64,000 bases of DNA from Terriglobus sp. TAA 43 (GTDB lineage: Bacteria; Acidobacteriota; Terriglobia; Terriglobales; Acidobacteriaceae): NCBI RefSeq assembly GCF_000800015.1, contig NZ_JUGR01000003.1:62001-126000 (forward strand), written 5' to 3'. Under the pieces are notes generated by a model. The model was not told the DNA's origin. It saw nothing but the letters and a program-made list of their open reading frames with translations, and did no database searches. Every line of letters begins with the position of its first letter. Position 1 is the first letter of the stretch. Positions 1-64,000 of this stretch are shown here, piece after piece. A program made the position numbers and the translations under genes.

Positions 1-133
1 GGAGAATTGACATCGAACGACTGGAACGTCCCCGCAATTGAGATATCAGAAGGGGTTGCAGAGAAGGGGCGTGCGAATTCTGATCTGCTGGCTCTTCGAC
101 GTACGTGCTGAAGGTGCGACCATTTGCGTTCGA

Positions 134-3100
134 TTAGAAGCTGTAACGGATAGAGACCTGTGCGCGTCTGGCATTCGTGCCATCAGGAAACCCTGCTGAA
201 GCAGTTCCCCGTCCTGGCTTCGGGACCGGAACAAGAATTCCGTTTCCGTTGCCATCGACGTTGGCGACAACAGCCACCTGGTTAACGGATGTAATGGTGC
301 GGTAGTTGAAAGCGTTGAATAGCTCAAAGTTCATCGCGAGGCGTTGTTCGTGTGCAATTTTGAATTGCTTCGTCAATCGAGCATCCGTCCTGAAAGTTGT
401 CCCCAACTCCAGGCTGCTGCGTGGATAGAATGGCACCCTTTGGTACGACTCGAATCCAATGCCCACACCACTGATTGTGCTCGCATAAACGACCTTCGCG
501 AGCGCCGCTGGAAGGGCGGAGATGTTCACATATGGGTCCACGCCTTGAGGCGTCGCATACGTTTCAATCAACGAGAGCTCCCATCCATTCGCAGTAATGT
601 TCGCCAGGTGCGATTGGAACGGCCTCATTGGTGGCGTAACGGATCCACTAAGTACCAACCGATGACGTTGATCTAACGACGAATTTCCCTTCTCGAAACG
701 CTGATTACCATTGAAGACCGTGACTGGAGGATCGGTGTAGTAAATATTGTCGGCACCGGATCCCAATCCAAGGTCAATCGCATGGGACCACGTATACGCA
801 AGAGCCCCCTGAACCCAACTCGTCTGCTGACGTATCAACGTTATCGCCAACCCGTCATAAAAGAGCATGCCTCCGTTGTAGATATGATTCAATACTCCGT
901 ATCTCGTGTCGTACGTCGCCGTGTAAAGCGGCGTAGTATACGTTCCCGTTTGCGCAGAACCACTTGAATCGAGAATCCTCCAAGCGTATGAACTCGTCGG
1001 CGCAACCAAATTCTCGTCTTTACGTGTCAGGAATCCCACACCGTTGTTCCAGAGATATGAGATAGTCGCTCTCGTTTTCGTATCTAACTTCTGTTCGACG
1101 GTAAAGTCAGCTTGCTCTGTGTAGGGCGTCTTCAGTCCTGGGTCAGCCCAGGTCACGTTGCTGCCGGCCCCGGGAATGTTCGTCGAACTCAGATAGCTCG
1201 GGAAACGCGGGGCTCCTGTGGTGTTTGGTTCAAAGAAAATCGTTTTCTGGATGACGCCATTGCGTTGCTGCAGACGGATGATGCTCGCAGAAGGCAAACG
1301 TGCATACGAGATGCCAAATCCTCCCCTGAACACCGTGCTTCCCTGCCTCGTTGAATACGCAAATCCAATGCGCGGAGCAAAATTGGCCAAGGGCTCATTC
1401 AGCTTTCCGGTTGCCGGGTAGTCTGGATTTTCCGGCGGTTGCGTAAATCGGTTGAACTCATACCTCATGCCAAGGTTCAAAGTCAGGTCACGAGTCACTT
1501 GCCATTGATCCTGGATGTAAAAGTTATAGTCACGCACGATCGCTCGAGTCAGCAGTGGCCCAAAACTTTGTAAGAACCCGGAGTAGTGCCTCCCAGAATT
1601 CACGTCACTTGTATCGGGCGTAAGATCCTCCGCCCAGTCGCTTAGATCGCCGTAGAAATATTCACCGCGAGCATAGAAGAGCGCGTTCTCGACATCACGC
1701 ATGTAGTTGGTTTCAACACCCAACTTAAGCTGATGCCTACCCACCAGCAGAGAAAAAGTATCTGTGAAGAGAAAACGATCTTCTGAGGGTTGGGAGTTTG
1801 GAATATTGACCGACATGCCGAGATTGCTCATGTCTCCCACGGAAAGACCGGATCGTATGCCATTTGAAGGAGCGATGGCTGGATTTATCGACTGTTTGCG
1901 AGTGTCTTTAAACCAACCAAAACGGAACTCGTTGACGGCGCGTGGCGAAACCACACGCGTGTAAGAAAACCTCGCCCATCGTGTTAGATCGATCTGGTCT
2001 CCATTGGGATAAAACCCACTTCCATCCGTCAATGCCGAAGCGGTAACGGTTCCATTAGGAGACGAAAACTGCATCAAGTTGAAATTGACAGTGAGACTCT
2101 CTTTCTCAGTTGGGTGCCAATCTAATTTGGCGAATCCAACATTCTCGTTCAACGTACGCTTCAACACGGCGAAACTGCGCCTCACGTAAGTCTGTGCCGC
2201 AGCGCATTGTTTCTCGGTTGCATTGCATACACCATCTTTGAAGGTGCCATCAGAGTTAACGAGATTCGAGCCAGCATACGATGACACTAACGGCCGACTT
2301 TCGCGAATCTCTTCAGTATTTCCAAAGAAGAAAAGCTTGCCCTTGATGATCGGCCCACCAATACTTCCGCCCACCTGATGTCGCCAGTTGGGTGGATTAA
2401 AAGGCTTGCCATTGTTGAGGGAGTAAGGATCAGTCGCATTGAGTGTTCGATTCTTGTAGAACCAGAATGCGCCGCCGTGATAGCTGTTCGTTCCGCTCTT
2501 GGTCAGCGTGTTGACGATGCCACCAGCTGCATGACCGAACTCGGCGCTATAGTTCGATGTTTCCACCTGGAACTCTTGCACGGCGTCTTGGCTGATCGGT
2601 GAAAAGGCGTTTGTGCTTCCAGCATTGTCTTGTCCCCACTGCTGCGTTACGTCCATGCCATCTTGGAGAAACAAGTTGTTCCCAGGTACTCCGCGATAGG
2701 TCACTTCACCGTTTGCGCCATCCGTAGTGACGCCTGGTGTCAGCAAAACAAATTGATCCACACGCCGCCCATTGATTGGAAGGTCATTGATCTCTTTCTG
2801 GCTCACAAGCTGGGAAACCCCAAGTCGGCTCACATCCAGAACGGACGCCGATGCGTTCACCTGTATGTCCTGCACCGCTTGCTCGATCGTCAGGGTCACG
2901 TTGAGAGTGGCATCTTGCCCAACGTGCACGGCAATCCCGGCGGCCACGAATGCAGAGAATCCAGGTTTCGTGACGGTAAGCTTGTAGCCTTCCGACGGAG
3001 GTAGGGATGCCGCCTGAAATAACCCTTCGGAAGAACTTGTCAGATCATGTTTCAGACCGATCGCATCATTGGAAATGACGACATGAGCATTTGTGACTAC

Positions 3101-3250
3101 GGCCCCGGACGGATCAGTGACTGTACCGTGGAGGGCACCGAGACCCGCCAAAGCTTGAGCCATGGAAACGTGAGGGGTGAGGAGAAAGATCAAAATTCCG
3201 TAGGACACGAACGAGAGAGAATGTATAGATCTTAAGGAGTTTAAGATCAT
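134..3250 (-). CDS. Oar-like TonB-dependent receptor with carboxypeptidase-regulatory N-terminus
   Basis: Outer-membrane receptor of about 1,038 residues, probably taking up an oligomeric substrate. It has a Sec signal peptide (hydrophobic stretch ending near VSMAQA). A CarboxypepD_reg-like beta domain follows (GTVTDPSGAVVTNAHVVI), then a plug-like region containing LPINGR and a long beta-barrel ending in aromatic residues (SIRYSF), as in outer-membrane barrels. This is the acidobacterial Oar family rather than a classic siderophore receptor. Start: a GTG at 3259 sits only 2 nt from an AGGAGG Shine-Dalgarno (SD), while the ATG at 3250 is about 11 nt from it, so I prefer the ATG. No TonB, ExbB or surface lipoprotein partner is adjacent. 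The substrate is not deducible. Confidence 0.9.
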   Translation of the reverse strand: MILNSLRSIHSLSFVSYGILIFLLTPHVSMAQALAGLGALHGTVTDPSGAVVTNAHVVISNDAIGLKHDLTSSSEGLFQAASLPPSEGYKLTVTKPGFSAFVAAGIAVHVGQDATLNVTLTIEQAVQDIQVNASASVLDVSRLGVSQLVSQKEINDLPINGRRVDQFVLLTPGVTTDGANGEVTYRGVPGNNLFLQDGMDVTQQWGQDNAGSTNAFSPISQDAVQEFQVETSNYSAEFGHAAGGIVNTLTKSGTNSYHGGAFWFYKNRTLNATDPYSLNNGKPFNPPNWRHQVGGSIGGPIIKGKLFFFGNTEEIRESRPLVSSYAGSNLVNSDGTFKDGVCNATEKQCAAAQTYVRRSFAVLKRTLNENVGFAKLDWHPTEKESLTVNFNLMQFSSPNGTVTASALTDGSGFYPNGDQIDLTRWARFSYTRVVSPRAVNEFRFGWFKDTRKQSINPAIAPSNGIRSGLSVGDMSNLGMSVNIPNSQPSEDRFLFTDTFSLLVGRHQLKLGVETNYMRDVENALFYARGEYFYGDLSDWAEDLTPDTSDVNSGRHYSGFLQSFGPLLTRAIVRDYNFYIQDQWQVTRDLTLNLGMRYEFNRFTQPPENPDYPATGKLNEPLANFAPRIGFAYSTRQGSTVFRGGFGISYARLPSASIIRLQQRNGVIQKTIFFEPNTTGAPRFPSYLSSTNIPGAGSNVTWADPGLKTPYTEQADFTVEQKLDTKTRATISYLWNNGVGFLTRKDENLVAPTSSYAWRILDSSGSAQTGTYTTPLYTATYDTRYGVLNHIYNGGMLFYDGLAITLIRQQTSWVQGALAYTWSHAIDLGLGSGADNIYYTDPPVTVFNGNQRFEKGNSSLDQRHRLVLSGSVTPPMRPFQSHLANITANGWELSLIETYATPQGVDPYVNISALPAALAKVVYASTISGVGIGFESYQRVPFYPRSSLELGTTFRTDARLTKQFKIAHEQRLAMNFELFNAFNYRTITSVNQVAVVANVDGNGNGILVPVPKPGRGTASAGFPDGTNARRAQVSIRYSF

Positions 3251-3259
3251 CGAGTTCAC

Positions 3260-3564
3260 GACCTCCTGAATTCGTAAACAGGATCGTCTCGGCGCACTGC
3301 GGATCGGGCCGTTTACGGCCTGAAGTCTCTATAGATGTAGTGATTGTTGTTTCGCCGCTGGACCGCGATTCCACGTAACGGAGGGCGGCGAGTAATCCCA
3401 ACGACTCCGTTTGATGACTTAAGCATACTCCCGACCCCATTATCCAATTCAAGATCAAAATTGTGAAAGAAATTCATGGACACGACTCGGGGGTGACGAG
3501 CCAGAGGTGCAACTCCGTTGACGTGGTAAGAGACAAGTTCGTCAAGGAATCGACTCTGAATACA
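3260..3564. other. intergenic, no gene seen
   Basis: About 300 bp between the receptor start and the end of the FixJ-like regulator. I see the receptor SD (AGGAGG) at the left edge and no convincing reading frame, RNA or repeat. A promoter for the receptor presumably lies here. Confidence 0.4.
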
Positions 3565-4269
3565 TCAGGCCACAGCCGAGGCCCCGAAGATGTGCCTACG
3601 AATGAGGCGGAGAGAAGCAGCCATATTTACCAGCGCCGGAAGCGAGTCTGCTTTCATCTTCCTCATCACATTCCCGCGATGGACCTTTACAGTAATTTCA
3701 CTGATTCCGAGATGATCGCCCACCTGCTTGTTCGGTAGTCCAGCAACCACGAGGGATAACACTTCCCGTTCGCGGTTGCTAAGGGATGCATAGCGAGATT
3801 TGAGTTCTCGTAATCCTGCCTCGCGCATGCGCAGAGAATTGCTGCGATCTAATGCCTTTTCGATTGCACGGACAAGTTCATCGTTGACATAGGGTTTTGT
3901 AAAGAACTCCACCGCCCCAGCTTTTATTGCCTGCACGGCTACATGAACATCTTGTTGCTCCGTCAGAAACATGATTGGAATCGCAGGGGCTTGCATAGCG
4001 AGTTGCTTCTGTAATTTCAACCCTTCGACGTCGGGCAACGAAGCATCTAGGATGATGCATGCCGGAACTGGTGGGCAAACGCGCTCCAGAAATTGCGCGC
4101 CTGTCCCGAAGGCCTCGACATGCCATCCCTTTGCCTGCGCCAAGGCTTCCAGTGAAGAACGATAGTATTCATCTCCATCAATGATGTACACCGTCGCGGC
4201 GCCTTGCACAGATGATTGGAATAACGGGAGTTGTACGTCAGGCTGTGTATTGCATATCGTCGTTGTCAT
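3565..4269 (-). CDS. FixJ/NarL-type response regulator
   Basis: Two-component transcription regulator of 234 residues. The receiver domain (about 25-140) shows the phosphoacceptor Asp in IILDASLPDVEG, the switch Thr in FLTE and the conserved Lys in FFTKPY. The usual acidic pair is IDGDE. The C-terminal LuxR-type helix-turn-helix (about 160-225) reads LSNREREVLSLVVAGLPNKQ followed by GISEITVKVHRG. No histidine kinase is adjacent, so the partner is elsewhere. FixJ-like proteins in this phylum are often orphans. The target cannot be inferred, although the receptor gene just downstream on the same strand is a candidate. Confidence 0.9.
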   Translation of the reverse strand: MTTTICNTQPDVQLPLFQSSVQGAATVYIIDGDEYYRSSLEALAQAKGWHVEAFGTGAQFLERVCPPVPACIILDASLPDVEGLKLQKQLAMQAPAIPIMFLTEQQDVHVAVQAIKAGAVEFFTKPYVNDELVRAIEKALDRSNSLRMREAGLRELKSRYASLSNREREVLSLVVAGLPNKQVGDHLGISEITVKVHRGNVMRKMKADSLPALVNMAASLRLIRRHIFGASAVA

Positions 4270-4565
4270 CGCCGTTGCTCGCTTCGTGGAATTGAGAACA
4301 AACTCGCCTCCATTCTCGGCGCCGACGTTGATTCATAGAACCCTCATTTGAGTTTTCACGCGACTGGATCGTGTTAAAAGCTATCTCCTTTCGAGCGCGT
4401 TCGGACGGGTGAGGACAGGCATTCGAGAATGTGGTCTATGAAAAACCAATCCCGAAAGAGTCGATGGGCGCAGATCCTGAACAAGATGGTGCCCTCTGGG
4501 TACCCTTGCCGATCTTCGCTTGCTCTCCGGCAAAGCTGCCTGCCTCGAACATCAAGCCTCACGCT
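4270..4565. other. intergenic, no gene seen
   Basis: Roughly 300 bp between the aquaporin stop and the regulator start. Only short out-of-frame ORFs are present and I see no RNA or repeat. Confidence 0.35.
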
Positions 4566-5411
4566 CTATGATTCATACCCATCTTCTGGACCCGCGGGAT
4601 GGTGGCCAGGAAACTTGCAATTGAAAGGGCACGGCACAGTAGGATCAGGATGCAACTTGGCACACAGAACAGAATCCGGGCCATTGATTCGCCGATACGC
4701 TTCAGCAGAAACAAGCATGCCGGATAGAGGCGCGACGAAATAGAGCCACACCGATGTCCAGATCCCAGCAAAGAAAGCGGAACCTATCGTCCGGGCAGGA
4801 TTAATGCTCACGCCCGAGATTGAAGCGAAGGAAAAAGTAAACACCGCGATCAGGACGCCGACGAAATATGGAACATAGCCCGCGAGTGGTACCCGGTTCG
4901 AGAAGATCAGGATCAAGGCCATGAGCAGCGCGCCCATGAAAAACTCCGCCGCGAACGCCGCGGTGGCGCCAAATCTTCCTGGGATGGTGACGATGTAATC
5001 GATCGTCGGCGAGGAAAGGCTCCTGTGAAGGAATAGCCCCGCGATGCCTACTCCGGATACTGCCCCAACGAATTGAGCCAGGACGTAGAACATGGCATCC
5101 CAAGTGGCAATTTTTCCGAGACGAAGATACGTGAGGGTGATTGCTGGGTTGAAATGCGCACCTGACCTCCTGCCGAAGGGTGAACGGATGATGATGACCG
5201 ACGTTGCTCCGATGGCTAGAGCCATAATGGCTCGTCGGACGACTGGATTGGGACACATGTGAAGGACGGGGGCGGAAGCATCGAGAAATAGGACAGCCCA
5301 GGCGCAAGCGCAGATCATAAAGATCGCGAGTTCGATCGCTTCGTAAGCGTAGAGGCGCCAATCCGATCTCAACGCAGAGAATGGAGTTCGATGCATCAAA
5401 GGCACTGACAT
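4566..5411 (-). CDS. MIP-family aquaporin/glycerol facilitator-like channel
   Basis: Inner-membrane channel of about 281 residues. Both family half-helix motifs are present: FNPAIT in the first half and SINPART in the second, with hydrophobic helices between them. HFNPAIT plus INPARTIG resembles plant NIP/TIP-like and bacterial AqpZ-like proteins, so the solute could be water or a small neutral solute. The longest frame opens with TTG at 5447. I chose the first in-frame ATG, although neither start has a strong SD. It is monocistronic-looking: 128 bp separates it from the upstream crotonase gene. Confidence 0.85.
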   Translation of the reverse strand: MSVPLMHRTPFSALRSDWRLYAYEAIELAIFMICACAWAVLFLDASAPVLHMCPNPVVRRAIMALAIGATSVIIIRSPFGRRSGAHFNPAITLTYLRLGKIATWDAMFYVLAQFVGAVSGVGIAGLFLHRSLSSPTIDYIVTIPGRFGATAAFAAEFFMGALLMALILIFSNRVPLAGYVPYFVGVLIAVFTFSFASISGVSINPARTIGSAFFAGIWTSVWLYFVAPLSGMLVSAEAYRRINGPDSVLCAKLHPDPTVPCPFNCKFPGHHPAGPEDGYES

Positions 5412-5576
5412 AAACACGTCCGCTTCACATCGTTCGGAAAGATACAAGATGGCTCGCCGACGAACCCGGCAGCGGTTTTCCCTCTTGAAACGGTCATCGT
5501 ACGATCTCCTGCGATCGATGCTTTGCAGAAGATCGTGCGAGCCAAATCAACCTTCGAATAGTTCGCGTGATTCTCC

Positions 5577-6443
5577 CTAGTGGGGAATCACGCCGAGATA
5601 GTATGCCAATCGATTTTCGGCGTCCCCGGGCTTATGAAAGCCCCGTTCCATTAGTTCCTTGATCCCATTCTGGGCGGCGGGACGTCCCAGAGATGCAATG
5701 CAAGCGTCCCATCCAGCACCAATCTCTACATCTGGAGGAAGTTTGGCGTTTACGAGTCGTTTCGTCTGACCAATCGCCCACTTGTCGAACTTCGCGATGC
5801 GAGTGGCTAACCCATCCACATAAGCGTCTAACTCACTGTCGGGAATCGAGCGGTTGATGTACCCATACGATTCGGCTTGGTCCGCTCGCAGATCTTCGGA
5901 ACTCAACAACACTTCTAGAGCGCGGTTCCGGCCGATGAGTTCAGGCAATCGAGCCATAGGACCGCCCCCGGCAACCATGCCTACTCCCACCTCCCATTGC
6001 GAGATGATCGTCTTTTCGCGGCTGGCGAAACTCATGTCGCAGGCGAGCGTTATCTCGCTCCCATTTCCGGTCGCACGACCGCGAATCAAAGCAATCGAAC
6101 AGACTGGTAGACGCGTGAGCCTCACCAGGAAGTCCGGCCAGAGGGGAAGGCCCGTTGGTCCCGGAGGAAGCGAGGTCAAGTCTTCGAGCTTCGCTGTGAA
6201 ATCAGAGTGATTAAGGAAGTAGTCTTCAACCGCACTTTCGAAGACGACAACTCTCACTTGCTCGTCAGCTTCCAAGGCGTTTATGACCTTTTGAAATTCC
6301 TTAACCATTTCCGGTCCCATCACGTTCAGCGGAGGGTTATTGATCGTCACCCTCCAATACTGTGGAGAGTGACAAGTGATTCGAAGTTGCGCTGATGTTG
6401 GATTTGTAGCGGTGGACGTCATCGGTGCACTCATGGTTGCCAT
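5577..6443 (-). CDS. enoyl-CoA hydratase/isomerase (crotonase) family protein, copy 1
   Basis: Crotonase-fold protein of 288 residues. The oxyanion-hole segment reads RGRATGNGSEITLACD. Both family glutamates appear to be kept, in SQWEVGVG and in NRALEVLL, so hydration or isomerisation of an acyl-CoA is plausible. It starts at an ATG with a GAGGAG SD. A clear paralog lies at 10898-11767 with the same WEV and ALE positions and the same length. Both copies have a long N-terminal beta region and a C-terminal tail ending in PGDAENRLAYYLG-like sequence. The acyl-CoA substrate is unknown. The neighbours do not form a beta-oxidation operon, so a moonlighting or detoxification role is possible. Confidence 0.85.
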   Translation of the reverse strand: MATMSAPMTSTATNPTSAQLRITCHSPQYWRVTINNPPLNVMGPEMVKEFQKVINALEADEQVRVVVFESAVEDYFLNHSDFTAKLEDLTSLPPGPTGLPLWPDFLVRLTRLPVCSIALIRGRATGNGSEITLACDMSFASREKTIISQWEVGVGMVAGGGPMARLPELIGRNRALEVLLSSEDLRADQAESYGYINRSIPDSELDAYVDGLATRIAKFDKWAIGQTKRLVNAKLPPDVEIGAGWDACIASLGRPAAQNGIKELMERGFHKPGDAENRLAYYLGVIPH

Positions 6444-6568
6444 AACAATCTCCTCGATAGTCGTGTCTGTATGGAAAGAAGCATCTGATCGTTAGTCCTC
6501 GATAGCCTTTCTGCTGGCGATTCGAATTCTGACAATCAAAGAGGTTCTCGGAACCGGGGTTGCCGATA

Positions 6569-7066
6569 TCAGCCTTTGATCACTGCGGCCCCGGCTTCGC
6601 TGACGATTTCGTCTTGAGAATCCGTTCCGCCCGAGCATCCAATAGCCCCGATGATCTTCCCTTCCGTGATCAAGGGAATGCCGCCTCGAGAAGCGATCAC
6701 TCCATCAAAGGCGAGCAGATAGTTGAGATGCATGAGTTGAATGCCATCCTCAAATACCTTCGTTGGCCGCCGAAAGGTAGCTCCTGCACGGGCTTTGTGT
6801 TGAGCGATCTGAGCAGCAGCAAGCATTGCCCCGTCCATACGTTGAAAGGCCACAAGGTTGCCACCAGAATCGACGACCGCTAGGTTCATCTTCCAATTTC
6901 TCTTTGTAGCTTCGGCTACACCCGCGCGGATGACAGCCTGGGCTTGGTCTAATGAGATCGGTGGGCCGTAGGGCACATCGAACGGTATTTCCGCTGGTAC
7001 AGCGTCGAGCGGGTTGACTACTTGATCTTCAGAAGATGCAGTGATACTTGTGTTCTTCGTTGACAT
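6569..7066 (-). CDS. GlcG/HbpS-family protein, cytoplasmic type
   Basis: Small protein of 165 residues of the GlcG/HbpS (DUF336) family, which includes the heme-binding HbpS of Streptomyces and GlcG of glycolate operons. The family core is visible as NLAVVDSGGNLVAFQRMDGA, followed by the Gly-rich C-terminus GAIGCSGGTDSQDE. There is no signal peptide, unlike the second family member at 17355-17876. The start has a strong GGGGGAA SD. The function of the family is poorly fixed; oxidative-stress or cofactor binding is the usual suggestion. An ACCTTGGTAT motif lies about 200 bp upstream. Confidence 0.85.
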   Translation of the reverse strand: MSTKNTSITASSEDQVVNPLDAVPAEIPFDVPYGPPISLDQAQAVIRAGVAEATKRNWKMNLAVVDSGGNLVAFQRMDGAMLAAAQIAQHKARAGATFRRPTKVFEDGIQLMHLNYLLAFDGVIASRGGIPLITEGKIIGAIGCSGGTDSQDEIVSEAGAAVIKG

Positions 7067-7263
7067 GACAGTTCCCCCAAGGGTGACGTTTTCTTGCGGT
7101 GAGATGGTAAACGTGCGTTGTCCAGGTTTCGGTCAATACGCAGTCACGGGACAAAGCACATAAGCGGTATAGGACTTGGCGAGTGATCTCTTTGTGGAAT
7201 CTCACTACCGCTCATTCTGAACAGAACAGCGAACAGAAACTACTGCACGATGGTGTGTTCTAC

Positions 7264-7273
7264 ACCTTGGTAT
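7264..7273. promoter_or_regulatory. ACCTTGGTAT motif, candidate regulator site
   Basis: The 10-mer ACCTTGGTAT sits in the spacer between the reductase fusion and the HbpS-like gene. The same 10-mer recurs at 17065-17074, and its first eight bases at 17144-17151, upstream of the other HbpS-like gene and the DJ-1-like gene. That is a shared-regulator pattern. The cognate factor is unknown. Confidence 0.35.
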
Positions 7274-7292
7274 CGGAACACTCCTCGCGAAG

Positions 7293-9035
7293 TCACAGCT
7301 GACTACCTTCCAACCTCGCATTGCCGCTTGATCCAAGCGTGTAAGGCATCTCCGACCGTAGCTCTGCGAGAGCACGATGGACAAAGCTGATTGCAACAGC
7401 CCCTTCGCCGACAGCAGACGCAACTCGCTTAACACTTCCCGCTCGTATATCTCCTACTGCGAAGATCCCCAAAACGTCCGTTTCAAATGGTTGGGGTAAG
7501 CGTTGAGCAGGCCACGCGCTCATCCTGTCGAAGGATGTCGAAGCTGGAAGATCGCGCCCCGTAAGCACAAACCCGTTTTCATCAAGATTGACTGCCCCGG
7601 TCAACCAGCTTGAGTTAGGAGTTGCACCCGCCATGAAGAACACGTGCTTGGTTGCAATGGTTGTCTTCTTCCCGGTGCGATTGTTCTTCCACGATGCGCA
7701 GACGACAGCATCGTAGCCGTTCACTTCAACGAGCTCGGTGTCGTGAAGAAGCTCAATGGTTGCATTCGCGTTGATCCGTTGAATCAGGTATTGAGACATG
7801 CTTGCGGATAAGTTGGACGAACGCACCAGCATGTACACCTTCCTGGCTGACCTCGCCAAGAACACCGCCGCTTGTCCAGCCGAGTTCCCGCCACCCACGA
7901 CTACGACGTCTTCATTGCTGCAGTCCTGGGCTTCCGCTTGAGTTGCAGCATAGTGCAATCCACATCCCTCGAACTTAGATGGCTCAAACACATCAGGCTT
8001 CTTATAGCGAGCTCCTGTAGCGATCAGAACTGTCTTGGCAAGAAAGTGATGCCCATCACCTGCGGTAAGTTCATACGGCCAACGCGACGAATTAAGCTGC
8101 GCGATTGCGCATGCTACCGAAATCTTTGCACCGAATTTCCGGGCTTGTGCAGTCGCACTCGACGCTAGTTCTTGCCCTGAAATGCCCGTAACGAAGCCCG
8201 GATAGTTTTCGATTCTTGAACTCGTACCGGCTTGCCCTCCAGGGGCGTGACTCTCAATCAAGAGGACATCAAGCCCCCCCCAGGCTGCGTAAACTGCAGC
8301 AGCGAGCCCAGCAGGACCCGCTCCGACGATAATCAAGTCGCGAACCATATCGCGATTCACGCTGCCGTTCCATCCCAGTTCCTCTGCCAATTCAAGTGCA
8401 GAAGGATTCTTGAGAACAGTCTTGTTGTTGCAAATGACGATAGGAATGTCATTGGCATCAACCCCGAAGCGATCAAGCAAAGACTGCGAACCAGCATCTG
8501 CCTCGAGTTCGACGTAGTTGTAGGGATAACCATTGCGATCAATGAACTCTCGGACGGACGAGGTTCTCGGAGAATGCATGGATCCAATCACGGATACATT
8601 TCCGAGATGCCGATCAACCAACATCAAGCGTCTGAGCATGAAAGCCCGCAAGAGTATGTCGCCAATCTCGGAATCCTGGGAGACGAGTAGACGTAGCCTC
8701 TCTGGTTTAACTTCCAATACTTCGCCAGCCTCAATGACACGAGCAAGCACCACAGCCGGTTGGCCACCAATCATTCCGGCCTCTCCAGTGAACATTCCGG
8801 GAAGCAAATCAACGACGGCCCTCTCCCCTGCCGCTGTTGGCTGTACTATTTCGAGGGCCGACGACAAGAGGACAAAGAACGAGACTGTCGAGTCTCCCGG
8901 GCGATATAGAACTGCCCCCACGTGAACTCGTCTCATTTCGCCGAATGCACGAACGCGTTCGATCTGCTCTGAGGACAACCGCGGATACATTCCAGCCTGC
9001 TCTGCGATGGGATTCCGTACGATTTCGAAAGACAT
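7293..9035 (-). CDS. cyclic-nucleotide-binding domain fused to thioredoxin-reductase-like flavoprotein
   Basis: Three-part protein of 580 residues. Residues 1-140 form a CRP-type cyclic-nucleotide-binding beta-roll (GEAGMIGG). Residues about 145-225 look thioredoxin/glutaredoxin-like but have no CxxC (IGSMHSPRTSSVREF). Residues from about 230 form an FAD/NADPH two-nucleotide-binding reductase, with FAD motif VGAGPAGLAAA and NADPH motif VVGGGNSAGQAA. The region where classic TrxR carries CATC reads GLHYAATQAEAQ, so the redox disulfide is missing and electrons probably go to something other than thioredoxin. The start ATG has a strong AGGAGGT SD. It may reduce a quinone, flavodoxin or ferredoxin under nucleotide control; that is inference. 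Confidence 0.88.
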   Translation of the reverse strand: MSFEIVRNPIAEQAGMYPRLSSEQIERVRAFGEMRRVHVGAVLYRPGDSTVSFFVLLSSALEIVQPTAAGERAVVDLLPGMFTGEAGMIGGQPAVVLARVIEAGEVLEVKPERLRLLVSQDSEIGDILLRAFMLRRLMLVDRHLGNVSVIGSMHSPRTSSVREFIDRNGYPYNYVELEADAGSQSLLDRFGVDANDIPIVICNNKTVLKNPSALELAEELGWNGSVNRDMVRDLIIVGAGPAGLAAAVYAAWGGLDVLLIESHAPGGQAGTSSRIENYPGFVTGISGQELASSATAQARKFGAKISVACAIAQLNSSRWPYELTAGDGHHFLAKTVLIATGARYKKPDVFEPSKFEGCGLHYAATQAEAQDCSNEDVVVVGGGNSAGQAAVFLARSARKVYMLVRSSNLSASMSQYLIQRINANATIELLHDTELVEVNGYDAVVCASWKNNRTGKKTTIATKHVFFMAGATPNSSWLTGAVNLDENGFVLTGRDLPASTSFDRMSAWPAQRLPQPFETDVLGIFAVGDIRAGSVKRVASAVGEGAVAISFVHRALAELRSEMPYTLGSSGNARLEGSQL

Positions 9036-9121
9036 GATTCCACCTCCTGCTTGCCCCCAGTCCTTGCGCCGCTATTGAAGTGAGCGCACGGTCCTCCATG
9101 GAACGGCACAGACTACATGCG

Positions 9122-10855
<1,734 letters not shown>

Positions 10856-10897
10856 CTATTAGGTGAATCACTCGATGGTTGGCGTCAGTTTGCAGGC

Positions 10898-11767
10898 TCA
10901 GCCCATTGAGTGGCTTGGTGTTTCTGATGATGTTCCTAGTTCCCCCACGTAACGCCCAAGATGGCTTTCCAGATCACCGGGAAAATGTAAGCCTCGCTCG
11001 GCGAGTTCTTTCAATCGCATCTGCGCCTCAGGCCTTCCCAGTGCCTCTGTGAACGCTTGCCACTGAGGAGGAAACTCTTCGTTGGGTGGCAAACTGTTGA
11101 TGTTGACCAACTGCTTCGTTTGAGAAATCGCCCATTTGTCGAACGAAGCGATTCGCCATGCCAAGGCGTCAACAAACCCATCGAGTTCATGATCAGGAAA
11201 TGACCGATTGACATAGCCATACTGTTCAGCCAAGTCGCCGGGGACGTCATCCGCCCCAAGAAGAATCTCCAGCGCACGTCCCCGCCCCATTAAGCGAGGC
11301 ATACGCGACATCGGCCCTCCGCCTGGAACCAAAGCCGCTCCAACTTCCCAGTGCGACAGAATCGCCTTTTCGCGACTAGCAAAACGCATGTCACTCGCTA
11401 ACGCCAGTTCACTACCAACACCGGTTGCACGGCCGCGAATTGATGCAATCGAGACCACTGGGGAACGGCTCAGTCTGACAAACATGTCGGGTACCGCAGG
11501 AAGTCCCGTTGGTCCTGGAGGAAATACTGCTGACTCTTCTGGTCTTGGACGGAGATCGTAATGAGTTAAGAAGAAGCCCTCGATCGCGCTATCGAATACA
11601 ACGACCTTTAGATCTGAATCGCGTTCGATAGAACTGACCACTTCCTCAAGCTGGGGGATATTCGCAGGGCCAAAGATGTTCAATGGAGGAAGGTCAAAGG
11701 TTACGCGCCAAAAAGAACTTGAATGATGAGTGACTCGGACAGCGCCCTCTCGATAGGTAGCGTTCAT
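10898..11767 (-). CDS. enoyl-CoA hydratase/isomerase family protein, copy 2
   Basis: Second crotonase-fold protein, 289 residues from the preferred start. That ATG has a perfect GGAGG SD seven bases away; a longer form could begin at 11788 without a good SD. The same landmarks as copy 1 are present: RGRATGVGSELALASD oxyanion region, SHWEVGAA and GRALEILL, each with its Glu. It is clearly paralogous to 5577-6443, from an old duplication given the sequence drift. It lies downstream of the exported hydrolase and sigma factor genes on the same strand but is separated from them by 315 bp. Confidence 0.85.
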   Translation of the reverse strand: MNATYREGAVRVTHHSSSFWRVTFDLPPLNIFGPANIPQLEEVVSSIERDSDLKVVVFDSAIEGFFLTHYDLRPRPEESAVFPPGPTGLPAVPDMFVRLSRSPVVSIASIRGRATGVGSELALASDMRFASREKAILSHWEVGAALVPGGGPMSRMPRLMGRGRALEILLGADDVPGDLAEQYGYVNRSFPDHELDGFVDALAWRIASFDKWAISQTKQLVNINSLPPNEEFPPQWQAFTEALGRPEAQMRLKELAERGLHFPGDLESHLGRYVGELGTSSETPSHSMG

Positions 11768-12082
11768 AACTGCCTCCGGTTTCTTCATTAGGCTGTGTCA
11801 CTACTAGTCCAATCAATCGGACCTAAGTATCAGCGACACTTTCGTATAGGAAATGTTTGTTGGATACGCTTTGCGCCTTCTTCGTCCACGGAGAAAACGG
11901 TGCCCTTTGGAGTAACGGCGCTCGTTGTGTCGATGAGGCTAAGAGCAGGAGCGCTGCGATTCCGTGCCCCTGTCTTCACGGCAGGGCAACTTGCTGATTC
12001 ATGGAGGAGAATGCGCTCTAGAGGTCGCGCTTCTCATCGCCCTCTCTCGCACAGAGTTGCTGGATAGTTGCTGGATATCCTC
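11768..12082. other. intergenic, no gene seen
   Basis: 315 bp between the hydrolase stop and crotonase copy 2. It holds the GGAGG SD of the crotonase gene. I find no credible small gene or RNA. Confidence 0.35.
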
Positions 12083-13039
12083 TCACCACGTTTTCTTGAC
12101 GAAATTGCGCACCAGGTCCGCGATGTTGTCTGCATCCGTATCGAGTGCGAAGTGGCCGGTATTCAGAACGTGTACTTCTGCGTTCGGAACGTCGCTGCGA
12201 TAACGTTCCGGTTCGCCTATATCAAAGGACGTGTCATACTTCCCCCACAGGACGAGCAGTTTGGGCTTTGTGTGCTGCATCCATGCTTGCCACGAGAGAT
12301 AGGCTTCCACGTTTGTCCGATAGTCGTAGAACAGCTCGGTCTGAATGTCCGCTTGGCCGGGAGCAGTCAAGAAGGCATGTTCATCCGTCCACAGATCTGG
12401 GTCATAGAGTTCGATCCGTGGATCAGTTCCAAGATGACGTTTCTTGGTAGCTTCGAAAGACAACAGATTTTCTCGTAGCGTTTCCTCATGAGCTTTGCGA
12501 TCCGCCCAGTACGCACGCCTTGGAAGCCAGTTGGGACCTAATCCCTCGTTGTGCGCCACAGCATTCTGCACAATGAGGGATCGCACTCGCTCTGGATGCT
12601 GAAGCACCATTCGAAAGCCGACCGGTCCACCATAATCCTGCATATAGAGGACGTATCTCTTCAAACCCACGGCCACCGTGAAGTCGTTCATGACGTTCGC
12701 AATGTGATCGAAGGTGTATTGGAATTGATTCGGAGCCGGCCAATCACTATGCCCAAATCCAGGATAGTCAGGAGCAATGAGGTGGAAATTGTTTGCTAGC
12801 CGCGCAAAGAGTGGCTCAAACATTCTCGATGAGGAAGGAAGACCATGCAGAAGCAGGATCGTCGGGGCATCTTTGGGCCCCGCCTCGCGATAAAAGATTG
12901 AGAGGCCATCGACAGTGACCGTTCGGTATTGAACTTTAGTATTCATCGGAGGTTGCCTTTCTAACGCGTCACAATACGCGGTGCGCATTTCTGTAAAAGC
13001 CAGGATGAGTAGAAGAACTCCAACAAAACGCCTAAACAT
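12083..13039 (-). CDS. exported alpha/beta hydrolase with Asp nucleophile (dehalogenase/epoxide-hydrolase type)
   Basis: Hydrolase of 318 residues. It has an N-terminal signal (FRRFVGVLLLILAF), an oxyanion HGLPSSS segment, and the nucleophile elbow MQDYGGPVGF. The nucleophile position is Asp instead of Ser, as in haloalkane dehalogenases and epoxide hydrolases. The acid lies in LWGKYDTS and the base in NTGHFALD. The start was chosen at the ATG with a GGAGGG SD, which overlaps the stop of the sigma factor gene by 8 bp (ATGTTTAG), so the two are almost certainly cotranscribed and coupled. It is predicted to be periplasmic. The substrate is unknown. Confidence 0.88.
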   Translation of the reverse strand: MFRRFVGVLLLILAFTEMRTAYCDALERQPPMNTKVQYRTVTVDGLSIFYREAGPKDAPTILLLHGLPSSSRMFEPLFARLANNFHLIAPDYPGFGHSDWPAPNQFQYTFDHIANVMNDFTVAVGLKRYVLYMQDYGGPVGFRMVLQHPERVRSLIVQNAVAHNEGLGPNWLPRRAYWADRKAHEETLRENLLSFEATKKRHLGTDPRIELYDPDLWTDEHAFLTAPGQADIQTELFYDYRTNVEAYLSWQAWMQHTKPKLLVLWGKYDTSFDIGEPERYRSDVPNAEVHVLNTGHFALDTDADNIADLVRNFVKKTW

Positions 13040-13730
13040 CGCTTGTCCCTCCCTGAAGAGATCGCCCGCCAGATGGCCCGTTACCAGATGAAGCAAGCAT
13101 CATTCCCAAACTGACGCGAGCCCGATGAAGTCTTGATTTTGCGGCGGCCCGCGAGATGTTCAGTTGCGACGCTACTTCCTGAATTGAGGATTCTTCTAGA
13201 ACGCAAGCTGCCGTTACGCCCTTGAGAATTCCCGGAAGCCTATCAACCGCCCTGCGAAGGATTTCGCGCCTCTGTTCCCCGCAACAAATCTCTTCAGGAC
13301 TGGGCGAGTCATCATGTGGATCCATGCTGATCCCGCCCCCCTCATACGGCGTAAGGGTCTCGAAGAAATCGATTCGAGCACGTCGGCGTCTGCGCAGGAT
13401 TGACAGTGCAGAGTTCCTCGCAATTCGCACGAGCCATGAGTAGAACGAGGAACGTTCCTCGAAACTAACAATTCCACGAAATGCCAGGAAGAAAGCTTCC
13501 TGGACAGCATCCTCTGCGTCCGCTCGGTTCCTGACGATCGCGAATGTGACTCGGTAGATTTTCTTCGAGTACAGTCTCCAAAGACCGTCAAACCCCTCCG
13601 GTTCTCCCATGCATGCGGCTCTCACCAATTCCGACTCGCTCTTCTCAAGAAAACCCACCGGATCTGCGAACCCGTCCCGCAGACAAGCATCGTCTCTCCA
13701 TTGCGGAAATACATCGATTTGGACATTCAT
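13032..13730 (-). CDS. ECF-type RNA polymerase sigma factor
   Basis: Sigma-70-family factor of 232 residues. Region 2 shows AEDAVQEAFFLAFRG and WLVRIARNSALSILRR; region 4 shows IQEVASQLNISRAAAKSRLH, the promoter-recognition helix-turn-helix. The start ATG was chosen for its GAGGGG SD; the frame is open to 13850 but without a ribosome site. No anti-sigma gene is adjacent. Instead, its 3' end overlaps the exported hydrolase gene. The linker between regions 2 and 4 contains two adjacent Cys (EEICCGEQRR), which could be redox-sensitive; that is speculative. Confidence 0.88.
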   Translation of the reverse strand: MNVQIDVFPQWRDDACLRDGFADPVGFLEKSESELVRAACMGEPEGFDGLWRLYSKKIYRVTFAIVRNRADAEDAVQEAFFLAFRGIVSFEERSSFYSWLVRIARNSALSILRRRRRARIDFFETLTPYEGGGISMDPHDDSPSPEEICCGEQRREILRRAVDRLPGILKGVTAACVLEESSIQEVASQLNISRAAAKSRLHRARVSLGMMLASSGNGPSGGRSLQGGTSDV

Positions 13731-14229
13731 GATCAACCCCTCATGTGAGGAATCCAAGCCCGTGGAGTTCCTCTCGTTAAGCCGTTCGGTGGTAACAATA
13801 GCGCTGCTGCATATGCAGCTGGCTCGCAGCGCTGTTGCCACGCTGCCCATTGCAATGTCCTATCAGCAATCGCCGACTGGTTCGTCTCCATGCATGCTGG
13901 AGCTGAACAGAATTCTGAACCGGTACGCAGGTTGAAACAATCGGACGTTGGTATAGCTCCAGACCAAAAATGCCCAACCAGTAATTGCGTCCACTCTTGA
14001 AGAGTCAGCGTAACTTCCTTGAGCGATACCATCGTTCAATTGTTTCTTCGCTGTCCGTCTGCTGTGATCACGGAACGGCCATCGCTGAGAGATATGCGAC
14101 GCCAAGGAATCGATCGGCTCAAATCCTAGAACAGGTGGCGTCTCTTAGTGAGAAGACGCCAACCATCTCCTGATTACATCTACAGGTTCGCTAGCGGAAT
14201 TCAACAGAAGCATTTAGGAGGACGCTACT
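13731..14229. other. divergent intergenic region with leader hairpin
   Basis: About 500 bp between the divergent sigma factor and glycosyltransferase genes. No gene is seen. An inverted repeat at 14134-14164 (GGTGGCGTCT paired with AGACGCCAACC, one bulged A, 10-nt loop) lies about 65 bp upstream of the glycosyltransferase start. It could be a leader hairpin or an operator. Promoters for both genes should be here. Confidence 0.4.
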
Positions 14230-15540
14230 ATGCCAAACATCCTAGTCGCATCAACACCTCTGGTCGGCCATGTGTCTCAGATGCTCCGGGTAGCAGAACA
14301 CCTGCAAGAACGGGGATATCGTGTGACGGTGTTGACCTCAGAAGCATTCCGAGAAGACCTGGAGGCGCGGTCGATATCGTTTCGTCCACTCGCAGGACGC
14401 GCCAACTATGACTGGAGAAATCTGAAATCGCTCTTCACAAAAGAGGAATCACTCTTAGAAGGATTCTCGGGTCACATCGTTCATCTGAAGCGTATCTTCG
14501 GAGATTGCATCCCCGGTCAATTGTCGGCGCTGGAGGGTGCTTTGGCCGAGAAACAGGCGGATGCCATTGTCGTGGATGTCCTGTTCATGGGTGTACTGCC
14601 CTTGTTGCTCAGAAAGGAACCTCGACCACCCGTGATCTCGTGTGGAGTGATAGCCCCCATGTGGCGTGATGCCGGATCCTCTCCATTCAGTGGTCCCGAT
14701 GCGTCTGTGGCCGGTCAAGCAAGAAATATTGCCGACGGTCTGAGATTCGACGAAGCAGTTCTGCCGGGGACGCGCTATATCGACGAAGTTTTAGAGACGC
14801 TCGGAGTCGCAATCGACGGCGGGTTCAAAATGTTCGATTCCATGTACCGCCTCCCCGACAGGTTGCTACAGCTCTGCACAGACGATTTCGAATATCCGCT
14901 CCTAGAGCGTCGTCAAAACTTGCGTTTCGTCGGTCCAATTATCCCGAATGAACAGCATGCTGAAGGGATCGTTCAAGTAGATAAGCTCGATCGCACTCGA
15001 CCGATCATCTTTGTAACGCAAGGTACGTTGGCCAATGCAAACCTTGATCAGCTTGTGAACCCTACTCTCAGAGCACTCGCGGATGAGTCTGTCCACGTCA
15101 TTGCGACTGCGGGTGGAAAGGATTCGGACCGGATCCATAAGACCGACAACTCCATTGTCCTCGGGTATGCCCCATACAGCTCAATCCTTGCTGTCGCGGA
15201 CGTGTTCATTACGAACGGAGGCTACAGCGGGGTTCAACAGGCTCTTAGCTTTGGTGTGCCCGTGATCGTGGCAGGCACCACAGAGGACAAACCCTACGTC
15301 GCATCGCGCGTTGCTTGGTCCGGAGTAGGCTTGGATCTAAAGACCTCCTCACCTTCGGAGCCAACCATCCTCAGTGCAGTCAAGGAAGTGCTTAGCACCC
15401 CACGATTCCATGACCGAGCACGCGTAATCGGAACGACGATCCGACATACCGAGGCGCTCTCAACGATTGCTGACGAGGTGGACGGAGCTCTCGGCGCTAC
15501 CCATGCACAAGACAATACACGTGAAGAATCGATCGATTGA
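14230..15540 (+). CDS. GT1-family (MGT/YjiC-like) glycosyltransferase
   Basis: UDP-sugar-dependent glycosyltransferase of 436 residues and GT-B fold. The N-terminus reads MPNILVASTPLVGHVSQML. The C-terminal nucleotide-sugar-binding region contains TNGGYSGVQQALSFGVPVIV, equivalent to the PSPG/HGG segment of macrolide and plant-type glucosyltransferases but with Asn in place of His before GG. It typically glycosylates small hydrophobic acceptors, including xenobiotics and secondary metabolites. An excellent AGGAGG SD precedes the ATG. It stands alone on the plus strand and ends in a strong hairpin. Confidence 0.88.
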   Translation: MPNILVASTPLVGHVSQMLRVAEHLQERGYRVTVLTSEAFREDLEARSISFRPLAGRANYDWRNLKSLFTKEESLLEGFSGHIVHLKRIFGDCIPGQLSALEGALAEKQADAIVVDVLFMGVLPLLLRKEPRPPVISCGVIAPMWRDAGSSPFSGPDASVAGQARNIADGLRFDEAVLPGTRYIDEVLETLGVAIDGGFKMFDSMYRLPDRLLQLCTDDFEYPLLERRQNLRFVGPIIPNEQHAEGIVQVDKLDRTRPIIFVTQGTLANANLDQLVNPTLRALADESVHVIATAGGKDSDRIHKTDNSIVLGYAPYSSILAVADVFITNGGYSGVQQALSFGVPVIVAGTTEDKPYVASRVAWSGVGLDLKTSSPSEPTILSAVKEVLSTPRFHDRARVIGTTIRHTEALSTIADEVDGALGATHAQDNTREESID

Positions 15541-15580
15541 ACGCAGTGTCCAAAGATAACCCTTGAGCCGGTTGTTCATA

Positions 15581-15601
15581 CACTGAAGCATCGCTTCAGT
15601 G
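15581..15601 (+). terminator. perfect 9-bp hairpin after glycosyltransferase
   Basis: CACTGAAGC-ATC-GCTTCAGTG forms a perfect stem 40 bp after the stop codon. No T tract follows, so it may act as an RNA-end stabiliser rather than a classic terminator. Confidence 0.5.
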
Positions 15602-15610
15602 CCACCGGGA

Positions 15611-15630
15611 AACGCGCCCTTAGGCGCGTT
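15611..15630 (-). terminator. 8-bp GC-rich hairpin over the VOC stop codon
   Basis: AACGCGCC-CTTA-GGCGCGTT is a perfect stem whose loop holds the stop codon of the minus-strand VOC gene. It is paired with the hairpin at 15581-15601 between two convergent genes. Confidence 0.45.
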
Positions 15631-16186
15631 GAAACTCCCGATGTACTTCTTCCATCAACTGCGGCGTAAAATGCGTTTCGTCAGCTTCGGTGTGTGGCGG
15701 CAGTCGCGCCGTTATCTCTTGAAGCATCCAAACGTTACCATCGGGATCCTGGAACGATGCGTAGGAAGCATAGCTCTTCCGCTCCGGGTTTGGTCCAGAA
15801 GCTAAGTAGCTCGAATCCGCATGATGAAAGATACCTGTCGGATCGTAAAAAATCTCACCTATAATGACACCTCGTTGAAGCAGATCCTTTCGGGTTGCCA
15901 CAATGTCCGAAACGATCAAGTGCATTCCTCGAGCGGATCCAGGCGCAGCATCAGTCAAGCCGCTGCCAACAATGATCGACGAACGGGATCCGGCTGGCGT
16001 TAACTGAATAACGCGATACCCATTGGCACCTTTGTAATCGAGGTCGCAAGCCCACCCGAGGTTCTGGTAAAAGTTCTTGGAGCGGTCCGCGTCTTTGACC
16101 GGCACAACAGAGAGCTCAAAGCTCATCTCGAGTGCTTTAGAAGCCGCGGCGGATTCATGCGGAATTTCTGGCGAAGTATTAGCCAT
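15620..16186 (-). CDS. VOC-superfamily (glyoxalase/bleomycin-resistance-like) protein
   Basis: Protein of 188 residues with one VOC (beta-alpha-beta-beta-beta) repeat pair: VVPVKDADRSKNFYQNLGW at the start and FQDPDGNVWMLQEI at the end of the domain. The terminal Glu of the second motif could bind a metal. The start is the ATG with a GAGGTG SD rather than the upstream ATG at 16243. Such proteins range from glyoxalases to antibiotic-binding proteins and dioxygenases, so the reaction is open. The DJ-1-like gene immediately upstream on the same strand suggests a joint role against reactive carbonyls. Confidence 0.85.
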   Translation of the reverse strand: MANTSPEIPHESAAASKALEMSFELSVVPVKDADRSKNFYQNLGWACDLDYKGANGYRVIQLTPAGSRSSIIVGSGLTDAAPGSARGMHLIVSDIVATRKDLLQRGVIIGEIFYDPTGIFHHADSSYLASGPNPERKSYASYASFQDPDGNVWMLQEITARLPPHTEADETHFTPQLMEEVHREFQRA

Positions 16187-16275
16187 CGTAATCACCTCAG
16201 TACAGAAGTGAGAGTTGCTGAGGTCGCAATCGCGCCGAAGCAACTCTCAGTAGTCGATATAGATTTTGGCAGCCG

Positions 16276-16965
16276 CTAAGCCGCCACGGCTGACCTAACA
16301 AGTTTGAGCAATGCCTGAGCTGTCAGTGTTGAGGACGCGGGATTCTGACCGGTGATCAGTCGCCCATCCGTGATTGTGAAGGGTTCCCAGTTCTTCTTCT
16401 TTTCGAAGATGGCACCAAGTCTTAGCAACTCATCTTCAACGAGAAATGGGACGACCTTTGTTAGCTGAACCTCTTCCTCTTCCCCGTTCGTGAAACCAGT
16501 CACCTGTTTGCCCTTCACTAACGGTTCCCCCTTGTACTTCACATGGCGCAAGACGCCAGGAGAATGGCAAACCAGCGCAATCGGCTTTCCGGAATCGTAG
16601 AACGCTTCGAGAAGCGCAATGGAAACCGGATCCTCCGCCAGATCCCACATCGGCCCATGGCCTCCGGTGTAGAAAACGGTGTCGAAATCCTTCGCACTTA
16701 CGTCGGCGAGCTTGACGGTATTCGCGAAAGCTTTGATTGCTTCTGCGTCCTTCTTGAAGCGCACCTGAGCTGGCGTCTGATTGTCTGGAAGATCGCTCTT
16801 GGGGTCGATTGGAGGCTGGCCGCCTTTGGGCGATGCTAGGGTAATATCGACACCAGCGTCTCGAAACACAAAGTACGGCGCTGCTCCTTCTTCTAACCAG
16901 AATCCGGTTTTCCGCCCTGTATTTCCGAGCTGATCATGGGAAGTGAGTACCTGCAGAATCTTCAT
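16276..16965 (-). CDS. DJ-1/PfpI-superfamily type-1 glutamine-amidotransferase-like protein
   Basis: Protein of 229 residues in the Hsp31/YDR533C-like branch. The nucleophile elbow is ALVCHSPGVL with Cys as expected, and the GGHGPMWDL segment is the other active-site hallmark. N-terminal signature: KILQVLTSHDQLGNTGRKTG. Family members act as methylglyoxal glyoxalases (glutathione-independent) or chaperones. The start ATG has an AGAGGAG SD. It forms a likely pair with the VOC gene downstream. The upstream spacer holds two direct repeats ending in ACCTTGGT. Confidence 0.87.
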   Translation of the reverse strand: MKILQVLTSHDQLGNTGRKTGFWLEEGAAPYFVFRDAGVDITLASPKGGQPPIDPKSDLPDNQTPAQVRFKKDAEAIKAFANTVKLADVSAKDFDTVFYTGGHGPMWDLAEDPVSIALLEAFYDSGKPIALVCHSPGVLRHVKYKGEPLVKGKQVTGFTNGEEEEVQLTKVVPFLVEDELLRLGAIFEKKKNWEPFTITDGRLITGQNPASSTLTAQALLKLVRSAVAA

Positions 16966-17056
16966 AATCGCTGCTCCTCTTGAGCCATCGGTCCGATGAT
17001 TTGGCTCTGGTCGAATCACACCACGGTTAGCGAACGAAACACATTGAACGATAGTA

Positions 17057-17151
17057 TGAGCAACACCTTGGTATTGGTCACAAGATTCACGGGGTGAGTG
17101 ACTCGGATCTTTAAGGGCTCTGGCCTAAGGCGACGTGAGCAATACCTTGGT
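17057..17151. promoter_or_regulatory. two 16-bp direct repeats ending in ACCTTGGT
   Basis: TGAGCAACACCTTGGT (17057-17072) and TGAGCAATACCTTGGT (17136-17151) differ at one base and lie 79 bp apart, in the divergent promoter region between the DJ-1-like and HbpS-like genes. The first extends to ACCTTGGTAT, identical to the site at 7264. The core ACC-TT-GGT is symmetric. Likely operators of one regulator for both genes. Confidence 0.45.
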
Positions 17152-17354
17152 TCAATTTCGTTTGTGTTCTCTGACGCCCATACTGATCAATACAAACGCG
17201 GTGGCTATTTGAACCGGGTCACGAAAACGGATCGCCGGAAATTGAAGTAGTCGAACACTTCGTGCGGGATCTGCCTCTAGCAGGCTCCGCAATTCGTCTA
17301 AATGTAGCCACCTCTCAACGTGCAACTTTGCACAACAGGACAGGAGGAGATGTT

Positions 17355-17876
17355 ATGAAACCAAGTCTGCTCACATCGCTTACGATTGCTGCGGTAGCAA
17401 TCGCGACACAGGCTCAATCCACGAACCCACCAAACAACAGCTATCGTTACCAGCTCCCCCTACAATTGGCACTCGACGCTTCTTTGGAGGCGATACGAGT
17501 GTGCACAGCAAATGGTTATCAAGTCACAGCCACAGTCGTAGATATGGATGGCGTCACGCAAGTGGAGTTGCGAGGAGACAACGCAACGGTACATACCCAA
17601 GAGTCGAGTTATGAAAAGGCATATGGTGTCGTTACGCTCGGCCCCATGTTCCACTTCGACACGAGTGGCAAATTTTACGAACTCACGAAGACGAACCCTT
17701 ATGCACCGAGGCTGGCGACGGTATCACACGTGATGGCCCTTCCAGGCGCCGTGGCGTTCATGAAAGATGGAAAAATCGTAGCGGCGCTTGGGGTGGGAGG
17801 AGCTCCGGGAGGAGATAAGGATGAAGTCTGCGCTCAAGCGGGTGTGAAAAAGGTTGCGGACCAACTTTCGCGTTGA
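17355..17876 (+). CDS. GlcG/HbpS-family protein, exported type
   Basis: GlcG/HbpS (DUF336) protein of 173 residues with a short Sec signal peptide (LLTSLTIAAVAIATQAQ), so probably periplasmic. Core: VTATVVDMDGVTQVELRGDN and ALGVGGAPGGDKDEVCAQAG. Exported HbpS-like proteins bind heme or iron and can serve as redox sensors in the envelope. The ATG has a GGAGGAG SD. It is divergent from the DJ-1-like gene. Its 3' end abuts directly on repeat copy A, whose remaining ardC start codon (minus strand) is about 30 bp away. The insertion or rearrangement therefore stopped right at this gene. Confidence 0.85.
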   Translation: MKPSLLTSLTIAAVAIATQAQSTNPPNNSYRYQLPLQLALDASLEAIRVCTANGYQVTATVVDMDGVTQVELRGDNATVHTQESSYEKAYGVVTLGPMFHFDTSGKFYELTKTNPYAPRLATVSHVMALPGAVAFMKDGKIVAALGVGGAPGGDKDEVCAQAGVKKVADQLSR

Positions 17877-17880
17877 GTTG

Positions 17881-18223
17881 CGCGAGGTTGCCGATGTTGC
17901 GGCTCATGGTGTGTTGCTCTCCTTGCTTTGGCTTTTGCACTTCCGCGTAGAAACGCGGCATGCCTATGCCAAACGCCCACGTTGCGAACGGCGGGGCGGC
18001 AAGGTGCAAGGGGAGGGGTCTCTCCCATCCTTGGAGAGCAGCAGAGCGGAACGGAAAGAACGAAGCGCAGCGAAGGTCTGCACAAGCGCAGCGCGGAAGA
18101 CTGGGGATACCCCTTGCGCCGCGCCAGGGTGGAGCCCTCAGCCAGGTTTGGTTTCCGCATCCGTGCGCAGCAGCTCACAACGGCTTTCAGGGAGGGCGTT
18201 GCGGGAAGGAACAGCCCGCTGAG
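17881..18223. repeat. dispersed repeat copy A: decayed ardC leader
   Basis: About 340 bp matching 24221-24563 in the same orientation, including identical blocks of 37 nt (17927-17963) and 34 nt (17984-18017). The minus strand keeps an ATG at 17907 and about nine codons (MSRNIGNLA) of an ArdC-like protein, after which similarity stops. So this is the upstream leader of a lost antirestriction gene. Conserved stem-loops: CCGCGT-AGAA-ACGCGG (17943-17958) and GGCAT-GCCT-ATGCC (17957-17970). Confidence 0.75.
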
Positions 18224-18235
18224 GTGGGGAGCGCA

Positions 18236-18277
18236 GATCGTAGAACGATCGCAGCGAGGGAGGATGCCTCCTCCCTC
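18236..18277. other. two adjacent perfect hairpins
   Basis: GATCGT-AGA-ACGATC (18236-18250) and GAGGGAGGA-TGCC-TCCTCCCTC (18256-18277) lie just past repeat A and are absent beside copy B. They may terminate transcription or mark an old junction. Between here and 18454 I see no gene. Confidence 0.45.
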
Positions 18278-18454
18278 AGAACCGCTTCGATGTTGTTCGT
18301 GTGAGGCCAGTCAGGCCAGATCGTGCGAAGGGTTTGCCTCGCGATCAACGCGGGATATCGGCACCATGAGATCGATTGATCTAGACTCCTCTGAGACGAT
18401 TCTGATCCATGGCACGTCTTCCTCATCCGTGGGAACAACTTCTTAGGGGTGTGT

Positions 18455-19093
18455 ATGGTGAAACGCAACCTGTTCGCGATGGTGGTTCTGTATCCCATAT
18501 GTTGTTCAGGCCAAACGGCGGGGATGTTTATTGGACAGGTCGTTGACCCAAGCAATCGACCGACCAGGGGAGTCAAAGTCGAAGCACTGAGGATTGATGG
18601 TCCCGGACCGACCGGTCTCCTCGCGCAAACTGACAGTCAGGGGAAATTTACATTTGCCAATATTCCCGTTGGCAAGTACGAGATGCTTGCTTCTGACCGT
18701 ACGCTTAGAATTCCAGACCGTCGGTTTCTGCTCTACCGCGATTCGTTCGTCAATTCGCCAGTGATTGTTTCTGGGCATCAGAGAACTCCATACGTTATCA
18801 AACTCCCGAACCCTTCCGGTCTCTTGAAGCTTTCAATCGTCACACCGCAGCATGAGAAGTTTCCTGGTGCTACTGTGGTTCTTCGACTGGTAATAAACCC
18901 CAAGATTGTTTTCCAGCAGGGATTTTCAGATCAGGGAGACGCTTCGGTCCTGATGCCGAACTCGAGGGTCACTCTAGAAGTGCAGACACCGGGCTTCAAG
19001 ACTTGGAAATATCAGTCCAGTAGCGGAGACGACCAGTTATTTCTGGGGGAGGAGCAGGAATTAAGTATCAAAGTCGATCTTCAGCCTCTCTGA
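18455..19093 (+). CDS. carboxypeptidase-regulatory-like domain protein, exported
   Basis: Protein of 212 residues with a probable signal peptide (LFAMVVLYPICCSGQ, possibly a lipoprotein since Cys pairs end it). A CarboxypepD_reg-type beta-sandwich follows: GQVVDPSNRPTRGVKVEALR, then GKFTFANIPVGKYEML. This is the same domain type that starts the Oar receptors, here without a barrel. The C-terminal half is unassigned beta-rich sequence. The ATG has an AGGGG SD; a GTG two codons earlier is possible. The role is unknown. Such stand-alone domains are common in acidobacteria. Confidence 0.7.
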   Translation: MVKRNLFAMVVLYPICCSGQTAGMFIGQVVDPSNRPTRGVKVEALRIDGPGPTGLLAQTDSQGKFTFANIPVGKYEMLASDRTLRIPDRRFLLYRDSFVNSPVIVSGHQRTPYVIKLPNPSGLLKLSIVTPQHEKFPGATVVLRLVINPKIVFQQGFSDQGDASVLMPNSRVTLEVQTPGFKTWKYQSSSGDDQLFLGEEQELSIKVDLQPL

Positions 19094-19151
19094 TCCGTGC
19101 TTTCAGATCCTTTAGATGAGTTGGACTTCGCGGACGCCTGAATTCCCAGGC

Positions 19152-19604
19152 TCACAATTTCTTGGAATCGAAGCGCTTGAGATATTCCCCGTAACCTTCG
19201 CTCTCAAGCTCATCAAGGGGAACGAATCGGAGTGATGCCGAATTGATGCAGTAACGCAATCCTCCCATTTCTTGGGGACCATCATCGAAGACGTGTCCTA
19301 AATGGCTGTCACCGTGGTTCGAGCGAACCTCGGTGCGACTCATGCCGTGGGAGTTATCGTGCCGCTCCTCCACATTCTCGGCTTCAACAGGCTTCGAAAA
19401 ACTTGGCCAACCGCAGCTGCTGTCGAATTTATCCAAAGACGAGAAAAGAGGTTCACCGGACACGACATCAACGTATATGCCTGGCTCGTGGTGATCCCAA
19501 AACTCGTTCTCGAACGGTGCCTCGGTTCCATTGTTCTGCGTGACTTGGAATTGTTCGGGGCTCAGCTGTGCGATCGCCTCATCGCTTTTCATATAAGCAG
19601 CCAT
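19152..19604 (-). CDS. msrB: peptide-methionine (R)-S-oxide reductase
   Basis: Reduces methionine-R-sulfoxide in proteins, regenerated by thioredoxin. The 150-residue length is typical. The catalytic Cys is about residue 119 in [12 protein letters not shown]. The resolving Cys is about residue 64 in SSCGWPSF. The [10 protein letters not shown] signature is intact. The two zinc-binding CxxC pairs seen in many MsrB proteins are absent, so this is the zinc-free form. The start has a GAGGTGAG SD. It has no signal peptide and stands alone on the minus strand. Confidence 0.95.
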
Positions 19605-20075
19605 GTCTCACCTCGGAGGTGTTATCGAATTCGATGACGCCTGAGGGGTTAATGGTACACAACCTCGAATGACGTGCCGATGTAAGCGATCTATGCAACT
19701 CTCGCCGGTGAACCATACGCTCGTTCTCTCCTTGGTAAGGCAATGATGTTTAGTTCTTCTTGATTGCGATACAAACGGAACGTCAAGATGTCCCGGGTGT
19801 CTGATTATCTCCTTCACAAACTAAAACATTCTCCATCGAATCAGTGTTGACTAGATTTACCGCAGACCAGCTGGAGAGATGGCCATTTTTCCAGCGTTTT
19901 TTCAGCAAAAACGACATTGTTGATCGAAACGCTTCGATCTGGTTCCGCATCGCTTATTTACTTCGCATCGACAATTTATCTTGACACGATAGTCTCTCTC
20001 TCCCTACTTTTGTTGCGCGTCCAAGTGTCATAAAGCTTGGCCAATTGTTGCGATGCCAACCACAGGGAGAGAAGC
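19605..20075. other. divergent intergenic region with palindromes
   Basis: 470 bp without a gene. GATCGAA-ACGC-TTCGATC (19922-19939) is a perfect 7-bp hairpin, and CCAAG-N10-CTTGG (20021-20040) is an inverted repeat about 35 bp before the carboxylesterase start. Both could serve in control of that gene. Confidence 0.4.
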
Positions 20076-21770
20076 ATGAGCAGGCTGAACCGGAACGGAT
20101 TTTTGAACCGCAGGGAGGCGATCTTACTTTCGGCATCGGCGGGGTTAAGCCTCTCGGTGCCGAGTGCAAACGCTGCAGAAGCGATCAAGCCAGGTTCGCA
20201 CCAACAAACTGGTTCCTGCTCTACTCCTCAGAGCGCCGTCACCAAGACGGCATACGGCAAAGTGCGAGGCTATCTTAGTGACGGGGTCTACACCTTCAAA
20301 GGTGTGCCCTACGGCCGGAACACCGGCGGAGAAAATCGTTGGTTGCCAGCGATGGCTCCGAAGCCGTGGTCCGACGAATTGCCCTGCCTGGTCTATGGAG
20401 CGAACTGCCCTCAAACCCTTCACGCATGGACGGCGGTCGAACAGTCTTTCTTGCTGGATTGGAATGACGGCTGGTTAAGCGAAGACATGCTCAAGCTCAA
20501 CATCTGGACTCCAAATCTGAATGCGCGATTGCCTGTCATGTTTTATATCCACGGCGGCGGCTACAGCTTCGGATCTTCGTATGAACTGTCGGCGCATGAC
20601 GGGACGCAGATGGCTCGCAATCACGAGGTAGTCCAGGTTTCGGTGAACCACCGTCTCAACATGCTGGGTTTCTTTGACGTATCTGAGGTAGGCGGCCCGG
20701 CGTATGAAGACTCCGTCAACGTCGGCATGACGGACCTCGTGGCCGCGCTCAAATGGGTTCGTGAGAATATCGAACACTTCGGTGGCGATCCTGACCGAGT
20801 CATGATCTACGGGCAGTCCGGTGGTGGCTCCAAGGTCACGACGCTCATGGGAATGCCTTCTGCTTCCGGCCTATTTCACAGGGCTTCTGTTCAATCTGGA
20901 GGCGGTGGCAATATTCCCACGCGGGAGCAACAGAAGGAAGTTGCCCGATTGGTGATGAAAGATCTTGGTCTGCCAGCCAATGACATGCAAGCACTGCAGA
21001 AGATGGAGTGGAGCAAGTTGATTGCAGCAGGCAACGCTGCTGTGGCAAAGGTCAATCCCTCAGGACCGCTCGTTGGCGGTTCTGGCGCGCCTGGGAAACC
21101 ACGTGTTGGATGGTCCCCATGTGTAGATGGGAAGAACATCACTCTGCGCTCGTTCTTCGATACGGCCCCGGAAATCTCGAAGACGGTGCCCATGCTCATT
21201 GGTTCAGTGAGCGAAGAGGGAAACCGCATGAGCTATCGGCCCACCGAGGAAGAATGGCGCGCGGGCCTCGCCAAGACCTACGGCGATGCGAGGACGGACA
21301 AGATCATCGCCGGTCTCAAGAAGAACTACCCGCACAAGAAGATTCAGACACTGGCATATATGTGCAGCGGCAATCCAGGTTTGAATGGCCTCGCCGTCCG
21401 CAATAATGTTGCGAAGATGGCAGGATTAAAGCATGACCTCCACTCTGCCCCTGCCTACGCCTACTACTTCACCTGGCAGACGCCCATCCTTGATGGTGTA
21501 CCGGGCGCCTGGCATACCTCCGAGCTTCAATTCTGTTTTGACAACGCAAAGCGCTGTGAACAAGGCACAGGCAATACGCCTGAGGCTCAGGCTTTGGCGA
21601 AAAAGATGAGTACTGCATGGGCGAATTTCGCACGCACAGGCAATCCTAGTCAGCCGGGTCTGGTTTGGACGCCAACCGATCCCACTCACTGCCAGACGAT
21701 GGTGTTCGACAATACCTGCCGCATGGAGAACGATCCCGACGGAGATGTGAGGCGCGTCCTTCTGAGCTAA
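20076..21770 (+). CDS. type-B carboxylesterase, exported
   Basis: Esterase of 564 residues in the cholinesterase/carboxylesterase family. Nucleophile Ser (about 248) in YGQSGGGSKV, acid Glu in GSVSEEGNRM, base His in GAWHTSELQF, and the oxyanion segment YIHGGGYSFGSS. An N-terminal NRREAILLSASAGLSLS stretch suggests a Tat or Sec signal. It starts at the ATG with an AGGGAGAG SD. It lies 82 bp upstream of the arabinofuranosidase gene on the same strand, suggesting joint removal of ester and arabinose substituents from plant polysaccharide. The substrate is not certain. Confidence 0.9.
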   Translation: MSRLNRNGFLNRREAILLSASAGLSLSVPSANAAEAIKPGSHQQTGSCSTPQSAVTKTAYGKVRGYLSDGVYTFKGVPYGRNTGGENRWLPAMAPKPWSDELPCLVYGANCPQTLHAWTAVEQSFLLDWNDGWLSEDMLKLNIWTPNLNARLPVMFYIHGGGYSFGSSYELSAHDGTQMARNHEVVQVSVNHRLNMLGFFDVSEVGGPAYEDSVNVGMTDLVAALKWVRENIEHFGGDPDRVMIYGQSGGGSKVTTLMGMPSASGLFHRASVQSGGGGNIPTREQQKEVARLVMKDLGLPANDMQALQKMEWSKLIAAGNAAVAKVNPSGPLVGGSGAPGKPRVGWSPCVDGKNITLRSFFDTAPEISKTVPMLIGSVSEEGNRMSYRPTEEEWRAGLAKTYGDARTDKIIAGLKKNYPHKKIQTLAYMCSGNPGLNGLAVRNNVAKMAGLKHDLHSAPAYAYYFTWQTPILDGVPGAWHTSELQFCFDNAKRCEQGTGNTPEAQALAKKMSTAWANFARTGNPSQPGLVWTPTDPTHCQTMVFDNTCRMENDPDGDVRRVLLS

Positions 21771-21852
21771 GCACCGAATGAAACGGTGACCCGAGAACGC
21801 CACTTAGCCACTCCGTACGACAAGCTCTCCTCTAGAATTTGGAACTCATTCA

Positions 21853-23829
21853 ATGGACAGAAGACACTTTCTCCGCAGCACGGTCGCACTCACAGCGACC
21901 ATGCCTTTCTCCTCGATCGGCGCGCAACTCCTACAAACCCACGAAGCATCCACCGATCCCATTACTGTCCTGTTAGTGGACACTGACAGAACCACCAGAG
22001 CAATCAATCGCGGTATCTATGGACAATTTCTCGAACACATCAATCACTCGGTGGAAGATGGCTTGTTTGCAGAGCAAATCCGCGGAGCCGGTTTTGAAGG
22101 AAAGGATTTCGAAGCGTTCTGGACGCCGACCTCAGATGGCGGTCAGGTGGAGCTTGTCGACTCAAGCTTTCAGAACAGCACGAAAGCAGTTCGCATGCAT
22201 CTTCAAAACGGACGCGTCTCCATTTCTCAGAAACGGATCTTCTTGGAGAGAGGCATAGACTACGATGGATTCCTTTGGGTGAAACAGGAAGAAGGGAGTC
22301 CGCATCTGTCGTTGCATGTCTTTAGCTCAGAGAACAAGCCAATCGCGACAGTACTGTTGAACTTGAAACAGGGGGAATGGCATCGTGTGCCGTTTCACTT
22401 CACAAGCACGGTCCATGACACACAGGCCTCGATCGAACTTACCGCAACAGGCCGCGGTTCCCTGCTGCTCGACTTCGTCTCACTTGCACGCGCAGACGTG
22501 CGGCGAAACGGAATGTTTCGTCCGGATCTGCTCAAGGCATTACAAGATTTGAAGCCGGCCTTCATCCGGTGGCCCGGGGGATCGTTCGCATCGACCTACA
22601 GATGGAAAGAAGGCATTGGCCCATACGAAGCGAGGGGATATCACCCGAATGTTTTTTGGGGCGGATATTCCGACTATTACGGCTTTGGCACGGATGAGTT
22701 TCTCAAGCTATGCAAGACAGTCGGAGCAGAACCACTCATCACGCTGAAAGCGCAGAACACTTCGGAAGCAGAAGTTCAGTACGCGTTGGAGTGGGTGCAT
22801 TATATGAATGATCCGCCGACAACCGAGTGGGGGAAGGTTCGTGCAGCCAATGGTCATGTTGAACCTCACAACGTAAGGCTTTTACAGATCGACAACGAGC
22901 CGATGAACAACGGCTTTACCGCAGAATCCTACGCAGCGATCGTCAATATATTTGGTCCGCGATTGCGAGAGGTCGCGCCAAACGCGAAGATCATCGCCTG
23001 CGGTCAAAAACGTTCGAATGATATGGACTGGAGCGAAACGGTCATCGATCTCGCAGGTGCAAACTTTGACTTGTTAGGTTGCCACAACTACGAATACGAG
23101 CCGGCGAACTTTGAGACTGCTATCGGTCGCATCCGCAACTATCTGGAAAAGCTGAGAGATTACATTCGCACCTCGAAGCACCCGCACCTTGAGATAGGCG
23201 TGTTGGAATGGAGCCTGCAACATACCTACGACTGGCGGGCAGGCCTGCATGCTGCCGGCAGCCTCATGATGTATGAGGAGCTTGGACCGGAACTCACGAT
23301 GACGTGCCCCGCCCTGCTCATGCGTAATACCACTGACGACCCAACTTGGACAGCCGCGATCTATCACGATCATGTCACCTGGTTTCCGGGGGGAGGCTAT
23401 CCCATCTCGAAGTTGTTTCAAGAGCATTTTGCTGAGCGCCTTGTCGCTACCGCAAAAGGAAGCTTTCAGTCCATCAATGACAACGCATCGTTGATTGACA
23501 AAATCTCTACAGCCATTCCAAAAGGCTGGAATCCCGGCTCCGTCGACGCCCTAGTGACTGCCAGCACGAATTGGAAGCGGATCATTGTGAAGGCTGTTAA
23601 CTATGAAGGACGCGCGAACACGGTCCTGGTGCGATTGAAAGGGAAGAATGCCCCCACATCTGCGACGGTTACGCTTCATCGCATCAGCAAGGAGATGATG
23701 ACCACAGCATCCATCGACCATCCTGATGCTTTCAATCCAGTAACTACCAAGCCGGAATACACGAGAGACCTTTCGCTTCCGCTGCCTCCCTACAGCGTGG
23801 CGCTTCTCGAAATCCATTCGCTCACTTAA
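21853..23829 (+). CDS. GH51-type alpha-L-arabinofuranosidase, Tat-exported
   Basis: Glycosidase of 658 residues releasing terminal arabinofuranose from arabinoxylan or arabinan. The N-terminus DRRHFLRSTVAL is a twin-arginine signal. Next come an N-terminal beta region, a TIM barrel with INRGIYGQFLEHINHS and FIRWPGGSFAS, the acid/base Glu (about 349) in LLQIDNEPMN, and the nucleophile Glu (about 452) in GVLEWSLQ. The C-terminal beta-sandwich ends in LPPYSVALLEI, typical of GH51. No strong SD is seen, but the ATG begins the Tat motif. It is probably cotranscribed with the carboxylesterase. The dead ardC converges on its 3' end, 4 bp away. Confidence 0.92.
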   Translation: MDRRHFLRSTVALTATMPFSSIGAQLLQTHEASTDPITVLLVDTDRTTRAINRGIYGQFLEHINHSVEDGLFAEQIRGAGFEGKDFEAFWTPTSDGGQVELVDSSFQNSTKAVRMHLQNGRVSISQKRIFLERGIDYDGFLWVKQEEGSPHLSLHVFSSENKPIATVLLNLKQGEWHRVPFHFTSTVHDTQASIELTATGRGSLLLDFVSLARADVRRNGMFRPDLLKALQDLKPAFIRWPGGSFASTYRWKEGIGPYEARGYHPNVFWGGYSDYYGFGTDEFLKLCKTVGAEPLITLKAQNTSEAEVQYALEWVHYMNDPPTTEWGKVRAANGHVEPHNVRLLQIDNEPMNNGFTAESYAAIVNIFGPRLREVAPNAKIIACGQKRSNDMDWSETVIDLAGANFDLLGCHNYEYEPANFETAIGRIRNYLEKLRDYIRTSKHPHLEIGVLEWSLQHTYDWRAGLHAAGSLMMYEELGPELTMTCPALLMRNTTDDPTWTAAIYHDHVTWFPGGGYPISKLFQEHFAERLVATAKGSFQSINDNASLIDKISTAIPKGWNPGSVDALVTASTNWKRIIVKAVNYEGRANTVLVRLKGKNAPTSATVTLHRISKEMMTTASIDHPDAFNPVTTKPEYTRDLSLPLPPYSVALLEIHSLT

Positions 23830-23833
23830 CTCC

Positions 23834-24247
23834 TTATGCAATATGCAGAGCGAGTGGTGGGGCTGGATATTTTCGTCGAGGGTTTATCAGAACCGCTGCC
23901 GAAATGTTGACAACCATTCCTCGTGGTCCACTTTCAAGCTCGTACGCCACGATGGGGCCAAGGATACGAATTCCCTTCTGTGCAGACCTCACCGAGCGGC
24001 CAAGGTTCTTCCATGTCCAGACGCCGGCGACGCGTGTCGCCGTGGGCATCTGCCGCGCAATCTCCAGGACGTTTCCGAAGGAATAGGCGTGAAACCGTCC
24101 CATGGCGGTGAGTTAGTGGGTCAAGGCACCGGAGTGTCCTGCTTTTAACTGCTCAATCAGAAGTTTGATGTTGGCGGCGATCAATTCCTGTTTGGTGAGG
24201 GGCTTCTTGCTGTCGATGGTGGCGAGGTTCTCGGTGTTGCGGCTCAT
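23834..24247 (-). pseudogene. ArdC-like antirestriction gene remnant (internal stop, truncated)
   Basis: Reading from the ATG at 24247, the frame encodes MSRNTENLATIDSKKPLTKQ and then LIAANIKLLIEQLKAGHSGA up to LTH. It hits TAA at 24115-24113 and continues in the same frame as LTAMGRFHAYSFGNVLEIAR and KGIRILGPIVAYELE before losing family similarity. ArdC N-terminal (ssDNA-binding, DUF1738-type) proteins carry this MGRFH...SFGNVLEIA...GIRIL pattern. A single base change (TAC/TAT to TAA) explains the stop. The protein is also truncated: ArdC proteins are usually about 300 residues. ArdC protects incoming DNA from restriction and is carried by plasmids and integrative elements. Confidence 0.8.
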
Positions 24248-24563
24248 GGTGTTCTGCTCAAGGTGCTCTGCTCCTTGCATTTGGCTTTTGCACTTCCGCG
24301 TAGAAACGCGGCATGCATATGCCGAACGCCCACGTGGCGAACGGCGGGGCGGCAAGGTGCAAGGGGAGGGGGCTCTCCCATCCTTGGAGCGGAAAGGACG
24401 AAGCGCAGCGAAGGTCTGCACAAGCCGAAGGCGCGGAAGACTGGGGATACCCTTGCGCCGCGCCAGGGCGGAGCCCTCAGCAAGGTTTGGTTACCGCATC
24501 CGTGCGTGCCAACGCACAACAACTCTTAGGGTGGGCGTTGCGGGAGGGAACGGCCCGCAGAGA
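24221..24563. repeat. dispersed repeat copy B: ardC start and 5' leader
   Basis: Same element as 17881-18223, direct orientation. It covers the first codons of the ardC remnant and about 300 bp upstream of it. The identical blocks are at 24280-24316 (37 nt) and 24337-24370 (34 nt). Hairpins CCGCGT-AGAA-ACGCGG (24296-24311) and GGCAT-GCAT-ATGCC (24310-24323) share two G residues, so only one can form at a time. The conservation of non-coding leader sequence with gene start suggests it moved as a unit. Confidence 0.78.
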
Positions 24564-24873
24564 TTCTCTCTCGCTTGTCTAGACTTTTCTTTTCTCTTTA
24601 GGGGTGTCCAGAGGGGATATTTCTCTTTTCAGAGGGAGCGCAGCGAGATCATGAAAGCAGACGGATTGCTGATCCAGCCAAAGAACTTCACTGGCGGAAT
24701 CCGATTCCGCTTGCCGATCACGGCTAAATGAGTGAGTTGGCGATTTCGCATCAATCCAACAGCGTCACTTCCGTGGACGGCGTTCCTCGTTCCCTATCAG
24801 CGCAGTCTAGGTGAAGGGACTTTTCGAGAGATACGTCTGACTACGTCGTTGGAGTTGAAATCTGTTACTTGCT
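24564..24873. other. intergenic past repeat B, no gene seen
   Basis: 310 bp of unassigned sequence between repeat B and the stop of the second Oar receptor. A pyrimidine-rich stretch (24570-24600) is present. No RNA or small gene is supported. Confidence 0.35.
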
Positions 24874-27800
24874 TTAAAAGTGCAGCCGAAGTGCGATCTG
24901 TAATGATCGCGGACCTCCCGATTCATACAGTGATCCCGTGGAGCCAAAACTCTGATTCAACATCAAGGTCGCCTGACCAAACAGTGCATCCATAAGGGTT
25001 GGGTCGATATATCCGAATTGCGGATGATTGAAGACGTTGAATCCGTCTACCCTGAATTGAAGTTTGAGCTTTGTCCGCAACGAGAAGTCTCGACGTACCG
25101 ACAAGCTCACCTGAGAAGCGCCGAAGCCTCGCAACTGATTGCGCGGAGCATTGCCTGCGGCGGTTCCGCTCGGTAGTGCAAAGGCGGGCGAGGTTACATT
25201 GGGCCCGCCATTGATGATTCTGCCGCCGGGATACTGTCCGCCGTAGAGGTAGAGCGAGCGTCTGGGTAGTAGGTCGACTCCACTGTAATAACGATTGCCA
25301 GTGGCTGAGTCAGAGAAGATGTTTCCTAGAGGTGTGATTGGAAAAGCGCTGCGAAGACTGAGTCTTCCGTCAATGGCCCATCCCGAGAACAAAGTGCTCC
25401 CTGGTCGTGCGTTCGGATGGAAGTGTGGATCCCATGTGATCGCTGCCTGGAGATTGTGACGGACGTCGAGGTCAGAGTTCCCTCGACTCAAGGGAAAGGC
25501 CGGGGCGGTCGAGCCGTAATCCAGAGTGTGCGACCATCCGTAGCTTGCAAGGACCTGCAGCCCCTTGCTGAGGCTTCGTTGGAACTTGATCTGCAAAGCC
25601 TGATAGCTGGACGTGACCTGACCCGGGAAGAAATAGATCTCACCCAACAACGGGTTCTGTCCCTGAACATTTCTAAGTTGCTTTTGGAGTAGCCTGCGAC
25701 CGTCGGTTCCAACCCATGACACATCGATTGTTTGACTTCTTCCTAGCGACTTCTCAAGCGCGACGTTCCATTGGAGTGCATACGGTAGCTGGAGGTGATG
25801 AGGAAATGCGAAGACCGCTGCGGTCCCGTATGAAGGCGTTGAAAAATCTAGCTGCGCTGGAGTAATGGGAACCGGCACATTCGATAGATGTCTTGTCTCG
25901 GAAAAGCCCATCGCTGAGAACGATTCCACCGCAGCCTGATTCGGCGTTGCGAAGTAGACTCCCATTCCTCCCCGTAACAGCAATTCCTTTCCGGGCGTTA
26001 CTATGGGTGACCAGACAGCGCCCGCATGCGGAGCGACGTTGAATTTCCCCGTGCGCCAAAGGGGCGTGCCTCTGCTGGCCAGGCTAAGCGTTGACGGAGC
26101 ATTCACGTCCCCGAGCAATGTGTAGGCATCGTTGCCGTCGCTACCACGCGGAGGCGGTGCTATCTCCCATCGAAGGCCTGACGAGACGGTGAACGTTTTC
26201 GCGATCCGCCACTCGTCCTGAACGAACGCGGCGAACTGCTCGAAGACGGGCTTGGCTGTCCCGTTCCTTGTGATAGACATGGCAGACGACAGATTCCGCG
26301 TTAGGGCATTCGTGCTGAAGAAGTCCGCTTCAACACTGAGCGCAGGAGGCCGGATAGTGGAGACGACGCGTCGTTGATCGAAGCCAAAGCGTAGGAGGTG
26401 CCCGCCAACCTGGGCACTGATCGTGTCTCGCAGGTTCCATTGCTCGAGTCTGCCTGAAGCGTGGTCGGTCAGAATCTCCGATGGCCCCGCACCCGGTATC
26501 TGAATGAAGACGTCGGCACTTGAGCCGTCTGTCGATGATGGCAGCCCCATAAGAGTGTTGAGGCTATTGCCGTAGTGGAACGACGTGGAGTAGGAGAAGT
26601 TGTCGAGTGATGTCGCCAACGAAGCGTGGCTTGCAGCATAGCCTACCCGCAGATCATTGCTGGCTCGCGCTCCGAGTTGTGCATCGAACCCTGCAGTTAA
26701 GGTGCGCGTGTCGACATGCACGCGAGTCAGTGACGAGAGGCTACCGGCTTCACTGCTGCTCGGCGTTTCGCCATAGCGAAAGAACCCGTTAAAACGAAAG
26801 GACGACGCTTGATCAAAGCGGACGCTCGTCGCGTTGACGATGCCAGGATACGAGGTTGCACCGCCTGCGTACGGCGCCAATCCAGTCGAGTCTGTGGATG
26901 GATACTCAGTACCGTAATCGCCTTGCGGAAAGAGGTTAAGCACCGGCTGAAGATCTCCCGCGGCCTCTCCCTGCAATCTCAGGCGAGGTTCGAACTGTAC
27001 TTGTGGTGCCGATGGTTGTTGAACGTTAAGGCCTTCATATGAAAGAAACAGGAATCCCTTGCTTGTTCCTCGATGCATACCGGGGACAGACACGGGCATG
27101 CCCAGAGTCCCCCCGAAATCATCCTGGTGATAGGTTGTACGTCTGTCCGCATGATTGAAGCGCGTGTACCAGTCGTTCGCGTCGAGCGCGTCTGTTCGCA
27201 CGTAGTTGAAGAGGGTGCCGTGAGGGGTGCTGGTGCCGGACCGCGTGAGCAGAACAAGCTGGCCCGCTTGCGACCGTCCGTACTCACTCGAATACGTAGA
27301 CGTCAACACCCGAAACTCTTGCAGAGCATCGACCGCGACGAGGCTTTGCGTCGTGCCTAACGCTGTGAGTCCAGCAACGCTGCCGTCACTCGCAAATTTC
27401 TGATGGCCAGCGAGTGTGCCCGTGCCAACATTTGCAGAGACACCGTCGACCGTATACCCGTTCGCATCCACCTGCTGGCCGTTCACACTGAAGGTTCCAC
27501 GTCCTCCAAACGTCTGTCCCGTCACTTGCGGACTCTGCGTAAGAGTGCCGGGAGTCATGTCAATCAAGTCCTGAAAGCTTCGACCGTTTAAGGGCAGATT
27601 CCCCACGAACTCCTTGTCGACCACCGTGCCTACCGAGATGTCACCGCTATCAAGCGATGTGCCTGTTTGCTCGACATTCACGGTTTGGGAGACAGAGCCA
27701 ACCCGCATGCGTATGAGCAGATTCTTCGTATCTCCTACGTGGAGCGTGATGCCGGTGACCTGCACCGCAGCAAAGCCTTCGCGGTCGATCTCCAACGTGT

Positions 27801-28053
27801 AGTCGCCCGGAATAATACCGGGCATCAGGAACGCTCCACTGCGGTTCGTCTTCGAGTCATTCTCCGTACCCGTCAGAAGATTGACTAGCTTCACGTCCGC
27901 ATCGGCGATGCGAGCCGTCGTCACGTCAACAACTGTTCCCATCACACTCGCAGTACTGACCTGCGCAATGAGACGCATCGACAGCACGTTGATGCTTGCG
28001 AGCCAGAAAGGACAGATCAGGCAGGCTCTATAACTTCTCCCCCTAAACCACAT
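24874..28053 (-). CDS. Oar-like TonB-dependent receptor coupled to a sigma/anti-sigma fusion gene
   Basis: Outer-membrane receptor of about 1,059 residues. A signal region is followed by a CarboxypepD_reg domain (MGTVVDVTTARIADADVKLV), a plug-like region with LPLNGRSFQDL and VNGQQVDANGYTVDG, and a long barrel ending in LQIALRLHF. The start codon overlaps the stop of the upstream gene (GTGATG containing TGA), so translation is coupled and there is no clear SD. The context recalls FecI-FecR-FecA systems, where a regulator controls its cognate receptor, but here the regulator is one polypeptide. The substrate is unknown. Confidence 0.9.
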   Translation of the reverse strand: MWFRGRSYRACLICPFWLASINVLSMRLIAQVSTASVMGTVVDVTTARIADADVKLVNLLTGTENDSKTNRSGAFLMPGIIPGDYTLEIDREGFAAVQVTGITLHVGDTKNLLIRMRVGSVSQTVNVEQTGTSLDSGDISVGTVVDKEFVGNLPLNGRSFQDLIDMTPGTLTQSPQVTGQTFGGRGTFSVNGQQVDANGYTVDGVSANVGTGTLAGHQKFASDGSVAGLTALGTTQSLVAVDALQEFRVLTSTYSSEYGRSQAGQLVLLTRSGTSTPHGTLFNYVRTDALDANDWYTRFNHADRRTTYHQDDFGGTLGMPVSVPGMHRGTSKGFLFLSYEGLNVQQPSAPQVQFEPRLRLQGEAAGDLQPVLNLFPQGDYGTEYPSTDSTGLAPYAGGATSYPGIVNATSVRFDQASSFRFNGFFRYGETPSSSEAGSLSSLTRVHVDTRTLTAGFDAQLGARASNDLRVGYAASHASLATSLDNFSYSTSFHYGNSLNTLMGLPSSTDGSSADVFIQIPGAGPSEILTDHASGRLEQWNLRDTISAQVGGHLLRFGFDQRRVVSTIRPPALSVEADFFSTNALTRNLSSAMSITRNGTAKPVFEQFAAFVQDEWRIAKTFTVSSGLRWEIAPPPRGSDGNDAYTLLGDVNAPSTLSLASRGTPLWRTGKFNVAPHAGAVWSPIVTPGKELLLRGGMGVYFATPNQAAVESFSAMGFSETRHLSNVPVPITPAQLDFSTPSYGTAAVFAFPHHLQLPYALQWNVALEKSLGRSQTIDVSWVGTDGRRLLQKQLRNVQGQNPLLGEIYFFPGQVTSSYQALQIKFQRSLSKGLQVLASYGWSHTLDYGSTAPAFPLSRGNSDLDVRHNLQAAITWDPHFHPNARPGSTLFSGWAIDGRLSLRSAFPITPLGNIFSDSATGNRYYSGVDLLPRRSLYLYGGQYPGGRIINGGPNVTSPAFALPSGTAAGNAPRNQLRGFGASQVSLSVRRDFSLRTKLKLQFRVDGFNVFNHPQFGYIDPTLMDALFGQATLMLNQSFGSTGSLYESGGPRSLQIALRLHF

Positions 28054-31000
28054 CACGGATTACCAGGAGAAGGCAGAGAGCTGCCCCGATTGTTCTTTCC
28101 TGCATGAGGCGCTTGAGACATGGAAAGCTGCTGTGCAAAGTCCGCGGCTCTTGTCACTTCTTCCATGGGCACGGATGCTCTTGCGTGTGCCAACAAGTCC
28201 ACGGCATTCTGACCGGAGGTTTGAGCGGCGTTGGACGTAAATGCAAGCCCGATTGTCCGATTTAGCTCTTGGGTCTTACGCAGCAGCTGGGAAACGGTAT
28301 GTGCGAACATCATCGGATTGTCGATGGGGGCTGTGCCTGCGTCGATTAACAGCTCGGGCCCTTTGTTGTATGGAGCGATGGTAGCGAGTTGAGTCTCTAA
28401 CGCACTCAATTGATCTTGTAGTTCGACAGCATGTGTTGCAGCCATCTCTGCCCACTGCTGCTGATAGATGGGCCCAGCGAGTCGAAGCTCGGTCATGGTG
28501 AAGTCTGTTTTCAACCGATCCAAGGCATACGCATGTTGCAAGGCACGCTGAGCATTCTCGAGCACGTCGCGCGAAAACTGGGATGCAGCCATCTTCTGAT
28601 CGTCATTCGATCTGCCGGAGGTCGAGAAGTACCTCTTGATGAGGGCATCTGCAGGGGGCTCAGCGCCCGTTACACTATAGACGCTAACGGGAAGCGCCTT
28701 GCTCCTCGGGAGTGAAGACGCATTGGCATCGTACTGGCCTTGGGTGTTCAGATTCACAATCAGGAGTTGTTGCTCTGGCAGTGTCTTCAGCCTTGACACG
28801 ATTTCTGCTCTTCGCGATTCGCTCGATAGAACTCCCGATACCAACAGTCGCCCATCTGGCGTTCTCAATATCTGCAACGGCTCTCCAATGTCGGCTTGCA
28901 TCTTTGTCATCGCGTACAGCGTCTCGACCTGCAACTGAACCAACTTCGTCTCGGACGTTGTCGAACTTTGGCGCTCTGAAGCAGTTCGGCCTGGCACATC
29001 GGTTGATCCACCTTGACTCTTTTGCTCAGAGAACACATTATCCAGAACTTGCGACGACGGCTCAAACTCTTGCGTCAATAAGACGAATTTAGCGCTCCGG
29101 ATCGGCGACGTACTGCCCAGATGCAACTCTTCTCGAACAACCTTGAAATGCTTATCGAGCACAAGGACACCCGAGTCGACATGCCCTTCCAGCTGCGGTC
29201 CAAAGGAGGCGCTGAGCGTATACCCGTCCGCATCGGTTGCAGCCTGTACGGTTTTACCCACCAGGCTGCGGAAGCTTTGCGGCGATACGTCACGCTTCCA
29301 TAAATCATTCTCAAGAAGCTGGCGTGCCGCGTGGTCAACGATTGCACCTTCTGGAGCGGTCGATTCATCCGCGTGTCCGTCTCGACTGTTCCACGCCGAC
29401 GCAAGAAGATGATGATGGGTGTCATAGAGACGTCGCATGGAGCGACCATTCTGTTGCCACACTTCAACAACACCCTTGAGTTGTTGACCGTTGGAGCTTG
29501 TTTCTTCCAGCACCAGGGTCTGATGCTTCGTAGCCTCCACCATCGCCATTGCTTCCGCCTGAACCGCTTGATCAAGCACTGCATTCCCGTCGACACGAGC
29601 AACGCCGACGTGATGGATGAGGTAGGCTCCCGTCGCGAGTACGAGAACAGTTGCAAGAATCCATGCGCCGACAGGCGATGGGAACAGGGTTGAGAGGAGT
29701 TCCTTGACCGACAGACGTCGCCCCAAGTTCTGTGTGGGCGTTATGGCCGGAGCATTGGCGCCTTCGCTCAACTCTAGATGGACGGGAAACGCATCAGGAT
29801 CGAAGTAGATAGCTTCGCCGTGAATACCAAGTCCGTCGAATGTGATTTTAAGATTCAACCTTCGACGTTCACTGAGAGAGATGCTTTGCGACAGGGTTGA
29901 CGGTCCGCTGGGTGGAGCGTCCCCAATGGAAATCAGCGCGAGTCGAACCTGCTGCTCGCTAAAGACCTCCACAAAGTCAGGCCGCTCGGAGTAGTCCAGT
30001 CGCGCAGCGAGTGTGCTTTCCGTCCCATGTACATCGTGGAACGCTAGGACGCGGCCATTCACGGCGATGAACAACGCTTGAGGCCGATGGTGGAAGATGC
30101 GCTCTTTGTGTCGGCGCATGATTTCGAAGGTATTGTCGTCTATGCGGGGCGCGGGTCCCTGCATGTTGAGTCCGCGGTCAAAGCCATCAAGCGTATCCCT
30201 GTCGATCAGAGTGGGGCGTTGGAAGTGACGATCGATGACATTCAAGCATCGTTCGCAACTGACCATGTGTGAAAGAAGATCGCAAGGAATCGGTGAAGAC
30301 GGATCCTGCGAATAAAGATCTAATAACGCGGCTTCCGGTAGGCACTCTCCTTTTCTCGCTTCAGCAATCATTGCGCGAAGCTCGGCGAAGAACTCCATCA
30401 CGGCCACTGAGACAACAGACTCAGGCGGTATCGGCTTACTGCTTTGATCGATGGAATGGACTTTGTCGATGGCAGAAAGATGCGCTCCTAGCTCGGTCCG
30501 AGCACTCTTCAGCTTGTTGTAGATGGCGGCGACGGGAAGGATCGCAAGTTCCCCGATCTCGCGGGGGAAATATCCAAGAAAGAAGTGGAGGATGAAATAG
30601 CTGAAACTCTTCGATGCGTCCTTTCGCCAGACAGCGTAGGAACAAATCGCGCGAAGTTCGTTCTGGATGGCCAGCGATCCATTCCGATCATTTCCTAGGA
30701 GCGCGAACTGTACTGAGTCGAAATCGGCGACACTCACGAACCGCAGCGTCTCGCGAGAGGCCTGATCCAGGCGAGACAGATACACGTGGCGGAGTGAGGT
30801 GTAGAGGTAGCCCTCAAGATTGGCAACAGTGTCGAAGTCTACGTTCGTCAACATGAGGTAGACGCACAAGTCGTGGACGACTTCCCGAGCCAAACCTGCA
30901 TCGCCTCGAGTCAGCAGAACGCCCCAGCGAAGCAGTCGATCGTAATGGCGTTCGAGGAACTCGTCCGGCTTTCGGAGAGAACCGAACGCGCTCCATGTTG

Positions 31001-31064
31001 TTTTCTTTGGGACCATCAAGCGTAATGAGGGATTGCCGGTTTCGAATCTACCCTTCAACCCCAT
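28053..31064 (-). CDS. single-chain ECF-sigma-like / zinc anti-sigma-like / transmembrane / periplasmic fusion protein
   Basis: About 1,003 residues with an architecture I do not recognise as a named family. Residues about 37-103 resemble sigma region 2 (EFLERHYDRLLRWGVLLTRG, then LEGYLYTSLRHVYLSRLDQ). Residues about 150-195 resemble region 4 (FLGYFPREIGELAILPVAAI then YNKLKSARTELG). At about 266-273 HMVSCERC fits the HxxxCxxC motif of zinc anti-sigma factors. A cytoplasmic beta-rich stretch follows, then one helix (about 465-485, GAWILATVLVLATGAYLI) and some 500 periplasmic residues including a small BON-like segment (PDGRLLVSGVLSSESRRAEI). I start at the ATG at 31064; TTG at 31085 is possible. 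It is coupled to the downstream Oar receptor. Sequence drift could mean region 2 is inactive. Confidence 0.72.
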   Translation of the reverse strand: MGLKGRFETGNPSLRLMVPKKTTWSAFGSLRKPDEFLERHYDRLLRWGVLLTRGDAGLAREVVHDLCVYLMLTNVDFDTVANLEGYLYTSLRHVYLSRLDQASRETLRFVSVADFDSVQFALLGNDRNGSLAIQNELRAICSYAVWRKDASKSFSYFILHFFLGYFPREIGELAILPVAAIYNKLKSARTELGAHLSAIDKVHSIDQSSKPIPPESVVSVAVMEFFAELRAMIAEARKGECLPEAALLDLYSQDPSSPIPCDLLSHMVSCERCLNVIDRHFQRPTLIDRDTLDGFDRGLNMQGPAPRIDDNTFEIMRRHKERIFHHRPQALFIAVNGRVLAFHDVHGTESTLAARLDYSERPDFVEVFSEQQVRLALISIGDAPPSGPSTLSQSISLSERRRLNLKITFDGLGIHGEAIYFDPDAFPVHLELSEGANAPAITPTQNLGRRLSVKELLSTLFPSPVGAWILATVLVLATGAYLIHHVGVARVDGNAVLDQAVQAEAMAMVEATKHQTLVLEETSSNGQQLKGVVEVWQQNGRSMRRLYDTHHHLLASAWNSRDGHADESTAPEGAIVDHAARQLLENDLWKRDVSPQSFRSLVGKTVQAATDADGYTLSASFGPQLEGHVDSGVLVLDKHFKVVREELHLGSTSPIRSAKFVLLTQEFEPSSQVLDNVFSEQKSQGGSTDVPGRTASERQSSTTSETKLVQLQVETLYAMTKMQADIGEPLQILRTPDGRLLVSGVLSSESRRAEIVSRLKTLPEQQLLIVNLNTQGQYDANASSLPRSKALPVSVYSVTGAEPPADALIKRYFSTSGRSNDDQKMAASQFSRDVLENAQRALQHAYALDRLKTDFTMTELRLAGPIYQQQWAEMAATHAVELQDQLSALETQLATIAPYNKGPELLIDAGTAPIDNPMMFAHTVSQLLRKTQELNRTIGLAFTSNAAQTSGQNAVDLLAHARASVPMEEVTRAADFAQQLSMSQAPHAGKNNRGSSLPSPGNP

Positions 31065-31138
31065 AATTATTTTCTCACTGGGCAAGCATCGCGACGAATT
31101 GCGTCATTCGTGCCGTTCCAAGGTAGTTTCGGTAACGC

Positions 31139-32770
31139 ATGCGGCTCTATCGCTACAACATGCTGCAGCCTCTGCCTGATCCGCACAACGCTCCTGCCCG
31201 CCTATCTACTTACGTTCACTTCCACCAACACCGACACGCCAGCAAAGCCGACATTGCGCGTACACACCCGGCCCTGTTAAGTGGGAGTTGTCTTCTTGTT
31301 GCCTGCGTGACCATCTTTGCGGCCAACACGCTGCATTGGCCGCTATCGGGCGATGCAGCGCTTATGCGCTACATCAGCTTCCTGATGGACCACGGGCGCG
31401 TACCGTATCGCCAAATCGACGACATGAACCTGCCCGGCTCATATTTGGTGGATTATGCCGTCCTTCATCTGCTTGGTAGCAGCTCCCTGGTATGGCGCAT
31501 CTTCGACCTCGGCCTGACGGCGGTCGCCGCAGTTGCAATGATGTCGATAGCACGACCCTATGGGTGGTTTTCGGGGTTATCAGCCGCGGCGTTGCTGACA
31601 CTCATTCACGGTCAAGACGGCATCTTCGAACTCGGCCAGCGCGATCTTGTTGTGGCAGTCCTTGTATTGCTCGCGTACGCAACGTTCTTTCAGGCAACCA
31701 GAAAGGAGTCACCGCGGTGGATGCTCGCCTTTGGCATAAGTGCAAGCCTTGCTACGACGATCAAGCCCATCTTCATCTTCTTTGGCGTCGCCTTGCTTCT
31801 CGTGATGGTGGCCGAGAAGACAAAGAGACAGCAGACAGTCTCCTCATTCGCCTACTACGGTATCGTCGGTCTACTGCTACCGCTTGCGGCTACGGCTACC
31901 TTCCTCTCGGCGATGCATGCATCCACGGACTTCATCTCCGTCATGACGGGCCTGCTGCCATTCCACACGGGGTTAGCGCGGAAGCCCTTAGGCTTTCTAC
32001 TCTTGCATTCTTTCTCACCTCTCCTGCCACTCGTCCTGTTGTGGATTCCCTGCCTCCGCACGCAATGGAGGCGATGGGGCACGTTTGAGGGAAAAGCCAT
32101 GCTGATTGGCCTGACGTTTGGACTTGTCTCATACATTGCACAAGGAAAGGGATTCTCTTATCACCGCTATCCGTTTCTCGCCATGCTCCTGATGATCATG
32201 AGCATCGATTGCTATCGCAGCACACAGGAGAGCGGCTGGGCGCGGCCTATTGGTTGGGTGGGGATTGCGTTCGGCGCACTTATCCTGGCACCGCTCTGCA
32301 CCATCAAAGCAAGTCGGTACGACTGGCATAACAACGAATTCTCCGAGATGCTGCAGAGTGATCTGCTGCGTTTGAGCGGTGGAAGTGTATCGGGCCATGT
32401 GCAATGCATCGACACAATCGGCGGATGCTTCTCCGTTCTCTACGACTTGAGAGCCTTGCAACGCGATCGATTTATCTACGACGAGTTCCTATTCAACGCG
32501 ACAGAGAATCAGGCTGTTCTGAGAGCGCGGGAGTCGTTCTTCGAGGAACTTCGGCGAAAGCCACCACAGTTACTTGTGGTCACAGACGATCTGTTCCCTT
32601 CAGGTCCGAACAACTTCCAGAAGGTAAAGCAGTGGCCTAAGTTCGCAAGCTATCTGAAAGCAAACTACTTTCAATGTGCCCAAGGCCGACCACCACACAC
32701 GATCAAGTGGTGGAGTCGTGAGCAACAGCCGAGTACGTATCAAATCCTTTGCTATCGACCCGGGATATGA
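31139..32770 (+). CDS. polytopic GT-C-like membrane protein
   Basis: Integral membrane protein of 543 residues with about ten predicted helices. An early loop holds LSGDAALMRYISFLMDHGRV then PYRQIDDMNLPGSYLVDY, matching the acidic-motif loop region of polyprenyl-phosphate-sugar (GT39/GT83-like) transferases. A soluble C-terminal domain of about 150 residues is probably periplasmic. It could mannosylate or otherwise glycosylate envelope proteins or lipids. It starts 74 bp from the divergent regulator fusion, so the two share a promoter region. It has a weak SD. No glycan cluster is adjacent, so the acceptor is unknown. Confidence 0.7.
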   Translation: MRLYRYNMLQPLPDPHNAPARLSTYVHFHQHRHASKADIARTHPALLSGSCLLVACVTIFAANTLHWPLSGDAALMRYISFLMDHGRVPYRQIDDMNLPGSYLVDYAVLHLLGSSSLVWRIFDLGLTAVAAVAMMSIARPYGWFSGLSAAALLTLIHGQDGIFELGQRDLVVAVLVLLAYATFFQATRKESPRWMLAFGISASLATTIKPIFIFFGVALLLVMVAEKTKRQQTVSSFAYYGIVGLLLPLAATATFLSAMHASTDFISVMTGLLPFHTGLARKPLGFLLLHSFSPLLPLVLLWIPCLRTQWRRWGTFEGKAMLIGLTFGLVSYIAQGKGFSYHRYPFLAMLLMIMSIDCYRSTQESGWARPIGWVGIAFGALILAPLCTIKASRYDWHNNEFSEMLQSDLLRLSGGSVSGHVQCIDTIGGCFSVLYDLRALQRDRFIYDEFLFNATENQAVLRARESFFEELRRKPPQLLVVTDDLFPSGPNNFQKVKQWPKFASYLKANYFQCAQGRPPHTIKWWSREQQPSTYQILCYRPGI

Positions 32771-32998
32771 AGCTCTTGTTCCACCGGATCGAGCGAAACA
32801 TACCCGCTGGCTGATTAGAAAGATCGCGGTGTTCCCGCGCTTATTGATGGACTGAGAGCGGCAAGGAGTAGCTCGTAAGAGATAACGACAAACTCAGTTC
32901 ATTGGGCTTCAGAAAACGCGTCCGACAGCTCGACTTATTGGAACCGACGTAATACCTACCAGCAAGCGCATGACCTACGATTTCGCCATCTTGTCCCT

Positions 32999-33800
32999 TT
33001 AGTACAACGGGCCCTCGTGAGACCTCTCGACCGTCTTCACCGTGTAACCCACCGGGACTCGAAACAGCGCCGCATTCGGTTCCTTGCGAACCACCTCTGC
33101 CAGGTCCACTGTTCGCAGCGCTGCGGGTGGATCCTGCCACTGCTCCATCATGACCAGCTTGAGGTCATCGGATATCCACGCAGTGTGTATCTTGGTGATC
33201 GGACGGTCGTTGCCACTACGCCCTGCGGGCACTATCGTTGTCACTTTCACCACCCGTAGCGGAATGTTGTCTAGCACCTGAAGCGGATCTTCAGACACGG
33301 TGCTGACCGGCTGCGGTCTCGTGCCGTCGCCCACCGATTGACGCATCAGCTTTGCCGCAGAACGCTGTGCCTCAACCGACTCCGGTGTCTTCGCCTCCCA
33401 TTTCGTGACCTTGGCCACCTGGGGTTCGCCTGCACCCTGTCGCCACGTCGTCATCGTGCCAGCGACCGGATCCATCACATAAATCTCTACCTTTTGCTCG
33501 TGGTCCGGCGCGCAACCGCACGGCTGCTCGACGCGTACACGTCCTTCGGAGTCGCGATAGATCGCATGATGACCGAAGTGCTCGATGTTTGTTCCATCCT
33601 GGAGAGTTTTGCCCGTCTTGGCGACCTGCTGCGCAGAGAAAGGCTGCCCCTGTACCACGAAAGCCGTCAGCGAGTGGTTTAAGGCCGCCATTCGATAGGT
33701 GCGAATATGGTTCGGGATCGCCCTGCACTTGCTGCTGTGCCTCTATGCTCATGGCAATAGCCATGCACACTGCTGTCGCTCCTGCCCGCCAAATACGCAT
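32999..33800 (-). CDS. exported hypothetical protein, frameshifted
   Basis: Signal peptide and body are in different frames. From the ATG at 33800 (upstream GGAGGATG) the frame gives MRIWRAGATAVCMAIAMSIE and AQQQVQGDP, then runs out of frame after a CCC at 33716-33714. The following frame reads HIRTYRMAALNHSLTAFVVQ and continues for about 230 residues to PNAALFRVPVGYTVKTVE. Removing one C from that run joins them into an exported protein of about 266 residues. The family is unknown to me. Either a sequencing error, a recent mutation or an indel-prone site. The 33691 ATG alone would give a protein without a signal. Confidence 0.6.
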
Positions 33801-33924
33801 ACGTCCATCATCCTCCGGTACAGAACGAGTCAGCAAATCAGTTAGCGGCCTCTCGCTCTGACATGGTTTCCAGATTGACTGGGGTATTGCGCACCGTGCT
33901 TTAATTGGTTGCCCACGCAAGAGG

Positions 33925-33937
33925 GCCCGGACCGGGC
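33925..33937. promoter_or_regulatory. GCCCGGACCGGGC palindrome upstream of pfkB-type gene
   Basis: A 13-bp perfect palindrome (GCCCGG-A-CCGGGC) 20 bp before the sugar kinase start and just upstream of its GGGGAG SD. It could be an operator or a leader hairpin that hides the ribosome site. Confidence 0.4.
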
Positions 33938-33957
33938 TAGAGACAGAAAGAGGGGAG

Positions 33958-34893
33958 ATGCGCGTACTTAGCATTGGCGAGATCCTGTGGGATCATTGCG
34001 GCACTCAGAGAACCCTCGGCGGCGCTCCCCTCAATTTCTCCGCACACATGTCTCGCCTCGGAAACGAAGTCGCGATCTTAAGCGCAGTCGGCAGGGACGA
34101 CTCGGGCGACGAAGCTGTTCAGAACATCAAGAATCTTGGAGTGGACCTACGTTTTCTGCAAACCAGTTCGGAAGCGGCCACGGGGAGTACCTCCGTTGTG
34201 CTAAGCCCGAACGGTGAGCCGACCTCGAGAATCAACCGTCCTGCTGCCTACGATTTCGTGAAGGTCGACACTTTCGCGATGCAGGAAATCGGTGAATACA
34301 GACCAGACTGGCTTTACATCGGAACTCTCTTCCACCTGCAACCGGAATTTGCTCTTCGAACAGTCCATTTGCGCAGGAGCATGCCACATCTCCGTGTTTT
34401 CTATGACATCAATCTGAGGCCCGACAATTGGAGCCTTCCGTTGGTAAAGTGCTTATCAAGCCACGCGAACATCGTGAAACTCAATGAATCGGAAGCTCAT
34501 ACACTCGCGGAAGCCAGCGGTTTCCGAAACTTTGATGCGAGTCCGGAAGGGTTCTGTCATCAGTGGTTGCGGATATTCGATCTGGAATGTGTCTGCTTGA
34601 CGCTCGGTGCAGCTGGATGCCTCCTCGTCACAACCAAGGAGGTTCTGACCATACCCTGCGCTCACATTCAGGTGTTGGATCCGTTAGGTGCGGGCGATGC
34701 ATTCAGCGCGGGCTTTGTTCATGCTTGGCATCACGGTTTGAGCATGGAACATTCAGGACGCGTTGCCAACTACATGGGTGGCCTCGTTGCAAGAAAAATC
34801 GGTGCGATACCTGAGTGGTCGGAGCAGGAACGCGAACTGCTGCAAGAACAGTTCGCATTGCAGCAGAATCGCGATGGAATTCCAGCTAGTTGA
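33958..34893 (+). CDS. PfkB-family sugar kinase (fructokinase-like)
   Basis: ATP-dependent sugar kinase of 311 residues. The N-terminal signature is SIGEILWDHCGTQRTLGGAP and the C-terminal one is DPLGAGDAFSAGF, with the catalytic Asp in GAGD. Fructokinase, ribokinase and 2-keto-3-deoxygluconate kinase all share this pattern. GGAPLNFSAH is typical of fructokinases. The GH32 gene at 53652 would supply fructose. A strong GAGGGGAG SD precedes the ATG. It converges with, and overlaps by 8 bp, the PQQ dehydrogenase gene. Confidence 0.87.
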   Translation: MRVLSIGEILWDHCGTQRTLGGAPLNFSAHMSRLGNEVAILSAVGRDDSGDEAVQNIKNLGVDLRFLQTSSEAATGSTSVVLSPNGEPTSRINRPAAYDFVKVDTFAMQEIGEYRPDWLYIGTLFHLQPEFALRTVHLRRSMPHLRVFYDINLRPDNWSLPLVKCLSSHANIVKLNESEAHTLAEASGFRNFDASPEGFCHQWLRIFDLECVCLTLGAAGCLLVTTKEVLTIPCAHIQVLDPLGAGDAFSAGFVHAWHHGLSMEHSGRVANYMGGLVARKIGAIPEWSEQERELLQEQFALQQNRDGIPAS

Positions 34894-36601
34894 GACGGAA
34901 CGCATAGAGAGTGTCGGTCGCAGCCGCGATCACATACTGTTTCCCATCCAGCAGGAACGTCTGGACCGGTCCGGAGACATCTCCTAAATGGACATGCCAT
35001 AACGGATTTCCGTTGGCAGGATCATAGGCTACAAGATTGCCTTGAGGATCACCTGCAAAGAGCAAACCACCTGCTGTATTCAGAAGGGCGTGACCGACAT
35101 TCGTTCCACCCCAACTCGGAGCCTCCGGATACTTGTGCCGCCACGCAATCTTTCCGGTCTTGTAATCCATCGCGGTGAGGTAACTTCCAATGAGGCCGAC
35201 ACCGAGTTCATCTTTTCCTCCCAATCCCATGGCACCTCGGGGATCTGTCTCTGTCAGGTAATACATGGAATATGCATCCTCAGTCGTGACGTAAAAGAGC
35301 CCTGTCTGCGGATTGAAGGATGGCGGCATCCAGTTCGTTGCCCCCGCGTTCACGGGCGAGACAAGCGAGCCCGCAATATCGAAGTCCTTCTTCGGATCAC
35401 GAATTGGCCTACCCTTTGTGTCCAAACCGGTAGCCCAGTTAGCTATGGGTGAGAACTTGCTCGTGAGCAGATGTTCGCCTGACAAACGATCCAGAACATA
35501 GAAGTAGCCATTGCGTGTAGCCTGTAAAACCAGCTTGCGCGGCCTTCCTCCAAACGGAGCGTCCACAAGGACCGGTGTCTGTGTCGAATCCCAATCATGC
35601 GTGTCATGAGGCGACGTCTGGTAATGCCAGACCAGCTTCCCCGTATCCACGTTGATGGCGACAAGAGAGCATGTGTATAGGTTGTCGCCTTCGCCGCGGC
35701 TCTGTGAAGTATAGGCAGGTGTGGGATTGCCAGTGCCGAGAATGTAGAGATGCGTTTCAGGATCATAAGAACCTGGAATCCACATCGGACCGCCGCCATA
35801 TTTCGCAGCACGCAAGTTCGCCCAAGTTTTCAAGGCTGGATCGTCCTCGGTCTGTGGCGTGGCGTACCACTTCCATTGGACGTCTCCCGTTTCGGGATCA
35901 AAGGACGTGAGTGCCTCTGGCGCATCAAGATCGTTTCCAGTACCGACCAAGAGATGGTCTCCGATAAGGATGGGGGCGCCCGTAGAAAAGTACTGTTCGT
36001 TGAAGGGAGCAATCACCTTATGCCACTTTTCTGTTCCATTCTTGGCGCTGATTGCAACGAGGTAATCATCCGGCGTCTCGAGGAAGAGCGTGTCCTTGTA
36101 GAGTGCAAGTCCGCGATTCCCGGTATGTGTGCCTCCGCGTGTCTTCCAAACAAAGTGCCACAAGATGTTGCCATCGCGTGCATCCATCGCCCAAGCATTA
36201 TCAGGAGTCGAGAGATAGATGGTGTCGTTCCAGACGATGGCAGAGCAGACAATACGGCTGGAACGCGAAGTCGCGCCGCTCTCGTTCAAGTCTCCCTTCC
36301 CTTCACCGGCAATGATGGTTGGTGCGGGCGCAGGGCCCGCGAAGAAACTTGCACGTCCACCGGAAGTGGGAAGCCCTGAGTTAATGCGCGATGTCCACGC
36401 CAGCGAAAGGTTCTTTACATTCGCTGCCGTGATCTGTTTTAGCTGGCTGTATCGCTGCCCCGTGTAATCACCGGAATAGGTTGGCCAGGTTGCGTTGAGG
36501 CGACCCAATAGATCGCTTGGCGCGAGTGATTGAGCGGGCAAGCGAGGAGAGACTCCCGCGAAAAGAACCAGGGAAAAGCGCAGCGCTCGTAGCATCTTCA
36601 T
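34886..36601 (-). CDS. PQQ-dependent alcohol/sugar dehydrogenase, lanthanide-type Asp signature
   Basis: Periplasmic eight-bladed propeller enzyme of 571 residues that oxidises alcohols or sugars and passes electrons to cytochrome c. A signal peptide (LRFSLVLFAGVSPRLPAQ) and repeated tryptophan-docking blades (TGKLVWHYQTSPHD) are present. The catalytic region reads SPHDTHDWDSTQTPVLVDA. The D-W-D aligns with D-Y-D of XoxF-type enzymes, where the second Asp binds a lanthanide; calcium MxaF enzymes have Ala there. The vicinal disulfide of methanol dehydrogenases is absent. The start overlaps the cytochrome gene stop (ATGA), so they are coupled. The substrate is open; the local context suggests a sugar or sugar alcohol. 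Confidence 0.9.
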   Translation of the reverse strand: MKMLRALRFSLVLFAGVSPRLPAQSLAPSDLLGRLNATWPTYSGDYTGQRYSQLKQITAANVKNLSLAWTSRINSGLPTSGGRASFFAGPAPAPTIIAGEGKGDLNESGATSRSSRIVCSAIVWNDTIYLSTPDNAWAMDARDGNILWHFVWKTRGGTHTGNRGLALYKDTLFLETPDDYLVAISAKNGTEKWHKVIAPFNEQYFSTGAPILIGDHLLVGTGNDLDAPEALTSFDPETGDVQWKWYATPQTEDDPALKTWANLRAAKYGGGPMWIPGSYDPETHLYILGTGNPTPAYTSQSRGEGDNLYTCSLVAINVDTGKLVWHYQTSPHDTHDWDSTQTPVLVDAPFGGRPRKLVLQATRNGYFYVLDRLSGEHLLTSKFSPIANWATGLDTKGRPIRDPKKDFDIAGSLVSPVNAGATNWMPPSFNPQTGLFYVTTEDAYSMYYLTETDPRGAMGLGGKDELGVGLIGSYLTAMDYKTGKIAWRHKYPEAPSWGGTNVGHALLNTAGGLLFAGDPQGNLVAYDPANGNPLWHVHLGDVSGPVQTFLLDGKQYVIAAATDTLYAFRLN

Positions 36602-37443
36602 CGGAGTGTGACCAGGTACGCGGTGAGGTCGTGAATCGACTTGTCTGTGTAAGAAGACAGCAGGTCAAGATGCCCCTTCAACGGATCATGCACGACAACC
36701 TTCGGATCATCGGTCGCACGGGTAAAACTGCGGATGGTTCCGTTATCTGTCTTCAGACGAACGATGAAGTCATCGATACGCAGCAAATCACCCTTCACAA
36801 TCATTCCAGCCTTCGTCACGGTTACTGTCTTCTGTGGCGTTTTGACCGAGGGATCGCCGCCCCGCATACCCGGCATCATCCAAGTCTGTTGCAAGGTGCG
36901 TGGGTCTGTCGTTCTTGCTCCAATGCCCTTTAGGTCCCCTGTGACCGAATGGCACGATGAGCATTTGGACTGAAACTGTTTCTCGCCCTCGATGCGATCT
37001 CCCACCGGAATGATGAGTGCTGCCTCGCGACGCTGATTCCCGCTGACTGGAATGCTGTGCAGAAATCCGGCGATTTGCTTGATCTGCTGTGCCGTCAGAT
37101 CAAAGGAAGGCATACCCTGCTGAGGACGGCCATGAAGGACAACTTCGCCGATCTTCTCTCCGTCCTCATCGTTCAAGACAACGCTCGATCGAAGTAGATT
37201 GGGGCCGCTCTCTCCGCCCCGTGCATCCGAACCATGACAGAACGCACAACGAACGCTGAAAAGATTCTTGCCTTGCTCCGCCAATCCGGAATCGACGGCT
37301 TTGCGAGCATAAGGATTCGGTCGAGACAATGGCGCAGCCTGTCCCTGTTGCGCCTGCACGGGCAAGGCAAGTAGAAGACTGCACGCCGCGAAGGACATGC
37401 TTGCTCCAACAGCTCTTGGCCAATGAAATTCCAGAATGTTCAC
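36598..37443 (-). CDS. exported diheme cytochrome c, partner of the PQQ dehydrogenase
   Basis: Protein of 281 residues with a signal peptide and two heme-c sites: CAFCH (about residue 64-68) in the first cytochrome domain and CSSCH (about 160-164) in the second. The second domain is followed by WMMPGM, a possible Met axial ligand. The GTG start has a GGGAGGCG SD. The 4-bp ATGA overlap with the dehydrogenase indicates a stoichiometric electron-transfer pair, delivering electrons to the terminal oxidase. It is exported and periplasmic. Confidence 0.9.
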   Translation of the reverse strand: MNILEFHWPRAVGASMSFAACSLLLALPVQAQQGQAAPLSRPNPYARKAVDSGLAEQGKNLFSVRCAFCHGSDARGGESGPNLLRSSVVLNDEDGEKIGEVVLHGRPQQGMPSFDLTAQQIKQIAGFLHSIPVSGNQRREAALIIPVGDRIEGEKQFQSKCSSCHSVTGDLKGIGARTTDPRTLQQTWMMPGMRGGDPSVKTPQKTVTVTKAGMIVKGDLLRIDDFIVRLKTDNGTIRSFTRATDDPKVVVHDPLKGHLDLLSSYTDKSIHDLTAYLVTLR

Positions 37444-37452
37444 AGCGCCTCC

Positions 37453-38907
37453 CTATGCTTCCGCAGTAAAGGTTGGCTGTTGATTCAGAACCACAGCAGT
37501 TTCGTGACTCATCTCGCGGATGGTATCGGTAATGCTTTCGCGCCCGATGCCACTCTGCTTAAAGCCGCCGAAAGGAACGTTGCCGGGACGGAAAGACCCT
37601 GGTCCGTTCACGACCACGCCTCCCACTTCGAGCCTGTTCGCCACCGTAAGCGCGTTGTGAATGTTTTCCGAAAAGACGCTTGCCTGTAAACCATAGGGCG
37701 ACTCATTCACTACACGAATCGCCTCACCCACGCTCTGAAATGGGACGATGGGAGCAACTGGACCGAAGACCTCATCAAGGAGGCAAGGCATCGCACTATC
37801 GACTTCAACCAGAACTGTGGGCTCATAGAAGTTGTCACCCACGCGGTGTCCACCAATAAGGCATTTCGCACCGAGCTCAATCGACTTTTGAACTTCCAAA
37901 TGCACCCGTTCGGCAGCTTGCGGTGTGATCAGCGGACCAAGATCTGTCTGCTCGGACGAGGGGTCCCCCATCTTGATGGCCTTCGCCTTTTCGACCACTG
38001 CGTCCACGAACGGCTTCATGATCTTCTGATCGACCAGAACACGTTTCACTGCGCAGCAGATCTGCCCTGCACCATTGGTCAATCTTCCTTGAATGACGGC
38101 AGCAGCCGCAGCATCAATGTTCGCGTCTTCCAGAACAACCATTGCATCAACGCCACCAAGTTCAAAGGCTGTTCGCTTCAAGGAATTTGCAGCCAGCTTG
38201 GCGATCCCCTTTGCTGCCGCGACACCGCCTGTAAACGAAATCATTGCCACCTCAGGATGGGTAATGAGCCGGTCTCCGAGATCGCGTGGATGCCCGGTGA
38301 GCATTTGAATGCCCTCGGGAGGAAGCCCCGACTCAAGCAAAATTCGTCCTAGCTGCAACACGGTAAGCGGACACTGTTCTGGCAACTTAACGATTACAGA
38401 ATTGCCTGCTGCGAGGGCGCCCGGCACCTTGTGTGCAAACAACTCCGCAGGATAATTGAACGGAACAATACCGACGACTAACCCCATGGGTTGCCGGATG
38501 GTATAGGCGATCATATGTTCCAGTCCCTCAACCGCATCCATCGGGATCGTCTGTCCGCGCATGCGTTTCGCTTCTTCTGAGAAGTCAAGGAACAATCGCT
38601 GTGTCGCGGTCATCTCGCCGCGACATTGCCGAATGGTCTTGCCATTCTCTGAGCACAGCAATTGACTCAAGCTCTCATGCTCCGCCGCGATCCTATCCGC
38701 AGCGCGCCGAAGAATGTCACTCCGACGGTGCGCAGGAAGCCTGCGCATGATCTCGCGGCCGCGTACAGCCACTTCGAGCGCAATCTCCACATCGTCCTGA
38801 TTTGCTTGTGGCACCGTGTCCACCAGTTTGCCCGTTGCTGGATTCAAGATCTGCATCGTGCCACCGTTCAACGAATCCACAAACTTTCCATTGATGAGCA
38901 TTTGCAT
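37453..38907 (-). CDS. NAD(P)-dependent aldehyde dehydrogenase (semialdehyde type)
   Basis: Enzyme of about 484 residues. Catalytic Cys in NGAGQICCAVKRV, general base Glu in AFELGGVDAMVV, and the cofactor loop SFTGGVAAAKGI. MLINGKFVDSLNGG at the N-terminus is typical of succinate-semialdehyde and alpha-ketoglutarate-semialdehyde dehydrogenases. The frame opens at 38922, but GGAG nine bases before the ATG at 38907 favours that start. It lies in the sugar operon between the cytochrome and the isomerase gene, so oxidation of a sugar-derived aldehyde fits, but the substrate cannot be fixed from sequence. Confidence 0.9.
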   Translation of the reverse strand: MQMLINGKFVDSLNGGTMQILNPATGKLVDTVPQANQDDVEIALEVAVRGREIMRRLPAHRRSDILRRAADRIAAEHESLSQLLCSENGKTIRQCRGEMTATQRLFLDFSEEAKRMRGQTIPMDAVEGLEHMIAYTIRQPMGLVVGIVPFNYPAELFAHKVPGALAAGNSVIVKLPEQCPLTVLQLGRILLESGLPPEGIQMLTGHPRDLGDRLITHPEVAMISFTGGVAAAKGIAKLAANSLKRTAFELGGVDAMVVLEDANIDAAAAAVIQGRLTNGAGQICCAVKRVLVDQKIMKPFVDAVVEKAKAIKMGDPSSEQTDLGPLITPQAAERVHLEVQKSIELGAKCLIGGHRVGDNFYEPTVLVEVDSAMPCLLDEVFGPVAPIVPFQSVGEAIRVVNESPYGLQASVFSENIHNALTVANRLEVGGVVVNGPGSFRPGNVPFGGFKQSGIGRESITDTIREMSHETAVVLNQQPTFTAEA

Positions 38908-38946
38908 GGTGGGGGTCTCCATTCCTCTTACTGGCAGTTGCCAGAG

Positions 38947-39915
38947 TTACGCTTGATAGGGGTGCTTGATGGCGTCTTTGCAGTACTGCAGACAGCTTGC
39001 AAGTTCAATCGCAGGTCCCGCAGGGCCGACGTATTCAATGCAGGCTGGAAAGGTCCATCTTTCTTTCTTCAGAAGTTGGAAGACCGCAACCAGCGGTGTC
39101 TGCCCATCGCCGAAGGGAACGGACTCACCCTCGTGACTCAAGCGATCTTTAATGTGGATATTGGTAATGCGTTCATGATGCTGCTTAAGGTATTCGACCG
39201 GATCGTGGCCACTCGCGAAGAAGTGCCCAACGTCGAGGTTCACCCAGAACTTGTCCGATAGAGCCATGGCCTCAGCGAACTCCTTGGGGCCGATGGTGTG
39301 ATTGTGCAAGGCAACAATCACATCGTGTTTTTCCGCATAGGGTTTCAGACGCGGGAAGATCTCAACAGGAGATGACGCCGTGATGATGCGTGTCCCCAGA
39401 GCCTTCGTCATCAGAAATCCTTTTTCGATCTCTTCATCGCTGAAGCTGTTATCAAAGCTCAGGTTGTACGAGAAGAAGTTGAGGCCGCCATTGCGGAACA
39501 TCTTCGCGACCTGTTCATACTTGTCCAAGCCGACTTCAAGGCGCCAGCGACGGAGCGCTTCGCGCTTGGCAGGGTCTGGGGGAGGAAAACTGGGACGGCT
39601 TCCCGCGGGTCTGGGTGGACGAGGAACCCACGGGCCCGGACGGCCGGTGCCCGGGAGGGCAACGGGCCCACCAAGGAAGTTTTCGACATGCTCCGACATG
39701 GTGTCGATCGTGGAAAGCCCCACCGCACGCATCGTGGTAATGATGTCTGGCAAGCCCATTCCGCTGAAGGTAAAACTTGCAGACTGTACTCCCATCAGCA
39801 CGCCATCAATCGTTGAGTCGATGGGCTTGACTGCCTGTTGTGCAAACGCGGGCGCAAACTTCGCATATGCCAACGCAGATAAGGCGGTTGTTGCAAATGT
39901 CCGGCGGGTGATCAT
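38947..39915 (-). CDS. xylose-isomerase-like TIM-barrel sugar isomerase/epimerase, exported
   Basis: Protein of 322 residues of the AP-endonuclease-2/sugar phosphate isomerase family. The N-terminus TRRTFATTALSALAYA is a twin-arginine signal. Metal-ligand region: WVNLDVGHFFASGHDPVEYL, followed by HIKDRL. A Pro/Gly-rich insertion (about residues 85-115) interrupts the barrel. The ATG has a GAGGTC SD. It lies directly downstream of the AGE-family gene and upstream of the aldehyde dehydrogenase. Tat export of both enzymes implies periplasmic sugar conversion. Reaction unknown. Confidence 0.82.
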   Translation of the reverse strand: MITRRTFATTALSALAYAKFAPAFAQQAVKPIDSTIDGVLMGVQSASFTFSGMGLPDIITTMRAVGLSTIDTMSEHVENFLGGPVALPGTGRPGPWVPRPPRPAGSRPSFPPPDPAKREALRRWRLEVGLDKYEQVAKMFRNGGLNFFSYNLSFDNSFSDEEIEKGFLMTKALGTRIITASSPVEIFPRLKPYAEKHDVIVALHNHTIGPKEFAEAMALSDKFWVNLDVGHFFASGHDPVEYLKQHHERITNIHIKDRLSHEGESVPFGDGQTPLVAVFQLLKKERWTFPACIEYVGPAGPAIELASCLQYCKDAIKHPYQA

Positions 39916-39942
39916 CGATTCTGACCTCGTAAGAAGAACGCG

Positions 39943-41286
39943 CTAAGCGGAAAGGTGAAGAAGGTCAGTGAACATGGTGGTCTGGTGGTAAGAACCAAGC
40001 TCCGGACCATCCACGGCCCCTTTGAGATAAGCGCGATCGCCGAGAGCCTCGCGTGGCTTTCCCGGGATGACACCTTCAAACCATCCACCGTATTCGTGAT
40101 CGAGAAAGTTCTTCTTCACGAAATCAAGAGCCTGATGATGGATCGACCACAGGTCGCTGCGGCCGTGGAGTGTGGCATATCGAGCCGTTGCTTTGATGGT
40201 TTCGCACTGCGTCCACCAGATCATGTAGTCGCGCGCAGGTCCGCTACCGTCTGCATTCGCAATCATCCATGTACCACCCGTAGGTTTATGGAAGCCCATC
40301 TTCAAGCCAAGATCGACACTCCGTGATCCGAGCTCGATAAACTTCTTGTCCGCGCCGAGTTCGACTGCTCGACTAAAGAGCGAACCCCATTCAAAAAGAT
40401 GACCGACGTTATACGTTTTGGGGTCAGGCGCTTTCCAGTGATCGTCGTATCCCTCGGGAAGATAGCCTCGCGAGTAGTCATACATTTTCTCGAATGCCGC
40501 CATCTCGGTCTGAATTTCGGACCATACTTCCTTCGACTTGGTCGTTTCGTAGAGTGCCAGCAATGCCTCGAACATATGCACGTTCAGACCATGTCGACGC
40601 ATCATCGCGCCAGGTGCTGGTCCCTGTCCTGCGGGACGCACCGCGCCAGACGGATTTCCAATTGTCATCGGTGCGGTGCCACTGAAATCACGTTTCATAC
40701 TGTTGTAGAAAAACTGGCCATCGCGCATCTTCGTGCTGACCTCGTGCCACGATTGCAGAGCAGCATCGGCATATTCTTTTTTGCCAGTCACTCGAGCCGC
40801 GTGCGCAAGCGGAAAAATTGTGAAGCTTGTGTAACCGGTCTTCGTATCGTCGATAACTTTAAGATCCGGGGTTGTCCGGTTGAAGTAGCCACCGTATTGC
40901 GGGTCACGCATCTTGATCAGGAAATCCGCGCATTTCGTCACCGCATCGAGGTATCGCCGGTCTTTCGAGTGTTCATACCCAGCAACCATGCAGTAGAGCT
41001 GTCGTCCCTGCCCATTCAGACTTGCCTCGCGTTGCGTTCCAAATGGCTTCCATTCGCGATCGAGGTTTTCCTGGATGAATCCGTTGGGCATAACAGAAGC
41101 AGTGAGCCAGTGATCCAGCAAGTCCGGCAGCATGGCCTTTTTCACCCACGCACGATCGATGTTCTTGGCCGCGCTGCTTGCCGCTCCTGAGTTACCACGA
41201 CTCTGTCCCTGCTCTCCCCACCCCTCCACGGACAAGAGAGCCAGGGTTCCCAGCCCGAGCCTTCCAAAGTGCCTTCTGTTCATCAT
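39943..41286 (-). CDS. AGE-family (N-acylglucosamine 2-epimerase-like) enzyme, Tat-exported
   Basis: An (alpha/alpha)6-barrel protein of 447 residues from the preferred ATG. Tat signal: MNRRHFGRLGLGTLALLS. Family landmarks include DRRYLDAVTKCADFLIKMRD and YMIWWTQCETIKATA. Relatives include GlcNAc 2-epimerase, cellobiose 2-epimerase and mannose isomerase; the exact one cannot be told. The AGGGAGAG SD supports the ATG at 41286 over 41337. A CCTATGACTATAGG palindrome sits 80 bp upstream in the spacer after the MFS gene, so this gene may start its own operon. Confidence 0.85.
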   Translation of the reverse strand: MMNRRHFGRLGLGTLALLSVEGWGEQGQSRGNSGAASSAAKNIDRAWVKKAMLPDLLDHWLTASVMPNGFIQENLDREWKPFGTQREASLNGQGRQLYCMVAGYEHSKDRRYLDAVTKCADFLIKMRDPQYGGYFNRTTPDLKVIDDTKTGYTSFTIFPLAHAARVTGKKEYADAALQSWHEVSTKMRDGQFFYNSMKRDFSGTAPMTIGNPSGAVRPAGQGPAPGAMMRRHGLNVHMFEALLALYETTKSKEVWSEIQTEMAAFEKMYDYSRGYLPEGYDDHWKAPDPKTYNVGHLFEWGSLFSRAVELGADKKFIELGSRSVDLGLKMGFHKPTGGTWMIANADGSGPARDYMIWWTQCETIKATARYATLHGRSDLWSIHHQALDFVKKNFLDHEYGGWFEGVIPGKPREALGDRAYLKGAVDGPELGSYHQTTMFTDLLHLSA

Positions 41287-41365
41287 GTCGCTCTCCCTAC
41301 GAAATGCTTTCCATACGGTTTCCGCTACTACGATCAAGTAGCAGCAGCATAACTTAACCAGTCGT

Positions 41366-41379
41366 CCTATGACTATAGG
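41366..41379. promoter_or_regulatory. CCTATGACTATAGG, candidate GntR operator 1
   Basis: A 14-bp inverted repeat (CCTAT-GACT-ATAGG) in the 128-bp spacer upstream of the AGE-family gene. It is identical at 13 of 14 positions to the site at 43529 next to the GntR gene, implying one regulator binds both. Confidence 0.6.
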
Positions 41380-41414
41380 TTTACAGGTGAATTTTCATAA
41401 ACTACGGGTTCTTC

Positions 41415-42560
41415 CTATTCTGTTGTTTTCACCAATCGATTCCGAAACAGCACAAGAATGACAACCACTGCGGCTGACATAGCGGGTAACAACATCAGTC
41501 CTCGCTTGAGTCCGGAAGGATCAGTTCCTGCCAGCCAACCGATCAGGGGTGAACTGACGACCAGACCACTGAAGCCACACGTGATCGCGAAACCGATCGC
41601 CGTTGCCGAACGTTGTTGAAACAGCTTTCCCACAATTGCAATGGTCGTTGGAAATATCGGTGCCATAACCAGTCCCGTGAAGAAGACCAGAGGCGCGCCG
41701 CCTGCTGCAGCAGGAAATCTCAGAACGGCAAAGAGTGAAAGACACATGAGACTGCAGCAGACGAGGTTGACATAGTACGTCGAGGCCTTCGTTAGAAGCT
41801 TTGTGGCAAGAAGGCGTCCGATGAGAAGGCCCGAAGCGAACCCTAACGAGAGGATATTGAGGGCCTTTGCATTGGGAAGTCCCGTCGCAATCAGAAATTT
41901 TGGGAGCCAGTTCCAGATGCCGAACTCACACGCCGTGTAGAGAAAGGTAATGGAGGCCAGCACATACAGGACACCAGAATGGAAAATACTGACAGTCTCT
42001 GCTCTGCCCCGTCTGAGCTCTGGCCTGTTTTTGGGAAATGGGGTCAACAGAGTGAGAACAAGTGCTATTGCGACGATTCCGATTCCACAATAGGCGCTCT
42101 TCACGGCATCGGAGCCGAGAAGATTGCCAGCGACAAAAGGAGTCGCGAAGCCGCCCAGACCCACAAACACATTGAGAAAAGTGATTGTGGCAGCGCGCCG
42201 ATCATCGGGGACATCACTCGCGATCGCATTTGATCCTACGATGACGAGACTTCCACCGCATCCGAGGATCACCATGGCGATGACACTAAGAAGTAGGCTG
42301 GTGGGATGAGACAGCATGGTGAGACCGACCAGGCTGGCTAGAAGGCCGACCACGACACCAGCCATCTTCCCTTTGCTGTCCATGAATGCGCCAGCCACGA
42401 CCGACGTCCCAGCCAAACCCAAGCCTTGGGCCAAGGCCAAATAACCAATCTGCGTGTTGGTCAGGGAGAGCGTCGCTCCCAGACTTGGAACAATGGTCCC
42501 CAGCAGGGATGCCATCATTCCATAGATAAAGATCACAACACACGCGACAAGAATAAGCAC
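41415..42560 (-). CDS. MFS transporter
   Basis: Major facilitator of 381 residues with about 12 membrane helices. An MFS motif-A-like loop (GAFMDSKGKMAGV) lies between helices 2 and 3. A second conserved region reads LGFASGLLIGRLLATKL. It is the only dedicated sugar transporter in the cluster and so probably imports the product of the periplasmic enzymes. It begins 28 bp from the GntR stop on the same strand. The fold gives no substrate. The closest feel is the FucP/NarK-type sugar-porter branch, but this is not decisive. Confidence 0.88.
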   Translation of the reverse strand: MLILVACVVIFIYGMMASLLGTIVPSLGATLSLTNTQIGYLALAQGLGLAGTSVVAGAFMDSKGKMAGVVVGLLASLVGLTMLSHPTSLLLSVIAMVILGCGGSLVIVGSNAIASDVPDDRRAATITFLNVFVGLGGFATPFVAGNLLGSDAVKSAYCGIGIVAIALVLTLLTPFPKNRPELRRGRAETVSIFHSGVLYVLASITFLYTACEFGIWNWLPKFLIATGLPNAKALNILSLGFASGLLIGRLLATKLLTKASTYYVNLVCCSLMCLSLFAVLRFPAAAGGAPLVFFTGLVMAPIFPTTIAIVGKLFQQRSATAIGFAITCGFSGLVVSSPLIGWLAGTDPSGLKRGLMLLPAMSAAVVVILVLFRNRLVKTTE

Positions 42561-42588
42561 TATGGCAACTCCGTAGGAATGATGACTT

Positions 42589-43374
42589 CTAGCGAATCAG
42601 ATGAACTTCAAACTCGGTGCAATCTCCGCGGTGTTTCGCGACAAAGTACTCCAAGACAGTGCCGTCATCCAGGTATCCGACACTGGACAAAAGCAATGCT
42701 GGGCTTTGCGGTTTCACTTTCAACATGTTGGCTTCGCGAGCGTTCAGCGCTACTGCCCGGATGGTTCGCACGCCCTTGGCAATCACGAGCCCGAGCTTCT
42801 GCTCCATTACCCGGTACAGCGATTTGTCAGAAAAGTTCTCAGAGAGCAGCGATGCGCAGCGATCATGATTCAGATACGTCTTCACAAAGACTTCCGGCTG
42901 TTCGCCCAGATAACGAAGTCGCGTGAGCAGAATGACCTTTGCGCCCTCCGCAATCCCTAGCTTCGTAGCGATGTTGGCATCGGCGGCGATGACTTTAAAT
43001 TCCAGTACTTTTGTACGAGGGCGCTGTCCCTCCCGCTCCGCTTCCTCATGAAAGCCTCTCAGGCTCTGCATCAAGGCACCACGGTATTCAGGATGGGCGA
43101 TCGTCGTTTTCTTGCCATTGCGTTTCCTGAGTAGACCTCGATGCTCCAGATCTGCGAATGCCTGACGCACTACAGTACGGCTCAGGCTGAAGTGGTCACA
43201 GAATGCCTGCTCACTTGGAAGACTCTGTCCGGGAACCCACGCCTGGGTTTGGATCTTCTCTTCCACCAATTTGATCAACTGGAAATAGAGGGGTATGGGG
43301 CTTGCTTCGACAATTGTTCCCAAATCCTGTAGTCCGACGGTAATAGACGACGACTTACTCATGCTTAGTTTCAT
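42589..43374 (-). CDS. GntR/HutC-family transcriptional regulator with UTRA domain
   Basis: DNA-binding regulator of about 261 residues. The winged helix (IPLYFQLIKLVEEKIQTQ, then PSEQAFCDHFSLSRTVVRQA) precedes a UTRA effector domain containing LLTRLRYLGEQPEVFVKTYL and DDGTVLEYFVAKHRGD. It should sense a sugar or sugar phosphate and repress the operon. Start is uncertain: in-frame ATGs lie at 43407, 43374 and 43362 with weak SD sequences. The open frame to 43566 would swallow the upstream palindrome, which argues for an internal start. It is the first gene of the minus-strand sugar operon. Confidence 0.85.
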   Translation of the reverse strand: MKLSMSKSSSITVGLQDLGTIVEASPIPLYFQLIKLVEEKIQTQAWVPGQSLPSEQAFCDHFSLSRTVVRQAFADLEHRGLLRKRNGKKTTIAHPEYRGALMQSLRGFHEEAEREGQRPRTKVLEFKVIAADANIATKLGIAEGAKVILLTRLRYLGEQPEVFVKTYLNHDRCASLLSENFSDKSLYRVMEQKLGLVIAKGVRTIRAVALNAREANMLKVKPQSPALLLSSVGYLDDGTVLEYFVAKHRGDCTEFEVHLIR

Positions 43375-43528
43375 CACGAATATCCAGCCGCGATGCCTCT
43401 CTTGCATTCTGATTTCGCCTGAAAAGAACGCACGCCCAAACTTCCGTCGCGGATGAGCGGAGCATCTGCTCCGCAACGTCGAGACGTCCAGTTTCGGACG
43501 AGCCTTATGCGTTTCCGGCTGATAGTAT

Positions 43529-43542
43529 CCTATGCCTATAGG
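43529..43542. promoter_or_regulatory. CCTATGCCTATAGG, candidate GntR operator 2
   Basis: A 14-bp inverted repeat (6-bp arms TCCTAT/ATAGGA with a 4-bp centre if flanks are included) between the SGNH gene stop and the GntR gene. With the twin at 41366 it suggests autoregulation. Confidence 0.6.
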
Positions 43543-43569
43543 AAGCCAAGTAGGGGTCGTGTTCATGAG

Positions 43570-44859
43570 TTATCGCCGAAACTCGGAAGTCGAGAACTGT
43601 TCAGCCATCAAGGCATTGCCCTTGTCATTGGGATGAATGTGATCCCCCGGATCAAGCTCTGAGCGAAGCGCGGCTTCATGTCCAGGTGTGCGTAGGACCT
43701 GATCGAAATCAACAATTGCATCGAAGTTTCCGGTAGCACGTATCCACGCATTGACTTTTTGCCGCGTCGCTTCACCCACCGGACCTGCGAGCCATACGCC
43801 TTCTTCCGGAGTGAGTGTTGCGCCCATCACTTTGATGTTGTTCATGTGTGCGCGTGCCACAATCTGTCGATAGCCAGCGATCAGATCTTCCGCGGTAAGA
43901 GCGTCATCGTCCTCCACTTGGCCATGGATATTGATGTCGTTGATGCCTTCAAGAAGGATGATCCAGCGAACGCCGGGGCGACTCAGTACATCCCTGTCGA
44001 ATCGTGCAAGTGCGCTTACACCTGCCCCATCCTGTAAGACTTGATTACCGGAAATTCCTTCATTCAACACACTCGCCTTGGGAGAGCCTTTCGACGTGAG
44101 AAGTCTGTCCTGCAAGAGCGATGGCCAAGCTTTATTTGCATTCACCGTGGTCTTGAAACCGTCCGTGATCGAGTCGCCAAGTGCGACGATAGCGAAGCGA
44201 TCTGATGAAGCAAGGACATCGATTCCTGACAGCCATAAGTACGAGGCGTCTGTCGTCGAAGACTCTGGGAACTCGACAGCGGATGTCGCGTTGCCTGAGG
44301 TGATGTAGGTAGTGTGCAGTGCCAGGGCGTGTGTGGTTGCCACTCCTTCTGAGCTCTTGACATACACAGATACCGCGACGGTAGAGAGGTCGGGAAGGTC
44401 GAGATCGACCACATCGCTGACGACGACGGCCCCCGGCGGGATTGTTACTTCCCGATGACCGGAAAACGTCAACTCGTGATCCGTGGCTGGCTGGATGGCA
44501 GATCCCGCGTTCTTCCGGGCGATGTGGACTGCACCCAACAAGACGGGCGCTTTGCCAAATGCATTCGACAGCTCCACCCGAAACTTGGTCCCCCCAAGCC
44601 CGATCTTTACGGTCATACGGACGGTCTGGTCTCTTACGTCCGTGGGAAGAGCAGGACGCGAACTAGAACGGTTCGCAGGGAACACAGGCCGCTTTACGGT
44701 GGCCGGAACATTGGGAATAGCGGGTTTGGTCGGCGCCATGTCCTGAGCGGTAGCCCAGGCTGTTACCCAGTGCTTCGAGGCTTGGGCATGACCACCAATC
44801 CAATCGCAGAGACACGTGAGACCGATACCCAGAACGAACACGCCGTACATCTTCTTCAT
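43570..44859 (-). CDS. exported SGNH/GDSL-type hydrolase
   Basis: Hydrolase of 429 residues. A signal peptide precedes the SGNH domain. Ser in VALGDSITDGF, Gly/Asn in EGISGNQV, Asp/Asn in EGINDINIHG and the C-terminal Asp/His pair in GDHIHPNDKGNALMAEQF. The N-terminal 200 residues form a beta-rich extra domain. Such enzymes deacetylate or de-esterify plant polysaccharides. The ATG at 44859 has AGGG eight bases upstream and is preferred over 44880. It sits just upstream of the GntR operon on the same strand and downstream of the Oar receptor. Confidence 0.87.
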   Translation of the reverse strand: MKKMYGVFVLGIGLTCLCDWIGGHAQASKHWVTAWATAQDMAPTKPAIPNVPATVKRPVFPANRSSSRPALPTDVRDQTVRMTVKIGLGGTKFRVELSNAFGKAPVLLGAVHIARKNAGSAIQPATDHELTFSGHREVTIPPGAVVVSDVVDLDLPDLSTVAVSVYVKSSEGVATTHALALHTTYITSGNATSAVEFPESSTTDASYLWLSGIDVLASSDRFAIVALGDSITDGFKTTVNANKAWPSLLQDRLLTSKGSPKASVLNEGISGNQVLQDGAGVSALARFDRDVLSRPGVRWIILLEGINDINIHGQVEDDDALTAEDLIAGYRQIVARAHMNNIKVMGATLTPEEGVWLAGPVGEATRQKVNAWIRATGNFDAIVDFDQVLRTPGHEAALRSELDPGDHIHPNDKGNALMAEQFSTSEFRR

Positions 44860-44910
44860 AGTGACCCTGAGTCGGAGCAAAGTATTTCCGGATGCAAGAG
44901 GAGGAAATTT

Positions 44911-44935
44911 GGACGAGGGCTTAAGGCCCTCGTCC
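44911..44935 (-). terminator. perfect 10-bp hairpin after the Oar receptor
   Basis: GGACGAGGGC-TTAAG-GCCCTCGTCC forms a perfect stem 10 bp past the receptor stop on the minus strand, followed on that strand by AAATTT. It should limit read-through into the SGNH gene. Confidence 0.6.
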
Positions 44936-44945
44936 CCTGGAGGCG

Positions 44946-47900
44946 CTAGTACGTCAATCGCAGACCGAACTGGATCTGACGTGGGTTGTTGGCCTGTGCC
45001 GTGACCTGACCATAACTTCCTCCGTCATACGCAGCCGTGGAGGGAGCCTGGAATTGGACACGATTGAAGATGTTGAAGAATTCCGCCGTGAAGCTCAGGG
45101 CTACGGAGTCTCGAATTTGAGTTGCCTTCAAGAGTGAGAAGTCGTAGTTGTTCACGCCATGACGGCGGATGTCGTTGTCGACTCGAGGTGCATTCCCAAA
45201 CTGAAAGCGTCCGGGAGCGGTGAAGCATGCCTTGTTAAACCACGAACCACTATTGACTCGGGCATGAGCGTCGCTCACCGGAATCTTGTTGCAGCCTGCT
45301 ACCACGTTGGGCCGGGTGGTTCCTTGACCGATTCCATTCTGGTAGTAGCCGCCAGCACCAAAATAGGTGGAGAGATCATTCGGTGCCGCGAGGATACCAA
45401 GAGGCGTTCCCGTCCTAAACGTGGACAGGCCGTTCACTCTCCAACCGGAGACCAGAATGCCTACGACTCCGTGAACATTAGGAAGAAACATCTGCTTCTG
45501 TCCGAACGGAAGATCGATGCCGTATCCGATCACTGCTGAATGTCGGTAGTCAGAGGAACTTACCGACCACTCCCCTGCCAGGTTGTTGTTGTTCTGCACC
45601 GTTCCCTGATAGGTGCTTCCTCCCTCAAGGAACTGGGTCACTGAGTCCGTATTGGACATGAGCTTGCCCCAGGTGTAGGCAAGCGTCACCAACCCACCGT
45701 GCGAGAAACGCTTCTTCACGGATGTCTGGAGCGAGTTGTAGCTCGAGCCGCTGTTTCTGCTGCCTGCCGCTGTCACATAGTTGTATTGCGGGAAGGGCTT
45801 GAGCAATAGCCCTTTGAAGACCGTGGGTTGAGACAACAAACCAGTTGCGATCTTCCCGTAGAAGGGATTGGGAACAAGCGTCTCGAGATCAGCCCCGAGA
45901 CCCAAGTATTGGTCGGGCAATTGGTTGATGTTGGACGCGGACCATGTGTTCGCACCTTGTGCCTGTAGATGAACGCCTCGTGCGCCACCATACGCGAGGC
46001 TATAACTCGCTGTAGAGCTCAACTGGTGTTCGAATGCAAAGTTCCACTGCTGAACATAGCTGTATGGCTGATTCGTCAGACGCGATTGAATGTTCTGGCC
46101 ATACAGTGCACTGAGACGAGACGCGTCTCCGCGGCTCGGCGTTAGAACGCCATTCGGGAACGGATTCGCTACGGTCGTATTGACTTGGCTGTAGGTATTG
46201 TTGGGATTGAAAGTATTCGTGACCAGGGTGGCCGCTGTGTTCACGCTGGAACTGTTGGGACCATCCTGGGATAACGTAGAAGGAAGGTAGGAAATGCCGT
46301 ATCCGGAACGTAGGACCATGTTCTCGGACAGGCGATAGGCAAATCCGACACGCGGGGCAAAGAGGAGCCAGTGCAGATCTTCTTCACGACGGGAGGGACG
46401 ATCACTGCTACCAACCAACGCGAGTTTACCCGGTACGGTTTGATTCGTATTTAAGGCTGGATTGGAGATCGTTCCCAAAGGACTTGGTGCGTTGGGAAGA
46501 ATAACCGTGTTCCAGTTGTTCGCCTCCGAATACGATCCAGGCTGATCCCAGCGCAGACCAAGGTCGAGAGTTAACTTCCTTGTGGCTTGAAAGCTGTCTG
46601 TAATAAAGAATCCATAGTTATGCAGAAAGGCACGCGAGCCACCAATGGCTTGAGCCGATGTGCTGGTTGGTGTTCCAAGCAATCCCGAGGCCACGGAGTA
46701 TCCAGTTCCAGCGACCGTAGGGTTAGCCGTGGTCTGTGCAGTAAACGTGAATACGTTGCCGCCACTGTCCGGGTCTGCGATCCATTGAACACTGCGCCAT
46801 GTCGCACCTACTTTCACGGTGTGACGTCCCAATATCTTTGTGAGGCTTCCTGATAGCGCATACACGTTTGTGTGCCAATAGAGCTGTGCTGGTCCCGTGC
46901 TTCCTGCAATGCCAGTTCCAGCGAAGCTGAAGGCTGTTGGAAGCTTCTGGCCAAGAGCGTTTTGCATGGCAGCCAGACCAGGCGAGATACCAGAGATATC
47001 CGTCCCGAGTCCGCGAGGGTACGTGTACTGAAACACCCGGAGATAGGAGGCACGACCATCCAAGATGGTGGTGGGGTTCAGCGTGAAAGTGTCGCCGATG
47101 ATAGCGATGTGATCTGAAATTCCGCCCGGCTTTGGTGGCTCAAATGCAGGCACGCCCGGATACGGATTCGTCGTGAGACTTTCCACTTTAAACTTTGCAT
47201 ACTTCACGAAGGCGGCATTGCGGGTACCGAAGTTTTGATCGACGCGCGCATTGATCTGCTCGTTGGTATAGCGCGTCCGCGTCGTTGTGATGTAGTTGCT
47301 TGCAATGGCATTGGGATTGGTCGCATTCGCCGGATAGTCCTGTTTGAGTAGAGCGGCTACAGCAGGATCGATACGGTTTGGGCAGATCACGTTGAGGACA
47401 CCGTTGCACTGGAACTGGACTCCACCGTTTGCAGAGTCATAGATCTTCGGATAGAGCGGAGAGCTGAAATCGCCACGTAATGCAGCGGCGGTTGGAACTG
47501 TAGTCGTAGAGAGATTGCCGTTCACTACCGGCTGACGCTCGTATCCCACAAAGAAGAAGGTCTTGTCTTTGCGTATAGGACCGCCCAGTGTACCGCCAAA
47601 TTGATTCTGGATATAGGCAGGACGGCCCCGGCCAGCGCGGTTGCTGAAGAAGTCGTTCGCATTCAGAATCCGATTGCGATGGTATTCATACAACGAACCA
47701 TGAAATGAGTTAGCCCCGGCTTTTGTGCTGATATTGATCACACCACCCGCAAAACCGCCGAACTCGGCGCTCACGTTACTGGTGGAGACGCGGAACTCAC
47801 GCACGGTATCTTGCGAAGGGATGAATGAGGTCGCGTTATTTGCTGGGATGTTTGCTTGCACACCGTCCACAAAGGTGATGCTCTGATTACCGAAGCCACC

Positions 47901-48500
47901 GCCAATCTGATAGTTGCCATACGCAATCAGGTTGGTGGAGATGTTTCCGCTTGTACTTCCCTGTGCGATCACGCCCGGAACCAGCGTCAGCAGGTTGTTT
48001 ACGTTACGGCCATTCAGAGGAATGTCCTGAATGGTGCGACCCTCAATCACGCCGCCGAGATTGGCAGTGTCTGTTTGGATCAACGGCGCCGCACTCGTAA
48101 CTTCGACCGTCTCGGTCACGTTGCCAATCGGCAGCGATGCGTCGGCACGCGCCGTGCCCCCCACCTGCACCTGAAGGTTGGAGAGTGTGAGATGTTTGAA
48201 TCCCGCAGTGTCGATGTCGACGCGATAGGTTCCGGGATTTAAGTTCACGAAGCTGTATGTGCCGGCCTCGCTCGAATCGATCACATGAACCTGATTCGTG
48301 TCCTGGTTGGTGAGCGTCACCTTCGCTCCAGGCACGGCCGCGCCGGAGGGATCGGTCACTGTGCCTACCAGAGAACCAAATGTCGTTTGTGCGTGTAGCG
48401 TTCCTGCGCAGAACCCGAGTGCGCCAGTTGCGACAAGCGCCAGAAGCGCTTTCGCGCTGAATGAACCTGCAGCTCTCCGTGTTTGAAACTGAACCTGCAT
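44946..48500 (-). CDS. Oar-like TonB-dependent receptor of the sugar region
   Basis: Largest receptor of the window, 1,184 residues. A signal peptide (LLALVATGALGFCAGTLHAQ) is followed by a CarboxypepD_reg domain (VGTVTDPSGAAVPGAKVTLT), a plug with DIPLNGRNVNNLLTLVPGV and a long barrel ending in RQIQFGLRLTY. The ATG has a perfect GGAGG SD. A GCTGTAATGATAGGT sequence about 50 bp upstream of the start resembles the site upstream of the SGNH-esterase operon at 51490. It is probably the import gate for the plant-derived glycan handled by GH32, the esterases and the SGNH enzymes; that link is contextual. Confidence 0.9.
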   Translation of the reverse strand: MQVQFQTRRAAGSFSAKALLALVATGALGFCAGTLHAQTTFGSLVGTVTDPSGAAVPGAKVTLTNQDTNQVHVIDSSEAGTYSFVNLNPGTYRVDIDTAGFKHLTLSNLQVQVGGTARADASLPIGNVTETVEVTSAAPLIQTDTANLGGVIEGRTIQDIPLNGRNVNNLLTLVPGVIAQGSTSGNISTNLIAYGNYQIGGGFGNQSITFVDGVQANIPANNATSFIPSQDTVREFRVSTSNVSAEFGGFAGGVINISTKAGANSFHGSLYEYHRNRILNANDFFSNRAGRGRPAYIQNQFGGTLGGPIRKDKTFFFVGYERQPVVNGNLSTTTVPTAAALRGDFSSPLYPKIYDSANGGVQFQCNGVLNVICPNRIDPAVAALLKQDYPANATNPNAIASNYITTTRTRYTNEQINARVDQNFGTRNAAFVKYAKFKVESLTTNPYPGVPAFEPPKPGGISDHIAIIGDTFTLNPTTILDGRASYLRVFQYTYPRGLGTDISGISPGLAAMQNALGQKLPTAFSFAGTGIAGSTGPAQLYWHTNVYALSGSLTKILGRHTVKVGATWRSVQWIADPDSGGNVFTFTAQTTANPTVAGTGYSVASGLLGTPTSTSAQAIGGSRAFLHNYGFFITDSFQATRKLTLDLGLRWDQPGSYSEANNWNTVILPNAPSPLGTISNPALNTNQTVPGKLALVGSSDRPSRREEDLHWLLFAPRVGFAYRLSENMVLRSGYGISYLPSTLSQDGPNSSSVNTAATLVTNTFNPNNTYSQVNTTVANPFPNGVLTPSRGDASRLSALYGQNIQSRLTNQPYSYVQQWNFAFEHQLSSTASYSLAYGGARGVHLQAQGANTWSASNINQLPDQYLGLGADLETLVPNPFYGKIATGLLSQPTVFKGLLLKPFPQYNYVTAAGSRNSGSSYNSLQTSVKKRFSHGGLVTLAYTWGKLMSNTDSVTQFLEGGSTYQGTVQNNNNLAGEWSVSSSDYRHSAVIGYGIDLPFGQKQMFLPNVHGVVGILVSGWRVNGLSTFRTGTPLGILAAPNDLSTYFGAGGYYQNGIGQGTTRPNVVAGCNKIPVSDAHARVNSGSWFNKACFTAPGRFQFGNAPRVDNDIRRHGVNNYDFSLLKATQIRDSVALSFTAEFFNIFNRVQFQAPSTAAYDGGSYGQVTAQANNPRQIQFGLRLTY

Positions 48501-48919
48501 AATGCCTCCGTCACGCTGTCGTCGACCTTAAGAGTGCCCCAACCTGATGCGCTGTAATGATAGGTGGACAGCTTGGCGGCCATCCTACGAATCCCTAAAT
48601 GGCGCTGTCAAGCACCAAACGGTGGAGAATCTGCTTGTTCCAAGAAAAAGCAGTATAGGGAACTTTCGCCGACACTTTGCAACCTAGCCAGGAACACGCA
48701 GCAATGTCGCTTGTGACTTGGATACTAGGAGTCACATCTCTGCGAATAGGCGGTTTATGGGTGAATCGTCGTCGCTGCGATGCGCGTGGCCTCGCCCGAG
48801 ATTGGCTGCGATCTTCAGTGGACTCACGCGATTCTCTGCGAAGATCACTAGGTGAATTGCACGAACCTGTCTAACAGTTGTCTTGTGGTAGAGTTCCTGT
48901 CACTGCATGGGATGTGGCT
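48501..48919. other. divergent intergenic region between receptor and GntR/LacI regulator
   Basis: About 420 bp, no gene. It holds the SD of the receptor at its left edge, the ATGATAGGT-type motif at 48551-48565, and presumably both promoters. Confidence 0.4.
48551..48565. promoter_or_regulatory. GCTGTAATGATAGGT, candidate operator
   Basis: Matches 13 of 15 bases of CCTGTCATGATAGGT at 51490-51504. It lies 51 bp upstream of the receptor start, on the promoter side, and 355 bp from the GntR/LacI-type regulator gene. Confidence 0.5.
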
Positions 48920-50008
48920 ATGACCAATCACAAGTACCAGGAAATTATTAAGAAACTTCAAGATGATCTGAGTTCCGGTAAATACAAGCCGGGTCAGAGG
49001 CTGCCCAGTGAAACCGAACTGGTGCGCCGGTATGGTGTCTCTCGCATGACCGTGTTCCGCGCGATGCAGGAACTGCAACATCAGGGGCTAATCGTCCGAC
49101 GAATTGGCTCTGGATCTTATGTCTCCACAGAACGGTCATCGAACGAGCATGTCTTTGGACTGCTTATTCCGGAACTGGGAGAAACGGAGATTTTCGAGGC
49201 CATCTGCAAAGGAATCATGGATGCTCCGCAAGCGTCTCGTCATTCGCTGTTATGGGGTAATACTGCATCCAGCCAAAACACGAAAGAGCAAGCCGCGGAA
49301 CAGTTGTGTCGGCACTACATCGAGAGAAAGGTCTCCGGTGTTTTTTTCGCACCGCTTGAGTTCTCTCCCGATCGCTATCAGGCGAATCAGAGGGTCGTCT
49401 TGGCTCTTCGTAAGGCTGCTATTCCCGTCGTGTTGCTGGATCGTTGCTTGGAGCCATATCCGAACAGGAGCCTCTTCGACCTGGTCGGTATAGACAATCG
49501 GCGTGCCGCGTACGTCGCCACGGCGCATCTCATTCGCTCGGGTGCAAAGCGGATCGCGTTCTTCGCACGCCCTGAGTCGGCCTCCACGGTCGATGCGCGA
49601 ATTGCTGGCTATCGCGAAGCCTTGATCCAGGACGACGCACGCAATCGAAAACCGATGGTTTGTATGGGGGATGCGACGGATGCGTCCTTTGTCAAGGAGT
49701 GCCTGAAAAAGCATCAACCGGATGCGTTTCTCTGCGGCAACGATCTGACGGCAGGGCATCTGATGCACACCCTGCTCGCAATGGACAAACGCATTCCGAA
49801 TGAAATCAAGCTCGTGGGATTCGACGATGTGAAGTATTCGAAGCTTTTGCCCGTACCACTCACGACACAGCATCAACCATGCAGGCACATTGGCCAGGTC
49901 GCGCTGTCTGTCATGCTGGATCGGATGCAGACGCCCGATCTGCCACCACGTGATGTTTTACTCGACTGTCGATTGGTGGTGAGGCAATCGTGTGGTGGAA
50001 GTGAATAG
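48920..50008 (+). CDS. GntR-DNA-binding / LacI-effector hybrid regulator (AraR-type)
   Basis: Protein of 362 residues. Winged helix at the N-terminus (PSETELVRRYGVSRMTVFRA, then MQELQHQGLIVRRIG) joined to a periplasmic-binding-protein-like domain (VFGLLIPELGETEIFEAI, then LVGIDNRRAAYVATAHLIRS, VGFDDVKYSK). This pairing is known from AraR of Bacillus, which senses arabinose. The ATG is preceded by GGGATG; a TTG 14 codons upstream is unlikely. It faces the receptor gene divergently. It should control the receptor and the esterase/GH32 operon through the ATGATAGGT sites. Confidence 0.88.
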   Translation: MTNHKYQEIIKKLQDDLSSGKYKPGQRLPSETELVRRYGVSRMTVFRAMQELQHQGLIVRRIGSGSYVSTERSSNEHVFGLLIPELGETEIFEAICKGIMDAPQASRHSLLWGNTASSQNTKEQAAEQLCRHYIERKVSGVFFAPLEFSPDRYQANQRVVLALRKAAIPVVLLDRCLEPYPNRSLFDLVGIDNRRAAYVATAHLIRSGAKRIAFFARPESASTVDARIAGYREALIQDDARNRKPMVCMGDATDASFVKECLKKHQPDAFLCGNDLTAGHLMHTLLAMDKRIPNEIKLVGFDDVKYSKLLPVPLTTQHQPCRHIGQVALSVMLDRMQTPDLPPRDVLLDCRLVVRQSCGGSE

Positions 50009-50011
50009 ATA

Positions 50012-50038
50012 GGGTTCTTCGCAGCCAGCGAAGAACCC
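50012..50038. terminator. perfect 11-bp hairpin between convergent genes
   Basis: GGGTTCTTCGC-AGCCA-GCGAAGAACCC starts 3 bp past the regulator stop. It is placed to serve both the regulator and the converging ceramidase-like gene. Confidence 0.65.
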
Positions 50039-50046
50039 AAATCGAG

Positions 50047-51429
50047 TCAGTACTGTATGCGTGGCATCAAGCTGATGATGCCATCCACAATCGAGGTTTC
50101 AGCGCAGCCTGGCTTCAGTCTTGAAGAGAGAACTTCGAATGTATTGTGACCAAACGATGCATCGTCAGGAATGTATCCGGAGTTCGCCATACCGTTGGTA
50201 AGAGTTGCCATCATCGTCTTCTTGTACGGAGACTCGCTCTTAAGGCGTTGCGAAATCTCGTTGTAGACCTCGCCATTTACCGCACCAATTGCGACGTCAT
50301 CGATCATCAGAAGGCCGAGTTGAAGTTTCACGGGCGGCCCGTCCTGATATGTTCCTGCGGATCCTGCTCTTCCCTGGTCGGTTCGCTGCCGGCCCGGGCA
50401 TGTTATCTGTTTCACTGCGCCAAAGAGGCGCCCTTCACTCTGCCCTTGCCCCGACGTTCTCACAACATGCAGCACCTCTTCCCCAAGAAGCTGCCCCATG
50501 GAAAGAATCATGCTCTTTTGTTCCTCCATGAGCTGTTTCACCTCTGGATTCGAGCGATCGAGTCCCTCACCACCAGGAGGCAACGAGTTCTTAATGTCCT
50601 GCCCTCGTTTGGCGTAGTCATCAATGCGAATCTGTCGAAGATCGTAAGTCTGTTGGAAGAAGATGGGATTCTGGTCGCCCGCAGCCCCCTCCGACCATAG
50701 GGCGATCATCTTATCTCCATAGTGCTTTTCAATGTAGCGAGAGGTTGCACCGGGGATGTCGGCGCTTACCATATCGAGCACACCGGTAATCACGGCGTGC
50801 ATCGCGTAGTTGTAATAGACCGCAATAGGCTTCCCGTCCAATGCCTCAAATTTCACTACGGCAACCGTTTTGTCGGACAGTCCGAGGTAGTTAGCACCCT
50901 CCCACCAGCCATGCGTCACAGGGTCAATCTGGTCGCGCTGCACATTGAGGAAAGATACTCCCGTTCCGTAGCTGATCCGGGCGGGCTGGAGTGCGGCCTT
51001 TGCCGCCTTTGCAGCCTGAAAGATTTTGTCTTCATAGGTGCGGGCAGCGGGCGTCTCTTCCATTCCGTTCGCTCCCCTGCGGTAGGGAGAAGGAACGCTG
51101 TGGGAATGGGTTGCGGTGATCAAAACGTTTGTCGCAGGAATGCCTAGTTCCTTCTCGACTCGTTGTGAGACATGTTCCCACACCGGATTCGGGACACCTC
51201 CCGCATCCAACGTGATCAGCGCCACGCTTGATGCACCATTGCTCACGACCACGGCGCGCGCGTAAACGGGATCGAGCACACCCCGGTAGTTCTTAGGCAA
51301 GTCCGATTGCTGGAGCGTTATGTCCACCTTGGCCGCACCAGCCCGGAATGTCCCCTGTTTGATCGTCTCCGCGGAAGCAGAAAGTAAGACCACGGCGAGC
51401 ATGCAACCCACCAACCTCTTGGAGCGCAT
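50047..51429 (-). CDS. neutral-ceramidase-like (N-terminal domain) secreted hydrolase
   Basis: Exported protein of 460 residues of the neutral/alkaline non-lysosomal ceramidase N-terminal family. It has a signal peptide (LVGCMLAVVLLSASAE), the Zn-ligand region ITATHSHSVPSPYRRG, ITLDAGGVPNPVWE, and the C-terminal NGMANSGYIPDDASFG. True neutral ceramidases are about 650-700 residues with a second Ig-like domain, which is missing here. Many bacterial members of this short form have no assigned substrate. It is divergent to the SGNH gene at 51559 with an ATGATAGGT site between them. Confidence 0.8.
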   Translation of the reverse strand: MRSKRLVGCMLAVVLLSASAETIKQGTFRAGAAKVDITLQQSDLPKNYRGVLDPVYARAVVVSNGASSVALITLDAGGVPNPVWEHVSQRVEKELGIPATNVLITATHSHSVPSPYRRGANGMEETPAARTYEDKIFQAAKAAKAALQPARISYGTGVSFLNVQRDQIDPVTHGWWEGANYLGLSDKTVAVVKFEALDGKPIAVYYNYAMHAVITGVLDMVSADIPGATSRYIEKHYGDKMIALWSEGAAGDQNPIFFQQTYDLRQIRIDDYAKRGQDIKNSLPPGGEGLDRSNPEVKQLMEEQKSMILSMGQLLGEEVLHVVRTSGQGQSEGRLFGAVKQITCPGRQRTDQGRAGSAGTYQDGPPVKLQLGLLMIDDVAIGAVNGEVYNEISQRLKSESPYKKTMMATLTNGMANSGYIPDDASFGHNTFEVLSSRLKPGCAETSIVDGIISLMPRIQY

Positions 51430-51489
51430 CTGTTTTTCCTCCCGATTGCCTTCGTCTTTAAGGCTTCGCGAATGGTAGCAGGATATGCT

Positions 51490-51504
51490 CCTGTCATGAT
51501 AGGT
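51490..51504. promoter_or_regulatory. CCTGTCATGATAGGT, candidate operator
   Basis: Near-palindrome (CCTGTCATGATAGG, centre TCATGA) between the divergent ceramidase-like and SGNH genes. Matches the site at 48551 at 13 of 15 bases. It lies 55 bp before the SGNH start. Confidence 0.5.
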
Positions 51505-51558
51505 TTGATGCCTGAAGATTTCGACCGTTCAATCTCTCATCACTTCGCAGGAGTCGTC

Positions 51559-52380
51559 ATGAGGTCCGTATTACTCGCTCTATTGGCAACTGCGCTCGTA
51601 ACGCAACATGCTCCAGCGCAAGCCTCTACTTCTTCCACCCCAGGCAATTCCGCCAATACAACTCCTGTTCCGCAACAGCTCACCGCAGAGGAGCGTGAAG
51701 CGCGCATCCAGGCACGTCGAGAACAGATGTTGAAAGACTGGCCTAATCTTTCCCGATACCGCGATGCAGATGCGCTTGTGAAGCAACCCGTGGTCGCCGT
51801 GTTTATGGGGGATTCCATTACAGAATTGTGGTCCGCGAAACCGGAGACCTTCTTCCCGGGGAAGCCATACTTGAACCGCGGCATCGGTGGGCAGACGACT
51901 CCCCAGATGTTGCTTCGTTTCTTCCAGGACGTGGTGCAGCTAAAGCCCAACGTGGTAGTGATCAACGGTGGAACGAACGATATTGCTGGAAATACCGGAC
52001 CATCGTCCATCGAGATGATTGAACACAACTTAGAAGCGATGGCGGAGATCGCAGAGGCGCATGGGATACGTGTCGTCCTAACGTCCGTCACCCCGGCATT
52101 TGATTATCCATGGCGAAAAGGCCTGGAGCCCGCGCACAAGGTGGTTGCATTGAATGCCTGGATCAAAGCCTTCTGCGCCGAGAGACGGTACATCTACGCC
52201 GACTACTTCACCCCGATGGCGGATGAAAAGCAAGGGATGAAAGAAGGTCTGAGTGTGGATGGCATTCATCCGACGGCCGAGGGATACAAGATCATGGCCC
52301 CTATTGCAGAAAGCGCGATAACGCAGGCACTGCAGGGTTCAACCACTCAATCAAGCAAGATACTTACGCCCCATGAATAA
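51559..52380 (+). CDS. secreted SGNH/GDSL esterase
   Basis: Esterase of 273 residues with a signal peptide (RSVLLALLATALVTQHAPAQ). Block I FMGDSITELW (Ser), block II RGIGGQTTPQML (Gly), block III NGGTNDIAGN (Asn) and the terminal Asp/His pair in VDGIHPTAEGYKIM. It resembles PAF-acetylhydrolase-like and rhamnogalacturonan/xylan acetyl-esterases. The start ATG has an AGGAGTCG SD; the frame opens earlier at 51472 without one. Its stop overlaps the next gene by 8 bp, so the two are coupled. Confidence 0.88.
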   Translation: MRSVLLALLATALVTQHAPAQASTSSTPGNSANTTPVPQQLTAEEREARIQARREQMLKDWPNLSRYRDADALVKQPVVAVFMGDSITELWSAKPETFFPGKPYLNRGIGGQTTPQMLLRFFQDVVQLKPNVVVINGGTNDIAGNTGPSSIEMIEHNLEAMAEIAEAHGIRVVLTSVTPAFDYPWRKGLEPAHKVVALNAWIKAFCAERRYIYADYFTPMADEKQGMKEGLSVDGIHPTAEGYKIMAPIAESAITQALQGSTTQSSKILTPHE

Positions 52381-53596
52381 GACACGCATCGTCCGCATCT
52401 CCTTGTTCTTCGCGGCATCCGCACTCCTCGGCATGACGCAGATGGATGCACAGTTGACGGATTCACAAGGGGGGAGAACAGCTGTTGCGACCGCGCGAGG
52501 CAGTCGCGCTGCGTCCAACTATCCCAACAATGCCCTCGTCTCCCCAGAGGTACATGACGATCGGACTGTGACCTTTCGATTCCGCGCACCGCTGGCGAAA
52601 AGCGTGTCCTTGATTGGAGAGATCACGCGTGGCCAAGGACCCCAACCACTGAGCAAGGACGACACTGGCATATGGTCTCTTACGACGGTGCCACTGGATC
52701 CGGAAATATGGATCTACAATTTCCGCGTGGATGGTGTCGACGTCCTCGATCCGTCCAATCCATCTGTAAAACCGGTGCCTCCCGGTCAGCTCATCTCCAA
52801 TTTCGTTGAAGTGCCGGGAGCATCCCCGGCGATCTACGATTCACAAGCTGTCCCCCACGGACAAGTGCGCATGATGCTGTACGAGTCCAAGGCGATGGGA
52901 TTCACCCGCGCACTATGGGTGTACACGCCACCGGGATACGACACGAGCAAACAAAAATACCCCGCTCTCTATCTGCTGCACGGCAACGGTGAGGATATTG
53001 CGGGATGGGTGCGTAACGGTCGCGCCAACATCATCCTGGACAATCTGTTGGCGACAGGCAAAATTCACCCCATGCTCGTCGTCATGCCACAGGGACACGC
53101 TCTCCAGGCGCCCGGCGTCGAACCTCTTCAGCGCGTCACCGGAGAGAACAGCATGTTTTCCCCCCTCTTTCCAAGCGACCTTCTGGACCAAGTCATCCCC
53201 CTGGTCGAACATGAATTTCGAGTGCGCACATCTCCTGACGCGCGTGCCATTGCTGGTTTGTCCATGGGCGGCGGCCAGGCGCTCTCCATCGGACTGTCTC
53301 ACCCGGAACTGTTCCGATATGTTCTTGGTTATAGCGCTGCCATTGGCCCAAACTTTCTGGATCTTCAAAATGTCGAGAGCCAGGTCGAAAATAATCCCAC
53401 ACTCACCAACCAACGCTTCAAGCTGATCTGGATCTCCATCGGCCGACAAGATTTCCTGTTTGGTCCCAATCACACGCTCCACGAAACACTCGCCGCACAC
53501 GACGTCCACCACCAATACGTGGAGACGGAAGGTGCTCACGTGTGGAGCGTTTGGAGAAAGAATCTCGCACAATCACTTCCCTTGCTCTTTCGATAG
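52373..53596 (+). CDS. secreted CE1-type esterase with N-terminal E-set/CBM48-like domain
   Basis: Protein of 407 residues. A signal peptide precedes an N-terminal beta-sandwich (VTFRFRAPLAKSVSLIGEI, then WIYNFRVDGVDVLDPSNPSV), a fold common in glycogen-branching and feruloyl-esterase-type enzymes. The catalytic alpha/beta domain shows YPALYLLHGNGEDIAGWVRN, nucleophile Ser in GLSMGGGQAL and His in GAHVWSVW. It belongs to the feruloyl/acetyl-xylan esterase family (CE1-like). The start overlaps the stop of the SGNH gene by 8 bp (ATGAATAA). The neighbouring GH32 suggests the target is an acylated sugar polymer. Confidence 0.87.
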   Translation: MNKTRIVRISLFFAASALLGMTQMDAQLTDSQGGRTAVATARGSRAASNYPNNALVSPEVHDDRTVTFRFRAPLAKSVSLIGEITRGQGPQPLSKDDTGIWSLTTVPLDPEIWIYNFRVDGVDVLDPSNPSVKPVPPGQLISNFVEVPGASPAIYDSQAVPHGQVRMMLYESKAMGFTRALWVYTPPGYDTSKQKYPALYLLHGNGEDIAGWVRNGRANIILDNLLATGKIHPMLVVMPQGHALQAPGVEPLQRVTGENSMFSPLFPSDLLDQVIPLVEHEFRVRTSPDARAIAGLSMGGGQALSIGLSHPELFRYVLGYSAAIGPNFLDLQNVESQVENNPTLTNQRFKLIWISIGRQDFLFGPNHTLHETLAAHDVHHQYVETEGAHVWSVWRKNLAQSLPLLFR

Positions 53597-53651
53597 TTTG
53601 AGAACGCATCCAAGAGGATGAGCGAAGCCAAGCAGTGACGAGGCCTGAGAT

Positions 53652-55145
53652 ATGAATCGAAGACAGTTCCTTCAAGCAACGTCAGCGGTATTAGCGCATC
53701 AAGGCTTGGCTCATGCAGCGATCCATGCAGTTGACGTAAACGAAACTTCCCTTGCTCGGGACCCGCGTCGCCCGCAGTTCCACTTGCTGCCAGCAAAGAA
53801 CTGGATGAATGATCCAAATGGCCCCATCTACTTCAATGGCCGTTACCATATGTTCTTTCAGTACAACCCTCAAGCCGCCGTATGGGGCAACATGAGCTGG
53901 AACCATGCGGCCTCGCCCGACATGATCCACTGGGAGCATCTCCCTGTAGCGCTCGTACCCACTTCCGACGGCCCGGATTCTGCTGGTTGTTTCTCAGGAT
54001 CGACCATCACTGTTCCCCACGGTGGCGGGCAGCGTGTTTACGCGTTGTACACAGGGGTCGTGCACGACAAGCAGAATGAAACGATTCGCAACGAAGGCCT
54101 GCGTGAATCGCAGTGCCTTGCGTGGTCGGACGACCCGATGTTGCGCACGTGGCAAAAACAAGCAGAACCCATTCTCCCAAGGCCTCCACAGGGCCTCCAC
54201 ATCACGGGCTTCCGCGATCCTTGCCTCTTGGAGCAAGACGGTAGCTATCTCATGATCGTCGGTTCAGGCATCAACTCCGTCGGCGGGTGCGCCTTGCTCT
54301 ATCGCTCACCAGATCTGAAGCAATGGGACTATCTGCATCCCATTGCAACCGGAAGTTGGAATGGTGCCGTTTCCTCAAATCCAGTGGACGACGGCGAGAT
54401 GTGGGAGTGCCCGGACCTATTTGCTCTGGATGGCAAGTTCGTGCTCATCTATTCAACCCTTCGTCGAGTCTTCTGGCAATCGGGGACACTTGATCCCGCC
54501 ACACTCCGATTCACCCCGGAAAAGGGGGGCTTGCTCGACCTCGGTGATTTCTATGCACCGAAGACACAGTTGGACGCAAACGGTCGACGTATCCTATGGG
54601 GCTGGATCCCAGAGAAACGTTCCGAAGCGGCGATGCGCGAAGCGGGATGGTCCGGCATGATGAGTTTGCCGCGTGTATTGCGGCTCTCGCCGGATGGAAC
54701 GCTCCGGATCCAACTACTACCAGAGCTCAAGACACTCCGCTCGGACGCAGGTCTTCCTATGACACGAAGTAGGGCGGAAGTCACATTAACTCTTCCCGTA
54801 GCAAACGGTGAGATCACTTGCAAGGGTAAGAGAGGCCAGCCTCTGCATGTCTCGATTCAACTCGCGGGAAACGAGATTTTGAGTATCGAATATCTCCCGG
54901 GCTTGCACGCGGTTCGGATGGCAGACAGAGAGGTTGCTCTCGATGAAACGCACTTCCCCTCCCTGCATCTTCTGGTTGACGGCTCTATCGTTGAAGCCAT
55001 CGTGAGTGAAACGATGGCTTGTACCAAGCGCTTCTACTATGACGGTGACTTGGCACCGGATGTCACGATTCACATAACAGGGGGCGTGGATTCCGTTGAG
55101 TGCTGGAAAGTCAGGCCCATCTCGAACGATCGTCTTACCACATGA
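53652..55145 (+). CDS. GH32 fructanase/invertase, Tat-exported
   Basis: Glycoside hydrolase of 497 residues cleaving beta-fructosyl linkages (sucrose, levan or inulin). The N-terminus NRRQFLQATSAVLAHQG is a Tat signal. The three catalytic residues are all visible: nucleophile Asp (about 54) in NWMNDPNGPIYF, stabiliser Asp in FRDPC (about 188) and acid/base Glu in MWECPD (about 251). The C-terminal beta-sandwich is complete. It follows the two esterases on the plus strand. Sucrose or levan specificity cannot be decided. The released fructose would feed the PfkB kinase at 33958. Confidence 0.93.
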   Translation: MNRRQFLQATSAVLAHQGLAHAAIHAVDVNETSLARDPRRPQFHLLPAKNWMNDPNGPIYFNGRYHMFFQYNPQAAVWGNMSWNHAASPDMIHWEHLPVALVPTSDGPDSAGCFSGSTITVPHGGGQRVYALYTGVVHDKQNETIRNEGLRESQCLAWSDDPMLRTWQKQAEPILPRPPQGLHITGFRDPCLLEQDGSYLMIVGSGINSVGGCALLYRSPDLKQWDYLHPIATGSWNGAVSSNPVDDGEMWECPDLFALDGKFVLIYSTLRRVFWQSGTLDPATLRFTPEKGGLLDLGDFYAPKTQLDANGRRILWGWIPEKRSEAAMREAGWSGMMSLPRVLRLSPDGTLRIQLLPELKTLRSDAGLPMTRSRAEVTLTLPVANGEITCKGKRGQPLHVSIQLAGNEILSIEYLPGLHAVRMADREVALDETHFPSLHLLVDGSIVEAIVSETMACTKRFYYDGDLAPDVTIHITGGVDSVECWKVRPISNDRLTT

Positions 55146-55254
55146 CTGTCGCCTGACTCGACACGGGCACGGCTCAGTCATGTCTTAGAGCTTGGTTCTC
55201 AGTTCATCCAGGCAAATTCTAATTGGTCGAGAACTTCCATTCAGTCCACTGACA

Positions 55255-55803
55255 CTAGGTCCGCCAAACCAGTTTGGAAAACACGTCCGTCGTGATCTGG
55301 CCGGCGCCTTCATCCTCTTCCCGTTGCAGGTAGGAAGCAATCACTCCCAAATATGCCGCGGTTCCAAAAAGCAATGGTGCAAACAACGGTGGCCCCATCA
55401 CGATATTCACCACAGGCATGCGCCAACCGCCTGGTTTGCGAGCTACACCACGAATATGAAAGCCGAAGCCAACCACTCCATCGATCAAGGTCAAGAAAGA
55501 GAGATAGCGCATCCACGTTCTGGCAACCCTCCGCGAGAAGACAGAGGCACAACTTCCCAGTGTTAATGCACTGGACAACAGCACCGGTGTGTACATCACG
55601 GGGTTCGAATAACCACCGCGATAGTGCTCATATCCCACTTCCATCGCACTCACGGCGCTGGAACCAGCCACCATCAACGACAGCGTTCGCTGAAATGTGC
55701 CGTGCTGTAGATGCCGAAGGACGCTGGCGAACGGAGGACGCACCGGTGCCGGAATCCTTCGGAGCATGGCACGCGGCGAAGTGTCCGCAGGCAGCAATCG
55801 CAT
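55255..55803 (-). CDS. hypothetical inner-membrane protein
   Basis: Protein of 182 residues with three to four hydrophobic segments (VMYTPVLLSSALTLGSCASV, then VNIVMGPPLFAPLLFGTAAYL). I do not recognise the family. It begins 2 bp after the stop of the enolase-superfamily gene (TAG GT ATG), so it belongs to the same transcript. The position suggests a membrane accessory of the dehydratase pathway, but nothing in the sequence proves it. Confidence 0.6.
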   Translation of the reverse strand: MRLLPADTSPRAMLRRIPAPVRPPFASVLRHLQHGTFQRTLSLMVAGSSAVSAMEVGYEHYRGGYSNPVMYTPVLLSSALTLGSCASVFSRRVARTWMRYLSFLTLIDGVVGFGFHIRGVARKPGGWRMPVVNIVMGPPLFAPLLFGTAAYLGVIASYLQREEDEGAGQITTDVFSKLVWRT

Positions 55804-55805
55804 AC

Positions 55806-56924
55806 CTATATGTCCACGCGGAACTTTTCCGCGTCTCTGTGCTTGAAATCGATCCCTAACCCTGGGCGTGACAGATCGGGGTGTAGGGCTCCATCCAGCG
55901 GTTCTCGAAATCCATCAAAAAACATGCGCTCAATACGAACGTGGTCATGAAAATACTCCACGTGTCGTAAGGGGCGAGCGGCACAAGCAAGGTGCGTATG
56001 CAACGTTGGCGCACAGTGTGCCGACATAGGAAGCGGGTGCGCGTCACAGAGTGCTGCTACATCCATAAAGCCAGTCACGCCTCCACAGCGCATTGCATCG
56101 GCCTGAAGAATATCGACCGCCTGAGCTTCTAGCATGCGTTGCAAATACATTGCGGTAAAACCATACTCGCCTGCTGCAATATCCATCCCGGCCGGTCCTG
56201 CAGTACGCAGCATGTGTAAGCCCGCAAGATCATCAGAGCTTACAGGTTCTTCAAACCAGGTCACTCTGTCGTCTTCTGAAAACTTCTTCGCGAATGCCAG
56301 CGCCTGTTTGCATGAGTATGCGCCGTTCGCGTCAACAAACAACTCAGCATCGTCGCCGATGGATTCGCGAGCAACCGCAACGCGACGCAGATCCTCTTCA
56401 GGATGGGTCCCAATCTTCATCTTCACGCGCGGTATTCCCTGTTCTACCCAACCGCTCAACTGTTGTTGCAACTGCGCATCCGTATACGTCGTGAATCCAC
56501 CAGAACCATAGACTGGCGCGGAATCACGCATCTGTCCCAACACCCGAACCAGCGGTTGCCCCATCATCTTTGCCTTCAGATCCCACAGAGCAACGTCCAC
56601 CGCTGACAACGCAGTCGCCGCAACTCCCTCGCGCCCATAGTTGCGCTGCTCGTGACGCATCTTCGTAAAGATGGCATTGGTATCGAATGGATCTGATCTA
56701 GCAACCGCCGTATCGATCAAATCTCTTGCAAGCAGAGCTGCAGCTTTGTGGCTGTAGGTATAGCCAAGACCAATAACATCACCGCACTTCAATTCCACAA
56801 GAACAAGCGTGGTGGAATCCCACGAGAAAGTCCCATCACCTTCCGGAGCGTCCGCCGGGATGACGTAGGCACTCACGGTACCGATTGTGATTTGAGCAGA
56901 ACTATTCAAGGCATACCTATACAA
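55806..56924 (-). CDS. enolase-superfamily (mandelate racemase/muconate lactonizing) dehydratase
   Basis: Enzyme of up to 372 residues. Barrel residues: the KxK base in RVKMKIG, metal ligands Asp in LFVDANGAY, Glu in TWFEEPVSS and Glu in IAAGEYGFTA, and the ADAMRCGGVTGF segment. These match sugar-acid dehydratases and cycloisomerases. The start is unclear: TTG at 56924 gives the full frame, and a TTG five codons later is possible; there is no ATG nearby. It lies 34 bp downstream of the TPP enzyme on the minus strand. With the PQQ dehydrogenase it could form an oxidative sugar-acid route, which is inference. Confidence 0.82.
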   Translation of the reverse strand: MYRYALNSSAQITIGTVSAYVIPADAPEGDGTFSWDSTTLVLVELKCGDVIGLGYTYSHKAAALLARDLIDTAVARSDPFDTNAIFTKMRHEQRNYGREGVAATALSAVDVALWDLKAKMMGQPLVRVLGQMRDSAPVYGSGGFTTYTDAQLQQQLSGWVEQGIPRVKMKIGTHPEEDLRRVAVARESIGDDAELFVDANGAYSCKQALAFAKKFSEDDRVTWFEEPVSSDDLAGLHMLRTAGPAGMDIAAGEYGFTAMYLQRMLEAQAVDILQADAMRCGGVTGFMDVAALCDAHPLPMSAHCAPTLHTHLACAARPLRHVEYFHDHVRIERMFFDGFREPLDGALHPDLSRPGLGIDFKHRDAEKFRVDI

Positions 56925-56958
56925 ATCGCGGAACGGTCGCCCATCCCGCGATGCTTAA

Positions 56959-58707
56959 TTACACAATTTGCCTTACAGTGTCGTGTGCTGCAGTCAGCGC
57001 AATGCGAAGACGGTTTGGTTCACCCTTCGCCAATGCCTCCGTAAATTTCAATGCCTGCTTTGCAGTGATTTTGGGAGGCAGCATCGCCGTCAATGGGTCT
57101 ACTACGCACTCAATGATCACCGGACCAGATATCGCCAGGGCCTCATCAAATTTCGCTCCCGCGGTTTTCTGATCGTCGATACGAACGCCTTCCGCACCGA
57201 CGGAGCGTGCAAGCGAGACGAAGTCAATGGGAAGCAAGTCGCACTGGTATTCTGGGTTGCCCTCAAAGACCATCTGCTCCCATTTGATTTGCCCCAGAGT
57301 GTTGTTTTTGATGATGACGAACTTGATAGGCAGCTTGTAGGTCACTGCGGTAATGATCTCGCCCATCAACATGGTGAAGCCGCCGTCACCAATCACCGCA
57401 ATCACCTGCCGATCTGGATATGCAACCTGAGCCGCAATCGCGTACGGCATACCACCAGCCATGGTGGCCAGATTGCCACTGCACGAATGCTTCTGCCCCT
57501 TCTTCGCCTGCATGTATCGAGCCCACACCGTGGTGTTTGTACCGCTGTCGCTAACGATGATGGCGTCTTCCCGCGTACGCTTGCTCAGTTCGTATCCCAC
57601 CACTTGCGGTTTCATGGGAGAGGCAGAGTCCGTACCTTCCGTTTCGATGATCTTGTTCCAATCCTTCATACCGCTCTGGGCCTGCTCGAGGAATCGGCGA
57701 TATTCGTTACGCTGCAGCAGCGGCAACAACTCGCGAAGTGTCTTCTTGCTATCGCCTACCAAGCCCACTTCCGCCGGATACCGCAAGCTGATGCGTTGGG
57801 CATTCGCATCAATCTGGACACACTTACAATCGCCCGGCTTGGGCAGATATTCCATGTAGGGATAGCTTGTACCAACCATGAGCAGCGTGTCGCAGTTTTC
57901 CATTACGTTTTGTGAGGGAGCCGTTCCCAGAAGGCCAATTCCGCCTGTCGTATACGGAGAATCATCTGGCACGGTTGCCTTCCCCAACAACGGCTTCACA
58001 ATGGGTGCTCCCAGCAGTTCTGCAATCTGCAACAATTCCTCGGTCGCATGCAATGCACCAGCCCCGGCAAGAATTGCGACGCGTTTTCCGGCATTCAAAA
58101 CAGCGGAGGCAGCTTGCAGGTCGCCTTCGATGGGCTTGTTCCCCGTGATCGCATAGACGGCATTACTGTGATGGGCCACGTTGCGCTCAGAACGCTGTGA
58201 ACTTTTCACTTCCATCATTTGGGTATCGATGGGGATTGTCACGTGCGCTACCCCACGCTGGGTGATCGCCGTGCGGATTGCCAGGTCCATGGTTGACTCA
58301 ACATGCGTGGGACTCATGATGCGCTCGTTATAAACAGCAACATCAATAAAAACTTTGTCTAACTGCACATCCTGTTGACCGAATGAGCCGGTAACATCCG
58401 TGAATTGCATACCCGTGATTGCCAACACCGGTGCGCCGTCTAACTTTGCGTCATACAAACCATTCAGGAGATGGATTCCGCCAGGTCCGCTCGTTGCCAG
58501 ACACACACCGATCTTTCCGGTGAACTTCGCATAAGCGCAGGCCATAAACGCAGCGGATTCTTCATGCCGAACATGGATGAAGTTGATCTTGTCCTGCTTC
58601 TTCCGAAGCGCTTCCATCACGCCGTTGATGCCGTCGCCGGGCAGCCCAAAAATCGTATCCACACCCCAAGCGATTAGCCGTTCTACCAGTACGTCCGATG
58701 CATCCAC
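56959..58707 (-). CDS. TPP-dependent decarboxylase/oxidase (pyruvate oxidase-like)
   Basis: Thiamine-diphosphate enzyme of about 582 residues. Catalytic Glu in HEESAAFMACAYAKFTG, middle FAD/NAD-like domain with NAGKRVAILAGAGA, and the TPP motif IGDGGFTML with a following KNN. Length and order match PoxB-type pyruvate oxidases and acetolactate-synthase-like proteins. I start at GTG 58707, which is seven bases from GAGGTG; TTG at 58713 is only one base away. It is first of the minus-strand trio with the dehydratase and membrane protein. The 2-keto acid used is unknown. Confidence 0.85.
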   Translation of the reverse strand: MDASDVLVERLIAWGVDTIFGLPGDGINGVMEALRKKQDKINFIHVRHEESAAFMACAYAKFTGKIGVCLATSGPGGIHLLNGLYDAKLDGAPVLAITGMQFTDVTGSFGQQDVQLDKVFIDVAVYNERIMSPTHVESTMDLAIRTAITQRGVAHVTIPIDTQMMEVKSSQRSERNVAHHSNAVYAITGNKPIEGDLQAASAVLNAGKRVAILAGAGALHATEELLQIAELLGAPIVKPLLGKATVPDDSPYTTGGIGLLGTAPSQNVMENCDTLLMVGTSYPYMEYLPKPGDCKCVQIDANAQRISLRYPAEVGLVGDSKKTLRELLPLLQRNEYRRFLEQAQSGMKDWNKIIETEGTDSASPMKPQVVGYELSKRTREDAIIVSDSGTNTTVWARYMQAKKGQKHSCSGNLATMAGGMPYAIAAQVAYPDRQVIAVIGDGGFTMLMGEIITAVTYKLPIKFVIIKNNTLGQIKWEQMVFEGNPEYQCDLLPIDFVSLARSVGAEGVRIDDQKTAGAKFDEALAISGPVIIECVVDPLTAMLPPKITAKQALKFTEALAKGEPNRLRIALTAAHDTVRQIV

Positions 58708-58996
58708 GCTCAATCACCTCGTTGCCAAAATGGATGATGAGTTACATCGCCGCGTTTTCTACAGGACGACCGATGGCGTTAAATCGCTTCTGAACCTGAT
58801 GATCGTAATCGCCAGCGTGTTCCGAAAGCTCCAAAGTTCGACGAGAGGTAGTCAAGATAGGTGTCGGAACCTGATGTGCCTTTTTGCGGACCGCTGCTCG
58901 GTATCTACTTCGCCTGCGACAGAGCCCGGCAGACGTCGTTGGTCCAACTAAGGCATTACGTTAGGATCCGTTAACTCGAATCCCGTACCATGAGAC

Positions 58997-60304
58997 GTGA
59001 CGAAACGAGACGTTTCAACGGACGGCTCGGCAATTGAGGGATCGGCCCCGAATGGCCTTCAACAATTCCTGAAGGAACTCGGACCCGGCATCATTACCGG
59101 AGCTGCTGACGACGATCCTTCCGGGATATCGACTTACTCCGTTGCCGGGGCGTCCTTTGGATACGCGACGCTCTGGACGGCGCTGCTCTCCTTCCCACTG
59201 ATGGCTGCTGTGCAATTCATGTGCGCCAAGCTGGGCATGGTTACAGGCTGCGGTCTGGCCAGTGTGATTCGCAACCGTTACCCGCGGTGGGTTCTGTGGC
59301 TGTCTTGCTCGCTGGTTATCATCGCGAACATCTTCAACATTGGCGCGGACTTGGGCGGCATGGCCGACGCCATGCAAATGATGACCGGTATCCATTCGTA
59401 TTACTGGACACCGCTCTTTGCAGCCGGAATCGTCGCCCTTCTTTTCTGGACGTCGTACCGCCTGATGGCCCGGATTTTCAAATGGCTAACGCTTGTTCTC
59501 TTCGCATACATCATTACTGCGTTCCTCGCCCATCCCGACTGGCGCACAGTTGCCCATTCGACCTTCGTCCCACACATTGAATGGAGCAAGGCCTACATCG
59601 CCGTGTTGGTTGCGATCCTGGGAACCACGATCTCTCCCTATCTCTTCTTTTGGCAGGCGGCGCAGGAGGTGGAGGAAGATCGTGCGCATGGAAAAATCAC
59701 GGTCGCACAACGAAAGGGTTCTACCAACGCAGAGATTCGCTCGGCGAGGATCGATGTGGTGACAGGCATGCTGCTCTCCAACGTCGTGATGTACTTCTTG
59801 ATCCTGACAACGGCTGCGACGCTGAACGCTCACGGTCATAAAGATATCGAGACCGCTAAGCAAGCGGCGGAAGCGCTTCGCCCCTTGGCTGGCGGAGGAG
59901 CATATTGGCTTTTTACCCTGGGCATGATCGGGACGGGAATGCTTGCGGTTCCAGTTCTTGCCGGCTCGTGCGCCTACGCCGTCGCAGAGGGTGCGAGATG
60001 GAGGGCGGCATCCCTGAACCTCAAACCCCAGCTCGCTCGGAAATTCTATGGGATTATTGGGGTCTCGATCGCGGTGGGTCTCGCGCTGGACTTCGCTCAT
60101 TTGAACGCAGTGAAGATGCTCTTCTGGTCAGCTATCCTCAACGGCCTTTTGGCACCTCCCCTCGTTGTTATGGTTGTCCTGCTCACAAGCGACAGGAAGG
60201 TGATGGGCGACCGGACGAACACGGTCGGCATGAAATGTCTTGGTTGGACGTGCGCCCTCATCATGACCGCGGCTGCCATCGGCCTCATCGTATCTTCGAT
60301 GTGA
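58997..60304 (+). CDS. Nramp-family divalent-metal transporter, atypical metal site
   Basis: Polytopic transporter of 435 residues, 11 or so helices. Helix 1 reads GPGIITGAADDDPSGIST where classic Nramp proteins have DPGN; the metal-binding Asn is therefore replaced. Helix 6 reads AILGTTISPYLFFWQA where the family normally has a MPH-type motif; the metal-binding Met is replaced by Ser. This resembles the Nramp-related magnesium transporter (NRMT) branch, which lacks the soft Met ligand, so Mg2+ or Mn2+ is likelier than Fe2+. It has a GTG start with no strong SD. Specificity needs testing. Confidence 0.85.
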   Translation: MTKRDVSTDGSAIEGSAPNGLQQFLKELGPGIITGAADDDPSGISTYSVAGASFGYATLWTALLSFPLMAAVQFMCAKLGMVTGCGLASVIRNRYPRWVLWLSCSLVIIANIFNIGADLGGMADAMQMMTGIHSYYWTPLFAAGIVALLFWTSYRLMARIFKWLTLVLFAYIITAFLAHPDWRTVAHSTFVPHIEWSKAYIAVLVAILGTTISPYLFFWQAAQEVEEDRAHGKITVAQRKGSTNAEIRSARIDVVTGMLLSNVVMYFLILTTAATLNAHGHKDIETAKQAAEALRPLAGGGAYWLFTLGMIGTGMLAVPVLAGSCAYAVAEGARWRAASLNLKPQLARKFYGIIGVSIAVGLALDFAHLNAVKMLFWSAILNGLLAPPLVVMVVLLTSDRKVMGDRTNTVGMKCLGWTCALIMTAAAIGLIVSSM

Positions 60305-60427
60305 TCGACGGCACTTAGTCGTTAATTGACCGATTGCGGTTTCCAGTAAGTGATGCGCTCCATCCGGTCCAATTCTGCATCTCACCATTGGTTAAAACGT
60401 AAGTAGCTCAACCGATGGTGACCTGAC

Positions 60428-61000
60428 ATGGCATTGAAGACAGTACTTCTGGATGAATTGCGCGATATGTACAGCGCGGAAAACCAACTCGTGAAGGCTC
60501 TACCAAAGCTCGCGAAGGGCGCGAAAGATAAGGCGCTTAAGGCAGCTTTCCAATCGCATCTGGAAGAGACCAAGGGCCAAGTCTTGCGGCTCAGGAGCGT
60601 CTTTGCATTGCTTGGTGAGAAACCGACTGGCCAACATTGCAACGGCATGGAAGGCGTGATTGAAGAGGGTGCAGACGCTCTGGAGAAGGACGAAGAAGGA
60701 GCTTCCTTCGACGTGGGAATCGTCGGTGCCGCGCTCCGTACGGAACATTACGAGATCGCGGGCTATGAGGCATGCATTGCGATGGCGCAGGGACTGGGTG
60801 AGCGCAAGATCGTGTCACTGCTGACGGCCAATCTGCGCGAGGAGCTCGCAGCCGCTAAGAAGATCACGAAGATCGGCGTACCGCTCATCAAAAAGTCTTC
60901 CACGGAGCCTGAGCCGGAGCCAAAACCCAAAACGGGCAAGGAGAAATACTCCGCGAAGAAAAGCAAGGAAGACGAAACCAAGGCCGCACGAGATCTATAA
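60428..61000 (+). CDS. YciF/DUF892 ferritin-like stress protein
   Basis: Protein of 190 residues in the DUF892 (YciE/YciF) family, a four-helix ferritin-like bundle. The core is visible as LDELRDMYSAENQLVKALPK, SHLEETKGQVLRL and RTEHYEIAGYEACI, with the Glu/His metal positions. A Lys/Glu-rich C-terminal tail (about 150-190) may be disordered. Family members are induced by osmotic and oxidative stress. It sits with a DUF2252 and membrane-protein group often seen in soil bacteria. Weak SD. Confidence 0.88.
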   Translation: MALKTVLLDELRDMYSAENQLVKALPKLAKGAKDKALKAAFQSHLEETKGQVLRLRSVFALLGEKPTGQHCNGMEGVIEEGADALEKDEEGASFDVGIVGAALRTEHYEIAGYEACIAMAQGLGERKIVSLLTANLREELAAAKKITKIGVPLIKKSSTEPEPEPKPKTGKEKYSAKKSKEDETKAARDL

Positions 61001-61058
61001 ACTGTCGTGCTCACGCAACTAGACCGCGCCTCTATGTGCGCCAGAAAGTAGATCGTCA

Positions 61059-61892
61059 ATGTCCGAACCGATAGCGAGTTCCTATTCTTCGACGACACAC
61101 GGACAGCCCGAAGCGAATGCTTCCGGCGTATCGTGGTCCGCGGTTTTTGCTGGGGCCTTCGTCACCGCTGCCCTGGTTCTGATTCTGCTCGCTCTTGGAG
61201 CCGGCCTGGGCCTTTCGTCCGTCTCACCATGGTCGAACACCGGGGTCTCGGCGTCGGGCATCGGCCATTCAGCAATCATGTGGCTGATCGTGATGGAGAT
61301 TCTGAGTTCGGCGATGGGCGGCTATCTGGCCGGAAGGCTGCGCACGAAATGGACGTCAGTCCACACGGATGAGGTCTACTTCCGGGACACCGCACACGGC
61401 TTTTTGGCCTGGTCCACCGCTCTCGTTTTCACCGCAGCGTTCTTGGCTACGGCAGCGACGACCATGGTCGGAGCGTCCGTATCTTCCAAGGGTGACCCAG
61501 AGAAGGTTTCGGGCTCCGCTTACAGCTCTTCCGCATACTTCGTCGACAGCCTGTTTCGGAATTCCGGAGCAAAGACCGATCCCGGTGGGAGTGTGGCACG
61601 TTCTGAGGTTGCTCTCATCTTTGCGAACGGACTGCAAAAGGGGAGTCTGCCTACCGAGGATCAAGCCTATCTGGAACAGATCGTTTCTACCCAGACTGGA
61701 CTATCACCGCAAGATGCGAAGCAGCGAGTTTCCAATGCATTTACGAACGCACAACAATCCGCTGACGAACTTCGGAAAGCAACTGCCCACTCGCTTCTAT
61801 GGACATTCCTGGCGCTTCTTATCGGAGCCTTCAGTGCCAGCTTCGCGGCAACGGTCGGCGGGCGTCAGCGCGACCGTGTAATCACCATCTAA
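61059..61892 (+). CDS. hypothetical membrane protein
   Basis: Protein of 277 residues with four predicted helices: an N-terminal pair (VFAGAFVTAALVLILLALGA), a middle segment (WSTALVFTAAFLATAATTMV) and a C-terminal helix (LLWTFLALLIGAFSASFAA). The segment between about 140 and 240 is soluble and Gln/Ala/Ser-rich. This is a family seen beside a tiny hydrophobic gene in several soil bacteria, as here. The function is unknown. Confidence 0.65.
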   Translation: MSEPIASSYSSTTHGQPEANASGVSWSAVFAGAFVTAALVLILLALGAGLGLSSVSPWSNTGVSASGIGHSAIMWLIVMEILSSAMGGYLAGRLRTKWTSVHTDEVYFRDTAHGFLAWSTALVFTAAFLATAATTMVGASVSSKGDPEKVSGSAYSSSAYFVDSLFRNSGAKTDPGGSVARSEVALIFANGLQKGSLPTEDQAYLEQIVSTQTGLSPQDAKQRVSNAFTNAQQSADELRKATAHSLLWTFLALLIGAFSASFAATVGGRQRDRVITI

Positions 61893-61928
61893 GGCGGTCC
61901 AACGGCTCGGAATTTCGGAGGAAATGAA

Positions 61929-62003
61929 ATGCGCTCGATTCTTTTATTGTTGCTCGGTGTTCCCATCCCGATCGTGCTCCTGATTGCACTGTTCTCTCGC
62001 TAG
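61929..62003 (+). CDS. 24-residue hydrophobic membrane peptide
   Basis: An ORF too short for standard tracks: RSILLLLLGVPIPIVLLIAL plus FSR after the Met. A good GGAGG SD lies 8 bases before the ATG, and it starts 36 bp after the preceding gene. One transmembrane span with a GVPIP kink. Similar peptides are conserved in several bacterial phyla, so it is probably real and may accompany the membrane protein upstream. The role is unknown. Confidence 0.7.
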   Translation: MRSILLLLLGVPIPIVLLIALFSR

Positions 62004-62067
62004 TTCCATCAGACAGTTCAGTGACGGCGCACCAAAGCTGCTCCTTCGGCACACGCTGAGGGAGCTG

Positions 62068-63267
62068 TCAGGAGGAACTCGCGTATCGCCTGCAATGTTC
62101 CAGATAAGCCGCTTCATGGTCTGCAATTAGCGAAACTACACTTGACCACAACCAGTTCGGGGCATCCAGGCTTTTCGAGTGTTGTTTCTTCAACTTGGCG
62201 AGCCAAGATTGGCGCGTCTCGCGGTTCATCTGCCGACCATGAGCTTTGCCCACGATTCCTGCGAGATAGCGAGCCGCCGCCAAAGCTTCTTGCTGGGTCA
62301 GGCGATCCAGATCGAATTTGAGGTCTTGCGGCATTAGCTCGCGCATAACAAGATTTTTCCCGAGAAGCGGGACTGCTAACATTCGTTGGCCTAGGTTCGG
62401 AGAGAGATTCGACGCTCCCGTCACCACTCTCTCCGCGTCGTTGCGGATGGTCATTTCGACCTTCGGTGCAGCAGCACAAGTAGCTTCCTTGAGGTCAATC
62501 AGGCAGTGGGTTCGGTCGGCTTTCTTGCCAATGCTGAGAAGAACAGCGAAGCGGAGTCGACCGAGCGAACTGCATCCCTTCATCCAATAGGCAGCGTCCA
62601 CTACGGATACTTTTGATCCCGGCCTGCGGCCTTTGAATGCCAGAATTTTCGCTACAACCGTTTCATCACGAAACAGTTCATCCATCGCGACGCGCTCCTG
62701 CTCTTCCAACATCCAGAATCGCTTTCCGAGGGGGATCTGGGGCTTAACATCCTCGATCCTTTCTTCAGCAAGATGATGCCAGCGACGGCGGCGTGATTGT
62801 TCCAGTACGTTTCGGATGGGAGCAAGATCGTCACTGTTGGCTTTGATGGTTGTGTTCGGAGCGACGAGAGCCCGTTCGTAACCTTCGACCATCTGTTCCA
62901 TCATTTTGACGACAGTGACGCCCGGCAGATCGGACCCGCGTGCTGCCGTTGCCAGCGAGAGCGCTAACCGCACTAAGTCATGAGCAGGGTTTCCGACAAC
63001 CGTCTGGTCCAGATCGCGAATCTGGATTTCAATTTTGCCGTCCGAATCGGACAGCGGTCCAATATTCCCCACGTGGCAATCCCCGCAGATCCAGACCGGC
63101 GGGCCCTCCGGAATGCTCTTGGCCGAATCCTTTTTCAACCATTCGTAAAACTGGAGCGTGTTTCCGCGAACATAGGCGTGGGCAGACTGAGCCATCTTCG
63201 CCTGACGATTTGCGTTAAGAACCTTCGACCGATCTCGGGGCTTGATGGAAGACGCGACTTGAGCCAT
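62068..63267 (-). CDS. DUF2252 family protein
   Basis: Protein of 399 residues. The DUF2252 signature is seen as YVRGNTLQFYEWL, WICGDCHVGNIGPLSDSDG and IQIRDLDQTVVGNPAHDLVR. The pattern GDxHxxN with a later DLDQ recalls a kinase-like fold of the aminoglycoside phosphotransferase class, so ATP-dependent phosphorylation is possible but unproven. It converges on the plus-strand gene group and has a weak SD. No operon partner. Confidence 0.87.
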   Translation of the reverse strand: MAQVASSIKPRDRSKVLNANRQAKMAQSAHAYVRGNTLQFYEWLKKDSAKSIPEGPPVWICGDCHVGNIGPLSDSDGKIEIQIRDLDQTVVGNPAHDLVRLALSLATAARGSDLPGVTVVKMMEQMVEGYERALVAPNTTIKANSDDLAPIRNVLEQSRRRRWHHLAEERIEDVKPQIPLGKRFWMLEEQERVAMDELFRDETVVAKILAFKGRRPGSKVSVVDAAYWMKGCSSLGRLRFAVLLSIGKKADRTHCLIDLKEATCAAAPKVEMTIRNDAERVVTGASNLSPNLGQRMLAVPLLGKNLVMRELMPQDLKFDLDRLTQQEALAAARYLAGIVGKAHGRQMNRETRQSWLAKLKKQHSKSLDAPNWLWSSVVSLIADHEAAYLEHCRRYASSS

Positions 63268-63628
63268 CAGTTAGTTCTACAACAATCATCAGTGAAATGC
63301 GGAGGGGTGCTGGCGAGCTTGCGACGATCGGCCCTTGGTATCAAATTATTCGTCTGCATGGGAGATTCCTCCGCTCTGCCCAAGGCAGATTTCGACATAT
63401 TCCTACTTGGGATAATGCTTTGCCTCATCTTTTTCTGCGATGAGGAGTTGAGTCACGCAGAGAGTTTTCCCATTCAATTAAAGCTGGACGTCCTTTGCTT
63501 GCGACGATTCTCGATTTTGACCACCCCTACGATGCATGACTTCAACGCTACAAGCGATCAGCGCCTTTCTGTGGCGCGCTAGTGGTGGGATAGGAGTCTA
63601 GGAAAGGATTTTATAAACTCAATGTCTT
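63268..63628. other. divergent intergenic region, no gene seen
   Basis: 360 bp between the DUF2252 and response-regulator starts. An AT-rich tract precedes the regulator (TTTTATAAACTC), suitable for a promoter. No RNA or repeat is clear. Confidence 0.35.
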
Positions 63629-64000
63629 ATGAAGGCCTACAAGGTCCTTGTTATCGACGACAACCGTGCCCGGTGCCAGGGACTGGCGGAGTTACTCACG
63701 CTTCAGGGTTTTGAAGCTTATGCCGAATTCGGCGGAACAGAAGGTATCGCTCGCGCACGATCTCTCCGCCCTGACGCAGTGTTGCTGGATCTGCATATGC
63801 CGGACATGGACGGAGTCGAAGTCATGACCATGCTTCGCGACGATCCATCCATGCAGAGCGTCGCGATCATACTTCTGACGGCGGAAGGCTCACCCGTTTC
63901 CACTCACGGCTCCGACGCTTTCCTTACCTTCCCGTTTGAGACAACAACGCTCACGTCAGTGTTGTTGGGCTGCATCACGCGGCGAAAACAAACCAAATGA
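63629..64000 (+). CDS. stand-alone response-regulator receiver domain, K-to-F variant
   Basis: A single receiver domain of 123 residues, complete: its stop is the last codon of the window. The acidic pair is VIDDNRA, the phosphoacceptor Asp lies in AVLLDLHMPDMDG and the switch Thr in ILLTAEG. The nearly universal Lys of the KPF motif is replaced by Phe (FLTFPFET), which normally impairs the signal-coupling conformational change. It could be phosphorylated yet signal differently, or act as a phosphate sink. No output domain and no kinase in view. Confidence 0.87.
   Translation: MKAYKVLVIDDNRARCQGLAELLTLQGFEAYAEFGGTEGIARARSLRPDAVLLDLHMPDMDGVEVMTMLRDDPSMQSVAIILLTAEGSPVSTHGSDAFLTFPFETTTLTSVLLGCITRRKQTK

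Follow-up and report, generated by a model that had tools for sequence, protein, structure and literature searches.

The question raised by this locus of the soil bacterium Terriglobus sp. TAA 43 is whether a single polypeptide can unite an ECF sigma factor, a zinc-type anti-sigma factor, a membrane anchor and a periplasmic part, as the original prediction held, and how such a protein would control transcription. Other bacteria mostly divide these functions among three or four proteins. The window, by which we mean the whole stretch of 64,000 nucleotides analysed, contains a single open frame without stops at 28053..31064 (minus strand), which encodes 1003 aa counted from the ATG at 31064; a TTG at 31085, in the same frame, would give 1010 aa. 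This frame is the one originally proposed, but its true start is probably the ATG at 31016: close relatives have a motif just before the start codon, and here that motif falls at 31053-31023, within the called ORF; the protein of the nearest relative, too, starts at the corresponding residue. Residue numbers here follow the 1003-aa numbering, from ATG 31064. The parts named in the prediction are present in the stated order, and a conserved cytoplasmic beta domain had been overlooked; as read from sequence and structure models, the order is ECF sigma, zinc anti-sigma, cytoplasmic beta domain, membrane helix, LolA/RseB-like domain, BON-like domain and helical tail (Table 1). The window protein alone gave no match against the genome contigs, while an alignment used as query did find relatives.

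Table 1. Features of the fusion locus, in window positions.
Feature	Position	Strand	Remarks
Oar-type TonB-dependent receptor	24874..28056	-	CarboxypepD_reg, plug and OMP_b-brl_4 barrel
Fused sigma/anti-sigma/sensor gene, revised (probable) start	28053..31016	-	987 aa
C-terminal helical region	28110..28649	-	residues 806-985; from model
BON-like domain	28743..28970	-	residues 699-774; helix-strand-strand-helix-strand in model
Periplasmic LolA/LolB/RseB-like fold	29058..29588	-	residues 493-669; limits taken from the model's secondary structure
Single membrane helix	29601..29672	-	residues ~465-488; hydropathy in relatives and helix in model
Conserved cytoplasmic beta domain, family not assigned	29793..30137	-	residues ~310-424; helix and eight strands
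Zinc anti-sigma-like domain	30192..30401	-	residues 222-291; C241, H266, C270, C273
ECF sigma region 4	30471..30686	-	residues 127-198; 77% identity to nearest relative
ECF sigma region 2	30744..30968	-	residues 33-107
Promoter-like motif GGGTAGATT-N15-CTCATTA	31023..31053	-	6 bases 5' of ATG 31016
Divergent, more degenerate copy AGGTAGTTT-N15-CTCTATC	31121..31151	+	4 mismatches; 8 bases 5' of ATG 31160
Divergent gene, PMT_2-family membrane glycosyltransferase-like	31160..32770	+	called ORF starts 31139

The predicted sigma segments are weak in the window protein and firm in its relatives. Within the first 204 residues of the window protein, Pfam gives Sigma70_r2 at E 0.0063, below its cut-off, and does not report region 4, and the NCBIfam family TIGR02985 spans both regions at E 5.2e-6, below the family cut-off. 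Among 32 fusion members searched with Pfam at E up to 0.1, Sigma70_r2 is matched by 31 (best 4.2e-11) and Sigma70_r4_2 by 16 (best 7.2e-8), and the profile of the 32 members matches SigH (5zx2) in the PDB at 1.1e-10. By sequence, the sigma part is that of an ECF factor, with sigma-70 regions 2 and 4 only and homology to known ECFs, the window copy itself being a weak example. The structure model that had been called for was obtained for residues 1-447 with a pLDDT of 84.8 and a pTM of 0.82; ECF sigma factors top the list of the fold search with this half, but at E 0.05 and above and with large rmsd. Region 4 ranks first in conservation among the domains of the fusion and region 2 second (66% identity to the nearest relative, where the periplasmic domains reach 43-46%), so that sigma matches exist and the sigma regions, rather than being lost in relatives, are the parts best kept.

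ZAS domains use an Hx3Cx2C motif plus an upstream ligand. The predicted zinc motif HMVSCERC occupies residues 266-273 (30246-30269, minus strand), with H266, C270 and C273 invariant in 32/32 rows and C241 kept in at least 90%, and this arrangement, placed after the sigma region, fits the ZAS pattern at the sequence level. The proposed HMM check thus succeeded for the sigma families in relatives but not for zf-HC2, which matched none of the 32 members (Pfam, E up to 0.1). The cytoplasmic beta domain is found too in separate anti-sigma genes (L086 and L087); sequence-profile searches with it gave nothing usable and the fold search of the sigma half did not identify it, and ferritin and chromodomain matches from the profile search (E 0.024 and above) were taken as chance. 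The linkers at residues 199-221 and 425-464 are long and little conserved.

One transmembrane helix and about 500 periplasmic residues had been predicted, and about 515 residues do follow the helix. Their best fold matches are LolA, LolB and RseB; Foldseek gave Porphyromonas gingivalis LolA (8cgm) at E 6.5e-6, with a TM-score of 0.54 on the target length, and RseB (2v43) at E 1.0e-3. The model and these matches indicate, by fold similarity alone, a LolA-like half-barrel, for which there was no sequence-profile match; the fold search gives no aligned range, and the limits in Table 1 rest on the model. Residues 699-774, which had no database match above threshold, we take to be BON-like from their topology. 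Sequence-profile searches of the periplasmic part as a whole yielded nothing usable: in 26 members Pfam matched nothing in the membrane and periplasmic part at better than E 0.001, and the FecR family was absent from their matches at Pfam E up to 1 and NCBIfam E up to 0.1. With neither FecR nor STN domain found, a FecR-type system was dropped.

The coupling to an Oar receptor that the original prediction stressed is borne out by a 4-base overlap between the two genes and by the proposed survey, in which the fusion architecture proved conserved in Acidobacteriota (44 distinct rows) with an Oar-type receptor next downstream in 40 of the 42 loci with readable downstream DNA; the two loci without the receptor also lack the membrane helix and the sensor. 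Since the host genome has about 65 Oar-type receptors of its own, we argue that this adjacency is not due to chance. Six fused paralogs are carried by genome G052. CarboxypepD_reg was found in all 27 receptors tested (of about 40) beside fusions and in all 8 beside split systems, and an STN domain (E up to 0.01) in 0/27 and 0/8 of them; the contact usually made between receptor and anti-sigma factor is therefore absent. In 4/9 loci scanned, the receptor gene is followed by one for a peptidase. The nine split counterparts (L045-L053, including L051 of the host itself) all share the periplasmic domain of the fusions (profile E 1.4e-25 to 3.4e-109), preceded in 9/9 by a separate sigma gene and followed in 8/9 by an Oar receptor, the 1374-aa gene after L053 being untagged; they differ from the fusions in that their sigma is of a distant ECF clade, their zinc domain is short and the cytoplasmic beta domain is absent. 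L045_13613 and L047_10902, the latter a wrong-strand frame, were removed before the tree was built; of the 41 rows that it counts as 'fused', five are partial or short. The frames of L069, L078 and L085 are broken, which could reflect natural splits, but sequencing error is as likely, because two of these records are titled as MAGs and the third is an isolate entry whose name refers to a lichen MAG, and nothing was drawn from the breaks.

These observations bear on what the protein senses. It could be an envelope-stress sensor rather than a nutrient sensor, whose LolA/RseB-like domain binds mislocalised lipid or lipoprotein and for which the receptor is effector or cargo, not the source of the signal. 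The top fold matches suit this reading, as does the account that MucB of P. aeruginosa, which has the same fold, senses lipid A and gates anti-sigma cleavage (PMC7400510); the lack of STN in the receptors tested and the other predicted target, a putative outer-membrane barrel with weak Pfam matches, also agree with it. We nevertheless hold it rather unlikely, since the near-universal pairing of fusion and receptor, including the six G052 paralogs, better fits receptor-specific sensing, and the peptidase genes behind the receptor hint at nutrient use.

The model that we favour, and consider probable, is that of a self-inhibited, membrane-anchored ECF sigma factor, paired with the downstream receptor and freed by proteolysis, which transcribes its own locus from back-to-back promoters; self-inhibition with proteolytic release, as originally proposed, is by analogy the best reading. 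The zinc anti-sigma domain, backed by the beta domain, would keep the sigma regions inactive while the protein sits in the inner membrane, its partner being the outer-membrane receptor whose gene comes next. The three periplasmic domains (LolA/RseB-like, BON-like and helical) may sense the state of the receptor or envelope, possibly through a lipid or lipoprotein ligand. Upon a signal the periplasmic part would be cleaved, an RseP-type site-2 protease would then cleave the membrane helix, and trimming of the cytoplasmic fragment would leave a free sigma factor. The free sigma would drive transcription of its own gene and the receptor, and of the divergent gene, via the two back-to-back promoters, and would have few targets outside its own locus. 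We infer the proteolysis, the signal and the receptor contact from IutY, RseA/RseB and MucA/MucB.

Proteolysis might not be needed if the sigma works, or is silenced, while anchored, as a one-component membrane transcription factor, and the signal merely loosens the zinc domain; permanent retention at the membrane was the other option in the original prediction. The sequence demonstrates no cleavage site and the long linkers would permit movement, but IutY, the best-studied fusion, is cleaved by Prc and RseP, M50 and S41 proteases are encoded in the host, and an anchored sigma must reach core polymerase and chromosomal promoters at the membrane; we regard this version as improbable. M50 is matched four times in the host (best E 5.7e-67) and S41 twice, which proves little, because M50 is present in 14/14 and S41 in 10/14 control genomes.

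The promoter step of the favoured model draws on a motif, GGGTAGATT-N14/15-CTCTTTA, that stands 6-8 bases 5' of the start codon in 8/9 close relatives. Of 43 fused upstream regions (the 44 fused rows minus L085), 8 contain this motif at up to 3 mismatches, against 1 in 430 shuffles, and all 8 rows belong to the starred clade of the window itself, which has 9 members. The strict motif has 10 sites across the 7/7 genomes carrying this clade (0 for the reversed-pattern control), 5 of which precede the fused gene and 5 one putative outer-membrane-protein family. In the host genome (4.95 Mb) the relaxed motif has only 2 sites, which lie back to back in the interval that separates the fusion gene from its divergent neighbour; there are 2 each in G002 and G052, and none in G037, G039 and G048, all fusion carriers. 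The divergent copy has one mismatch in its G002 counterpart, and the divergent gene, 58% identical to that of G002, is a candidate member of the same regulon; in G052 the start of the divergent gene lies 77 bases from its motif, against 8 in the window. Other fused clades show no recognisable copy of the motif, and of the six fused paralogs of G052 five lack one as well. Comparison across genomes strongly suggests a dedicated, autoregulatory promoter for the fusion gene, and we infer that the fusion's sigma recognises it. A ribosome-site-like AGAGG stands ahead of the ATG in some relatives, which weakens the leaderless reading.

Other candidates fared less well. The classical ECF promoter GGAAC-N-CGTC occurs once at the window gene, but overall in 1/37 upstream regions, with shuffles giving an expectation of 0.285, and was rejected. 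Another motif was found in 5/7 rows of clade 2 (shuffle maximum 4), a slight excess on which we place no weight, the 7 rows having been picked by eye from 15, and a de novo search for promoters of the Pyrinomonadaceae-type group (9/12 c4 rows) gave nothing above shuffles. The putative outer-membrane protein whose gene carries the motif matches Pfam weakly (E 0.0091 and 3.3e-4, below cut-off), its L055 copy not at all; that it belongs to one family with the barrel gene of the L060/L061 operons was not supported, a profile of it having found only the L055 and L074 copies.

That the sigma domain is instead a constitutive inhibitor or relic, a poor binder of core polymerase or DNA, with another sigma reading the motif, would agree with the weak window scores and the 28 further Sigma70_r2 matches in the host genome, but is very doubtful given that its regions are the best-conserved domains and that the strict motif, confined in the 7 fusion-bearing genomes to the fused locus and one gene family, occurs once in 26 other genomes, within a coding frame.

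It is possible, and we suggest it only tentatively, that one disposable polypeptide, made up of sigma, zinc inhibitor, membrane switch and RseB/LolA-like ligand sensor, holds the whole outer-membrane-to-promoter pathway, one molecule being spent per activation and the freed sigma replenishing its supply from a leaderless promoter specific to the locus, with hardly any targets besides its own receptor and the adjacent gene; genomes in this phylum could contain multiple insulated copies, as with the six of Paracidobacterium acidisoli, each coupled to a receptor of its own. Acidobacteriota are abundant soil bacteria, and we found no described link between Oar-type receptors and gene control in the literature searched; the fusion family offers such a link, through a regulator that goes with a single receptor and whose predicted promoter is nearly unique in the genome. 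It raises two testable questions, namely by what means a TonB receptor lacking STN would signal and whether the sensor inside the anti-sigma factor itself can be a LolA/RseB-like fold. In a fusion the ratio of sigma to inhibitor is set at 1:1 and cross-talk should be limited, and the fused paralogs may therefore be natural orthogonal switches.

IutY and ECF52 are earlier examples of fused sigma/anti-sigma proteins, and to call the system unreported was an overstatement, since the literature describes IutY as a protease-activated fusion beside a TonB receptor and ECF52, ECF48 and ECF53 as sigma-zinc finger-membrane fusions. IutY of Pseudomonas putida (ECF243) is a 41 kDa fusion of iron cell-surface signalling for which proteolytic activation (Prc, RseP) is the model; like the window fusion it joins a cytoplasmic ECF sigma and one membrane helix in one chain beside a TonB-dependent receptor, whereas its periplasmic anti-sigma part is FecR-like (PMC8999054; PMC9249621; PMC5411451). 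The window fusion has no FecR and, unlike IutY, comprises ~987 aa with zinc, cytoplasmic beta, LolA/RseB-like and BON-like domains, and no STN was found in the receptors tested beside such fusions, unlike FecR-type and IutY signalling. Other fusions are described from Actinobacteria, which are not known to have TonB receptors. There, ECF52 (SCO4117) and ECF48/ECF53 join sigma, zinc finger, membrane helix and extracytoplasmic part in one protein, as the acidobacterial window fusion does, but at its end ECF52 has proline-rich and carbohydrate-binding parts (PMC5826349; PMC8999054); no Pfam match at better than E 0.001 pointed to a carbohydrate-binding domain in the 26 members searched. In Sigma-E/RseA/RseB and AlgU/MucA/MucB, a LolA-like periplasmic regulator gates anti-sigma cleavage (PMC7400510); the window fusion resembles it by fold only, and those systems are three separate proteins whereas here sigma, anti-sigma and LolA/RseB-like domain form one chain. 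FecI/FecR/FecA likewise places a sigma factor beside a TonB-dependent receptor, but as separate proteins with FecR and STN domains, neither of which was found in the fusion loci tested. What is new here is a zinc-type fusion beside an STN-less receptor, with a built-in LolA/RseB-like fold and an extra cytoplasmic domain.

The single frame in which the original prediction placed an ECF sigma factor, a zinc anti-sigma domain, a membrane anchor and a periplasmic sensor is uninterrupted across its whole length in the 4.95 Mb genome that holds the window (bases 62001-126000 of contig C3). The sigma part of the window protein matches weakly: Pfam gave E 0.0063 for region 2 (first 204 residues scanned), and TIGR02985, which spans both sigma regions, E 5.2e-6. 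Because of this weak match, and because the fused gene is absent from the 28 Sigma70_r2 matches of a genome-wide search, automatic annotation could overlook the sigma part. Structure prediction agreed with the proposed architecture: an AlphaFold2 run on residues 1-447 with 32 sequences (pLDDT 84.8, pTM 0.82) modelled sigma 2, sigma 4 and the zinc domain in that order, followed by a cytoplasmic beta domain for which we obtained no Pfam family match and no clear fold in a fold search. The model of residues 305-1003 reached a pLDDT of 77.8 and a pTM of 0.49. Foldseek returned 27 matches to the periplasmic part at E <=0.001, nearly all named LolA or LolB, the best of this group with E 6.5e-6 and a TM-score of 0.54 on target length, and RseB matched at E 1.0e-3. 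Residues 699-774 are modelled as helix-strand-strand-helix-strand, which we take to be the topology of a BON domain; the sole database hint is a weak YscD BON-like match in 1 of 26 members (E 0.029). Sequence identity with the nearest relative falls from 77% (sigma 4) and 66% (sigma 2) through 60-61% (zinc and beta domains) to 43-46% (periplasmic domains). The window also contains a second ECF-like sigma gene, this one unfused, which the sigma tree places at the end of a long branch.

Coordinates of the fused gene, its modelled domains and associated features (residues counted from ATG 31064)
Feature	Location	Strand	Remarks
Fused gene	28053-31064	-	window
Promoter-like motif	31053-31023	-	window; next ATG 31016
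Second ECF-like sigma gene	13032-13850	-	window; 272 aa from first possible start
Sigma 2	residues 33-107		helices; AlphaFold2 model
Sigma 4	residues 127-198		helices; AlphaFold2 model
Zinc domain	residues 222-291		AlphaFold2 model
Cytoplasmic beta domain	residues 310-421		helix plus eight strands; AlphaFold2 model
Putative LolA/LolB/RseB-like fold	residues 493-669		limits assigned from secondary structure; Foldseek aligned range not printed
Putative barrel of about 255 aa with motif	L132-L134, L136, L141		four genomes
Short fusion, L082	1508-2347		279 aa
Short fusion, L083	2586-3620		344 aa
Fused and split systems, L063	5725-7616 and 7950-11051	- and +	Pyrinomonadaceae record
Two-gene system, L086	7983-12971
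Two-gene system, L087	6759-11719
Split system, L051	7414-12855		G000:C1:331000-350000

Searching 101 related genomes gave matches in 12 and a full-length fusion in 6 (G000, the window's own, and G002, G037, G039, G048 and G052), with 12 full-length fused genes in all, 6 of them in G052. A scan of a named genome collection with the alignment of these 12 genes yielded 34 loci, and every title was Acidobacteriota (Acidobacteriaceae, Pyrinomonadaceae, Chloracidobacterium, Luteitalea and Blastocatellia among them), a result limited to the two short patterns, sigma and beta domain, by which the scan worked. A profile of the cytoplasmic half matched 130 of 396 genomes of the phylum, among the matches listed mostly over the sigma part alone, and, with up to four candidates scored per genome, covered at least 400 of its 435 positions in one frame in at least 8 of the 396.

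The receptor coupling proposed for the window holds widely among these relatives. The comparison took in 45 rows whose sigma and zinc domains share a frame, of which 44 are distinct (L127 repeats L081); those from the named collection had been picked independently of the receptor. In 34 rows an Oar-type receptor gene follows immediately, in the same orientation; in L060 and L061 a small barrel gene comes first (Pfam OMP_b-brl, E 7.5e-8 and 1.2e-4, the latter below cut-off), in L069 and L078 a frame break within the fused gene precedes the receptor, and in L059 and L070 the contig edge lies inside the receptor, whose first part a profile still identifies (E 8.7e-49 and 2.1e-41). Leaving aside L064 and L077, where the sequence ends ahead of the receptor position, the receptor adjoins the fusion in 40 of 42 readable loci; the other two, L082 and L083, are short soluble sigma-zinc fusions without membrane helix, sensor or receptor. 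The beta domain is present in every row except L084 and these two short forms. In the window the fusion and receptor genes share 4 bases, and the genes beyond the receptor lie on the opposite strand. Nine genes 3' of the receptor were scanned in other loci, giving Peptidase_S9 (three) and met-zincin (DUF4953, one) in L063, L067, L073 and L054, redoxin/thioredoxin families (two), a weak Omp28 plus TPR match (one) and two without any match; the peptidase genes hint at peptide or protein use. The six fused paralogs of G052 (L035, L036, L040-L042 and L044) each have their own Oar-type receptor directly downstream, with only the receptor start visible at the contig edge in L036, and are possibly a set of insulated parallel pathways. 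The window's own genome holds 78 matches to the barrel family OMP_b-brl_4, in 65 separate frames.

The sigma tree, built from 83 domains, puts the 41 fused rows together on one side of a branch with support 82/60 (79% of 200 bootstrap trees); when the unfused sigmas of L086 and L087 are added, the whole set shares one side of a branch supported at 100/100. One fusion event would be the simplest reading of the tree, though it is not firmly supported. In L086 and L087 the sigma module and the zinc-beta module are two genes, the separate anti-sigma comprising zinc domain, beta domain and membrane helix; a TPR-CHAT gene takes the receptor's place in L086, and a gene of similar length stands there in L087. 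Sensor and sigma module seem to have recombined, since the split systems L045-L053 share the periplasmic domain with the fusions but their sigma is placed elsewhere in the tree. One of them, L051, is in the window's own genome, where sigma (207 aa), anti-sigma/sensor (588 aa) and Oar receptor genes stand in a row, the first two overlapping by 4 bases. In L063 a fused and a split system lie back to back.

The upstream regions of close relatives have in common the motif GGGTAGATT-N14/15-CTCTTTA. When the regions upstream of 43 fusions were scored, without L085, 8 carried it with <=3 mismatches (window, L034, L054, L055, L056, L057, L058 and L074) vs 1 of 430 shuffled sequences, and scoring their opposite strands gave one, in L034, ahead of the divergent gene. 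All 8 carriers belong to the window's 9-row clade; the remaining row, L059, departs from the motif by 6 mismatches. In the carriers 6-8 bases separate the end of the motif from the start codon. The original frame is open from 31064, but because the motif precedes ATG 31016, and the nearest relative begins at that residue, the start is probably ATG 31016 and the first 16 residues probably promoter DNA and not protein.

We looked for an exact form, GGGTAGAT-N14-17-CTCNTTA, in the seven genomes carrying the window clade; it gave 10 sites, with all seven represented, and none for the reversed pattern. Five lie before the fused gene (the mismatched fused-gene motifs of G481 and G484 are not counted), and the other five, in four genomes, lie about 31-41 bases before the start codon of genes from a single family, whose proteins of about 255 aa are putative outer-membrane barrels on weak Pfam matches. 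One copy is broken (G482), and in L055 and L074 less than 5 kb separates the gene from the fusion. Two distant relatives of this protein (best 29% identity) occur in the window's own genome, with no motif site near them. In 26 genus or family genomes in which no full-length fusion was found (three with the split form) there was 1 exact site, inside a coding frame. A relaxed form sought in 26 genomes gave 12 true matches vs 6 for the reversed-pattern control, so single relaxed matches carry little meaning; the one in G483, within a reading frame, was counted as chance, and 2 of 16 same-genus genomes without the fusion (G009 and G011) have one each, both in coding frames. No relaxed site was found in G037, G039 and G048, whose fusions belong to other clades. 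The window's own genome has exactly two, one per strand, in the interval that separates the fused gene from the divergent PMT_2-family gene; G002 has exactly two at the same place (divergent gene 58% identical), and G052 exactly two, which accompany a single fused gene of the six and the divergent neighbour of that gene, a LysR regulator starting 77 bases from the motif. Paired sites in one intergenic region in three genomes do not look like chance. The motif suits an operator less well than a promoter, because its two boxes are 17-18 bases apart and their distance from start codons varies. We infer that the fused sigma recognises it.

Sigma/anti-sigma fusions have already been published, some containing a zinc domain and others lacking one. 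Among the papers listed in the literature search, judged by titles and abstract beginnings, and in PMC3174227, PMC7074687 and PMC7406223, none was found beside Oar receptors in Acidobacteria; the main ECF classification, which lay outside that search, may already define a group containing these fusions. All 27 receptors tested beside fusions have CarboxypepD_reg and none of the 27 has an STN domain, so a receptor signal, if any, must go through another contact, perhaps of CarboxypepD_reg with the helical tail of the fusion. Domain order, conservation, receptor pairing and the motif are observed features; by comparison with established systems, the zinc domain would inhibit the sigma part. IutY is described in PMC8999054 and PMC9249621 as cleaved by site-1 and RseP-type proteases, and such proteases would cleave the fusion likewise; the LolA-like domain would exert lipid-gated control, as described for that of MucB in PMC7400510.
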